From the IMG/VR virus record IMGVR_UViG_3300025897_000027, positions 1 through 40,355 of that record: a stretch of 40,355 nt of DNA; one strand, written 5' to 3'. Source of the stretch: a virus. Each line of letters begins with the position of its first letter. The stretch's first letter is position 1. The position numbers were made by a program, and so were the translations under genes. Positions 1-40,355 of this stretch are shown piece by piece. Under the pieces are notes generated by a model, which did not search any database, was not told where the DNA came from, and worked only from the letters and a program-made list of their open reading frames with translations.

Positions 1-1
1 A

Positions 2-1123
2 AAAATGCAACAAGTTTTAGCACGTATGGTGCCAGATGGTGTATTTTTAGATATGGATGGTTTAGCTGAAGTAGACTTAGGTAACGGGACAAACTATAAC
101 CCAGCTGAAGCATTAAATATGTATTTCCAAACTGGTAGTATAGTTGGTAGATCACTTACTCAAGATGGAGATCCCAACAGAGGTAAAGTACCTATACAAG
201 AACTACAGACGTCAGCCTCTGGAGCTAAACTACAATCCCTAATACAAACGTATCAGTATTACTTACAAATGATAAGAGATGTCACGGGATTAAATGAGGC
301 TCGTGACGGTAGTATGCCTGATAAAGACGCGTTAGTTGGTTTAGCTAAAATGGCAGCTAACCAATCTAACATAGCTACAAAACATATAAACAACGCTAGT
401 TTATATATAGCTTTACGTATATGTGAAAACATATCACTAAAAATAACTGATGTATTAAACTTTCCTTTAACTGCTAATAGCTTAATTGAAAGTATATCTC
501 TTTATAATGTAGAAACATTAAGAGAAGTACAGTATCTAAACTTACATGACTTTGGTATATTTTTAGAACTAGAGCCAGACACAGAAGAAAAAGCTCAATT
601 AGAACAAAACATACAGATCGCATTACAATCTGGTGGCATTGATTTAGAAGATGCTATTGATGTTAGACAAATAAAAAATCTAAAGTTAGCTAATCAACTC
701 TTAAAACAAAAAAGAAAAAAGAAATACAAAAGAGATCAAGCAGCGGCTCAAGCAAATATACAAATGCAGGCTCAAGCAAATGCTAAAACAAATGAGCAAG
801 CTGCGTTAGCTGAGGTTCAAAAACAACAAGCATTGACTGAGCAACACGTTAATTTAGAAAATGCAAAATCTCAGTTTGAAATACAAAGGATGCAAGTAGA
901 GCTAGAAGGTAAAAAGCATTTGATGGCTCAGCAATTCGAATACGATAGGCAATTAGCTGAGATTGAAGCTCAAACTAAAACTTTAAAAGAACAAGAAATA
1001 GAAGATCGTAAAGATAAAAGAATAAAGATGGAAGGTTCTCAACAAAGTCAATTAATAGATCAAAGACAAAATGATCTACTTCCTATCGACTTTCAACAAT
1101 CACAAGTTGGTGAAGGATTTTAA
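2..1123 (+). CDS. Portal protein, 3' part (cut by the window edge)
   Basis: The reading frame is open to the left edge, so the N-terminal part and true start are missing; the first Met at position 5 is probably internal. The portal forms the dodecameric ring at one capsid vertex through which DNA is packaged and ejected. The visible 372 aa contain a mixed alpha/beta stretch (about 1-110), a helical stem/wing-like region (about 110-225) and then a long Gln/Lys/Ala-rich coiled coil (about 225-345), a tail often seen in podovirus-type portals of marine and Bacteroidota phages. Position immediately before a scaffold-like gene and the capsid gene supports the call. Family assignment rests on recalled similarity and gene order, not on a search. 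Confidence 0.75.
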   Translation, partial: KMQQVLARMVPDGVFLDMDGLAEVDLGNGTNYNPAEALNMYFQTGSIVGRSLTQDGDPNRGKVPIQELQTSASGAKLQSLIQTYQYYLQMIRDVTGLNEARDGSMPDKDALVGLAKMAANQSNIATKHINNASLYIALRICENISLKITDVLNFPLTANSLIESISLYNVETLREVQYLNLHDFGIFLELEPDTEEKAQLEQNIQIALQSGGIDLEDAIDVRQIKNLKLANQLLKQKRKKKYKRDQAAAQANIQMQAQANAKTNEQAALAEVQKQQALTEQHVNLENAKSQFEIQRMQVELEGKKHLMAQQFEYDRQLAEIEAQTKTLKEQEIEDRKDKRIKMEGSQQSQLIDQRQNDLLPIDFQQSQVGEGF

Positions 1124-1149
1124 ATTTTAACAATTAATTATATTATATC

Positions 1150-2361
1150 ATGTCAGAAACAAAAACAAATGAACCTGTTAAACAGGAAGGTGAGTTTAAA
1201 TTAAAAAAGAAAACACCTAAAAAATTAGGGATTACCAATAATGATCCCGTTAAAGTAGATTTAACTAAACCAGAAGCAACAGGGGAAGTAGTTCCTGATG
1301 TTGTTAAGGTTGATATACCTAAAGACGATGCCATTCAAATCGGAGAAACAGAGAAAGTGGATGTGGGCGAACAAGCCGGAGATAGCACTAAAGTGGACAA
1401 ACAAGTACAAGAGTCCACTGAAGATGCTCAAGAGTCTTCACCAATCCAAGAAATAATAGAAGAAGATAAAGATAAAGTAAAAGAGATTAAAAAAGAGATT
1501 GTTGAAGCTAAACAAGAGCAACAAATTCTTAATAAACCTTTACCTGAAAACATCGAAAAATTAATTGACTTCATGGAATCTACTGGTGGTACAGTAGAAG
1601 ATTATGTAGCATTAAATAAAGATTACTCATCTCTTGATAGTGCACAGCTATTAAGTGAGTATTATAAAAAAACAAAACCACATTTAGATCAAGAAGAAAT
1701 AAATTTTCTAATGGAAGATGCTTTTAACTTTGACGAAGATGTGGACGAAGCAAGAGAGATTCGTAAGAAAAAACTTGCATATAAAGAAGAAGTTGCAAAA
1801 GCTAAAAGCTATTTAGAAAGTTCAAAAAGTAAATATTACGAGGAAATCAAGTTGAAACCAAGTGCCACTGGAGAACAAAAAGAAGCTTTAAACTTTTACA
1901 ACAACTATAAGCAACAACAAGAGCTTGCAACTAAATTACATGGTGATTTTAGAGACAATACTAAAAAATTATTTTCTTCAGACTTCAAAGGTTTTGATTT
2001 TAACGTAGGAGATAAAAAATTTAGATATGGAGTAAAAGACCCTGTTAAGGTTGGTGAAACTCAATCTGATGTACAAAACTTTGTTAGTAGATTTTCTAAT
2101 GATGAAGGTCAAATTGTAGATCAAAAAGGGTATCATAAAGCAATGTATGCTGCGATGAACGCTGATAAACTAGCTCATCATTTTTATGAACAAGGGAAAG
2201 CTGATGGCATTAAAAATGTTATTAGTAGCTCTAAAAATCCTTCAAAAGACGGACCGAGGCAAGTTGCTGATGGAAATGTTTTTATAAACGGGTTAAAAGT
2301 AAAATCAATTAGTGGTTTAGATTCATCAAAATTAAAAATCAAAACAAAAAAATTTAACTAA
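1150..2361 (+). CDS. Scaffold-like head assembly protein
   Basis: This 403-aa protein is very rich in Lys, Glu and Asp, with a low-complexity, probably disordered first 120 residues, a helical charged middle (about 130-260) and a short basic C-terminus ending in a Lys-rich stretch. These properties and its place between portal and major capsid genes are typical of capsid scaffolding proteins, which direct procapsid assembly and leave before DNA packaging. Sequence identity within this class is poor, so the call rests mainly on composition and position. The start at 1150 follows an A/T-only leader without a Shine-Dalgarno sequence. No protease motif is visible, so it is unlikely to be a prohead protease fusion. 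Confidence 0.65.
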   Translation: MSETKTNEPVKQEGEFKLKKKTPKKLGITNNDPVKVDLTKPEATGEVVPDVVKVDIPKDDAIQIGETEKVDVGEQAGDSTKVDKQVQESTEDAQESSPIQEIIEEDKDKVKEIKKEIVEAKQEQQILNKPLPENIEKLIDFMESTGGTVEDYVALNKDYSSLDSAQLLSEYYKKTKPHLDQEEINFLMEDAFNFDEDVDEAREIRKKKLAYKEEVAKAKSYLESSKSKYYEEIKLKPSATGEQKEALNFYNNYKQQQELATKLHGDFRDNTKKLFSSDFKGFDFNVGDKKFRYGVKDPVKVGETQSDVQNFVSRFSNDEGQIVDQKGYHKAMYAAMNADKLAHHFYEQGKADGIKNVISSSKNPSKDGPRQVADGNVFINGLKVKSISGLDSSKLKIKTKKFN

Positions 2362-2376
2362 TTAAAATTACAAATT

Positions 2377-3861
2377 ATGGCTTTAACTCCTCAATTTGGT
2401 TCGATAGTACCATCGCAAGCTCAACAAACTCTTGCGAGTAATTATCTACAATTTGACAATGGCACGAACGATTTCGCACAACAATACTTACCTGAGCTTT
2501 ATGAGCAAGAGGTAGAAAGATATGGTAACAGAACGTTATCAGGATTTTTACGTATGGTTGGAGCAGAAATGCCGATGACATCTGATCAAGTTATTTGGTC
2601 TGAACAAAACAGACTACACATTTCATACGATAACTGTACAGTTGCTGGTGCTGCCGGTGCTGCTGCAACTATCACAATCCCTGTTACAGCTGCTAACGCT
2701 GCTGTACCAGTACTAAACGTTATTTCTCCACTATCAACTATTGTTGTAATGGATGACTTTGGAAACGAAGTAAAATGTTTAGTTACTTCTTCTGACACAC
2801 GCGCTGCCGGTGGTGGTGGTAACCCAGGAAGATTAATAGTTGAACCTTACCAAGGTGCTAACCTTGCTGCTAGCGGTATTGCTAACGGTAATCCAGTTAA
2901 GATCTTTGTATATGGTTCTGACTTTCAAAAAGGAAGTAGTACGTTAAATGCTCCTCAAGGCGCTAACGTTGGAGCTTCAGCTGCTAACCCTATGGTTACT
3001 GTTGATCCTGCATTTACTACTTTTTCTAACTCTCCAATAATCTTAAGAAGCCAATACACAATCAATGGTTCTGACACTGCTCAGATCGGTTGGGTAGAAG
3101 TTTCTACTGAAGATGGAACTGGAGGTTATTTATGGTATCTAAAAGCTGAGTCTGAAACAAGACTAAGATTTGAAGATTACTTAGAAATGGCAATGGTTGA
3201 AGGTGAACTTAACGCAGGCGCTGCTGGTGTACCAGCTGCTAATCCTGGAACTGAAGGTTTATTTGCTGCTATTCAAAATGGCGGTAACGTTGAAGTAGGT
3301 TTCACTGCTGCTGCTGGTTTAGATTCATTTGATGACATTCTTAAAAACCTTGACACTCAAGGAGCTATTGAAGAAAACATGTTATTCTTAAACAGAGCCA
3401 CTGCTCTTGATTTTGATGATATGTTAGCTGGTATCTCTGGAGGTTTTGCAGGTGGTGTAGCTTTCGGTTTATTCGAAAACTCTGAAGAAATGGCATTAAA
3501 CTTAGGATTCTCTGGATTTAGAAGAGGTTCTTATGATTTCTATAAAACAGATTGGAAATACTTAAACGACGCTTCAACGCGTGGTGCAATGACTGGTCCT
3601 GCTTCTATCGAAGGAGTATTAGTTCCTGCAGGTACTTCTACTGTTTATGACCAAATCTTAGGTACAAACATTAGACGTCCTTTCTTACATGTAAGATATA
3701 GAGCTTCTCAAGCTGATGACAGAAGAATGAAATCATGGTTAACTGGTTCAGTTGGTGGTGCATTCACATCTTCATTAGATGCAATGGAGGTAAACTTCTT
3801 ATCTGAAAGATGTTTAGTAACTCAAGCTAGAAACAACTTTGTATTATTCAAAGGGATCTAA
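2377..3861 (+). CDS. Major capsid protein (HK97-fold expected)
   Basis: This 494-aa protein is Ala/Gly-rich, with a conserved-looking N-terminal arm (Gln- and aromatic-rich, residues 1-80), a beta-rich low-charge insertion (about 85-230) and a C-terminal half resembling the P/A domains of HK97-fold capsid proteins. Codon use looks more regular than in neighbours, with many GCT, GGT and AAC codons, as expected for the most highly expressed virion gene. It is preceded by the scaffold gene and followed by a strong hairpin that could stabilise or end its mRNA. The N-terminus resembles capsid proteins I recall from marine Bacteroidota podovirus-like and crAss-like phages; the fold is inferred. Confidence 0.85.
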   Translation: MALTPQFGSIVPSQAQQTLASNYLQFDNGTNDFAQQYLPELYEQEVERYGNRTLSGFLRMVGAEMPMTSDQVIWSEQNRLHISYDNCTVAGAAGAAATITIPVTAANAAVPVLNVISPLSTIVVMDDFGNEVKCLVTSSDTRAAGGGGNPGRLIVEPYQGANLAASGIANGNPVKIFVYGSDFQKGSSTLNAPQGANVGASAANPMVTVDPAFTTFSNSPIILRSQYTINGSDTAQIGWVEVSTEDGTGGYLWYLKAESETRLRFEDYLEMAMVEGELNAGAAGVPAANPGTEGLFAAIQNGGNVEVGFTAAAGLDSFDDILKNLDTQGAIEENMLFLNRATALDFDDMLAGISGGFAGGVAFGLFENSEEMALNLGFSGFRRGSYDFYKTDWKYLNDASTRGAMTGPASIEGVLVPAGTSTVYDQILGTNIRRPFLHVRYRASQADDRRMKSWLTGSVGGAFTSSLDAMEVNFLSERCLVTQARNNFVLFKGI

Positions 3862-3882
3862 TTGATTCAACAAATGTAATTC

Positions 3883-3917
3883 TTACCCTCGTTGTATTAA
3901 CGGGGGTAATTATTACC
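3883..3917 (+). terminator. Hairpin after the capsid gene, with a competing alternative fold
   Basis: The left arm at 3883-3893 pairs with the right arm at 3899-3909 over 11 bp (one G-U) around a 5-nt loop. The right arm can instead pair with 3911-3917 in a near-perfect short palindrome (3903-3917). The stem is not followed by a clear T-run, so it may be a leaky terminator, an mRNA-processing site or a 3' stabiliser of capsid mRNA rather than a strong intrinsic terminator. Confidence 0.5.
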
Positions 3918-3947
3918 CTTATTAAAATTATTTAATTATATTATATT

Positions 3948-4718
3948 ATGAAAAAAACTAAAGAATTACCTAGTCATGAAAAAGGCTGGGAAATAAAGGA
4001 TAGACATTATTATTTAACGGGTAACAAAAGTCCGTTGACATTAACTATACCTAGTAAGCATACAAAAAAACACGCTTTATTATTTTACGACGAGCAAAAA
4101 GGAATGCAAAGAGAGCTGCGTTACGCAACGAACCAATCCTCTGTTTTCGTAGATGAACAATTAGGTGAAGCCACTATGGGTCACATAACTTTTAAAGATG
4201 GTGTTTTAACTGTTAAAAAAAATCAACAGAACTTACAAAAAATGTTATCACTATATCACCCTTTATTAAATGGTATATATAGAGAACACGATAAAGTTGA
4301 AGTTGCAATAGATGAGTTAGCTAATATTGAGTTAGAAATAGATGCTTTAAACTCAGCTAAACAAATGGATATAGAACATCAAGAAGCTATATTAAGAGTA
4401 GAACTTGGTAGTCAAGTAAGTAAAATGAACTCAAAAGAAATTAAAAGAGATTTACTTCTATTTGCTAAACAAAACCCAAGCACTTTCTTAGCTTTAGCTA
4501 ACGATGAAAATGTTCAACTTAGAAATTTTGCTATTAAAGCAACTGAAGTAAACATAATTAAATTATCTGCAGATCAAAGAACTTTCACATGGGGTTCCAA
4601 CGGTAAAAAATTAATGACCGTTCCTTTTGACGAAAATCCATATTCAGCTTTTGCTGCATATTTAAAGACTGATGAAGGTGTAGAGATATATAAATCTATA
4701 GATAAAAAAATAAATTAA
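3948..4718 (+). CDS. Unknown head-associated protein
   Basis: I do not recognise a family for this 256-aa protein. It begins with a basic, beta-rich region (about 1-100) that looks like a small compact domain, continues into an acidic helical region (about 105-200) with heptad-like spacing, and ends in a mixed region. There is no signal peptide, membrane segment or catalytic motif. It lies between the capsid gene and the connector genes, and both flanking intergenic regions contain strong hairpins, so its expression may be set apart from its neighbours. A head-completion, decoration or adaptor role is the natural guess from position only. Confidence 0.55.
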   Translation: MKKTKELPSHEKGWEIKDRHYYLTGNKSPLTLTIPSKHTKKHALLFYDEQKGMQRELRYATNQSSVFVDEQLGEATMGHITFKDGVLTVKKNQQNLQKMLSLYHPLLNGIYREHDKVEVAIDELANIELEIDALNSAKQMDIEHQEAILRVELGSQVSKMNSKEIKRDLLLFAKQNPSTFLALANDENVQLRNFAIKATEVNIIKLSADQRTFTWGSNGKKLMTVPFDENPYSAFAAYLKTDEGVEIYKSIDKKIN

Positions 4719-4760
4719 CAAGTGATTATAATAATAGGTGATCACTTGTGTGGTCACCTA
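4719..4760 (+). promoter_or_regulatory. Two mutually exclusive intergenic stem-loops
   Basis: Hairpin 1 pairs 4719-4726 with 4741-4748 (8 bp, 14-nt loop). Hairpin 2 pairs 4735-4745 with 4750-4760 (11 bp, one G-U, 4-nt loop). They share 4741-4745, so only one can form at a time. Neither is followed by a T-run. The arrangement suggests an RNA switch, a processing site or an operator-like element between head and tail genes. Confidence 0.5.
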
Positions 4761-4781
4761 ATATTAATACAATAATAACTT

Positions 4782-5999
4782 ATGGCAATTAACGTAAATA
4801 CAGTATACACAACTGTCTTGTCTATTTTAAATAAAGAACAAAGAGGATACATAACGCCTGATGAGTTTAATAAATTAGCTACACAAGTACAGTTAGAAAT
4901 ATTCGAAAACTATTTTGAGGATTATAATCAACTATTAAGAATACCACAGACTGACACAGAATACGTTAATAGACAAAGAAATTATAATACAGCAATATCT
5001 ATATTTAAACAATTTGGTACAACAACAAGTGTTCCTGTAGGATTAGTAAGATCACTAAGTATAACTAATGCTGGATCTGGCTATTCAGGAGCAACAAATA
5101 GAGCTACCACAGATGTGGGTGCTGGTAGTGGTTTAACTGTTGATATTGAAACTGTAGTTCCAGGATTTTCAGTTATAAATGCGGGTCAAAACTATACTAA
5201 CGGTATAAACTTAGCGACAACAACAGGTGGTGGTGGAACTGGCTTAACAGTGAATATAAACAGTGTTGGGGTTTCAGGTAATATTACTGGTATAACAATA
5301 AACCAACCCGGTACAGGTTATGCTAATGGCAACGAAATATTAACTATAGTACAAGCTGGGCAAACAGGTACTCAATGTACTATAAAATTAAGCTCACCTA
5401 GTATTGGTGCTATACAAAACATAACAGCAAATAATGGTGGTAGTGGTTATAGCGTGGGAGATGTTATCGGTGTTACTGGTCCGGGAACATTAGCTACAGC
5501 TACAGTGACTTCTGTTAATACATCATTATACTTTCTTCCCCCGTCAAATACACATAGGATCGGTACTGTTATATTTAAAGATAAAGAAATACAAAGAGTT
5601 GATAGAAACGAACTTCTTTATTTAAACCTATCCCCAATAACAAAACCTTCCGAAACTTTCCCTATTTATACATATGAGCAGTCCACTATTGGAACTAGCG
5701 GTGATGACACAGGTCAACAACATATATACGTTTATCCTGAATCTATAACAACAGCTAGTGACGTGACCGTAAGTTATATAAGAAAACCTAATAATGTTGT
5801 GTGGGGCTTTACCACTGGAACTTTAGGTCAATACATTTATAATAAATCTTTGTCAACTCAATTTGAATTATCTAATATAGAACAAACAGAGGTTATATTA
5901 AGAATATTAGCTTATGCAGGTGTTGTTATTAGAGATCCTCAAGTAGTACAAATAGCATCTCAAGCAATTCAAGCAGAAGAAACAAACTCTAAATCATAA
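4782..5999 (+). CDS. Head-tail connector/adaptor protein with inserted Gly-rich repeats
   Basis: The first 85 residues of this 405-aa protein are helical and look like the N-terminal helical bundle of head-tail connector (tail tubular A/gp4-like) proteins. The C-terminal part (about 248-405) resumes with a compact domain. Between them (about 92-246) lie four imperfect repeats of roughly 38 aa, each with an N-x-G-x-G/N-Y core followed by a beta-strand-rich Gly/Thr stretch. The repeats look like a decoration domain inserted into the adaptor. Gene order (before a second ring-like protein and the stabilisation protein) supports a role at the portal-tail junction. Family assignment is inferred from order and helical content. 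Confidence 0.6.
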   Translation: MAINVNTVYTTVLSILNKEQRGYITPDEFNKLATQVQLEIFENYFEDYNQLLRIPQTDTEYVNRQRNYNTAISIFKQFGTTTSVPVGLVRSLSITNAGSGYSGATNRATTDVGAGSGLTVDIETVVPGFSVINAGQNYTNGINLATTTGGGGTGLTVNINSVGVSGNITGITINQPGTGYANGNEILTIVQAGQTGTQCTIKLSSPSIGAIQNITANNGGSGYSVGDVIGVTGPGTLATATVTSVNTSLYFLPPSNTHRIGTVIFKDKEIQRVDRNELLYLNLSPITKPSETFPIYTYEQSTIGTSGDDTGQQHIYVYPESITTASDVTVSYIRKPNNVVWGFTTGTLGQYIYNKSLSTQFELSNIEQTEVILRILAYAGVVIRDPQVVQIASQAIQAEETNSKS

Positions 6000-6005
6000 T
6001 AAATC

Positions 6006-7265
6006 ATGGCAGGTAGCGTAATCAAACCTCAACCGCAAGACGGACTTATACAGGAAACTGGTCAACAATACTTTCAAGGTACTCAACCTTTTAAAGGTAC
6101 TAACACTGCTGGTCAAGTATTAAAAACCACATTTAACACTGATTTAATTTTTTATGATTCTACGCCTGGTACAGAAAACTATGCGTTAAATAATTTTAAG
6201 ATATACACTAGTTCGAGTGCAATTCCAGGAAGTTGGACAGAAAAAACAACTAATTATACTGTTAATGGTAATGATATAACATTTACTACAGCAAGTTCTG
6301 ACTACATAGTAGTACAATTAAAAATACTAGATGGTGGTAAGTATGGCAATACAGTTGATCAAAAAGCTTTTGGTCAAACAGTTGAAGATAACTATGGAGG
6401 TTATCAATATGTAAAATTGCAGGATATTGTAAATAATTTTATAGTAGCCTTTGTTGGTGAGGGAAAACTTATATTAGATGTAAAAAGAACTGATATTATT
6501 TTTCACGCAAAAAGAGCTATACAAGAATTTAGCTATGATACTTTAAAGAGTATCAAATCTTCTGAATTATCAATACCAAATAGTTTAACTTTAGTTTTAC
6601 CACAGGATTATGTTAATTACGTTAAGCTTTCGTGGGTTGATCAACTAGGTGTTTTAAGACCTATATACCCAACAAATAACTTAACTACAAGTCCTTACAA
6701 TACTCAAATACAAGACTCATCAGGTATACCTACACAAGATAATTATGGTAATGATGTTGAAGGAACTTCTCAAACACAAGAAAGGTGGCATAATAGTAAT
6801 ATTGGTTTAATCAACGGTGATTTAAATTCAAACAATTTTACTAATGAAATGTGGGCTTATAATTGGGATTATGGTGGTGATTTCTTTGGCGGTAGCTGGG
6901 GACAAATGTTTGGTTTAGAACCACAGACTAGTCAAGTAAATGGTTGGTTTAACATGAATGAAAGAGAAGGTAAGGTTTCTTTTTCGAGTAACTTAAAAGA
7001 TAAGTTAATTATATTTGAATATATATCAGATGGTTTAGCTACTGATATGGACACTAGAGTACCTAAGCTAGCTGAAGATGCTATGTATTCATATATAACA
7101 CATGCTGTAATAGCTAGCAGAATTGGTCAACCAGAATATATAGTACAAAGATTAAAAAGAGAAAAAAGTGCAAAGCTTAGAAATGCAAAAATAAGATTAT
7201 CTAATATTAAACTTGATGAGATAGTTCAAGTAATGAGAGGTAAGTCTAAATGGTTAAAACATTAA
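6006..7265 (+). CDS. Tail/ring structural protein
   Basis: This 419-aa protein starts with a beta-rich domain (about 15-110) containing a phrase pattern (time/target-type strands ending in an Asp-Gly-Gly turn) common in phage tail fibre or ring N-termini. A central helical-beta region (about 125-220) resembles the core of crAss-like ring/connector proteins, followed by a Gly/Trp-rich low-charge region (about 255-310) and a basic helical C-terminus ending in a Lys/Arg-rich stretch. It begins 6 bases after the previous stop and ends 5 bases before the next gene, so it belongs to the same tail operon. A ring or short-tail component is most likely; no enzyme motif is visible. Confidence 0.6.
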   Translation: MAGSVIKPQPQDGLIQETGQQYFQGTQPFKGTNTAGQVLKTTFNTDLIFYDSTPGTENYALNNFKIYTSSSAIPGSWTEKTTNYTVNGNDITFTTASSDYIVVQLKILDGGKYGNTVDQKAFGQTVEDNYGGYQYVKLQDIVNNFIVAFVGEGKLILDVKRTDIIFHAKRAIQEFSYDTLKSIKSSELSIPNSLTLVLPQDYVNYVKLSWVDQLGVLRPIYPTNNLTTSPYNTQIQDSSGIPTQDNYGNDVEGTSQTQERWHNSNIGLINGDLNSNNFTNEMWAYNWDYGGDFFGGSWGQMFGLEPQTSQVNGWFNMNEREGKVSFSSNLKDKLIIFEYISDGLATDMDTRVPKLAEDAMYSYITHAVIASRIGQPEYIVQRLKREKSAKLRNAKIRLSNIKLDEIVQVMRGKSKWLKH

Positions 7266-7270
7266 ATTAA

Positions 7271-10200
7271 ATGGCTGAAGTTAAAAATGCTTTTATAGCT
7301 TCTAAAATGAACAAAGATCTTGATGCAAGACTTGTTCCGTCAGGAGAATACAGAAATGCAATAAACGCTCAGATTAGTAGATCTGAAGGAGCAGATGTGG
7401 GTGCTTTAGAAAACGTTTTAGGTAATCAGCTTAAAGTAGATTTTTCTTTATTAGTTTCTTTGCCATCAGGTACTTTAAAAACAATAGGTACTTATGTAGA
7501 TGAGATTAATAATTTTATATATGTTTTTTTAACTAACCACACAGGTAGCACTTATAGCACTACGGCTAAAAATTATATATTTAGATACGATGTTTTAAGT
7601 GGTACATCTGTTAAACTTGTAGAAGGTGCTTTTTTAAATTTTTCTACACAAAATAAAATATACGGTATAAATGTCTTAGAAGATTTTTTATTTTTTACTG
7701 ACAATAGAAATCAACCTAGAAAAATTAATACAGTAATAGCGGCTGGATATGGAAATCCTTATGACAGTGAAGATACAATAAGTGTAGCTAAAATTAACCC
7801 ATATCAACCAATACAGCTTTATCAAAAAATAACATCTAGCATAGCTAGTGAGTTTACGGCACCATCAACAGATCAAGCTATAAATAGCTATCAAACTACT
7901 ATGCAAAATGTTAGTGATGAAAAACTACCCGATGGCACTAGTAACAATCCTTATTATGATTCTAATTTTGTTGGTGATACAGAGTTATTAGATGACAAGT
8001 TTATTAGATTTTCTTATAGGTTTAAATTTAAAGACGGAGAATACTCTTTATTAGCTCCTTTTACTCAAGTAGCTTTTATACCTAAACAAGATGGTTATTT
8101 TTTATATGATGCTTCGGATAACATAAACGATATGAACGATGCTTTACAAAGTACAGTTGTTCAGTTTATGGAAAATAAAGTAGATAAAATACAGTTAATA
8201 ATTCCTATGCCATTAAACGAAGTTGGTGCTTCTTTAACAACCGGTACTATTAGTAGTTCTTTAGATATTGATGAAATAGATATTATATATAAAGAATCTG
8301 GAAATTTATCTATACAACTAGTAGATACTATAACATCAGATCAACTAACGGGAACATCTACTTTTTATAATTATTCTTACAATTCTACTAAACCTTGGAA
8401 AACTCTTCCGCCATCAGAATTAACTAGAGTGTACGACAAAGTACCTGTTAAAGCTTTAGCTCAAGAAGTTACAAGTAATAGAATTGTTTACGGTAATTAT
8501 CAAAACAAACACACTTCTCCAGAGTCATTAGATTATAATTTAGCAGCAACATTTAAAAGTGCCTTCGCTGTGAATACAGGTGCTAATGAAGTAACTAATA
8601 CCACTAGCATCGTAGAATATCCTAACAGTACTTTAAAGCAAAATAGAAATTATCAAGTTGGTTTTGTTTTATCAGATAGATACGGAAGATCTTCTTCTGT
8701 CATATTATCTAATGCTGATGACAATGTACAATCAGGTGGAATTAATTATGGTGGATCGACTTTATATTTACCGTATAGAGATGCTTCACTTCAAACCGAA
8801 ACTTTTCCAGGCGATTCTTTAAAGGTTATATTAAATTCTTCTATAGGTCCAGCGGATCCTAACCCATCAACTAATTGGCCTGGTATATATAACGGAGACA
8901 AAACAAGTTCTGATTATAATCCTTTAGGTTGGTATTCTTACAAGATAGTTGTAAAACAAACAGAACAAGATTACTACAATGTATATCTTCCCGGTGTTAT
9001 AGCTGGACAACCTAAAACATCTGAAGACAATGGTGATGAAAATGAAAACACTTTATCTCATACCGTCTTGCTAAATGATAATATAAATAAAGTACCTAGA
9101 GATTTAACAGAAGTCGGACCGCAACAAAAACAATTTAGAAGTTCAGTTCGTTTATTCCCAAGAGTAATAAACACAAACAAAGTTCCAACAAACAATACCG
9201 CTAATACTCAGTACACTATAGGTGAAGGTAACAAGCAATTTCAAACATCGCAAAAGGGTTTAACTGTTTCCACGATATCAAATCTTAGAGATTTATTTGA
9301 TTACGATCCAATTAATCCACCCGTGCCAGATCAATTTCCTCAATTTTATTTATATGATTCTAATCCATTAATTGCTAGATTAAGTACAGAAAATAAATTA
9401 GGTGAATTAGCGGACTTTACGACTCCTTCCGGTAATAAGTCCTACGAGGCTGGTAGTACTATTTTTGGTACACCATTTTTTCCTTTAAGTACTAACTGTA
9501 ATGATGGTGTTGTTGATGACACAACCTCTTATTTTGCATCATCAAACACACCAGCGTTTGTAACAGGTACACAGGGTCTACCAACAACATATGTATCCAC
9601 TAATCTTTTTGAGGCAAATTGGGTTGGTGGTCCAACAGGAATAAATATTTCTGGATGGAAACTAGATTGTACAGCCACTGGAGCTTCAACTAACCCTGCT
9701 GGTACTAATAAAAAGAATTGGTTATTGTTTGATGATGATACTCAAATACCTGTTGGAAAGCAAGTTAAAATAACTGGTAGACGTGGTGGTATAAACCCTG
9801 GAATACAGCAACTATCTGTAATGGAAACAGATGCTGTAGATTCTTTAATTGATATATACTATGAAACAACATCAGCTGGATTAATAACAGATATAAACAA
9901 CGTAACCGCTACAGACACTGGTGCGGCAACTGCTTTATCTGGATTTGTACCCGTAGGTTTTAATGAAGGAATTGCTCTTAATGCTAGTGTTTTTAATGCT
10001 AGTAGTGGTGTTAAAGCTTTAAACGCGGCAAATCAAGTTATACCTACTGCAGATACTACTCCATCTGGATCTAACACTGTTGTATTTGCTATGACAAGCG
10101 TTATGAATAACGAATCAACACCAGCTAATGTAACAAGTTATTTTTCAAACTGGACTGGTAACCAAGCAACTGGTTTTACTGTAACTATAAATCAAGATTT

Positions 10201-11026
10201 CTTAAACAATGTTTGGTATGGTAGCAATGTAGGTCAAAGAACTTTTATATTTAACTTTACTGTTTCTGTAAACGGCTTTAATAACTCTACGTCATTTTCA
10301 AGAACTATAGACTTAGAAAATATAAATCCTATATTATGTCCTAATGGAAACGCTATAGACGTAAATTTAAGTGTATCAGCTAGCCAGATAACAAACATTG
10401 TAGCTAAAAACGGAGCAAGTCCTTGTGTGGCTAACGGTAATTTAAACTCAGGTAGAGATATCACATGGAGTATTATTTCAGCCGTAGGAGCCAACGGTAA
10501 TAGTTATGTAAATAGATTTTCAATAGCTAGCACAGCTACAAATCTACAATCTACCGCTACGCTTAGTAGAAGTATGGGTGGTAATTTTATTACTCAAAAT
10601 TATACTGTAACAGTTAGAGCCAGTGATCCAGGTGGCTCAACAGATCAAGTAGTTAATATAACTATGGGTAACACGCCTCAATACGTTAAAGACCATGTTT
10701 TAACATTAGTATTAGCAGGTGAAAGTCAAGGTGATGATTTCGAATGTACCATAATAAGTATAAATGATAGTACCACAGCAAATAATGGGTGGTATATTTT
10801 TGATTACGAATGGGATACTTTAAATAACTCTAATCCAATATTACTAGATAGAACTAATGCTTGTACTGGTAATTGCTCTCAGTTTAGTGGTGAGTGGTTT
10901 TTTAGTTCAACAAGTCAATCTGATGCTTTAGACTTATGGGAGGCGTCTAAACCAAGCGGATCTTACGCTGGCTCAACTACTACCACCATAAACATAGGAT
11001 CAAACTATCAGTTTGCTATTGTGTAA
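7271..11026 (+). CDS. Large tail stabilisation (muzzle-like) protein with C-terminal Ig-like modules
   Basis: The first ~60 residues (an N-terminal lysine/asparagine segment followed by an Asp-Ala-Arg-Leu and Glu-Tyr-Arg-Asn-Ala pattern) match what I remember of the tail stabilisation/muzzle proteins of crAss-like and related Bacteroidota podoviruses. Residues about 60-620 are beta-rich and propeller-like. The C-terminal third (about 800-1150) is Thr/Ser/Asn-rich with Ig-like strand patterns, a form often found on exposed phage surfaces for weak glycan binding. The 1251-aa length exceeds the ordinary stabilisation core, and the surplus lies in these C-terminal modules. The stop overlaps the next start (TAATG), indicating translational coupling. 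It probably caps the tail and may contact the host surface. Confidence 0.65.
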   Translation: MAEVKNAFIASKMNKDLDARLVPSGEYRNAINAQISRSEGADVGALENVLGNQLKVDFSLLVSLPSGTLKTIGTYVDEINNFIYVFLTNHTGSTYSTTAKNYIFRYDVLSGTSVKLVEGAFLNFSTQNKIYGINVLEDFLFFTDNRNQPRKINTVIAAGYGNPYDSEDTISVAKINPYQPIQLYQKITSSIASEFTAPSTDQAINSYQTTMQNVSDEKLPDGTSNNPYYDSNFVGDTELLDDKFIRFSYRFKFKDGEYSLLAPFTQVAFIPKQDGYFLYDASDNINDMNDALQSTVVQFMENKVDKIQLIIPMPLNEVGASLTTGTISSSLDIDEIDIIYKESGNLSIQLVDTITSDQLTGTSTFYNYSYNSTKPWKTLPPSELTRVYDKVPVKALAQEVTSNRIVYGNYQNKHTSPESLDYNLAATFKSAFAVNTGANEVTNTTSIVEYPNSTLKQNRNYQVGFVLSDRYGRSSSVILSNADDNVQSGGINYGGSTLYLPYRDASLQTETFPGDSLKVILNSSIGPADPNPSTNWPGIYNGDKTSSDYNPLGWYSYKIVVKQTEQDYYNVYLPGVIAGQPKTSEDNGDENENTLSHTVLLNDNINKVPRDLTEVGPQQKQFRSSVRLFPRVINTNKVPTNNTANTQYTIGEGNKQFQTSQKGLTVSTISNLRDLFDYDPINPPVPDQFPQFYLYDSNPLIARLSTENKLGELADFTTPSGNKSYEAGSTIFGTPFFPLSTNCNDGVVDDTTSYFASSNTPAFVTGTQGLPTTYVSTNLFEANWVGGPTGINISGWKLDCTATGASTNPAGTNKKNWLLFDDDTQIPVGKQVKITGRRGGINPGIQQLSVMETDAVDSLIDIYYETTSAGLITDINNVTATDTGAATALSGFVPVGFNEGIALNASVFNASSGVKALNAANQVIPTADTTPSGSNTVVFAMTSVMNNESTPANVTSYFSNWTGNQATGFTVTINQDFLNNVWYGSNVGQRTFIFNFTVSVNGFNNSTSFSRTIDLENINPILCPNGNAIDVNLSVSASQITNIVAKNGASPCVANGNLNSGRDITWSIISAVGANGNSYVNRFSIASTATNLQSTATLSRSMGGNFITQNYTVTVRASDPGGSTDQVVNITMGNTPQYVKDHVLTLVLAGESQGDDFECTIISINDSTTANNGWYIFDYEWDTLNNSNPILLDRTNACTGNCSQFSGEWFFSSTSQSDALDLWEASKPSGSYAGSTTTTINIGSNYQFAIV

Positions 11027-11421
11027 TGAAATTGTATAGTAAAAAAGAAATAGATATCTATATAAAAAAATTGTTACAATTAAAATGGGCTAATTATGAT
11101 GTATATTTAGTAGGTGGTGCAATTTATAAACAAGAAACAAAAGATATAGATATATGTATTGTTGGGTCTAGTGATTCAAATAAAGTTTCTAAATTAATAG
11201 AACAAAGTAGAAAGTTAGGTCCATTTGATATTTATTATTGTAATGAAGATCAAATAGGTAATCAAAAACCACGTGCTGCTAAATCTTATGATAGAGGTCA
11301 TATCAAAGCAAAACAAAGAAAAGGTGAATGGATTGATGGATTATTCTGGCAATATTTAGACTTTTCGTATAAAAAATTTAATCCAAAACCACTATTAATA
11401 TATAAAGGTAGCGGAAGTTAA
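11026..11421 (+). CDS. Small nucleotidyltransferase-fold protein
   Basis: This 131-aa protein carries the pattern of the DNA polymerase beta/MNT-type nucleotidyltransferase superfamily: a Gly-Gly at 30-31 after a hydrophobic strand, Asp40-Ile-Asp42 about ten residues later, and a further strand with Asp68 as the likely third metal ligand. The C-terminal half is basic and aromatic. It is too short for a tRNA nucleotidyltransferase and resembles a minimal catalytic domain. It overlaps the preceding tail gene by one base (TAATG) and sits between two tail-stabilisation-like genes, an unusual place for such an enzyme. The substrate cannot be told from sequence. All three acidic residues appear intact, so activity is plausible. 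Confidence 0.5.
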   Translation: MKLYSKKEIDIYIKKLLQLKWANYDVYLVGGAIYKQETKDIDICIVGSSDSNKVSKLIEQSRKLGPFDIYYCNEDQIGNQKPRAAKSYDRGHIKAKQRKGEWIDGLFWQYLDFSYKKFNPKPLLIYKGSGS

Positions 11422-11446
11422 TAAAAAAATAAGTAACTATATTAAT

Positions 11447-12922
11447 ATGGCGGCTATAATAGAAGTAAAATATTTCAACTCTTTTCTATTGAAAAAGACT
11501 ATTGGTAGTTCAAATAAATTACCTTTATGGAATGGCTCTAGAGGTATTCCTAAAGTTGGTAATATGCAGGGTGGTTATAGTCAAGTTGGAACAGCTTATA
11601 GTTCTACAGATAACTGGCTTGTAGAGGAATCTAGAATAAGAGGAGGTTATAATAATACTATCGTTGATTTAGGGCCTAGAGCTTTTTTAGTAGAAGAAGA
11701 ATTAAACGGCGTGCAGAGAATTAACTCGTTGATATATTCTGGAATATTTAATTCTAGAACAGGTATAAATCAGACAAATGTTTTTCCAGTAGGTGAAGAC
11801 ATTAGCAAAAGTTTAGATCCTTCACAAGGTAGCATACAAAAGTTATTTGCTGAAAATACGAACTTAACTATATTTCAAGAAAATAAAGTTAGCTATTCTT
11901 TAATAGATAAAGATGCTATATATACAGCTGAAGGTGGTGGTGTTCAAGTAAGTCAATTAAATTTAGTGTTAGGTCAGATAGTACCTTACTTAGGTAATTT
12001 TGGTATAGGTAAAAATCCAGAATCATTTGCAACTTATGGATTTAGAAAATATTTTGTTGATCCAGATAGAGGTGCAGTATTAAGACTGTCTAGAGATGGT
12101 ATAACTGAAATATCTAATTACGGTATGTATGACTTCTTTAGAGATGAATTATCTAATGTAAACACTAATACTAGTTCTGGAAATATGCCAGGTGGTTGGG
12201 ATATACACAACAAACAATATGTGGTGTCTTTACAAAATACAGCTGACAGCAAGTTCAGCACATTATCTTTCGATGAGTCAGTAAGGGGTTGGACTAGTTT
12301 TTTTACTTACAAACCAGAGTTTATGGTTAGTTTAAGAAATGATTTTTACAGTTTTAATAACGGTATACTATATCAACACTATAGTGATTCTGTAAACAGA
12401 GGAAATTTTTATGGAGTAAATAATAATACATCTATAACATTTATATTTAACCCTAATGTTAGTATGTCTAAAAACTTTAAAACTATAAACTATGAAGGTA
12501 GTAATGGTTGGAGAATAGACTCTATAGAATCTGATCAAACTGGACCTGATAATTATAACGGTGTTTATAGTAATGTTACAGATCTTACAGCTTCTATACC
12601 TAGTTATTTGGGGGGAGAATACATATTAAACCCAGTTACTAATGAGGTTGTTTACCCAGCACAGTATGGTACTGTATTTGGAAATGATAATCCTCCATAT
12701 AATAGAAGCTACGCTGGGTTTGTTAGAAAAGAAAACAAGTATGTTGCAAACCTAATTAATGCAACACCATCTACTCAAGGTGAAGTTATATTTGGTAACC
12801 AAATGAGTGGTATAAAAGGGTACTTCACAACAGTAACAATATCAACAGACGATGCAACAGCAGTAGGAGAAATTAAAGAATTATTTGCTGTCTCTTCTGA
12901 ATATGTGCAGTCGGCTTATTAA
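11447..12922 (+). CDS. Second tail stabilisation-like protein
   Basis: This 491-aa, beta-rich protein has a central region (about 180-250) with an Asp-Arg-Gly-Ala-Val-Leu-Arg-Leu stretch, an Ile-Ser-Asn-Tyr-Gly-Met turn and an Asp-Phe-Phe-Arg-Asp helix. I recall this set from the C-terminal half of stabilisation (Stab/P22 gp10-like) proteins of crAss-like and Cellulophaga phages. It lacks a signal peptide or membrane segment. Since the 1251-aa gene upstream looks like the N-terminal half of the same type of protein, the two may be the split halves of one ancestral gene, with a nucleotidyltransferase-like gene inserted between. A role in closing or lengthening the short tail is likely. Confidence 0.6.
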   Translation: MAAIIEVKYFNSFLLKKTIGSSNKLPLWNGSRGIPKVGNMQGGYSQVGTAYSSTDNWLVEESRIRGGYNNTIVDLGPRAFLVEEELNGVQRINSLIYSGIFNSRTGINQTNVFPVGEDISKSLDPSQGSIQKLFAENTNLTIFQENKVSYSLIDKDAIYTAEGGGVQVSQLNLVLGQIVPYLGNFGIGKNPESFATYGFRKYFVDPDRGAVLRLSRDGITEISNYGMYDFFRDELSNVNTNTSSGNMPGGWDIHNKQYVVSLQNTADSKFSTLSFDESVRGWTSFFTYKPEFMVSLRNDFYSFNNGILYQHYSDSVNRGNFYGVNNNTSITFIFNPNVSMSKNFKTINYEGSNGWRIDSIESDQTGPDNYNGVYSNVTDLTASIPSYLGGEYILNPVTNEVVYPAQYGTVFGNDNPPYNRSYAGFVRKENKYVANLINATPSTQGEVIFGNQMSGIKGYFTTVTISTDDATAVGEIKELFAVSSEYVQSAY

Positions 12923-12932
12923 ATTAAATTAA

Positions 12933-13340
12933 ATGGATTTTAAAACAAGAACATTACTAGAGGAAGACTATAGTATGTTAGAAAACTGGTGGAAAGCTTG
13001 GGGCTGGCCAGCAGTAAGTAAAGATATACTACCAGACAATGGAACCGGTGGAGTGATGGTTGAATACAAAAATAAACCTATTGTAGCTGGATTTATATAC
13101 TGGAGCAATTCTGGTTTATGTTGGTTTGATTGGGTCGTATCAGATCCTGAGGGCAACAAAAGAGCTAGACCTTTAGCTGTGAAACTTTTGATTGAAACAG
13201 TAGAGCAAATGGTAAAAGATGCAGGTAAAAAATGTATTATGTCAATAAGCAGAAGTAACAGTCTGTTAAAGATACATAAAAAATTAGATTGGGTTGTTGA
13301 TGAAACACCTTCTCACGAAATGATAAAAAGAATAATTTAA
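12933..13340 (+). CDS. GNAT-like acetyltransferase
   Basis: This 135-aa protein has the size and strand-helix order of a GNAT domain: an N-terminal Asp/Glu-rich helix, a central beta-hairpin (about 45-70) and a helix following a Pro-Glu-Gly-Asn-Lys-Arg-Ala-Arg stretch (about 76-84) where GNAT proteins bind the acetyl-CoA pyrophosphate. The last strand and helix contain Ser-Asn-Ser and a Lys-Leu-Asp-Trp-Val motif, typical of the C-terminal GNAT half. The canonical R/Q-x-x-G-x-G/A loop is not clean, so activity is uncertain. Similar small acetyltransferase-like genes often lie between tail and internal virion genes in marine podoviruses; the target is unknown. Confidence 0.5.
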   Translation: MDFKTRTLLEEDYSMLENWWKAWGWPAVSKDILPDNGTGGVMVEYKNKPIVAGFIYWSNSGLCWFDWVVSDPEGNKRARPLAVKLLIETVEQMVKDAGKKCIMSISRSNSLLKIHKKLDWVVDETPSHEMIKRII

Positions 13341-13352
13341 AACAATAAAAAT

Positions 13353-14030
13353 ATGGCAGTAGTATCAGCAGTAGCGGTAGGCGTAGGTATGGCAGCGACA
13401 GCAGTCGGTGGAGCCGTAGCTGCTAACCAAGCTAAGCAAGCGGCAAAAGGCTATAAGAATGAAAAAGAAAGAGCTAGGGCAGAAATTGAACAAATAAAAT
13501 CAGAGAGAACTCCTATAGTAAATCCATACGCTGGAGTTACTGATCTTAGTGGTATGGTAAGTAATCCATTCGCTAATTTAGGCGTTGCAACTCAAGCTGC
13601 TGAATTCCAAGCAGAACAAGCTGATATGTCTTTAGCTAGTAGTTTAGATTTATTAGCGGCAACAGGTGCTGGTGCAGGTGGTGCAACCGCTTTAGCTCAA
13701 GCTGCATTACAAAGTAAAAAAGGTATATCTGCTAGTATAGAACAACAGGAAGCTGCTAACGAAAAACTTAGAGCACAAGGTCAAAGCGAGGCTGATAAGC
13801 TAAAGATGAGTGAACAAATGAGATTACAACAAGCAGATGCCGCTGGAATACAGTATGAGTTTCAAGCTAGAGAAGCCAGAACAAATGCTGATTTAGGTTT
13901 TGCCGCTGGTAATATGCAGCAAGCTGCACAAAATCAAGCAAACGCCAAAGCTGCTCAAGGTCAAGCTTGGGGTAATGCTTTAAGTGGAATAGGTGGTGGA
14001 CTAATGGCTATTGGTGGAGCTGCAAAATAG
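13353..14030 (+). CDS. Internal virion (ejection) protein, T7 gp14-like
   Basis: This 225-aa protein is rich in Ala, Gln and Gly. It starts with a hydrophobic Ala/Val/Gly segment (residues 2-25) able to cross a membrane, continues as a long amphipathic helix (about 26-60 and 125-190), and ends with a second small-residue hydrophobic segment (about 205-223). This layout is typical of small podovirus ejection proteins such as T7 gp14, which leave the virion and form part of a channel in the host envelope. It is followed by two larger genes in the same order as T7 gp15 and gp16. Sequence similarity to T7 is not visible; the call rests on architecture and order. Confidence 0.6.
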   Translation: MAVVSAVAVGVGMAATAVGGAVAANQAKQAAKGYKNEKERARAEIEQIKSERTPIVNPYAGVTDLSGMVSNPFANLGVATQAAEFQAEQADMSLASSLDLLAATGAGAGGATALAQAALQSKKGISASIEQQEAANEKLRAQGQSEADKLKMSEQMRLQQADAAGIQYEFQAREARTNADLGFAAGNMQQAAQNQANAKAAQGQAWGNALSGIGGGLMAIGGAAK

Positions 14031-14049
14031 GTGTAAAAAATAAAAAAAT

Positions 14050-15729
14050 ATGAGCGCATACGATAACCCAAGAATAATAAACGATCAATCTGCTATGGCT
14101 TGGGCTAACGCCTCTGCTAAGGTTACACAAACTATGCTTCAAGGCATACAAAATGTAGTAAAGTTTAGAAACGAGCAAAAAGCTATTGCTGCCGCAAAGC
14201 AAGAAAAGTTCAATTCAGTGTGGACAGCAGCTTCACTTACTCAAAATAAAAACTTAACCGACGCTGTAACTACGGCTAAAGCTAATCCTAATGCTGACAA
14301 AACATTAATAGAGCAATTCCAAAGAATACAAGAAACGTTGATGCAAGGTGGTGAGGGTGTTATGGGTTCTATAGAAGCTCAAACTTTATTAATGACTAAA
14401 TCTAATTTAAGTAGAGAAGAAAGAAACGAGTTACAAAATATAGTTAACAGGTCAAACACAAACATGGCTTCAATAGTTAATGATGGTGGTAAAATAATGA
14501 CTGATGTAGAGTTAATAAAGTCTTACGCTGGAAGCAGTGGTCCACAAAGAACTATGTTTTGGGAAGGTGGTAGCAATGGTGTTACAGGTCAAATAGCATC
14601 TCAACTAGCTGGTATGAGTTTAAGTAACATAGCTATAGACGGCGTTAAATCAACTAAAAAAGCAACACATACTTCTGAAGGTAATTTTGTAACAATAGAA
14701 AGTACATTAAAGAAAAGTAATGACTTAGTAAAAAATTTAGATCTTAATAAAGACTTTATAAAAGATAACGGAGACGGTACAGTAACATTTAAGTGGCAAA
14801 AGAATATGTCACAGTGGGACGGCAATCTTCTTAACAAAACAGAAGATGGAACTGATTATGATAAAATAGCTAAAGAACAAGGTATAGATGAAAATGGAGA
14901 ACTAGCTAAGTCTTTTAGAACTCCATTAAACGCTATAACTTCAGTTGGTAAAGATGGTTATCAAAACGTTATAAGCAGAGAGTTTGTAGATACACAGGCG
15001 CTGGATAACAAGTTTGAATCTACATTGAAAGGTAGAGCTGCAAGCATTTTAGGCATGGATAACCCTGAAGCAATACAAGCGTACTTAGAACAAAGACTAG
15101 GTATGGGTGAAGTTAATATAAAGAAGTTTTTAGAAAAAACACAAGCTGATAAAGTTAAAACTCTTACTGAATTAGAGATGGTTGCTATGCGAGAGCATTA
15201 CGACTTAGTGCCTGAGGTAGATGGTATTGATGCTTTTGATAAAGAAGAGTTAAAAGATAAAATAAACCCTAAAACAGGTGTTAAATATACAGAGCAAGAA
15301 TTAGCTAACATGGCTACTATGGGTGATCAACCTGGATTTAAGTTAGTTGTTAGAAAATTAAGTCAAGAAGATGTTGATCAAATTAATGAAGCTGGTATAA
15401 ACGGTTACTCAGAAGGTATGGAGGGTTATTTTTACGAAACACTTTCTACAAAATCTACACCAAAAAGTAACACTGGTACAACAACTCAATATGATAATGT
15501 TTTTAATAAATTATTTAAAGATATTAAAATGGATAATGCCGAATTAGAAAGTATTTTTGCGGATCCTAAACCAACACCAGCTACATACGGTCAATCGGGA
15601 TTAAAAATTTATTATGGGTATGATAAAGACAAAGAATATGTTCGTAAATATGCAAAAAATGCTGCAGGAATATATGAGTTTACGGGTAATGAAATACCTC
15701 AATCAGTACTAAAAACAATATATAGATAA
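14050..15729 (+). CDS. Internal virion (ejection) protein, T7 gp15-position
   Basis: This 559-aa soluble, mostly helical protein has a Gln/Ala/Asn-rich N-terminal half (about 1-130) with long helices and a more mixed C-terminal half with several Asp/Gly turns. It has no membrane segment and no recognisable enzyme motif. It lies between the small gp14-like protein and the giant internal protein, the position of gp15 in T7-type ejection cassettes. One base separates its stop from the start of the giant gene, so they are likely translated together. Function as an ejected conduit subunit is inferred from order. Confidence 0.55.
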   Translation: MSAYDNPRIINDQSAMAWANASAKVTQTMLQGIQNVVKFRNEQKAIAAAKQEKFNSVWTAASLTQNKNLTDAVTTAKANPNADKTLIEQFQRIQETLMQGGEGVMGSIEAQTLLMTKSNLSREERNELQNIVNRSNTNMASIVNDGGKIMTDVELIKSYAGSSGPQRTMFWEGGSNGVTGQIASQLAGMSLSNIAIDGVKSTKKATHTSEGNFVTIESTLKKSNDLVKNLDLNKDFIKDNGDGTVTFKWQKNMSQWDGNLLNKTEDGTDYDKIAKEQGIDENGELAKSFRTPLNAITSVGKDGYQNVISREFVDTQALDNKFESTLKGRAASILGMDNPEAIQAYLEQRLGMGEVNIKKFLEKTQADKVKTLTELEMVAMREHYDLVPEVDGIDAFDKEELKDKINPKTGVKYTEQELANMATMGDQPGFKLVVRKLSQEDVDQINEAGINGYSEGMEGYFYETLSTKSTPKSNTGTTTQYDNVFNKLFKDIKMDNAELESIFADPKPTPATYGQSGLKIYYGYDKDKEYVRKYAKNAAGIYEFTGNEIPQSVLKTIYR

Positions 15730-15730
15730 T

Positions 15731-18700
15731 ATGGAAGAAGTTTATATCATAGATGGTAATGAATATACTCTAGCTGAAATACAAGACTTTGCTTCAGCGG
15801 CGGGTTTAGAACTAGAAGATTATTTATCTAAAAATAACATAAGTAAAAAAGAAATTAAGAACGCTGAACAAGATTTTCAAAAGGGTGTTGTAGACAATGT
15901 GGATGCAACTGTAACACCCAAAGCTCCGGAAGCATCCGAGACTCCAAGTACTATGGAACAAGTTTTGGACGTTGGTTCTTTGGGCTCGTCATTAGCAAAT
16001 CCCATACTAGGAATATCTAATTTATTTAGATTAGCTAAAAAATATGATAAAGGAGAAGAGGGTGATTTTAGTGTAACTGAAGAACTAAAAGATATACCCC
16101 AAAGGGTTTGGGCCTCAACATTATCAGTGGGTGAGACTTTATCTAATGTACCTGGTTGGTTAAATAGACTACAATTCAATATTGCTAAATCTTTTGCTGA
16201 CGAGGAGTTTCAAGAAAAGTTTGACGAAATGAGCGCACAAGAACAAGATGATCTTGTACAAAACATTTCCTCTGCTACAGCCGCTGCAACTCCTGGTGTT
16301 GGAGGTTTTATACCAGCTTTAGGTAAACCAGGAAGAGAAAAAGCAGCTGAACTTAAAGCATCTGCTGAAAAATGGAGAGAAGATTTAGAAGAATATGATA
16401 AAACTATATTCCAAGCTTTTGCTCAAGGACAAGTAATAGAAGGTGTTACAAGAACTTTTGCTGGCGCTATGGAAACAATACCATCAATAGCTCAAGCTAT
16501 GATACCTTATGTGGGTATAGGTAGTATAGTAGCTGGTCAAGCCGCTCAAGCTGATGCTGAAAATATAGAAAAAGGTGAAAAATTAAATACAAAAAATTTA
16601 ATATATTCAACAATTATAGGTGCTTCTGAAGGTTTATTAGAAATTACTACTAAAAAAATAGGTGGTAAAATGTTTAAGGATCTTGCTGGTAAAAGCAAAG
16701 AATATGTTAAGCAAACGCTTAAAGGTGTTACTCTAAAATTAAGTAAAGAAGCTGGATCAGAGGGTTTATCAGAGTCTGCTACGTTAACCATTAATAAAGC
16801 TGCTGATATGCTTATTATGGGTGATGAAAAAGCTTTTGAAAACTATTGGTTAGAACTGGCTGATACTTTTATAATAGGTGCTGCAACTGGTGGCGGTATG
16901 AGTGGTACAGGTACTGCTGGTATTATAATCAGGGATGCTCAAGCAAATAATTCTATGCGTAGAAGTATTGAAGATAGTCAATACAACTCAATATTTGAGG
17001 CTTTTGATGGAACTGAAATTACAGATGATAAAATTAAATTAGCTGAAAATAAATTTGCTAATAGAAAATTAGAATTAGAATTAAAGCAAAAAGTATCATC
17101 AGGTGACTTAACAATAGAACAAGCTAACGATATAAAAATAAATTTTAGATCAACTCAAGGAGCAGTTAATATAGCTAAAAACCTAAAAATACAAGGTCCT
17201 TTATTAAAAGAAACAGTACAGTTATTGGAAGAAAGCTCTTTACTTAGAGCTGAAATAAAAAAAGCAGGTGACAACAAAGCTTTAGTAGATACACAAAAGA
17301 AAAAATTAGTAGAAATAGAAAATAGATTAGGGCAAATAAGTGCTGAAAATCAATTAGCTATATCTACAGAAACAATAACTGATTTATCTAAAGGAGTTGA
17401 AGGTTTAACTGTTTTCACGGTTGAAAATGCTAAAGAAGCTGAAACATTATCTAAGGACCCTAAGTTTGACAACGTTGACAAGAAAGCGTTTGGACAACAA
17501 GGTTTTATATTGCAAAATAAAGAAACTGGTGAACAAACTATAGTTATAAATAAAGAGCAATCAGCTAAAGATCTTGCTGTTGATGTAGCAAATCATGAAT
17601 TTCTACATGCTTTATTATTTAAAACATTAAAAAATAGTAAAGGTACTGCTATAAATTTAGGTAAGGAATTAAAAACAGAGTTGTTTAAAATTGAAGGTAT
17701 AGAAAATACTGAGTTTGCAGCTAGGTTAGAACAATATAAAGCAGATCCTGAGTCAGTAAAAATGGAGGAAGTTTTGACTTTATTTTCTGGAGCTATACAA
17801 ACAGGTGATATAAAATTTAACCAAGGATTTTTTACTAAAGTTGGTGATATAATAAGAAGATTTTTACAAAACGCTGGATTAAAAAACATTAAGTTTAACG
17901 AAGCTAAAGATGTTTATAACTTTATAAAAGATTATAATACAAGTCTAGAAAAAGGTAAATTAACAAAAGCTCAGGAAAAATTATTTACTGAACGAGCTCA
18001 AGGTGATTTAGTTAAAAGAGAATATAAAACAAAAGATGATTCAACTGTTAAAGAGTCTAAATCTTTTTATGATAGCTTAACACCTGAAGAGTTGGTTCAA
18101 ATTAAAAAATCTCCATCAAGCCAACCATCTGAGATTTCAAAAGCAGATAAAGCTTTGTTAAATCAATTTGATTTATTAGCTTTAAATGCTTTAAATTATG
18201 ATACACGTAAAGGTGATTTTAAAAGAGAAGATGTTTTATCTGCTGCTAGAGAATTTTTACCAGGTATAGTAGAAAGGTTTGATCCTAATACAGCTAAGTT
18301 TTCTACATTTGTAGACAACAATATGAGACCTAAACAACAGCAGATATACGAAGAGGTAAAAGGATTATCTCGTGAGGCTGATAGACTTGATTCTCCTGAG
18401 GCTAAAGAAATTGTAGCTGAAGAAACCGTTGTAGAAGAAAAACCAGTTGTTAAAGAGACTAGAATTAATCCATTAAACTTTGACAAAGTAAACAAAGCGG
18501 AGGTTGAAGCTGTGGTTGATATAAAAACAGAAGAGATACCTGGTTTGTCTTTTAAGGAGGTTTCTGATAGATATGCAGGTAAAGCTGCGTCAAAAATATT
18601 TAACGTACCAGAAGCTAAAATAACTGATCCGAAGAAAAACTTAACATATGCTAAGAAAATAGTAAATGGTATACCAGAACAATCAGAAGCTGGTAACATA

Positions 18701-21700
18701 CAAGAGTTTTTTAGATCAGGGCAAAACGCTAGGAATTTTATAAGAATACTACCACCTGAAAATGTTAGTAGCTCTTCAGCAACTATAGACGAACAAGGTG
18801 AGAATATAGATGTGTCTAGAGACGTATTAGGTAGAGCTTTAGGTTTAAATAATAAACTACTTAATTATTTTTATAATAAAACAAACAGAAGATCTAAAGG
18901 TAAATCATCTCAACCCACAGTGTGGGAGCTTAAAGAAGAATTTAAAAATCCTACATCAGAAATAGTAGACAAGTTTAAAACAGAGTTAGGTATAACACCA
19001 AGAGGTGAATTAAATCTATACGATAGAAACATAGGTCAATTATTGAAAGGTGCCGCTAAGTTACAAGGTCAAAATACAGCTAATGTTATTGCTCGTGATA
19101 AAGTAAAACAATCAACTGTAAAAACCGCTAAGCCAACTAAACAAATACTAGCTGACGTTGCTTCAAGTAAGTCTAGAGTTATGGCTGCAAAAGCTAAACC
19201 AAAATCTCCCAAACAATTGTCTAATGATATTAAAAAATCAACTAAACAAATTAGAGCTTTTGATAAGGTATCTGTAACAAAAGCAAGAGATGGAGGTAAA
19301 AAGGGTAGGGCATATAATAGAGACGCTAAGCTACCAGAAACTGTTAGAAGTTTTAAAGGTGAAACAATTATACAAGGTTTTAATAGAACTTTAAATAATT
19401 TTTCTGAAAGATTTCCGGGATACAACTCATACTTTAAAAATGCTTTGGTATTTGGTGAAACAAGATCTCCATATGGTAAAGTTGATAGGTTTAAACAAGG
19501 TGTTGTAAATAAAGGAAAACAAAAAGATATTCGTAGAACACCTATTACTAAAGATAGAAAAATAACTAATGCTTATGCCAAATCTATTTTTGAAACTGGC
19601 TACGTAGCGAAAGAAAAAGCTAAATTAAATGTGTTGAAGGATTTTTATTTAGCTGCAGAAGCTTATTTAAAAGATAATCCTAAAGATATTTGGGTGTTTG
19701 ATGAAATTACTTCTGCTGCAACTAATTCTCAAAATGCTCCTAACAGAGCTTTAGCACCAGCCCTTATAGTTCAAGTTGATTCTAATATGAAGCCTTTACA
19801 GGGTGTTAAAGGAATTGAAGAGCATACTGAGCCTCAAAACAACATAGGAACAATGTTAACACAGGCCGCAAAAGATGGTAATGTGAAACAAATCTGGCCT
19901 ATAGTAGAAGCATCTTACATGCAGGGTTGGATAGATTTAGATAATAACGATTTATTAGATGTGGACTTTAAAACATCTATGCCTGAAGCATATTACAAAG
20001 GTGTTGAGCTTTATTTAGATGGTAAGTTAAAATTAGACCAAGGTTTACTATCTACAATAAGGTTAAGTGAGGCTGGTATAGATTTATCTAGTATGATGTA
20101 TATACCTACTAAGCAAACCTTAGCTGAGTATTTTTTTGAAACAAACGAAGTTCCTGTAGAATTACAAAAAACTTTAATGAACGATTTATTCTCTGGTAAT
20201 AAAACATTGAGAGAAATAAAAGATGAAGCATTATTTAATAGAGATGTTACTAATAGAGAAAATGAAACATTTAAACCAGACGCTAAGAAAGTTGTAGTAA
20301 AAAATAACAAAGCAGATAAAGCTATGGCTAATGCTAGAAGTAGTATTAAGTATTCTAAAAACAAAAAGAAAGCTAGAGTATTTGATTTCGACGACACGCT
20401 AGCTCAGTCAAACAGCAAGGTTATAGTAAACATGCCCGATGGTACTAGCAGAAAAATATCTGCTACAGAGTTTGCAACAGAGGCTCAAGCTTTATTAGAC
20501 CAAGGTGCTGAGTTTGATTTTGTACAATTTAATAAAGTTATTGATGGTAAAAAAGGACCACTGTTTGAAGTCGCTAAAACAATACAAGATAAAAGAGGAT
20601 CTGAAGACTTGTTCATATTAACGGCAAGACCTCAAGCTGCAGCTTTAAATATTAAAGAGTTTTTAGAAGGACTAGGTCTTAGTATACCTTTAAAAAATAT
20701 AACAGGCTTAGCAGATGGAAGGCCAGAAGCAAAAGCAGATTGGTTTGTAGATAAATACGCTGAAGGTTATAATGATTTTTATTTCGCAGATGATGCTCTT
20801 AAAAATGTAAAAGCTGTTAAAAAAATATTTGATGTGCTTGATGTTAAATCTAGAGTACAACAAGCTAGAATTAAATTTGCTAAATCACTAGATAGTGAGT
20901 TTAATAAGATGATAGAAAGAAATAAAGGTGTTAAGGCTCAAGCAACTTTTTCTGATATAAATGCCAGAAGAAAAGGTCGTAAACAAAAAAAATACGCGTT
21001 TTTTATTCCACCATCTGCTGATGACTTTAGAGGTTTAACAATGTATACGTTCGCTGGTAAAGGTAAACAAGGTGAAGCTGATCAAGCATTTTTTGACAAA
21101 GCTCTTATAAAACCTTACATGAAAGGTATTAATGCTATGGAAATAGCTAAACAAAGAATAAGAAAAGACTATAGTGCTTTACTACAGTCACATCCTATTA
21201 TTAAGAAACAATTAAAGAAAAAGTTTCAAGGAACTAAATACACTTTAGATGAAGCTACTAGAATATATTTGTGGAGTAAAGAAGGTTTTGAAATACCTGG
21301 TTTATCTAAAACAGATCAAAAAGATATTGTAAAGAAATTTGGTAAAGATGTAGATCTTGTAGCATTTTCAGAAGGAGTAAAACTTATAACTAGATTAGAT
21401 CAATTTGTGGAGCCAACAGCTGCTTGGGACGGAACAACTATTATAGGTGATTTAAGTAGAGTTGGTAGAGATATAAACAGAGCTGAGTTTTTAAAAGAAT
21501 TTACAGATAATGTAGATGAAATATTTAGTGATAAAAACTTAAATAAAATTGAAGCTCTTTACGGTTTTAGAGTTAGAGAATCTTTAATTAATATTATAGA
21601 TAGAATGAAAACCGGTAGTAATAGATCAAGTGGTCAAGGCCGTATTGTTGCTAGGTGGAATAACTGGGTTAATAACTCTACTGGTGCTATAATGTTCTTT

Positions 21701-23140
21701 AACAGACGATCTGCTTTACTACAGTTAATGTCCTCTGTTAACTTTGTTAATTGGTCAGACAATAATCCTTTAAAAGCTGGAATAGCTTTTGCTAACCAAC
21801 CACAATATTGGGGTGATGTTGCTAAACTTTTTAATTCAGATAAATTAAAACAGAGAAGATCAGGTTTACAAAGTGATATACAAGAAGCTGAGATAGCTCA
21901 AGCGGCTAAGAACAACGGTATGGAGGGTGTTATTTCTTATATATTAAAAATAGGGTTTACACCTACACAGGTAGCAGATAGTATAGCTATAGCAACAGGT
22001 GGGGCTACGTTTTATAGAAATAGAATAAACACGTATAAAAAAGCTGGATATGAATTAGCTGAAGCAGAACAAAAAGCTTTTGATGATTTTAGTGCTATAT
22101 CAGATGAAACACAGCAATCAGCAGATCCAATGCTTATATCAGGTCAACAGTCTAGTGTGTTAGGTAGATTAGTATTAGCTTTTCAAAATACACCTATGCA
22201 ATATACTAGGCTTATGAAAAAAGCAGGTCAAGACTTGATAAACGGTAGAGGAGATAAAAGAACTAATATAAGTAAAATAGTTTATTATGGGTTTGTTCAA
22301 AACTTAATATTCTCTACTTTACAAAACGCTTTATTTGCTTTGATACCAGGATTTGAAGATGAAGAAGAGGATTATGCTACGGATAAAGATAGAGATAAAG
22401 CTATAGAGAAAAAATCTAAAAAATTAGATACTAAATTAGCTAGAGCTGGAAACAGTATGATTGATACAATTCTACGTGGATCTGGTTTAGCAGGAGCCGT
22501 TGTTTCCACAATAAAAAATGTATTAATGGAATACAAAAAACAACAAGGTGAATCAGAGTTTAATAGAGAAAATGCTCAAGTTTTAATTGCGGCTTTAAAT
22601 ATATCTCCACCAATTGGTAGTAAAATTAGAAAAATAAACAATTTTTTAACAACTCAAAAGTATGAAAAAGATGTATTAGCTGAAAGAGGTTTTGACGTAA
22701 TGATTGATGGAAAATTTCAATTAAGCCCAGCGTATGACATGCTTGGTGAATTAAGTTCTGCGACTTTAAATCTACCTTTAGACAGATTGTTTGATGAAGT
22801 AAACGCATTAACTGAAGCTTTAGACACACGTAATACTAATTACCAACGTATAGCTTTAGGTTTAGGTTGGAGACAGTGGGATGTAAACGCTAGATCAGAA
22901 GAACACGACTTAATAAAACTAGAAGGTAAAGCTAAAAGAAAAGAAGCTGGTAAAGAAAAAGCTAAAATAACTAGGCAAAAAAAGAAAATAGAAAAAGCTG
23001 ATTATTATAAATACAGGCAAGAAGCTTTTAAAACCATACCTATAAAAGTTGAAGATAGTTTAAGAAAAATAGAAAGAAGTACAGGCGTTATGACACCTAA
23101 GTTTAAACTAGAAAAATTAGTGGAAAAACACGGAATATGA
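15731..23140 (+). CDS. Giant polyvalent internal virion protein with zinc-metalloprotease and HAD domains
   Basis: At 2469 aa this is the largest gene here and occupies the place of T7 gp16. Residues 1-50 form a short domain (Tyr-Thr-Leu-Ala-Glu-Ile and Leu-Glu-Asp-Tyr-Leu patterns) common in marine phage internal proteins. Hydrophobic stretches lie near 245-275 and 377-400. HEFLH at 622-626 is an HExxH zinc-binding motif, suggesting a metallopeptidase. A HAD phosphatase unit follows: Asp1552-x-Asp1554-Asp-Thr (motif I), Thr1631 (motif II) and Phe-Ala-Asp1687-Asp1688 (motif IV). The last ~700 residues are helical, with a membrane-like stretch near 2183-2208, and resemble large polyvalent-protein-associated regions. 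Such proteins (Iyer and colleagues' polyvalent proteins) are ejected with DNA and act early in the host. Its stop overlaps the endolysin start (ATGA). Confidence 0.8.
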   Translation: MEEVYIIDGNEYTLAEIQDFASAAGLELEDYLSKNNISKKEIKNAEQDFQKGVVDNVDATVTPKAPEASETPSTMEQVLDVGSLGSSLANPILGISNLFRLAKKYDKGEEGDFSVTEELKDIPQRVWASTLSVGETLSNVPGWLNRLQFNIAKSFADEEFQEKFDEMSAQEQDDLVQNISSATAAATPGVGGFIPALGKPGREKAAELKASAEKWREDLEEYDKTIFQAFAQGQVIEGVTRTFAGAMETIPSIAQAMIPYVGIGSIVAGQAAQADAENIEKGEKLNTKNLIYSTIIGASEGLLEITTKKIGGKMFKDLAGKSKEYVKQTLKGVTLKLSKEAGSEGLSESATLTINKAADMLIMGDEKAFENYWLELADTFIIGAATGGGMSGTGTAGIIIRDAQANNSMRRSIEDSQYNSIFEAFDGTEITDDKIKLAENKFANRKLELELKQKVSSGDLTIEQANDIKINFRSTQGAVNIAKNLKIQGPLLKETVQLLEESSLLRAEIKKAGDNKALVDTQKKKLVEIENRLGQISAENQLAISTETITDLSKGVEGLTVFTVENAKEAETLSKDPKFDNVDKKAFGQQGFILQNKETGEQTIVINKEQSAKDLAVDVANHEFLHALLFKTLKNSKGTAINLGKELKTELFKIEGIENTEFAARLEQYKADPESVKMEEVLTLFSGAIQTGDIKFNQGFFTKVGDIIRRFLQNAGLKNIKFNEAKDVYNFIKDYNTSLEKGKLTKAQEKLFTERAQGDLVKREYKTKDDSTVKESKSFYDSLTPEELVQIKKSPSSQPSEISKADKALLNQFDLLALNALNYDTRKGDFKREDVLSAAREFLPGIVERFDPNTAKFSTFVDNNMRPKQQQIYEEVKGLSREADRLDSPEAKEIVAEETVVEEKPVVKETRINPLNFDKVNKAEVEAVVDIKTEEIPGLSFKEVSDRYAGKAASKIFNVPEAKITDPKKNLTYAKKIVNGIPEQSEAGNIQEFFRSGQNARNFIRILPPENVSSSSATIDEQGENIDVSRDVLGRALGLNNKLLNYFYNKTNRRSKGKSSQPTVWELKEEFKNPTSEIVDKFKTELGITPRGELNLYDRNIGQLLKGAAKLQGQNTANVIARDKVKQSTVKTAKPTKQILADVASSKSRVMAAKAKPKSPKQLSNDIKKSTKQIRAFDKVSVTKARDGGKKGRAYNRDAKLPETVRSFKGETIIQGFNRTLNNFSERFPGYNSYFKNALVFGETRSPYGKVDRFKQGVVNKGKQKDIRRTPITKDRKITNAYAKSIFETGYVAKEKAKLNVLKDFYLAAEAYLKDNPKDIWVFDEITSAATNSQNAPNRALAPALIVQVDSNMKPLQGVKGIEEHTEPQNNIGTMLTQAAKDGNVKQIWPIVEASYMQGWIDLDNNDLLDVDFKTSMPEAYYKGVELYLDGKLKLDQGLLSTIRLSEAGIDLSSMMYIPTKQTLAEYFFETNEVPVELQKTLMNDLFSGNKTLREIKDEALFNRDVTNRENETFKPDAKKVVVKNNKADKAMANARSSIKYSKNKKKARVFDFDDTLAQSNSKVIVNMPDGTSRKISATEFATEAQALLDQGAEFDFVQFNKVIDGKKGPLFEVAKTIQDKRGSEDLFILTARPQAAALNIKEFLEGLGLSIPLKNITGLADGRPEAKADWFVDKYAEGYNDFYFADDALKNVKAVKKIFDVLDVKSRVQQARIKFAKSLDSEFNKMIERNKGVKAQATFSDINARRKGRKQKKYAFFIPPSADDFRGLTMYTFAGKGKQGEADQAFFDKALIKPYMKGINAMEIAKQRIRKDYSALLQSHPIIKKQLKKKFQGTKYTLDEATRIYLWSKEGFEIPGLSKTDQKDIVKKFGKDVDLVAFSEGVKLITRLDQFVEPTAAWDGTTIIGDLSRVGRDINRAEFLKEFTDNVDEIFSDKNLNKIEALYGFRVRESLINIIDRMKTGSNRSSGQGRIVARWNNWVNNSTGAIMFFNRRSALLQLMSSVNFVNWSDNNPLKAGIAFANQPQYWGDVAKLFNSDKLKQRRSGLQSDIQEAEIAQAAKNNGMEGVISYILKIGFTPTQVADSIAIATGGATFYRNRINTYKKAGYELAEAEQKAFDDFSAISDETQQSADPMLISGQQSSVLGRLVLAFQNTPMQYTRLMKKAGQDLINGRGDKRTNISKIVYYGFVQNLIFSTLQNALFALIPGFEDEEEDYATDKDRDKAIEKKSKKLDTKLARAGNSMIDTILRGSGLAGAVVSTIKNVLMEYKKQQGESEFNRENAQVLIAALNISPPIGSKIRKINNFLTTQKYEKDVLAERGFDVMIDGKFQLSPAYDMLGELSSATLNLPLDRLFDEVNALTEALDTRNTNYQRIALGLGWRQWDVNARSEEHDLIKLEGKAKRKEAGKEKAKITRQKKKIEKADYYKYRQEAFKTIPIKVEDSLRKIERSTGVMTPKFKLEKLVEKHGI

Positions 23141-23595
23141 AAATAAGTAAACATATATCATATAATGAAGCTGTATATTCTAACACAGCTAAGCGTAGAC
23201 AGATAGATAACAAACCTAACACGGAACAAGTAGACGCGATGAAAACAATTGCTTTAAATATATTTGAACCATTAAGAAATTTTGTAGGTGGTCCAATAAA
23301 AATTTCAAGCATGTTTAGATCAGAGAAATTAAACAAAGCCATAGGAGGTTCGTCAACCTCACAACACGTGAAAGGTCAAGCAATGGATCTTGATGATACA
23401 TACGGTTATAAGACTAACGCAGAGATGTATAATTGGATAAAAAACAATTTAAATTTTGATCAACTGATATGGGAGTTTGGTACTGATTCAAACCCAGATT
23501 GGATACACGTATCTTATGTTAACGATAAGGATAACAGAAATAGATGTTTAAAAGCTTACAAAGAAAACAACAAAACAAAATACAAAATTATTTAA
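23137..23595 (+). CDS. Endolysin, peptidase M15-type (D-Ala carboxy/endopeptidase fold)
   Basis: This 152-aa protein has the zinc-site pattern of M15 peptidases: Ser-x-His77 in a Ser-Gln-His-x-x-Gly-x-Ala-x-Asp arrangement, Asp84 as the second ligand, and His124 in an Asp-Trp-Ile-His strand as the third. A catalytic acid just before His124 (Asp121) fits the family. Such enzymes cleave peptidoglycan stem peptides and release phage progeny. No signal peptide is present, so access to the periplasm would need a holin; the next gene, a small membrane protein, is a candidate. The ATGA overlap with the giant virion gene couples its translation. Alternatively it could be a virion-associated lysin, given its place next to the ejection genes. 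Confidence 0.85.
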   Translation: MKISKHISYNEAVYSNTAKRRQIDNKPNTEQVDAMKTIALNIFEPLRNFVGGPIKISSMFRSEKLNKAIGGSSTSQHVKGQAMDLDDTYGYKTNAEMYNWIKNNLNFDQLIWEFGTDSNPDWIHVSYVNDKDNRNRCLKAYKENNKTKYKII

Positions 23596-23622
23596 AACAC
23601 CAACACCTTATAAAAAATAAAT

Positions 23623-23907
23623 ATGGCTAACAAGATTTCAGAAAACACTGAGTTAACTTTAGATTTAAAGACATTAATAATTATAGTAAGCTTTGTCATA
23701 ACAGTGGCGGGCATGTGGTTTGCTATACAAGCGGATATTCAGTTAGCTAAAGAGCTACCCGAACCACCTGTAACTAGAACCGAGTATGATTTAAAAGATC
23801 AATTGATTAGGGAAACTATAATGAACACACAATCTAAGGTAGAAGAAAATAGTGATAAACTAGATAAAATAGATGAAAAATTATACGAAATAATAGAAAA
23901 AAAGTAA
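23623..23907 (+). CDS. Small membrane-anchored coiled-coil protein (holin or spanin candidate)
   Basis: This 94-aa protein has one strong transmembrane segment at about residues 17-38, followed by a Pro-rich linker (about 45-50) and a charged C-terminal coiled coil (about 55-94). It lies directly after the endolysin and 3 bases before a secreted protein. One N-terminal membrane anchor with a coiled-coil tail fits an inner-membrane spanin (Rz-type), and some phages use similar single-span proteins as pinholin-like holins. Sequence alone cannot decide between them. No lipobox is present. Confidence 0.6.
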   Translation: MANKISENTELTLDLKTLIIIVSFVITVAGMWFAIQADIQLAKELPEPPVTRTEYDLKDQLIRETIMNTQSKVEENSDKLDKIDEKLYEIIEKK

Positions 23908-23910
23908 ATC

Positions 23911-24249
23911 ATGAAAAATATCCTAACTTTAATAACAATACTTATAACAACTGTATGTTTCTCTCAAGAGTACACGTTGTTAGAAATAAACTCAGAGTGG
24001 AATTGGAGAAATTCAGCCAAAATAGATAAAGTTAAGGGTGTAAAACACCAGGTGGCGTACTTAGAAAAACAGTCTGATGATTTTAAAAAGAAAGTAAAAT
24101 CTGTTCCTTTAGTTATATTATATAGAGACAATAGTGCTATAATGCAGTGGACCGCTGATATAAGTTTTAAACTTATAATAACAGAAGAACAGATTAAAGC
24201 TGCAATAGAAAGATCTAATAAAATAGTAAGAAAAAAAACAAAAAATTAA
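23911..24249 (+). CDS. Secreted thioredoxin-fold-like protein without CxxC
   Basis: This 112-aa protein starts with a clear signal peptide (basic Met-Lys-Asn, hydrophobic residues 4-17, then Cys-Phe-Ser-Gln-Glu around the cleavage site). The mature part has a beta-alpha-beta order with a Val-Pro-Leu-Val-Ile-Leu-Tyr strand (about 64-71), where the proline follows the pattern of the cis-Pro strand of thioredoxin folds, but there is no CxxC redox pair. The lipobox is poor (Thr-Thr-Val-Cys), so it is probably not a lipoprotein. It sits in the lysis cassette between a membrane protein and basic proteins. It could be an outer-membrane-side lysis partner or an envelope-modifying protein; function is unknown. 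Confidence 0.6.
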   Translation: MKNILTLITILITTVCFSQEYTLLEINSEWNWRNSAKIDKVKGVKHQVAYLEKQSDDFKKKVKSVPLVILYRDNSAIMQWTADISFKLIITEEQIKAAIERSNKIVRKKTKN

Positions 24250-24260
24250 AAATTTAAGTA

Positions 24261-24449
24261 ATGTTAAAAAAAGGTGGATTTAAAAAAATAATATCAGAAA
24301 CACAAGGTAAAAAACAAGAAGAAGAAGGATTGTCTAGAAAAAAATCAAAAAAGAAAAATCCTTGTTGGAAAGGTTACGAGGCAATAGGCATGAAAAAGAA
24401 AGGTGGAAAAACTGTACCTAACTGTGTTCCAAAGAAAAAGAAAAAATAA
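24261..24449 (+). CDS. Small Lys-rich protein with a Cys-Trp-Lys-Gly-Tyr motif
   Basis: This 62-aa protein is about one third Lys. Its C-terminal half has the pattern Asn-Pro-Cys-Trp-x-Gly-Tyr, a Gly-Met-Lys-Lys-Lys-Gly-Gly turn and Pro-Asn-Cys-Val-Pro (Cys at about 35 and 56). I recall this element from the ends of many marine phage proteins. Strong basicity suggests nucleic-acid binding or a role in the virion. Its stop overlaps the next start (TAATG). Confidence 0.65.
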   Translation: MLKKGGFKKIISETQGKKQEEEGLSRKKSKKKNPCWKGYEAIGMKKKGGKTVPNCVPKKKKK

Positions 24450-24724
24450 TGTATACACAAAAAAACTCTCCATTTTCTAGGGTTAGAAAAACAACTAAAG
24501 GTAAGGGTCGTAACTTTCGTACTACAAAGGAAGGTGCGGGTATGACATCTGCTGGTGTTAAGAAATATAGAAAAGAAAACCCTGGAAGTAAATTAAAAAC
24601 AGCTGTAACAGGTAAAGTTAAACCAGGCAGTAAAGCCGCTAAAAGAAGAAAATCATTTTGTGCTAGATCTAAAGGTTGGACCGGTGAAAGAGGTAAGGCC
24701 GCTAGACGTAGATGGAAATGTTAA
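24449..24724 (+). CDS. Small basic DNA-binding-like protein
   Basis: This 91-aa protein is strongly basic, with a conserved-looking Gly-Lys-Gly-Arg-Asn-Phe-Arg-Thr-Thr stretch (about 18-26), a Gly-Ala-Gly-Met-Thr segment, a Lys-Ala-Ala-Lys-Arg-Arg-Lys-Ser-Phe-Cys stretch (about 63-71) and a C-terminal Arg-Arg-Arg-Trp-Lys-Cys. The same pattern occurs, from memory, in marine cyanophages and other marine phages, where it is unnamed. Composition suggests packaging with, or condensation of, DNA, and the late position suggests high expression in the late phase. No structural homologue is recognised. Start is fixed by the TAATG overlap with the upstream gene. Confidence 0.7.
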   Translation: MYTQKNSPFSRVRKTTKGKGRNFRTTKEGAGMTSAGVKKYRKENPGSKLKTAVTGKVKPGSKAAKRRKSFCARSKGWTGERGKAARRRWKC

Positions 24725-24728
24725 AATT

Positions 24729-24845
24729 ATGAAGAAAATAATAGACAAACTACAGTCATCGTGGAATAAGTTATTATATAAACTTATGTTTAAGAACTAT
24801 ATGGAAAAGTCTAAGGCTTCCAAGAAAAGAAAGGGACGAAAATAA
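24729..24845 (+). CDS. Very small basic protein (38 aa), last gene of the left arm
   Basis: A 38-aa frame starts at 24729, 4 bases after the previous stop, with a leader (TAAAATT before ATG) like that of other genes here. It encodes one amphipathic helix (about 1-24) followed by a Lys/Arg-rich tail. A longer version starting at 24660 would overlap the previous gene by 65 bases and is less likely. Function unknown. Confidence 0.45.
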   Translation: MKKIIDKLQSSWNKLLYKLMFKNYMEKSKASKKRKGRK

Positions 24846-24883
24846 AACTGGGCGTACCATACCCAAAAGTTCCTGTAACCAAG

Positions 24884-24913
24884 AAAGGGCCCTCATTACG
24901 AGAGCCCTTTTTT
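24884..24913 (+). terminator. Terminator between convergent arms
   Basis: Arms at 24884-24894 and 24900-24910 pair over 11 positions with one C-A mismatch around a 5-nt loop. On the + strand a run of six T (24908-24913) follows, giving a standard intrinsic terminator for the left arm. On the - strand the tail after the stem is TTTCTT, so it may also stop right-arm transcription beyond nrdA. Confidence 0.85.
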
Positions 24914-24986
24914 GATATGTATAGATTATTGAATTTTTTATACCTATTAGTTATTGTATGTATAAAAAAGTCATAACTTTTAGCCT

Positions 24987-26684
24987 TTAGCCATCACACG
25001 CTAAACAATCTTCACTCATTGCTTGTTGTGCTATATCTCCACGAAGCACTGATTCAGTTCTAGTATAGTACAAGGTTTTAACACCTTTTTTCCATGCATC
25101 AAAATGAACCTTATTAATCCACTTAGGTGTTGCTGAACTAGGAAAAGCTAGATTTAAACTAACTGATTGATCTATATACTGCTGTCTCAATCCTGCCTGT
25201 CTTATTAATTCTAATTGATTTATTTCTTTAAAAGTTTTAAACACTTCTTTCGTAGAGTCTTCTAAACCTTCTATGTCCTGAACAGAACCACCGTCTGCTA
25301 AAATTTTGTCCCATGTTTCTTTATTATTTATTTTAAGCTTTTTTAATTTTTTTTCTAATGTCGGGTTTTTCCTAATGAAAGTCCCCTTCGCACTCTGCTC
25401 TGTAAAAACATTCGCAGCCCACGGCTCAATACCAGGCGAAACATTTCCACTAAGCTTACTGTTGCTAACAGTAGGAGCAATAGCACGTAAATGAGTATTG
25501 CGCATACCAGTTCCAGCACACCACAAAGGTTCTCCATAAATTTCCGCCAAATCTCTAGAAGCCCTTTCGCTTTCAATTTTAATCTGACTAAAAATCTTCC
25601 TAGTTTCAAACTGAGATAATAACCCTTCGAAAGGTAATCCTTTCTCTTGTAAATAAGTATGCCATCCCAATACTCCCAAGCCCAACGCTCTTCCTTTTTG
25701 AGCTGAGCGTACTGAATTCTCGAAGCCTCGTAATCCTTTAGCTCTTTGTATAAACTCTTCCATGACTCCATCAAGGAAATATATACTGTCGTAAATAAGG
25801 TTTGTATTTTTCCATTCATCATATTTAGCTAAATTTAAAGATGATAAACAACATACAAAACTATGGTTTTCATCTGTGTGTAATGTTATTTCTGAACATA
25901 TGTTAGTCATATGTACCTTTAATCCATTTTCTTTATATGCTGCTGGATTTGCTTTGTTAACATTTCCCTTAAACATAATATACGGCTCTCCAGTTGCTTT
26001 TCGCTTTCTAAGTAATTTACCCCATCTAGCTCTAGCTTCTTTATCTCCTTGTTCAAGCTTACGCATAAATTTATCACCAACAATTGCGCACTGATGTAAG
26101 TTAAGCGACTGTCTGTTAACATCTCCTTTAGGTTCCCTGATTTCAAGCCACTCCTCGAAGTCATCATGTTCAATGTTGATATTAACTGAGGCAGCTCCAC
26201 GACGGACACTCCCTTGATTAGTCGCAAGAATTGTTGAGTCATATATCTTGCAGAAAGGTACGACTCCATCTGATGTTCCATTACCTGTTATTTTAGTGCC
26301 GGCGGGTCTAATCATATTAACTCCGATACCAACTCCACCGCCATGCTTAGCGAGTAGCATCATCTCTAAATTCTTTTGTCCTATATCCTGTATACTGTCA
26401 GCTACATCAATACCAAAACAACTAATAGGTAAGCCACGATCAGTCCCGGTATTAGACAATACAGGGCTAGCAAGGCAAAGCCAGCCATTCCAAATATAAT
26501 CAAAAAACGTTTCGGCCATTTCTGGTTTATATAACCTACGAGCAACTGTTTTAGCGACTCGTATGTATGCTTCTCTAGGTGTTTCTCCGTCAAATAAATA
26601 TCCCCCGGATATAGTCTTCTTGTATACGTCCGTATTACCCCACGCAGGGTAATCTTCTCCTTTTTTCCATTCATTGTTCCACAT
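24987..26684 (-). CDS. nrdA: Class I ribonucleotide reductase, large (alpha) subunit
   Basis: This enzyme reduces ribonucleoside diphosphates to deoxy forms for phage DNA synthesis. The 565-aa protein has the active-site pattern Asn261-x-Cys263-x-Glu265 (thiyl radical site), the redox Cys pair Cys89 (Pro-Ile-Ser-Cys-Phe-Gly) and Cys278 (Cys-Cys-Leu-Ser-Ser-Leu-Asn-Leu), the radical-transfer tyrosines Tyr539-Tyr540, and the C-terminal thioredoxin/glutaredoxin-reducible pair Cys560-x-x-Cys563. There is no N-terminal ATP-cone, so the enzyme should not be shut off by dATP. It is the last gene of the right arm; the matching nrdB lies about 1 kb upstream, separated by an oxygenase and two small genes. 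The start at 26684 is 1 base after the preceding stop. Confidence 0.95.
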   Translation of the reverse strand: MWNNEWKKGEDYPAWGNTDVYKKTISGGYLFDGETPREAYIRVAKTVARRLYKPEMAETFFDYIWNGWLCLASPVLSNTGTDRGLPISCFGIDVADSIQDIGQKNLEMMLLAKHGGGVGIGVNMIRPAGTKITGNGTSDGVVPFCKIYDSTILATNQGSVRRGAASVNINIEHDDFEEWLEIREPKGDVNRQSLNLHQCAIVGDKFMRKLEQGDKEARARWGKLLRKRKATGEPYIMFKGNVNKANPAAYKENGLKVHMTNICSEITLHTDENHSFVCCLSSLNLAKYDEWKNTNLIYDSIYFLDGVMEEFIQRAKGLRGFENSVRSAQKGRALGLGVLGWHTYLQEKGLPFEGLLSQFETRKIFSQIKIESERASRDLAEIYGEPLWCAGTGMRNTHLRAIAPTVSNSKLSGNVSPGIEPWAANVFTEQSAKGTFIRKNPTLEKKLKKLKINNKETWDKILADGGSVQDIEGLEDSTKEVFKTFKEINQLELIRQAGLRQQYIDQSVSLNLAFPSSATPKWINKVHFDAWKKGVKTLYYTRTESVLRGDIAQQAMSEDCLACDG

Positions 26685-26685
26685 A

Positions 26686-26850
26686 TTATCCTATAAAATG
26701 TTTTGTCCAGGCTATTAGCCCATTAAAATTTAAAGCAACTAAATTCCATTGCTTTCTTGATGCTGTCTGAATCATTACACATATAAAACCTAGTATATAA
26801 AGTTTAGGTTCTAATGTCCATTGTGCTGCTATTAAAAAACCAGCACCCAT
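26686..26850 (-). CDS. Small membrane protein (54 aa) in the RNR operon
   Basis: From the ATG at 26850, 11 bases after the preceding stop, this encodes 54 aa with two hydrophobic stretches (about 1-24 and 35-48). An upstream ATG at 26952 would overlap the previous gene by 90 bases and add a basic, unconserved-looking extension, so the shorter form is preferred. The stop lies 1 base before the nrdA start. The product is not recognised; a Gln-Trp-x-Leu-x-Ala-Leu-Asn-Phe-Asn-Gly pattern is visible near the C-terminus. Confidence 0.5.
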   Translation of the reverse strand: MGAGFLIAAQWTLEPKLYILGFICVMIQTASRKQWNLVALNFNGLIAWTKHFIG

Positions 26851-26860
26851 ATACCCTGCT

Positions 26861-27091
26861 CTAGTCGCTAGTCGCTTCCAAGGGCTCAGCCTTTTCTGTC
26901 TTACTAGACTTCTCAATAACGTCGGCTTTAAGTTTTTTAATCGCTTCATCATAATCTGGCATATTTTTAATTGTTTCTAAAGTTCCTATAGCTAGATCTT
27001 TTATTTGAGCTAGCTCATTAATCATATGTTGAGACACTCTTGTAAGTGCCTCAACTTTGTTTTTCATTTCTATTAATTTATTTTCTTTCAT
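26861..27091 (-). CDS. Small coiled-coil protein in the RNR operon
   Basis: This 76-aa, Lys/Glu-rich protein is predicted to be almost entirely helical with heptad spacing through residues 1-65. Its start overlaps the stop of the oxygenase gene (ATGA), so it is translationally coupled. No Cys pair is visible, so it is not a glutaredoxin or thioredoxin partner for the reductase. Function unknown. Confidence 0.6.
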   Translation of the reverse strand: MKENKLIEMKNKVEALTRVSQHMINELAQIKDLAIGTLETIKNMPDYDEAIKKLKADVIEKSSKTEKAEPLEATSD

Positions 27092-27645
27092 ATATATTTA
27101 TAAAACATTACAATAACTATTCTTTGGTTTTTATATTCATTAGGATATTTACTATGAAAATATTCACAAGGATAAGACAATAGTCTGTTATCCTTATAAC
27201 CAATAACACTGCTTAGTTTCCATTTAGTTTTGTCATTTGAATCTTCTTTAAGTATTCTGTTAAACTCATCACTACTAGATTTAATATACGTGTGACCATA
27301 ATTTTCATGTTCCCAAAAAGCTGTACCATGTAACTTATCTTCATTTGCTTTAACATATAAAACTATAGCTCTATCGGGCTGATCACCATTTATAATAGTA
27401 TCATTATGTATACGCCAATCATTATCTTGACCTAACCTAGCTTCTCTAGCAAAAGATAATATATTTTTTATTTTTCTACCTTCTATCTTTTCTAGTTTAT
27501 CTACTATAAAATTATTAAATTCACTAGGTAGATCTTTAGTCCAAAAAGATTTATCTGGATATTTTATCTCTTCAAATTCATCAACATAGTTTAGCAAAGC
27601 TTTATATAGATTTTTTGGTAAAAAATTATCTTGTATATAAATCAT
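27088..27645 (-). CDS. 2-oxoglutarate-Fe(II) dioxygenase
   Basis: This 185-aa protein has the residues expected of the prolyl-4-hydroxylase-like 2OG-Fe(II) oxygenase fold: His80-x-Asp82 (Fe ligands) after an Arg-Ile strand, distal His164 (Fe ligand) and Arg175 eleven residues later, which would bind 2-oxoglutarate. The length suits the compact P4H/PKHD type common in marine phages. It sits between nrdB (whose TAG stop abuts its ATG) and a small coiled-coil gene, inside the RNR operon. Substrates of phage members are mostly unknown; protein hydroxylation and nucleobase oxidation are both possible. Placement with the reductase and a hydroxymethylase-like gene makes a nucleotide or DNA substrate worth considering, but this is inference. 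Confidence 0.75.
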   Translation of the reverse strand: MIYIQDNFLPKNLYKALLNYVDEFEEIKYPDKSFWTKDLPSEFNNFIVDKLEKIEGRKIKNILSFAREARLGQDNDWRIHNDTIINGDQPDRAIVLYVKANEDKLHGTAFWEHENYGHTYIKSSSDEFNRILKEDSNDKTKWKLSSVIGYKDNRLLSYPCEYFHSKYPNEYKNQRIVIVMFYKYI

Positions 27646-28614
27646 CTACCAAATATCTTCATAATCCTCATTTTCCCCAGCCTTTGAATAATCTGTCGGC
27701 CTAATAGCGAAGAAATCAGTATGAGTGACGCCCCCGGTAAGATGATAAAACCAATCCAAATTAGACGCTGCTTTGTTGTCATACGCAAAATAGCTACCCA
27801 GGTCGACATAACCAAGTTCAACGAGTTTTTCATTTGTTCTCTTTTTTATAAAGTGTTTAAGATCATTAGATGATATACCTTCTATGTCACCCATTTCAAA
27901 CATTTTATCTATATACTTTTCTTCTAGACCAACCATAGTTTCTGCAGCCTTTATAACATCTTCTCTACATAAACTTAGTAATTGATTATCTTCTTCACAC
28001 ATGTGTTTAAACAATTGACAACCCATTTTACTGTGTAAACTTTCATCACGTACAGACCATTTCATTTGTTGACCAATGCCTTTAAGTAAGTTACGCAGCT
28101 GAAATGAATACAGTACAGCAAAAGCAGAGTATAAACTAACTCCTTCAGCAAACGCACTAAACACAGCTAAAGACTTACCAATCTCAATTGTATTATCTCC
28201 AACATATGCTACTAAATTGTCAAATCTTTCTGCTGTAGCAGGTTCATGTAAAAACGCCTCGTAATCTTCTAGCTTTAATGTTTCATTTAAATAACTATAA
28301 GCTACAGCATGAACCGTCTCTTGTGATCCAAACATCATTGCCATTTGCTGGATCTCGTGTTTCGGAAACCATCCAACAACTTTCTGAGTCCAATAATCGG
28401 ACACGGCGCATTCTGTTTGAGCGAACCCAAGTAGAATGTTTCCGACGAGGTTTTTTTCTTTTTCATTAAGTTTTTCATTCCAATCTTTTATATCACTTTG
28501 CATCGATATCTCGGTATGTAACCAAAATGCCTGTGCTTGCTTTAACCAACCCTCAGTATAATACTCAGGATATTCAAACGGTTTGTACGCTACGCGCTCA
28601 TCAAATAATCCCAT
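27646..28614 (-). CDS. nrdB: Class I ribonucleotide reductase, small (beta) subunit
   Basis: This 322-aa ferritin-like protein generates the radical used by NrdA. Metal-ligand positions are Glu68, Glu99, His102, Glu157, Glu191 and His194, and the radical-bearing Tyr106 is in the E-T-x-H-x-x-x-Y arrangement equivalent to E. coli Tyr122. Glu68 lies exactly 31 residues before Glu99, matching the spacing of Asp84 to Glu115 in E. coli, so the usual Asp is replaced by Glu. The acidic C-terminal tail ends in aromatic residues that would dock on NrdA. Its start overlaps the stop of a 48-aa gene (TAATG). The metal type (Fe or Mn) cannot be told from sequence. Confidence 0.95.
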   Translation of the reverse strand: MGLFDERVAYKPFEYPEYYTEGWLKQAQAFWLHTEISMQSDIKDWNEKLNEKEKNLVGNILLGFAQTECAVSDYWTQKVVGWFPKHEIQQMAMMFGSQETVHAVAYSYLNETLKLEDYEAFLHEPATAERFDNLVAYVGDNTIEIGKSLAVFSAFAEGVSLYSAFAVLYSFQLRNLLKGIGQQMKWSVRDESLHSKMGCQLFKHMCEEDNQLLSLCREDVIKAAETMVGLEEKYIDKMFEMGDIEGISSNDLKHFIKKRTNEKLVELGYVDLGSYFAYDNKAASNLDWFYHLTGGVTHTDFFAIRPTDYSKAGENEDYEDIW

Positions 28615-28760
28615 TATCTATATATTTCTAAAGCTATATCAACAAGTGGTAAATATAATACGTATGTTGTTTGTTCTAGTTCTTCATAAGTTCTAATACC
28701 TATTAGTATTCCAGGGTAAAACCCTAGTGATAAGCTCCAATCTTTAATCTCATTTGCCAT
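28614..28760 (-). CDS. Small conserved-looking protein (48 aa) before nrdB
   Basis: A 48-aa frame starts at 28760 and its stop shares a base with the nrdB ATG (TAATG). It has an Asp-Trp-Ser-Leu-Ser-Leu start, a Tyr-Pro-Gly-Ile-Leu-Ile-Gly-Ile-Arg-Thr-Tyr-Glu-Glu middle and a C-terminal hydrophobic Leu-Pro-Leu-Val-Asp-Ile stretch. Small proteins of this pattern are, as far as I remember, found in other phages, but no function is known. The tight coupling on both sides supports a real gene. Confidence 0.6.
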   Translation of the reverse strand: MANEIKDWSLSLGFYPGILIGIRTYEELEQTTYVLYLPLVDIALEIYR

Positions 28761-28926
28761 ATACTTTTATTCCATATTTATTTTGTATCTCTACAAGCTC
28801 TTTGTAGATTATTTTATTTCTATTTTCAAAACTCCACTTCCACCATGTATCGATTTTTCTTTCAGCATACTTTTGTCTAGCTATTCTTTTAGCTTCGAAA
28901 GGATTAACCTTACTGTCTCGTCGCAT
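28750..28926 (-). CDS. Small basic protein (58 aa)
   Basis: This frame starts at 28926, inside the end of the resolvase gene (46-base overlap), and ends 11 bases into the following 48-aa gene. It encodes a basic helical protein with a Trp-Trp-Lys-Trp-Ser-Phe-Glu-Asn-Arg-Asn cluster (about 28-37). Overlap with both neighbours and the absence of other use for this DNA support it being real; function unknown. Confidence 0.55.
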   Translation of the reverse strand: MRRDSKVNPFEAKRIARQKYAERKIDTWWKWSFENRNKIIYKELVEIQNKYGIKVYGK

Positions 28927-29336
28927 TCTTTATGATTTTGTGGTTTATATAATGTAAGTGGTCCTAATCTTCTTTCGGTTATAAGCTTTTTAAATAACTT
29001 CCATCTTAATGGAAATGATTCGTTAGCTCTACCTTTAGTTTCGATTATAAAACCCTTACCTACAAAGTCAGGTGTATATTTTATATTCAGTATCTTTTTA
29101 TTACCTCTGTTTTTGTATTCTCCTTTACCATTACTACATCTTTCATATGCCTCAAAAGGAAAATCAAATGCTTCTGACAATTCAAAAGTCTGACCTTCGT
29201 ATAAAGCTGTTATCTTAGCTTTACGTAATGCCATATACATATAACGTTCTAAACCAGACGCGAAGTTGATCCCATCATATGAGATCTTCTTCGACTGAAC
29301 TGGTCCCTTTTTTCTTTTATAAGATTTCTTCTTCAT
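28881..29336 (-). CDS. T7 endonuclease I-like Holliday junction resolvase
   Basis: This 151-aa protein matches the pattern of T7 gp3 (endonuclease I): Ser-Gly-Leu-Glu30, Tyr-Thr-Pro-Asp90-Phe and Ile-Glu99-Thr-Lys101-Gly, giving the PD-(D/E)xK catalytic set Glu30, Asp90, Glu99 and Lys101 in the same order and context as the T7 enzyme. T7 gp3 cuts branched DNA, clears Holliday junctions before packaging and helps degrade host DNA. The basic N-terminus (residues 1-18) would help DNA binding. It overlaps the upstream pyrophosphohydrolase gene by 20 bases. Confidence 0.85.
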   Translation of the reverse strand: MKKKSYKRKKGPVQSKKISYDGINFASGLERYMYMALRKAKITALYEGQTFELSEAFDFPFEAYERCSNGKGEYKNRGNKKILNIKYTPDFVGKGFIIETKGRANESFPLRWKLFKKLITERRLGPLTLYKPQNHKECDETVRLILSKLKE

Positions 29337-29628
29337 TTACTTCTATATGATAATGCTCTCCATCGTTACCGTTTTGACCTATAATATTTATACGGTTCAA
29401 CATAGCTTCTTCTATCTCATCTCTCAAACAATGTTTAGCTGATTCAAGATACAGTATTGCATCCATTAGTTCTTCTTGTACATCAATAATAAATCTATTG
29501 AGATCCTTCTTTTGACCTTCTATTTCTTGCATCATTGTAGCTCCATATTTCTTTTGACCTATTAAGCTACGTTCGTCCATCTTCCTTAGTACGTTTTGTA
29601 CTATCTTGTCTTTAGTTTTAATCTGCAT
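29317..29628 (-). CDS. All-alpha NTP pyrophosphohydrolase (MazG-like)
   Basis: This 103-aa helical protein has the pattern Gly-Gln-Lys-Lys-Tyr-Gly (about 24-29) followed by Asp42 and Glu52-Glu53-x-x-Asp56-Ala, typical of small phage dNTP/NTP pyrophosphohydrolases of the MazG-like superfamily. These enzymes release pyrophosphate from nucleotides and, in phages, shape the nucleotide pool or clear a non-standard dNTP. The C-terminal tail (about 82-103) is acidic and His-containing. It overlaps the adjacent GIY-YIG/MazG fusion gene by 11 bases, so two such enzymes are encoded side by side. Confidence 0.65.
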   Translation of the reverse strand: MQIKTKDKIVQNVLRKMDERSLIGQKKYGATMMQEIEGQKKDLNRFIIDVQEELMDAILYLESAKHCLRDEIEEAMLNRINIIGQNGNDGEHYHIEVNEEEIL

Positions 29629-30394
29629 CTTTTACGAATGTTCCGTTAATCATTTTACCTGTTCTACCTGCTATAACTTTATAAGCTTCATCAATACAAT
29701 ATTCTATATCATATCCTTCTAGGTGAGCTAAATTAGTTAATACAACAACTATATCACCTATAGCATCTATTATTTCTGGTTTATCATTTTTAAGTAATGC
29801 TTTAGCAAGCTCACCAGCTTCTTCTTGTAATTTAACATATTGTGTATGTGAATTACCTTCGTTATATAAGCCTCTTGTAGCTGCCCAGTTACGTATTAAA
29901 TCAAATCTTTCACAGTCTTTATTGTTTTTTAAACAACTTTCTACATTGTCTTTTGGATTAAAGAAAGCTTCATAAAAAGCTTTGTTGTAGATATAACATC
30001 TATCTTTATTGTACATTGATGTCTTAACATTTGCCATTATCCATCTTGTATTCTCTTTTGTTATTTTAAACTGGCCGAATTCTGTATTCCAAGTTAAACC
30101 TAGATTATCCATTAGTCTTCCTTTTAATTTACTAGTCGGACAGGGAAATGTTGAGGTTTGTTCTGTTGCGTTTATTTTCATTTTATTAAATAAGTTTTTA
30201 TATAATTTTCTATCGACCTTATAGCCGTAAGACTTTTGAAGTTCTATTTCACGGTCTGATATATAATCTATATCTTCTGACTGTTCAAGAACTTCATACT
30301 CATTCTCCTTATAGCCTTGTATAAGGGAAACTCTACTACTAAGATCACGTGTAACACCGATCTTTTTACCTGGTATGTGGTATAAATAATACAT
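29618..30394 (-). CDS. Fusion of a GIY-YIG nuclease-like domain with a MazG-like domain
   Basis: In this 258-aa protein residues 1-55 look like a GIY-YIG nuclease: a Tyr-Leu-Tyr strand at 3-5, a Lys-Ile-Gly strand at 11-13, Arg21 in the following helix and Glu49 in an Arg-Glu-Ile-Glu helix. The first motif is Y-L-Y and the second K-I-G, so the tyrosines are partly changed. Residues about 80-165 are an unassigned middle domain with two Cys. The C-terminus is a MazG-type pyrophosphohydrolase with Glu191-Glu192-x-x-Glu195 and Glu207-x-x-Asp210-x-x-x-Asp214. Stop and start of the two neighbours are close (11-base overlap downstream). A link between DNA cleavage and nucleotide sanitation is possible; the natural substrate is unknown. 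Confidence 0.65.
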   Translation of the reverse strand: MYYLYHIPGKKIGVTRDLSSRVSLIQGYKENEYEVLEQSEDIDYISDREIELQKSYGYKVDRKLYKNLFNKMKINATEQTSTFPCPTSKLKGRLMDNLGLTWNTEFGQFKITKENTRWIMANVKTSMYNKDRCYIYNKAFYEAFFNPKDNVESCLKNNKDCERFDLIRNWAATRGLYNEGNSHTQYVKLQEEAGELAKALLKNDKPEIIDAIGDIVVVLTNLAHLEGYDIEYCIDEAYKVIAGRTGKMINGTFVKDAD

Positions 30395-30402
30395 AATTTA
30401 TC

Positions 30403-31044
30403 TTAAAGTTTATTATTATATAAATGCATATTATGTGCGTGATGATAATACCATCCGACGTCTATAGACAGTCTGTCTGCAATCATTTTTTGTAACGATG
30501 AAAATTGATACTGATCATTACAGAAACCGTACCAGATGTCATTAGAACGCATATAAACAGACATACATAATTTATTATTAATTATTGTAAATTGTATTGC
30601 ATATGTGCATGGGGTATCTTTACTGTATTTATTATACTCTTTGCAGTCGTATATACTTATAGCGGCGTGTCTAGTATCAGGATTATCTTTTAACTTAGCT
30701 ATAACATAATCAATTTGATTATTACGCTGCCATTGATAACCATAATTACTATTTACATTACCATTACTATCAGCCATACGTTCCCATATAGGTGGTATCT
30801 TACCATATAATTGACCTAACTTAATTATATTAGGATCACCGGATAAATACCATTGCCATTCAGCTTCAGCATACTCAAGACTCCACTTACGTTCTCTGTT
30901 TTTAATATGATTATCAAGTGGATCTTCTATAGTAAAACCAACGTTAAATAAAGCTTTAGTATCACCAAAGTCTATACCTTCAACTCGTAATTCATGTAGT
31001 ATACAGTTGAATGCTTCGTTTGCATGTAAAAATTTAGTTCGCAT
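30403..31044 (-). CDS. Thymidylate synthase/dCMP hydroxymethylase-fold enzyme, hydroxymethylase-like active site
   Basis: From the ATG at 31044 (11-base overlap with the gene before; a longer start at 31101 would overlap 68 bases) this is 213 aa. With this start the key residues fall on E. coli thymidylate synthase numbering without a gap: Cys146 (nucleophile, Asp-Thr-Pro-Cys), Arg166, Asp169, position 177 and His207/Tyr209. Position 177, Asn in thymidylate synthases and the determinant for dUMP, is Asp, as in T4 dCMP hydroxymethylase. His147 is replaced by Thr. The protein ends just after the His-Leu-Tyr motif, lacking the last ~50 residues of bacterial enzymes. It probably adds a one-carbon unit to dCMP or a related pyrimidine nucleotide; the product is uncertain. 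Confidence 0.75.
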   Translation of the reverse strand: MRTKFLHANEAFNCILHELRVEGIDFGDTKALFNVGFTIEDPLDNHIKNRERKWSLEYAEAEWQWYLSGDPNIIKLGQLYGKIPPIWERMADSNGNVNSNYGYQWQRNNQIDYVIAKLKDNPDTRHAAISIYDCKEYNKYSKDTPCTYAIQFTIINNKLCMSVYMRSNDIWYGFCNDQYQFSSLQKMIADRLSIDVGWYYHHAHNMHLYNNKL

Positions 31045-31276
31045 ATTTTTTATAATAATATTTATAGTATTCAAATATTTTCTCCCATAATTCTTTTTCA
31101 TTAAAAAATTTAGGGGATCTGTTTACTTTTCCATTTATCTCTATATCTATATACCATGATACAAAGTTTTCTTTACAATAAGGTGATATATATATTCCAT
31201 TATTTATACACCACCTGTATGCCTCGAAATCTTTTTTATCATAAGAGTATATTTCTTTTTGTTTCTTTTTTCTCAT
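31034..31276 (-). CDS. Small basic aromatic protein (80 aa)
   Basis: The preferred start is the ATG at 31276, whose first base is shared with the primase stop (TAATG); an ATG at 31285 is an alternative. The 80-aa product is basic at the N-terminus, then has a beta-rich middle with Tyr-Ile-Asp-Ile-Glu-Ile-Asn-Gly and a Lys/Phe/Tyr-rich helical end. No known family is recognised. It lies between the primase-helicase and the hydroxymethylase-like gene. Confidence 0.6.
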   Translation of the reverse strand: MRKKKQKEIYSYDKKDFEAYRWCINNGIYISPYCKENFVSWYIDIEINGKVNRSPKFFNEKELWEKIFEYYKYYYKKYAN

Positions 31277-32994
31277 TATTCCCAAGGCATAGGATCATTA
31301 TCACTTATTGTTTCGTGCGGTATAAAACAACCTGATTTTGGCTCCCATTTAAAATGTGCTTCAGCTCCGTTTTCACCAAGATTTTGAAATTTAACTTTTA
31401 GCACCTTGGCTTTAACAGTTTTTTGTTCATAATTTCTATGAACCAATATACCATGATAACTAGCATCATACCATTCGCCACCACCCTTTATATTATACAT
31501 GGTTGGTTCTTCCATTTTACCATCTTTATCTTTGTACATTTTAGTTGGGTGTGCAACAACAAACACTAATACATCATACTTCTTAGCAAAAACTTCAATT
31601 TTAGTTAGATATTCCATTGTGTAGCGATTAACGTCTTCTGTTTTAGAATCAACATCTCTAACTTTATTAAAAGGGTCAATGACTAAACATTTAATACCTT
31701 TACGTTTCACTAACTCTGCACCTTTACGTAATACAGATTCTAATGTATAACGCTCCATATCAATATGAAAATAATTACTATTACAATGGTCTGCTATTTG
31801 ATTCCATCTATCACCACCAATATCATCTCTAGTAGGCATTCCTTCCCACGTTTTACGCATTAACTTGTGAGCATGTAAATACGTTGGCGCATTCTCTGGC
31901 GAAGCAAAAGCCGTCTTCCAACCGTAGTTACGATTATACCCGACAACCATTTGGTCAACGAAGTCTGATTTACCTGAACTAGGGATACCAGTGACAGTAA
32001 TAAATTGACCGGTGTAAGTAGAAAATATGTCATCAAAATTCTCAAGGCCAACTTGATATCCTTTCTTAAAGCCATTACGAACAAAGTCAGTAACTTCATC
32101 TTCAATATCTCTGAATGTCGTAACATTTTCAAGTGGTACGGGTCTCGCTCCGGTAATACGCTGAACCAGCTTTTGTTTTCCATATTTTAATAAGTATTCA
32201 TTCGCATCTTTACAGTCATCAAAAGACGCTAAGTAACAAACTTCAGCTCCAAGTCTACGGACTAATTCTGATTGTAATGCTTGCCCTGCTTCGTCTGAAT
32301 CAACTGCTAGTATTATTTTTTCTTTGTCTTCAAAATAGTCTATACAATTATCAAGATAATCTAGATTATTAGAATTTAATGTAGCACCGTTAGGTACAGA
32401 TATACTATTAGGTATACCAGCCTCGTGTAATGCTAACACATCCATCTCTCCTTCTGTTATAATACAGTATTCATAACCTACAATACTATTAATATTATAA
32501 AATACTTTTTCAGCTCCTTTGTATAATTTAAAATTCTTACGACCATCTCTGTATTTAACATTTATAAGTTGATCGCCCATAAAGTAATTAAACTTTATAG
32601 TATTCTCGGTCCTACCGGTTTGCGGCATATACTCAGCACCCTCATCGACATTTAAGTCGACAAGAGTTTGAGCTGATATACCTCTTGTTTCAAACCATTT
32701 AATTACTTTATCACTTAAAAACTCTGGTTTTTCAGGATCAGCTTTAACAACTGGTCTTACATATTCTTTTTCACTAGCACCTTTACGTTGATAAGTGTGT
32801 AACTGAAATGAGGTGTTACAATTGTGACAAGTACCGAGACCCCGTTCCCAATCATAAGACGCACATTTCGCTTTTTGATTCTTGGGTTTTCTATCGTGAG
32901 AACAAAGAGGGCATATACCCTGCTTTTTTCCCTCTTCAAGCTTATGTTGATTGAATTCATCAATCAAAAATCCATTGATCTCTGTTGTCTGCAT
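31276..32994 (-). CDS. Bifunctional primase-helicase, T7 gp4-like
   Basis: This 572-aa protein combines a zinc-binding domain (Cys28, Cys31, Cys56, Cys59), a TOPRIM primase domain (Glu181-x-Glu183 and Asp232-x-Asp234), and a DnaB/RecA-type helicase with Walker A at Gly336 to Ser343 (Lys342), a Walker B strand in Cys-Leu-Val-Ile-Asp-Pro (about 430-440) and a helicase motif ending in Val-Val-Ala-His-Pro-Thr. The order and length equal T7 gp4, which unwinds the fork and primes lagging-strand synthesis. No T7-type DNA polymerase or RNA polymerase occurs in the window; the polymerase must lie outside it. It lies 10 bases from the SSB gene. Confidence 0.93.
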   Translation of the reverse strand: MQTTEINGFLIDEFNQHKLEEGKKQGICPLCSHDRKPKNQKAKCASYDWERGLGTCHNCNTSFQLHTYQRKGASEKEYVRPVVKADPEKPEFLSDKVIKWFETRGISAQTLVDLNVDEGAEYMPQTGRTENTIKFNYFMGDQLINVKYRDGRKNFKLYKGAEKVFYNINSIVGYEYCIITEGEMDVLALHEAGIPNSISVPNGATLNSNNLDYLDNCIDYFEDKEKIILAVDSDEAGQALQSELVRRLGAEVCYLASFDDCKDANEYLLKYGKQKLVQRITGARPVPLENVTTFRDIEDEVTDFVRNGFKKGYQVGLENFDDIFSTYTGQFITVTGIPSSGKSDFVDQMVVGYNRNYGWKTAFASPENAPTYLHAHKLMRKTWEGMPTRDDIGGDRWNQIADHCNSNYFHIDMERYTLESVLRKGAELVKRKGIKCLVIDPFNKVRDVDSKTEDVNRYTMEYLTKIEVFAKKYDVLVFVVAHPTKMYKDKDGKMEEPTMYNIKGGGEWYDASYHGILVHRNYEQKTVKAKVLKVKFQNLGENGAEAHFKWEPKSGCFIPHETISDNDPMPWE

Positions 32995-33004
32995 TTAATT
33001 TAAT

Positions 33005-33313
33005 TTAAAATGGTAAATCATCTGCCGGTTGAGCTACCGGTTGAGCTTGTTGTGGTTGATCTGTTCTAGGAGCAGCGGCTACGTTATCACCGTTGGTCCA
33101 AACGACTTTAACATTACCTAAGTAAGTTTTAGCTACTTTAGCTTCACGTTCTTCTTTCGATTGTTCGACAACAACAGGACCTTGATTACCGAATTGATCT
33201 ACTTCGTCGTTTAAGGTTATTGTTATTGGTAAGTATTTACCTTTTTTACCTACATATATTTTATCTTTAGGTATTTCATTAAGGTTAATACTAGCTTTTA
33301 TTATACTAGCCAT
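33005..33313 (-). CDS. Single-stranded DNA-binding protein
   Basis: This 102-aa protein has a short beta-rich body (about 1-75) with Ile-Tyr-Val-Gly-Lys-Lys-Gly-Lys-Tyr, then a Pro/Gln-rich flexible linker and a C-terminal Asp-Asp-Leu-Pro-Phe. That acidic tip ending in Pro-Phe is the hallmark of SSB proteins, used to recruit partners. It is short for an OB-fold SSB (bacterial ones about 170 aa), typical of compact phage versions. Neighbours (primase-helicase downstream; recombinase and exonuclease upstream) agree with a fork and recombination role. Confidence 0.8.
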   Translation of the reverse strand: MASIIKASINLNEIPKDKIYVGKKGKYLPITITLNDEVDQFGNQGPVVVEQSKEEREAKVAKTYLGNVKVVWTNGDNVAAAPRTDQPQQAQPVAQPADDLPF

Positions 33314-33314
33314 A

Positions 33315-33491
33315 TTAATATTGATTTACTTGGTTAAACATTCTTGTTATTTGCTCTTTTGTAGCACCTGAATTTCTTCGTAAGTTATCTACTGCTTTAG
33401 TATGGTTTTGATTAGTATAAAAATTATCTATACTTGTGTTAATTCCTGATACTGTACATACTCTTGTTTGGGTTTTTCTGGTTCTTGCCAT
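33315..33491 (-). CDS. Small basic protein (58 aa) before SSB
   Basis: This frame starts at 33491, 2 bases after the stop of the exonuclease gene, and ends 1 base before the SSB start. The product has a basic N-terminus, one Cys (residue 12) in a Val-Cys-Thr-Val-Ser-Gly stretch, a middle Asn-Phe-Tyr-Thr-Asn and a C-terminal helix with Leu-Arg-Arg-Asn-Ser-Gly-Ala-Thr-Lys-Glu-Gln. I recall similar small proteins in Bacteroidota phages. Exact fit between neighbours supports it. Confidence 0.65.
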   Translation of the reverse strand: MARTRKTQTRVCTVSGINTSIDNFYTNQNHTKAVDNLRRNSGATKEQITRMFNQVNQY

Positions 33492-33493
33492 AA

Positions 33494-34225
33494 TTAAAGG
33501 GTTTTGTTAATAAAATATTGAGTTGGGTCAAAGCCTTCAGACTTATAAAATAATTCATAAGCCTGTACTGCTCTTTCGACTTTGTCCTTACCTCGTTCAT
33601 AAAATTGTGGTGAGCAGTCAAAAATACCTATTTGACCTGTGTTTTTATCTATAACGATAAACACCATTTCGTAGCCAAATAGTTTACTATAAATATAAGC
33701 TTGAGAGTCGTAATTGTACTTAGAGGCTGAATATTTAAATTTATTAAGATCTGCTGTTGTCTTTAAATCAACAACTAGTTTTTCTGAATGGTTTATAATA
33801 TCTGCTTTTCCTTTCCACTTGTGACCTTCAAGCTCTGTAATTCCAGGCACTTCGTATTCGCATTGTCCTTCTCTTATTAAATCATAACATATCTTGTTAG
33901 CTAACATCTTATCTGTTAGTTTTTCTATGTTATCAACTTCATGTTGTAAAAGACACAACTCTCCGCCTGACATCTCTTTATACACTTTAGTATTTCTAGT
34001 TGTAGCTTCTATAATCTTAAACTTTTTAAGTTTGTCAGGTTCTAGAATAGCAGTGTGAAAATATCCACCTACTAAAAACGCTGGTCTAGCTTCAGAAGCT
34101 TTACCTAGTGCTAAAGGGTTTGTAAGTAAAGTACTGATATCAGAATTACTAAGATACTTTTTACCAAAGTCACCGTAGTAATGTTCATCATCACGTAGCT
34201 TTTCAATTACTTTTTCTTTATTCAT
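33494..34225 (-). CDS. RecE-like exonuclease (PD-(D/E)xK)
   Basis: This 243-aa protein has the residue set of RecE/RecB-type exonucleases: His57 in Gly-Tyr-Phe-His-Thr-Ala, Asp142 in Lys-Gly-Lys-Ala-Asp, Asp153-Leu-Lys155 and Gln175-x-x-x-Tyr179. Such nucleases resect double-strand ends 5' to 3', producing 3' tails for an annealing protein. The neighbouring ERF gene starts 2 bases from its own frame's end on the other side (34226 gap), so they form a classic exonuclease-annealase pair used for phage recombination and concatemer formation. Confidence 0.85.
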   Translation of the reverse strand: MNKEKVIEKLRDDEHYYGDFGKKYLSNSDISTLLTNPLALGKASEARPAFLVGGYFHTAILEPDKLKKFKIIEATTRNTKVYKEMSGGELCLLQHEVDNIEKLTDKMLANKICYDLIREGQCEYEVPGITELEGHKWKGKADIINHSEKLVVDLKTTADLNKFKYSASKYNYDSQAYIYSKLFGYEMVFIVIDKNTGQIGIFDCSPQFYERGKDKVERAVQAYELFYKSEGFDPTQYFINKTL

Positions 34226-34226
34226 A

Positions 34227-34775
34227 TTATAGTGTGTTTAGTGCTCCTTCAACTTCTTGGGAAAGCGCATACTTAGCTTTTATAGCCTCTATTTTACCAC
34301 CCGCCGTTATATATTGAACCGCTTTTTCATAAGCTGGATCTTTTTTAGAGGTTAAAGTTGGTTTCTGTGGCTTAAACTTCTTTTTACCATGATCATTAGT
34401 TGCATCACTATCAGCGGTATCATCAATTAGAAATAAATTCCCGAGAGCATATTTTTTTGCATACGAAGATGCTGATCCGAATTGTTGAGGTACGTTCATA
34501 CCTTTTTGATTCAAGTCTACACCTACAATAGCGGTAGCACTTATAGAGTTTTCTCCATCACTAACGTTTGCAGTAGACTGCATCATGGGTAATGGATCAA
34601 CGCTTATAATCTCTTCATTGATTGTTACTGATACTCCTAACTCTAAGAGAAAGGGTTTAGTTGCTTCTAGGATGTCTTCGGCTGATCTGAAGTTATATTT
34701 GCCGAATGAATTAAATCTACTTTTTTTCGATTTAAATTTAGTCTGGATTGTAGCCAGCTTTTCGTTTATAGTCAT
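34227..34775 (-). CDS. erf: ERF-family single-strand annealing protein
   Basis: This 182-aa protein matches the ERF family: an N-terminal helix-strand region with Phe-Arg-Ser-Ala-Glu-Asp and a conserved Gly-Ser-Ala-Ser-Ser-Tyr-Ala-Lys-Lys-Tyr-Ala-Leu segment (about 101-112), followed by an acidic Ile-Asp-Asp-Thr-Ala-Asp-Ser-Asp stretch and a Lys-rich linker with a small helical C-terminal domain. ERF anneals complementary single strands for phage recombination. It is the first gene of an exonuclease-annealase-SSB-primase unit and follows a 63-base gap, the longest between right-arm genes near it, where a promoter is possible. Confidence 0.9.
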   Translation of the reverse strand: MTINEKLATIQTKFKSKKSRFNSFGKYNFRSAEDILEATKPFLLELGVSVTINEEIISVDPLPMMQSTANVSDGENSISATAIVGVDLNQKGMNVPQQFGSASSYAKKYALGNLFLIDDTADSDATNDHGKKKFKPQKPTLTSKKDPAYEKAVQYITAGGKIEAIKAKYALSQEVEGALNTL

Positions 34776-34838
34776 TGGTTTATTTGGTTTTTCTTATTAA
34801 TATAATTACACATAATTTTTATGTTTTACATACGTAAA
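34776..34838 (-). promoter_or_regulatory. Possible promoter region before the recombination/replication genes
   Basis: A 63-base A/T-rich gap between the sigma-like and ERF genes, both on the - strand, is the only gap of this size in the surrounding cluster. It is low in coding potential, but I see no clean Bacteroidota -33/-7 pair, so this is only a candidate start site. Confidence 0.25.
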
Positions 34839-35594
34839 CTAAAGATAGTCAATCACTTGTGAGTGATCTACACTGTCAATTAATTTTTGTACTGCTTGTT
34901 TTTTTATTTCAGAAACTCTCACATAATCACTTACTCCTTTTATATTTAACAATACTGCTATTTGCTTAGCCGAGTGTTTATCACAATCAAGCCCGTAAGA
35001 TAATCTAAGAACTTCGTATTCTTGTTCGTTTAAATGTTTTTTAAGTAATCCTTGTAAATATATATTTAGTAAATTTATATTGTAAGGTTCTGAGTTGTCT
35101 GGTAACTGTTGCACCATTGACTCACCTTCTTCATTTAGTGGTTGAGCGTCTATAGATAAAAATTTAGACATAAAAAACATCTCAACCATTTTTTTGTTTT
35201 GAGGATTATTTCTTATTTCATTCATCTTGTGCTCAGGTATTCTCATATTACCGCTGTGCATATCTATTCTGCGTCTAATAGATCCTTTTATTCTTTTGCT
35301 AAAAAAGCTTTTTAAGGTTTTTTCTTGATCTTCAGATTTAGATAACATTTCCCAATCTAGTTTATCTACAGCTCTAGTTAATGCTTCATTGCCTATTTGC
35401 AGTAAATCTAATATAGATAATACTCCTGAAGCTTGTTGAGTTGTTGAGAATTTTCTGGCTAAGTTTTCTACTAATGGCATAAACTTAACTATAAGTTCAT
35501 CTCTAGTGTACTCGTCCCAAAACAATCCTTCAGGCATAGAAGCTTTTATATCTTCTTTATACCTAATATAGTTTTGTACATTATATTTCTTCAT
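34839..35594 (-). CDS. Sigma-70-family RNA polymerase sigma factor
   Basis: This 251-aa protein has the region-2-like part (about 33-112) with Leu-Ile-Val-Lys-Phe-Met-Pro-Leu-Val, a Leu-Asp-Leu-Leu-Gln-Ile-Gly segment and a Phe-Phe-x-Lys-Arg-Ile-Lys-Gly-Ser-Ile-Arg-Arg-Arg core that would bind the -10 element, then a linker and a region-4-like helix-turn-helix near residues 190-245. A phage sigma factor would redirect host RNA polymerase to phage promoters. The start overlaps the upstream HTH gene by 14 bases, suggesting co-expression. A hairpin sequence occurs at its 3' end (near 34852-34867). Confidence 0.85.
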   Translation of the reverse strand: MKKYNVQNYIRYKEDIKASMPEGLFWDEYTRDELIVKFMPLVENLARKFSTTQQASGVLSILDLLQIGNEALTRAVDKLDWEMLSKSEDQEKTLKSFFSKRIKGSIRRRIDMHSGNMRIPEHKMNEIRNNPQNKKMVEMFFMSKFLSIDAQPLNEEGESMVQQLPDNSEPYNINLLNIYLQGLLKKHLNEQEYEVLRLSYGLDCDKHSAKQIAVLLNIKGVSDYVRVSEIKKQAVQKLIDSVDHSQVIDYL

Positions 35595-36219
35595 TTAGTA
35601 TTTTTATTTCTTGTTTTAACTCGTCATTTATATGACGGTATATTGTTCTTTTAGACACATCTAGCAACCCAGCTATTCTACCTACACATATGTGTTTACC
35701 TAATTCATTTAAATCAAGCATGCATTGATATATAGCTTCGGGGTCAATTCTAGAAGATCTACCTATTAATTTACCTACTATACTTAATTTTTCACTTGTA
35801 GTTAACATGCAAAAGTCTTTAAATATTACTTTACGTAATTTATTAATAGGAGGCTCACCACCTATAGTAAACACGTCATCAATCATCTCATTTAATTTTC
35901 TATTACTAATAAAGAATGTAACAAATCCGTTTTCTTTATTTGCTATAAATTTAAATATAGAACGCATATCATCTTCAAGTGACACAATGTCACCTTCAAT
36001 ACCGTCTTGATTTAAATAATATAACACAAGAAAGTGCCATTTTAATGATTTGTATGTAGTTATTTTAGCTTTAGTATTAAATAAGCTATAATGCTCATAC
36101 GTGCCTTTTTTAAAGAACATATATTTACTAGTTTCAATATCAGGCATGTCATTTATAGGAAATTGCCTATAAACAATACGTCTATCATTTAACCATTTTA
36201 TATTTCTTTCTTTTGACAT
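35581..36219 (-). CDS. HTH regulatory protein
   Basis: This 212-aa protein has a C-terminal helix-turn-helix near residues 172-197 (Gly-Arg-Ile-Ala-Gly-Leu-Leu-Asp-Val-Ser-Lys-Arg-Thr-Ile-Tyr-Arg-His), the standard pattern of Lys/Arg-rich regulators, and an N-terminal portion (about 1-150) that I do not recognise. It overlaps the sigma gene by 14 bases, so both are probably made together. It may be a transcription factor controlling, or working with, the sigma factor. Confidence 0.65.
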   Translation of the reverse strand: MSKERNIKWLNDRRIVYRQFPINDMPDIETSKYMFFKKGTYEHYSLFNTKAKITTYKSLKWHFLVLYYLNQDGIEGDIVSLEDDMRSIFKFIANKENGFVTFFISNRKLNEMIDDVFTIGGEPPINKLRKVIFKDFCMLTTSEKLSIVGKLIGRSSRIDPEAIYQCMLDLNELGKHICVGRIAGLLDVSKRTIYRHINDELKQEIKILNEEI

Positions 36220-36253
36220 TAGCCTATTACTTTTTAATACTTAAAGGCTGTTG

Positions 36254-36448
36254 TCACAGTCCTAAGTATTTTAATCTTCTGTTATATTTTAAAAAAAGTT
36301 TACTTTTTATTTTTGCTAGTTTTATATCACCATTTAATAAATGGGTTACTATATTACCATGTGTACTAGCTATTGCTAGTTCTAGATACTTTTTGTGCGC
36401 CTTTTTTCTTCGGCTTTCTGTAAGATTTAATTTTATCGTTAATTCCAT
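36254..36448 (-). CDS. Small basic helical protein (64 aa)
   Basis: A 64-aa, Lys/Arg/Leu-rich protein with a short beta-strand at the start (Glu-Leu-Thr-Ile-Lys-Leu), a helix with Arg-Arg-Lys-Lys-Ala-His-Lys-Lys-Tyr and a basic C-terminal helix. It has 34 bases before the next gene and 11 after the previous one. Function unknown; a nucleic-acid-binding role would fit its charge. Confidence 0.55.
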   Translation of the reverse strand: MELTIKLNLTESRRKKAHKKYLELAIASTHGNIVTHLLNGDIKLAKIKSKLFLKYNRRLKYLGL

Positions 36449-36459
36449 TATAATTGGTT

Positions 36460-36933
36460 TTAATTAAGTGGTCTGCTAATTTTTTGCTCATTTTTTCCTT
36501 TTATTGATTGTTTTTCTTGTTCATAATAATTCCAGTAAGCTGATATACTATCGCCTTCTACTTTGTATTCATCAGGCATACATTGTGGTGGTTCGTTAAA
36601 ACTGCCATTTGGTATACCTGGAGGATAACAACCTAGAGGTTTTTCACATTTAGTTATAGTTAAATGTGTTTTACCGTATCTAGCTGTGTATTCTATACCT
36701 AAAGCTATCATATGATTATATAGCCATCTATAGTTATTTTTGTTTTGTCTGCACCATATAGTTGACGGATGATTGTAATGTGCTTTTTTGTATGGCACAT
36801 TATCTCCATTATCGTAATGATGATGCGCGGTACAAAGCATCTGGGCTGATTCTAAGATCATTTTAACCACATGCTTATTGTATTGTACCTCTGCAGCTTT
36901 ATAAGGGCATTTATCTAAATAAAATATATTCAT
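36460..36933 (-). CDS. Conserved phage protein, possibly pyrimidine-dimer glycosylase-like
   Basis: This 157-aa protein starts with Met-Asn-Ile-Phe-Tyr-Leu-Asp and has a helix with Lys-His-Val-Val-Lys-Met-Ile-Leu-Glu-Ser-Ala-Gln-Met-Leu (about 20-33), His-rich segments (about 37-40, 52-55) and a Cys-Pro-Pro cluster near 111-118. I recall this family being widespread in marine and other phages and sometimes annotated as a pyrimidine-dimer DNA glycosylase (T4 DenV-like), but the link is weak and the family may be another nuclease/glycosylase. It lies next to the DNA ligase gene, consistent with a repair role. The ATGA start overlap suggests translational coupling with the small gene before it. 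Confidence 0.5.
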   Translation of the reverse strand: MNIFYLDKCPYKAAEVQYNKHVVKMILESAQMLCTAHHHYDNGDNVPYKKAHYNHPSTIWCRQNKNNYRWLYNHMIALGIEYTARYGKTHLTITKCEKPLGCYPPGIPNGSFNEPPQCMPDEYKVEGDSISAYWNYYEQEKQSIKGKNEQKISRPLN

Positions 36934-37040
36934 TTATATCTTTTATTATTTAATCTATTGTAATGTTTGTCTAATAATAGGTTTGCTACCTCTTCTGATA
37001 TTAAGTTATCGTTGTATAATTGCCATATTAATTTACTCAT
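36930..37040 (-). CDS. Very small protein (36 aa) after ligase
   Basis: From the ATG at 37040, 8 bases inside the end of the ligase gene, a 36-aa helical basic product is encoded; its stop overlaps the next start (ATGA). A longer version from 37136 would read a hydrophobic stretch antisense-like to nothing known and overlap ligase by 104 bases, so the short form is preferred. Function unknown. Confidence 0.5.
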   Translation of the reverse strand: MSKLIWQLYNDNLISEEVANLLLDKHYNRLNNKRYK

Positions 37041-37866
37041 AATTACGTATACATTTAAATAGTGGGTGTCTGTAGCTATTTGCTTTAGTTCGCTGGAAAT
37101 AAGTAAAGGTAGCACGCTTGCCAATATAAAAATCAACGTTCTTAAGCATATTAGCTAAATCCTTGTAGGAATAACCTTTACCTGGTGGACAACCAAACTG
37201 TATACCTTCGTCATCTATCATTATGAATTTGCCAAGTGTGCCTGTCCTTTTACCTTTACCCGCTACATAACCAACAATAGTTGCTTCTGTATCACTAAAG
37301 TCTTTAAATTTCATTAAGTCGTAAGACCTACCGTGTTTGTATAGACCATCTAGCCTTATAATACTACCTTCGTAACCTTGATCTAAGAAATCAACGTGAA
37401 GATCTCGAGCGTAATTATAACTATCAACAAGCTTCGCGGGTACATACTTGATTTGAGCATCATATATAGTTGATGTTACAAGCTGTTGCATACGAGTTTT
37501 ATAGCTGTCATACATGACACCGTCAAAGTAATCGTACACGTGGAATTGCACAAGATGTTGAGCATCTAATCTATCATCTGCGGTAGGTTTTTGCTTACGA
37601 ACTAATGATATAATTTTTTCGAAATCATTTTTAAGCTTGTGATTATACAACTCACCGTCGAGTATTACATCTGGATTTTGCTTAAAAAATGATATAAGTG
37701 CTAACTCAATATGAGCTAGATTTTTAAATTGTTTGCCGGTACGAGAAAACGCTCCGTCTTTTGTAAACAGACAACGAACTCCATCCAACTTAGGTTGTAT
37801 GTATACCGGTTGAGCCCAATCAACTCGATTGTCATCGAACTTGTGGGCTAACATTGGTTTTTGCAT
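37033..37866 (-). CDS. ATP-dependent DNA ligase
   Basis: This 277-aa protein carries the nucleotidyltransferase motifs of ATP-dependent ligases: motif I Lys26-Leu-Asp-Gly-Val-Arg (Lys26 forms the AMP adduct), motif III Ile-Leu-Asp-Gly-Glu-Leu (about 68-73), motif IV Tyr-Glu-Gly-Ser-Ile-Ile (about 179-184) and motif V Leu-Met-Lys-Phe-Lys (about 199-203), then an OB-fold C-terminus. It is of the compact phage type without an added domain. Its start shares a base with the previous stop (TAATG). It would seal Okazaki fragments and repair or recombination nicks. Confidence 0.93.
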   Translation of the reverse strand: MQKPMLAHKFDDNRVDWAQPVYIQPKLDGVRCLFTKDGAFSRTGKQFKNLAHIELALISFFKQNPDVILDGELYNHKLKNDFEKIISLVRKQKPTADDRLDAQHLVQFHVYDYFDGVMYDSYKTRMQQLVTSTIYDAQIKYVPAKLVDSYNYARDLHVDFLDQGYEGSIIRLDGLYKHGRSYDLMKFKDFSDTEATIVGYVAGKGKRTGTLGKFIMIDDEGIQFGCPPGKGYSYKDLANMLKNVDFYIGKRATFTYFQRTKANSYRHPLFKCIRNYE

Positions 37867-38102
37867 TATTTAAATTTATTTAATTTTTTTTCTATTTTAA
37901 TTATTTTCGTCTTTAATTCTTCACATCTATTATAATCTTCTACTTTTAGATTAAAGTCTAATTGTGTCATTAAAGCAGCGAGCTCAGCTAGTAATTCTTG
38001 CTCTTCATCTTCTTCGGTTATTATTTCTTGACCTTGAAGTATGCCTTCTAGTACTAGATGAGATATTCTTTCTGCTAATTTTTCAATTTCTTCGTTTGTC
38101 AT
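37866..38102 (-). CDS. Small protein with UVR-like motif
   Basis: From the preferred ATG at 38102 (an ATG at 38168 would overlap the previous gene by 50 bases) this is 78 aa. Its N-terminal helices are acidic and the C-terminal part (about 46-74) has Leu-Lys-Val-Glu-Asp-Tyr-Asn-Arg-Cys-Glu-Glu-Leu-Lys-Thr-Lys-Ile, which fits the UVR helical-hairpin motif of UvrB/UvrC (pattern Glu-Asp-Tyr-x-x-Ala-x-x-Leu-Arg). It lies next to ligase and a possible glycosylase gene. A helper in repair is a reasonable guess; UVR-like motifs also occur in unrelated proteins. Confidence 0.6.
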   Translation of the reverse strand: MTNEEIEKLAERISHLVLEGILQGQEIITEEDEEQELLAELAALMTQLDFNLKVEDYNRCEELKTKIIKIEKKLNKFK

Positions 38103-38118
38103 ATATATATTATCCAAA

Positions 38119-38580
38119 TCAATTCGTATTAAGTCTGTAAAAGTTCCAGTCAGTGTAATCCATTTCATTGTTATATTTTTCTATAACTTTTTCTATTGGT
38201 AAAACAAAAACATTTTCACTTTTATAATTATCATAACAGCTAATCCATACATCAGGTTTACCTGTCCATAATATATATGTATAGTGATGATCTATACAAT
38301 CTACACTAGGGTATAAATATTGACTGTTATAATGAAAATCTTTTACTAAATGAGAGGCTATACGAGATGCATCGCCAAAATTAGTAAATCCTTGATCTTG
38401 TTGCATATGCTTCACCCAGTTAGCTAACTGTACACCCTGCCATTCAGGGTAACCATCATGATGTAAATACATATTTACATAGCTTTTGTCAGATAACAAA
38501 GTTGGCTTACAAGCAAAACCAAGGTGATTGTGTTGAGCATCTGCTCTGTTCACAACCATAGTTAAGTTTCTTGTGCTCAT
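38119..38580 (-). CDS. Conserved phage protein with Thr-Arg-Asn-Leu-Thr start
   Basis: This 153-aa protein begins with Met-Ser-Thr-Arg-Asn-Leu-Thr-Met-Val and has a Tyr-Val-Asn-Met-Tyr-Leu-His-His-Asp-Gly-Tyr-Pro-Glu segment (about 34-46), a pattern I remember from many phage proteins of unknown function. The rest is rich in His, Tyr, Trp and Asp. No enzyme class is clear. Its start shares a base with the previous stop (TAATG). Confidence 0.7.
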   Translation of the reverse strand: MSTRNLTMVVNRADAQHNHLGFACKPTLLSDKSYVNMYLHHDGYPEWQGVQLANWVKHMQQDQGFTNFGDASRIASHLVKDFHYNSQYLYPSVDCIDHHYTYILWTGKPDVWISCYDNYKSENVFVLPIEKVIEKYNNEMDYTDWNFYRLNTN

Positions 38581-38768
38581 TATTTGTTGTTTTGTGCTTT
38601 ATAGTCTATAATAAAGCCGGTTAATACTATTAAATTCATACCTACACTAGCAAGAAGCTCGTATAAAGCGTGAAAAGAGTGAATAGATAAATGTACATGC
38701 CCCACTACCCAAAACGGAATAGCAAGATTTTGACTTACCCATATTATTGTATATTTTATAAATTTCAT
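38580..38768 (-). CDS. Small two-span membrane protein
   Basis: This 62-aa protein has two hydrophobic stretches (about 4-24 and 36-53) separated by a His-rich loop (His24, 26, 30, 33). Neither a lipobox nor a catalytic motif is seen. It lies just after the tRNA gene and before the conserved Thr-Arg-Asn protein. A role in holin function, superinfection exclusion or host membrane modification is possible; no support for any one. Confidence 0.5.
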   Translation of the reverse strand: MKFIKYTIIWVSQNLAIPFWVVGHVHLSIHSFHALYELLASVGMNLIVLTGFIIDYKAQNNK

Positions 38769-38770
38769 TG

Positions 38771-38844
38771 GTGCGCAGGGAGGATTCGAACCTCCGACCT
38801 CTAGCTTATGAGGCTAGCGAGCTGACCATCTGCTCTACCGCGCA
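38771..38844 (-). tRNA. tRNA with CAT anticodon (Met, or Ile if lysidine-modified)
   Basis: Cloverleaf on the - strand: acceptor TGCGCGG paired with CTGCGCA (one G-T), D-stem GAGC/GCTC, anticodon stem CTAGC/GCTAG around loop CTCATAA (anticodon CAT), T-arm GGAGG/CCTCC with TTCGAAT. The pattern is that of an elongator tRNA, not an initiator (no C1-A72 mismatch, no three-G-C anticodon stem). A CCA follows, but with a full 7-bp acceptor only C73 would be left as discriminator, so a 6-bp acceptor with A73 is the alternative reading. Confidence 0.9.
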
Positions 38845-38847
38845 ATT

Positions 38848-39120
38848 TTAATCTAGTAATGCCATATATGCACTACTATTATTATTTCTAAACCACCTTA
38901 GTGCTTTATCAAAATCCCTTATTATTTCATCATTGGCTCTATTTGAGCCAGTTGCAAATACCATATTACAACCCATTATAAAGTCATAAATTGACAGTTC
39001 TAACCCTGTTAGATCGAAACTTTCTCCTGAAAAAGGATTTGTTACTGTGTCGCCTTTCGTATATATTTGTCCTGTAAACCATTTAGGTGCTTGTTTTTTA
39101 GTTGTTTTGTTCATATTCAT
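38848..39120 (-). CDS. Conserved marine phage protein of unknown function
   Basis: This 90-aa protein contains Ala-Pro-Lys-Trp-Phe-Thr-Gly (about 11-17), Thr-Asn-Pro-Phe-Ser-Gly-Glu (about 27-33), Glu-Leu-Ser-Ile-Tyr-Asp-Phe-Ile-Met-Gly (about 41-50) and a C-terminal Trp-Phe-Arg-x-Asn-Asn-x-Ser-Ala-Tyr-Met. I recall this full pattern from cyanophage and other marine phage genomes, always unnamed. It overlaps the previous gene by 23 bases and precedes the tRNA. Confidence 0.75.
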   Translation of the reverse strand: MNMNKTTKKQAPKWFTGQIYTKGDTVTNPFSGESFDLTGLELSIYDFIMGCNMVFATGSNRANDEIIRDFDKALRWFRNNNSSAYMALLD

Positions 39121-39541
39121 AACCTTCTTCTATCAGTTCGTGTTCTACTTCTTGTTTAATATCGTTGACATAAGCGTCATAAACCTGCATTACAGCGTCT
39201 TCTACATAGTAAGCCTCTAGGTCATCTACGTATATTAACTCATTATAGTCAGTCATAGCTTCTACTAGTTTCTCTGAAAGTTCATTATCGTAATAGTGAA
39301 CATCTTCATTTATACATATATTTCTGCCATCACCAGATGTTGTAACCCATACTTCATAGCCATCAGCTGTAGTTTCAGCGTATATACTGTAGTCGGGTGT
39401 GCCATTCCAGTTATCTGTTAGTTCAAAATCATAGTGTTTTTGTATAACTACTAAAGCTTCGTCATTTTCAATATCAAATTTAACACCATGCGCTTCTAAT
39501 CTTTGATCGATTAGATCTTCTGTTATTAGTTTTTTACCCAT
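39098..39541 (-). CDS. Unknown acidic protein
   Basis: This 147-aa protein is strongly acidic (Asp/Glu), with a beta-rich middle (about 36-75) having Trp-Val-Thr-Thr-Ser-Gly-Asp-Gly-Arg and a helical, Glu-rich C-terminal half. A mimic of DNA charge is one idea for such proteins in early phage regions, but nothing specific shows it. It overlaps both neighbours by 8 to 23 bases. Function unknown. Confidence 0.6.
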   Translation of the reverse strand: MGKKLITEDLIDQRLEAHGVKFDIENDEALVVIQKHYDFELTDNWNGTPDYSIYAETTADGYEVWVTTSGDGRNICINEDVHYYDNELSEKLVEAMTDYNELIYVDDLEAYYVEDAVMQVYDAYVNDIKQEVEHELIEEGYEYEQNN

Positions 39542-39773
39542 TATTTATAATTTTATCACCATACATAAAGCTGAAAGAGGACATATCGTAGCTATTTATA
39601 CTTGAATAAGTCATTAGATCTTTCATTTCATCGATAGTAAGTTCATTCCACATTAACTTTGACATTAACGTGTATTTTAATCTTTTAGCGGTGCTGTACT
39701 TTCTAGCACTAGCTTGTAATTCTTTTTTAACGTCGGGCAATAACTTGTCGTAGACGGATTTAATTTTACTCAT
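39534..39773 (-). CDS. Unknown small protein
   Basis: This 79-aa protein is basic in its first half (Lys/Arg/Ser/Tyr) and ends with a Ser/Tyr/Met-rich segment. Helical throughout, with no motif I recognise. It overlaps both neighbours by 8 bases, in the same early-type cluster. Confidence 0.6.
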   Translation of the reverse strand: MSKIKSVYDKLLPDVKKELQASARKYSTAKRLKYTLMSKLMWNELTIDEMKDLMTYSSINSYDMSSFSFMYGDKIINNG

Positions 39774-40179
39774 ATTTTTTCCAGTTTTTAAGATAATAAT
39801 TTAACATGTATACCATTCTTGTTAATGGATTGTGTATTAAGGCTCTAGCTTTACCTTCACCTTTGTGTATTTCAATCAATCCATCACTATTAAGAGATAC
39901 CCATTGTTGTTTTTGTGTGTACTGAGGATTTATTTGATATGCTGAGTGACAACCATTTTGTCTTCTAACATAACCTGATTTAAACGTAGCTAATCTTAAT
40001 CTCTCACTTTTTTTCCAACCTGGTCTGCTAGGACAAGGAAATTCAAACTCTCTAGTGCCATTTTTAGCTTGCCTTTGAGTAGTTATTTCTTTAATGTTGT
40101 ACTCGATTAATAACCTACGTGCGTAGGAATCCTCGAGCATTTGGCGTTCTTGTTGCCAAGTGTACTTACTTTGGTTCAT
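39766..40179 (-). CDS. Unknown basic protein
   Basis: This 137-aa protein is rich in Arg, Gln and Lys. A helical start (about 1-25) precedes a beta-rich region with Phe-Pro-Cys-Pro-Ser-Arg-Pro-Gly-Trp-Lys-Lys (about 47-57), an Arg-Arg-Gln-Asn-Gly-Cys-His segment (about 72-78), and a C-terminal helix with Tyr-Met-Leu-Asn-Tyr-Tyr-Leu-Lys. Function is not recognised. It is the first protein gene on the - strand after the structured RNA region at the right edge. Confidence 0.6.
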   Translation of the reverse strand: MNQSKYTWQQERQMLEDSYARRLLIEYNIKEITTQRQAKNGTREFEFPCPSRPGWKKSERLRLATFKSGYVRRQNGCHSAYQINPQYTQKQQWVSLNSDGLIEIHKGEGKARALIHNPLTRMVYMLNYYLKNWKKYE

Positions 40180-40194
40180 ATTTATTTAATTTTA

Positions 40195-40355
40195 GTGGAA
40201 GTGGGCGGAATCGAACCGCCGTTTAAGTTAGTGTGACTTTCGTCTCCTATTTCTTAGCTTACCTTATCACTCCCTTTTCGAGGCACCAGTCGCGGACCGG
40301 TACTAACTAGTATTATGCTTTATCCGCGCTTTTGACCAGTATGCCGCCGCCTCGA
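40195..40355 (-). ncRNA. ssrA: 3' part of a tmRNA-like RNA (cut by the window edge)
   Basis: No open frame exists here. On the - strand the 3' end has a T-arm (GGCGG at 40220-40216, loop TTCGATT, CCGCC at 40208-40204) and an acceptor strand CACTTCC at 40203-40197. Upstream lies an H-type pseudoknot: ACTGGT (40340-40335) pairs with ACCGGT (40301-40296), and CGCGGA (40328-40323) pairs with TCCGCG (40296-40291). These lie inside an outer stem 40355-40349/40284-40278. T-arm plus pseudoknot without a normal anticodon arm fits the 3' domain of tmRNA, whose 5' end would lie beyond the edge. No tag-peptide frame is visible in this part. A GGGAGTG at 40274-40268 could also pair with the acceptor strand. 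Confidence 0.45.

Follow-up and report, generated by a model that had tools for sequence, protein, structure and literature searches.

A complete RNA, probably a TLD-only tmRNA, of a Flavobacteriia phage and its possible role as a decoy of trans-translation

Introduction

The tmRNA of mycobacteriophage DS6A (tmID 11587) is described as consisting of the tRNA-like domain alone ("TLD only") in the papers that report it (Mao et al., 2009, as cited in PMC4131195 and PMC11915505). According to the same sources, a DS6A-like molecule, chargeable or not, strongly inhibits the endogenous tmRNA in E. coli, perhaps via titration of SmpB (PMC4131195; PMC11915505). CDS-less tmRNAs are also found in mitochondria and in the plastids of Mallomonadaceae, where they are TLD-sized at ~65 bp (PMC11915505). 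Full tmRNAs were reported in 402 of 18,146 phage genomes (PMC9004378), so the view, taken in an earlier sequence-only reading of the DNA analyzed here, that phage tmRNAs are rare holds for the tag-less form but not for the full one.

Here we report on a 40,355-base virus record from a marine phage that was analyzed as a whole (the window) and that comes without flank. The RNA at its right edge is very probably a complete TLD-only, that is, tag-less, tmRNA of a Flavobacteriia phage. By the description of the DS6A RNA in the papers cited above, that RNA and the family of the window are alike in having no tag frame; DS6A is, however, one phage of mycobacteria, whereas the family reported here is found in many phages, including flavobacterial ones, and has two subtypes and an exchangeable arm. 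With the canonical one-piece tmRNA (ssrA, RF00023) the family shares G3·U70 and A73, a stemless D segment with GG, a T-arm and the lack of an anticodon arm, but its members have neither a tag frame nor internal pseudoknots and are 73-177 nt long as compared to ~360 nt. The CDS-less mitochondrial and plastid tmRNAs resemble the window RNA in having no tag frame, although they are organellar and not phage-borne.

Architecture of the locus

Read along the minus strand, the 160 bases at the right end of the window contain, in this order, a structured RNA termed module B (40355-40278), a spacer of 3 nt and the TLD (40274-40196), after which an ORF follows. The features of the locus are:

40196..40274, minus strand: complete TLD-only tmRNA-like RNA of 79 nt, type I (matched over its full length by the R1 model, 49.1 bits, E 6.3e-8)
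40268..40274, minus strand: 5' acceptor strand GGGAGUG, 7 of 7 pairs with 40197-40203 in the fold, with G3·U70
40258..40267, minus strand: D-like segment AUAAGGUAAG without D stem (GG invariant in alignments A1 and A2)
40224..40257, minus strand: variable hairpin arm with P2 helix 40253-40256/40224-40227 (P2 changes on both sides among relatives)
40204..40220, minus strand: T-arm GGCGG UUCGAUU CCGCC (T stem covaries)
40196..40203, minus strand: 3' acceptor strand CACUUCC and discriminator A73
40278..40355, minus strand: module B, H-type pseudoknot RNA of 78 nt, 3 nt upstream of the TLD; helices P1 40349-40355/40278-40284, a 40335-40340/40296-40301 and b 40324-40328/40291-40295
39766..40179, minus strand: ORF of 137 aa, function unassigned, 16 nt downstream of the TLD (neutral bait for relatives)
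38770..38844, minus strand: tRNA-Met(CAT), a frequent companion of the TLD in relatives

The 79-nt RNA is thus little more than the tRNA-like domain of a tmRNA, with two acceptor strands, a D segment, a T-arm and a single hairpin, the latter standing where the anticodon arm, the tag frame and the pseudoknots would be. CCA is not encoded at its 3' end, where CTA comes next. A structure rule that consists of a 5-bp T stem with T-loop, A73 and a 7-bp acceptor with G3·U70 has one match in the window, while at least one match is found in only 1 of 200 shuffled windows, and the fold of the 161-nt stretch has a z of -2.98.

The sequence-only reading was right about the presence of a T-arm, a 3' acceptor strand and an H-type pseudoknot, all of which are on the minus strand, and the stems of the pseudoknot covary among relatives. 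The pseudoknot, which that reading took to be joined to the T-arm and acceptor strand, lies outside the TLD, 3 nt upstream of it, and in several relatives is missing from that place. The proposed tmRNA at the edge does possess acceptor, D and T parts of the tmRNA type, but it is not cut by the contig end. Its supposedly missing 5' acceptor strand is found inside the window at 40268-40274, and the TLD is therefore complete. This 5' end, anticipated in the flank as a GGAAGTG-type sequence, is nearly of that type (GGGAGTG with a G·U at pair 3).

Relatives with flanking sequence are in agreement. An exact 25-mer matched 19 virus contigs, and a TLD-type element is present in 17 of them. One of these, L016 (69 kb), a close relative with 93% identity in the neighbor protein, carries the same 79 nt followed by >2 kb of flank on the far side, in which neither a further acceptor strand nor a tag but other noncoding modules only were found. 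A tag frame ending in Ala-Ala, which the sequence-only reading had expected, is found neither in the TLD nor in the right flank of L016 and other relatives. When 18 whole contigs of relatives were searched with RF00023, each gave exactly one match, every time a short element. The same search of the whole window record misses the TLD, apparently owing to its position at the very end of the contig, while the identical 79 nt in L016 are matched with 36.8 bits (E = 9.4e-15).

Comparison with tmRNAs and tRNAs

Neither ARAGORN nor Rfam at gathering threshold, RF00005 included, called anything at the TLD. The gathering cut-off is 47 bits for RF00023 and also for RF04321. That of RF00023 is exceeded by 19 type II elements (~80 nt) with 52-71 bits, three in one set and 16 in another. 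A 17th record of the latter set also passed, but it is a bacterial assembly that possesses a full tmRNA and was left out of the count. Type I elements, including that of the window, stay under the cut-off with 31-40 bits. Because real tRNA-Ala genes score in the same range (up to 39.9 bits, L384), RF00023 alone is insufficient for type I. With R1, a covariance model trained on type II only, the same tRNA-Ala genes score only 27-29 bits and no tRNA in the bacterial loci exceeds 36.1, as compared to 49.1 for the window and 41-84 for other elements. A better fit to a tRNA with an unusual variable arm, the outcome named earlier as speaking against a tmRNA, was not found.

The anticodon arm, noted earlier as lacking, is indeed absent: neither a conserved anticodon arm with a 7-nt loop nor a D stem is found in the window RNA and its relatives, and the arm that the TLD does have is not conserved among the latter. 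This arm is a simple hairpin in which the internal pseudoknots PK1-PK4 are absent. Nor is a tag frame conserved, as 40 of 61 elements are without an Ala-initiated frame with a stop and the AKK* of the window is not conserved. Because the tag frame is absent, a phage-specific tag on proteins, one of two functions suggested earlier, is excluded, and the other, rescue of ribosomes by full trans-translation, is unlikely. That the window RNA is of the tmRNA type and not a tRNA is well supported.

Other identities for this RNA were weighed against these results. It is extremely improbable that the window holds an ordinary phage tmRNA of which only the 3' portion is included, with the 5' half and the tag past the contig end, as was first thought. 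RF00023 can be aligned 5'-truncated across 40193-40355 (19.6 bits), but the 5' acceptor strand lies within the window and the single RF00023 match of L016 is the short element; L016 and the other loci with flank rule out a full tmRNA cut at the edge. A two-piece or permuted tmRNA is ruled out by the succession of 5' and then 3' acceptor in one RNA and by a RF04321 score of 13.6 bits, far under the cut-off. We also consider it very improbable that the RNA is an unusual tRNA, a piece of a split tmRNA or what is left of a host tmRNA gene at an attachment site, even though its nearest cellular look-alikes are tRNA-Ala genes and ssrA fragments are known in prophage genomes (PMC9004378). The lack of a conserved anticodon arm and the negative ARAGORN result rule out an odd-armed tRNA, the arm being unconserved in length and sequence; both acceptor strands are found in one short RNA; and an attP remnant is ruled out by the acceptor, which is unlike that of the host tmRNAs seen (GGGGCCG type), and by the PF00589 integrase, found in 0 of 25 virus records.

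The family and its two subtypes

A pattern in which acceptor and T stem were left unspecified matched 19 loci; the architecture of the window RNA is found in 18 of them, and the remaining one is an apparent chance match. G3·U70 is found in all 18 architecture-bearing matches, where neither base was imposed, as well as in elements L382 and L383; its presence in all 55 core sequences was required by the selection script and hence is not counted as evidence. A looser pattern retrieved many more elements with other stems, giving at least 61 distinct sequences, nearly all on virus contigs, although many family members were picked with patterns in which the acceptor and T-loop are partly prescribed. 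Among relatives the arm differs in both length and sequence.

Type I, to which the window RNA belongs, has a 10-nt D segment similar to AUAAGGUAAG, which in the window is stemless with GG, while that of type II is 12 nt long and ends with the D-loop of canonical tmRNAs (GGUUUCGA or a similar sequence). A GGUUUCGAC-like motif is found in type II only, and type I is without the UUCGAC part. In type II the arm is short, varies little even between contigs that are dissimilar and has a CC-loop-GG tip; it is found together with the tmRNA D-loop. In the type II arms of L022-L024, L035, L045, L083, L099 and others, an internal loop, AARRCC-loop-GG, recurs in otherwise different sequences.

Stem changes on both sides numbered 58 in type I (shuffled mean, 17.9), 47 in type II (13.8) and 71 in full-length type II (22.8), and in slid control structures only 38-59% of cells were paired. 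Inclusion in these sets required full pairing of acceptor and T stem, and the variable helix was taken from predicted folds. Because pairing was a selection criterion, the percentage paired is partly by construction; this does not apply to the diversity of pair types.

Retrieval that was independent of the RNA itself supports the family. The 137-aa neighbor protein led to five relatives, and each of these has a TLD-only RNA within the same noncoding cluster. L022-L025, reached via this protein alone (56-75% identity), have acceptor and T stems that differ from those of the window, and L022-L024 carry the D-loop GGUUUUGAC/GGUAUUGAC. In a capsid-protein search, two of 24 partial contigs (L343 and L367, with elements L382 and L383) carry a TLD and 22 do not, so the TLD is not essential to the wider phage group.

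A short BLAST of the mini-elements against isolated phages gave short matches only, mostly to the T-arm and acceptor. A pattern scan of genomes found mostly tRNAs, with one convincing element among the matches listed, which belongs to an Ilumatobacteraceae assembly and lies on a small contig (L153:3506-3601, genome G044). In this assembly a full tmRNA is on one contig and the tag-less one on the separate small contig, and the latter is perhaps phage-derived. When R1 was run over 395 Bacteroidia genomes, no element was found among the 12 candidates scored per genome, which is a weak negative given this small number.

Neighboring RNA modules

Across 12 contigs, compensatory changes are found in all three helices of module B: P1 (CGAGGC/GCCTCG vs. 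AGAGAC/GTCTCT), a (ACTGGT/ACCGGT vs. ACAGGT/ACCTGT) and b (CGCGG/CCGCG vs. TGTGG/CCACA). The module is not beside the TLD in L006, L011, L014, L015, L019 and L020. For module B and the other neighboring modules of the loci searched, no plausible Rfam family was found at E 1. Further structured RNA modules without Rfam match surround the TLD in L016 (L016:2473-2830) and in the flanks of L002, L004, L009, L012, L013 and L030. The modules of the cluster include A (GCTAGACGAGTAGSTTAATTAG...CATAASTGAATWGCTAGC), D (a further element with a T-arm, ending in GAGGTTCGAATCCTCACTAGTTAC), E (GAGAGATGGCAGATATGCAG...CATCTCTC) and F (ACCGGTTTAACAGTAAATCGACG...AACCGGT).

Parts of the variable arm recur in such modules. 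For the 41-nt arm of L002 and L006, 40 identical bases are found in L025 outside the TLD of the latter (L025:4190); 22-24 nt from the arm of L009 are also present in other modules of L024 (L024:2668) and L004 (L004:678); and the L007 arm shares 67 nt with L062 outside the TLD. These shared stretches indicate that the variable arm swaps hairpin cassettes (22-67 nt) with neighboring RNA modules, which goes beyond mere divergence.

Phages and hosts

The portal protein is 51% identical to that of MW202828, 43% to that of Maribacter phage Panino, 41% to those of Flavobacterium elemoviruses and at most 34% to those of Cellulophaga phages, and the primase-helicase is 42.5% identical to that of Cellulophaga phi10:1. 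The phage is therefore placed near flavobacterial phages. A tmRNA over the cut-off was found in 109 of 119 sampled Bacteroidia genomes, so a host target is available. L022 shares its D-loop, GACAUGGUUUUGACA, base for base with the Bacteroidia host tmRNAs L271 and L291, an identity that fits either mimicry of, or descent from, a Bacteroidia tmRNA. A full tmRNA is absent from the 47 virus records that were searched whole. SmpB (PF01668) was found in none of the 25 virus records in which integrase was also sought, and a phage-borne SmpB partner was accordingly rejected for these records.

Cellulophaga phages phi38:1 and Calle_1 and Maribacter phage Panino also possess a tmRNA, but theirs is full length with a tag frame. 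It is a full one-piece tmRNA of 87 bits in phi38:1 (KC821614.1, 26803-27164, minus strand; L298), whose record has no tmRNA feature there, and in Calle_1 (MT732432.1, 42950-43311, plus strand; L299). The tag predicted for both, AQIEANMEAVNAILNLEVAVGV, has no Ala-Ala end, in contrast to the GENNYALAA type of tag seen in most of the Bacteroidia tmRNAs that were checked. Panino (PP540027.1, 27557-27889; L255:1531-1739) has a permuted tmRNA (RF04321, 62 bits) whose predicted tag, GKVMNVSFAPTVRQFA, is not degron-like.

Possible functions

On balance, we favor the explanation that the window RNA is a TLD-only phage tmRNA that acts as an anti-trans-translation decoy. The TLD would be co-transcribed with the neighboring small RNAs and tRNA-Met, and, as tRNA biology suggests, host enzymes would trim it like a tRNA and add CCA. 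G3·U70 and A73, both observed, are the identity elements by which the host AlaRS could charge it with alanine. Because its elbow and acceptor resemble those of host tmRNA, host SmpB and EF-Tu may bind it. Without a conserved tag frame and stop codon the TLD would be unable to complete trans-translation and so would be a competitor for SmpB, EF-Tu or stalled ribosomes, damping host trans-translation during infection, for which DS6A offers a precedent. Titration of SmpB, EF-Tu or stalled ribosomes as the actual mechanism is a proposal for and against which we see about equal grounds.

The main rivals of the decoy are a minimal rescuer and a scaffold unrelated to trans-translation. In the former, the charged RNA and host SmpB would enter a stalled ribosome, alanine would take the peptide and another route would free the ribosome, so that the phage would be helped by ribosome recycling and host rescue would not be blocked. 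The persistence of a tag-frame-less mitochondrial tmRNA with SmpB and the existence of CDS-less plastid forms (PMC11915505) lend it plausibility, and the full or permuted tmRNAs retained by related isolated phages suggest that phages of this group benefit from ribosome rescue. We nevertheless consider it unlikely, as the arm has no conserved frame with resume and stop codons and the sole experiment reported for a TLD-only form, in the papers cited above, resulted in inhibition. Also unlikely is a tRNA-like scaffold outside trans-translation with its real function in the variable arm, such as a decoy for host tRNA-cutting defenses, a 3' stabilizer or processing signal of the noncoding cluster or an alanyl-RNA donor. 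It agrees with an arm that differs strongly between relatives, with cassettes common to RNA modules outside the TLD and with the position of the TLD in a cluster of structured RNAs in the phage group of the window; the constant short arm of type II with its CC-loop-GG tip and tmRNA D-loop, however, suggests recognition of the SmpB type. It is distinctly unlikely, although conceivable, that an alanine-chargeable TLD serves as a display scaffold whose third arm is a plug-in site for cassettes swapped among the structured RNAs of the cluster; if so, these phages would own a combinatorial and rapidly evolving repertoire of RNAs directed against host translation or RNA-based defense.

Implications

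The TLD-only phage form was known from DS6A but barely documented; a recurrent family of it in environmental phages is new and apparently widespread. In the literature that we found, a tag-less tmRNA in phages was confined to one mycobacteriophage. Type I is probably missed routinely because ARAGORN and the curated Rfam cut-off do not report it. If the favored decoy explanation is true, phages own an RNA-based counter to bacterial ribosome rescue. As full, permuted and tag-less forms are all found in related flavobacterial phages, the reason why phages carry a tmRNA becomes directly testable.
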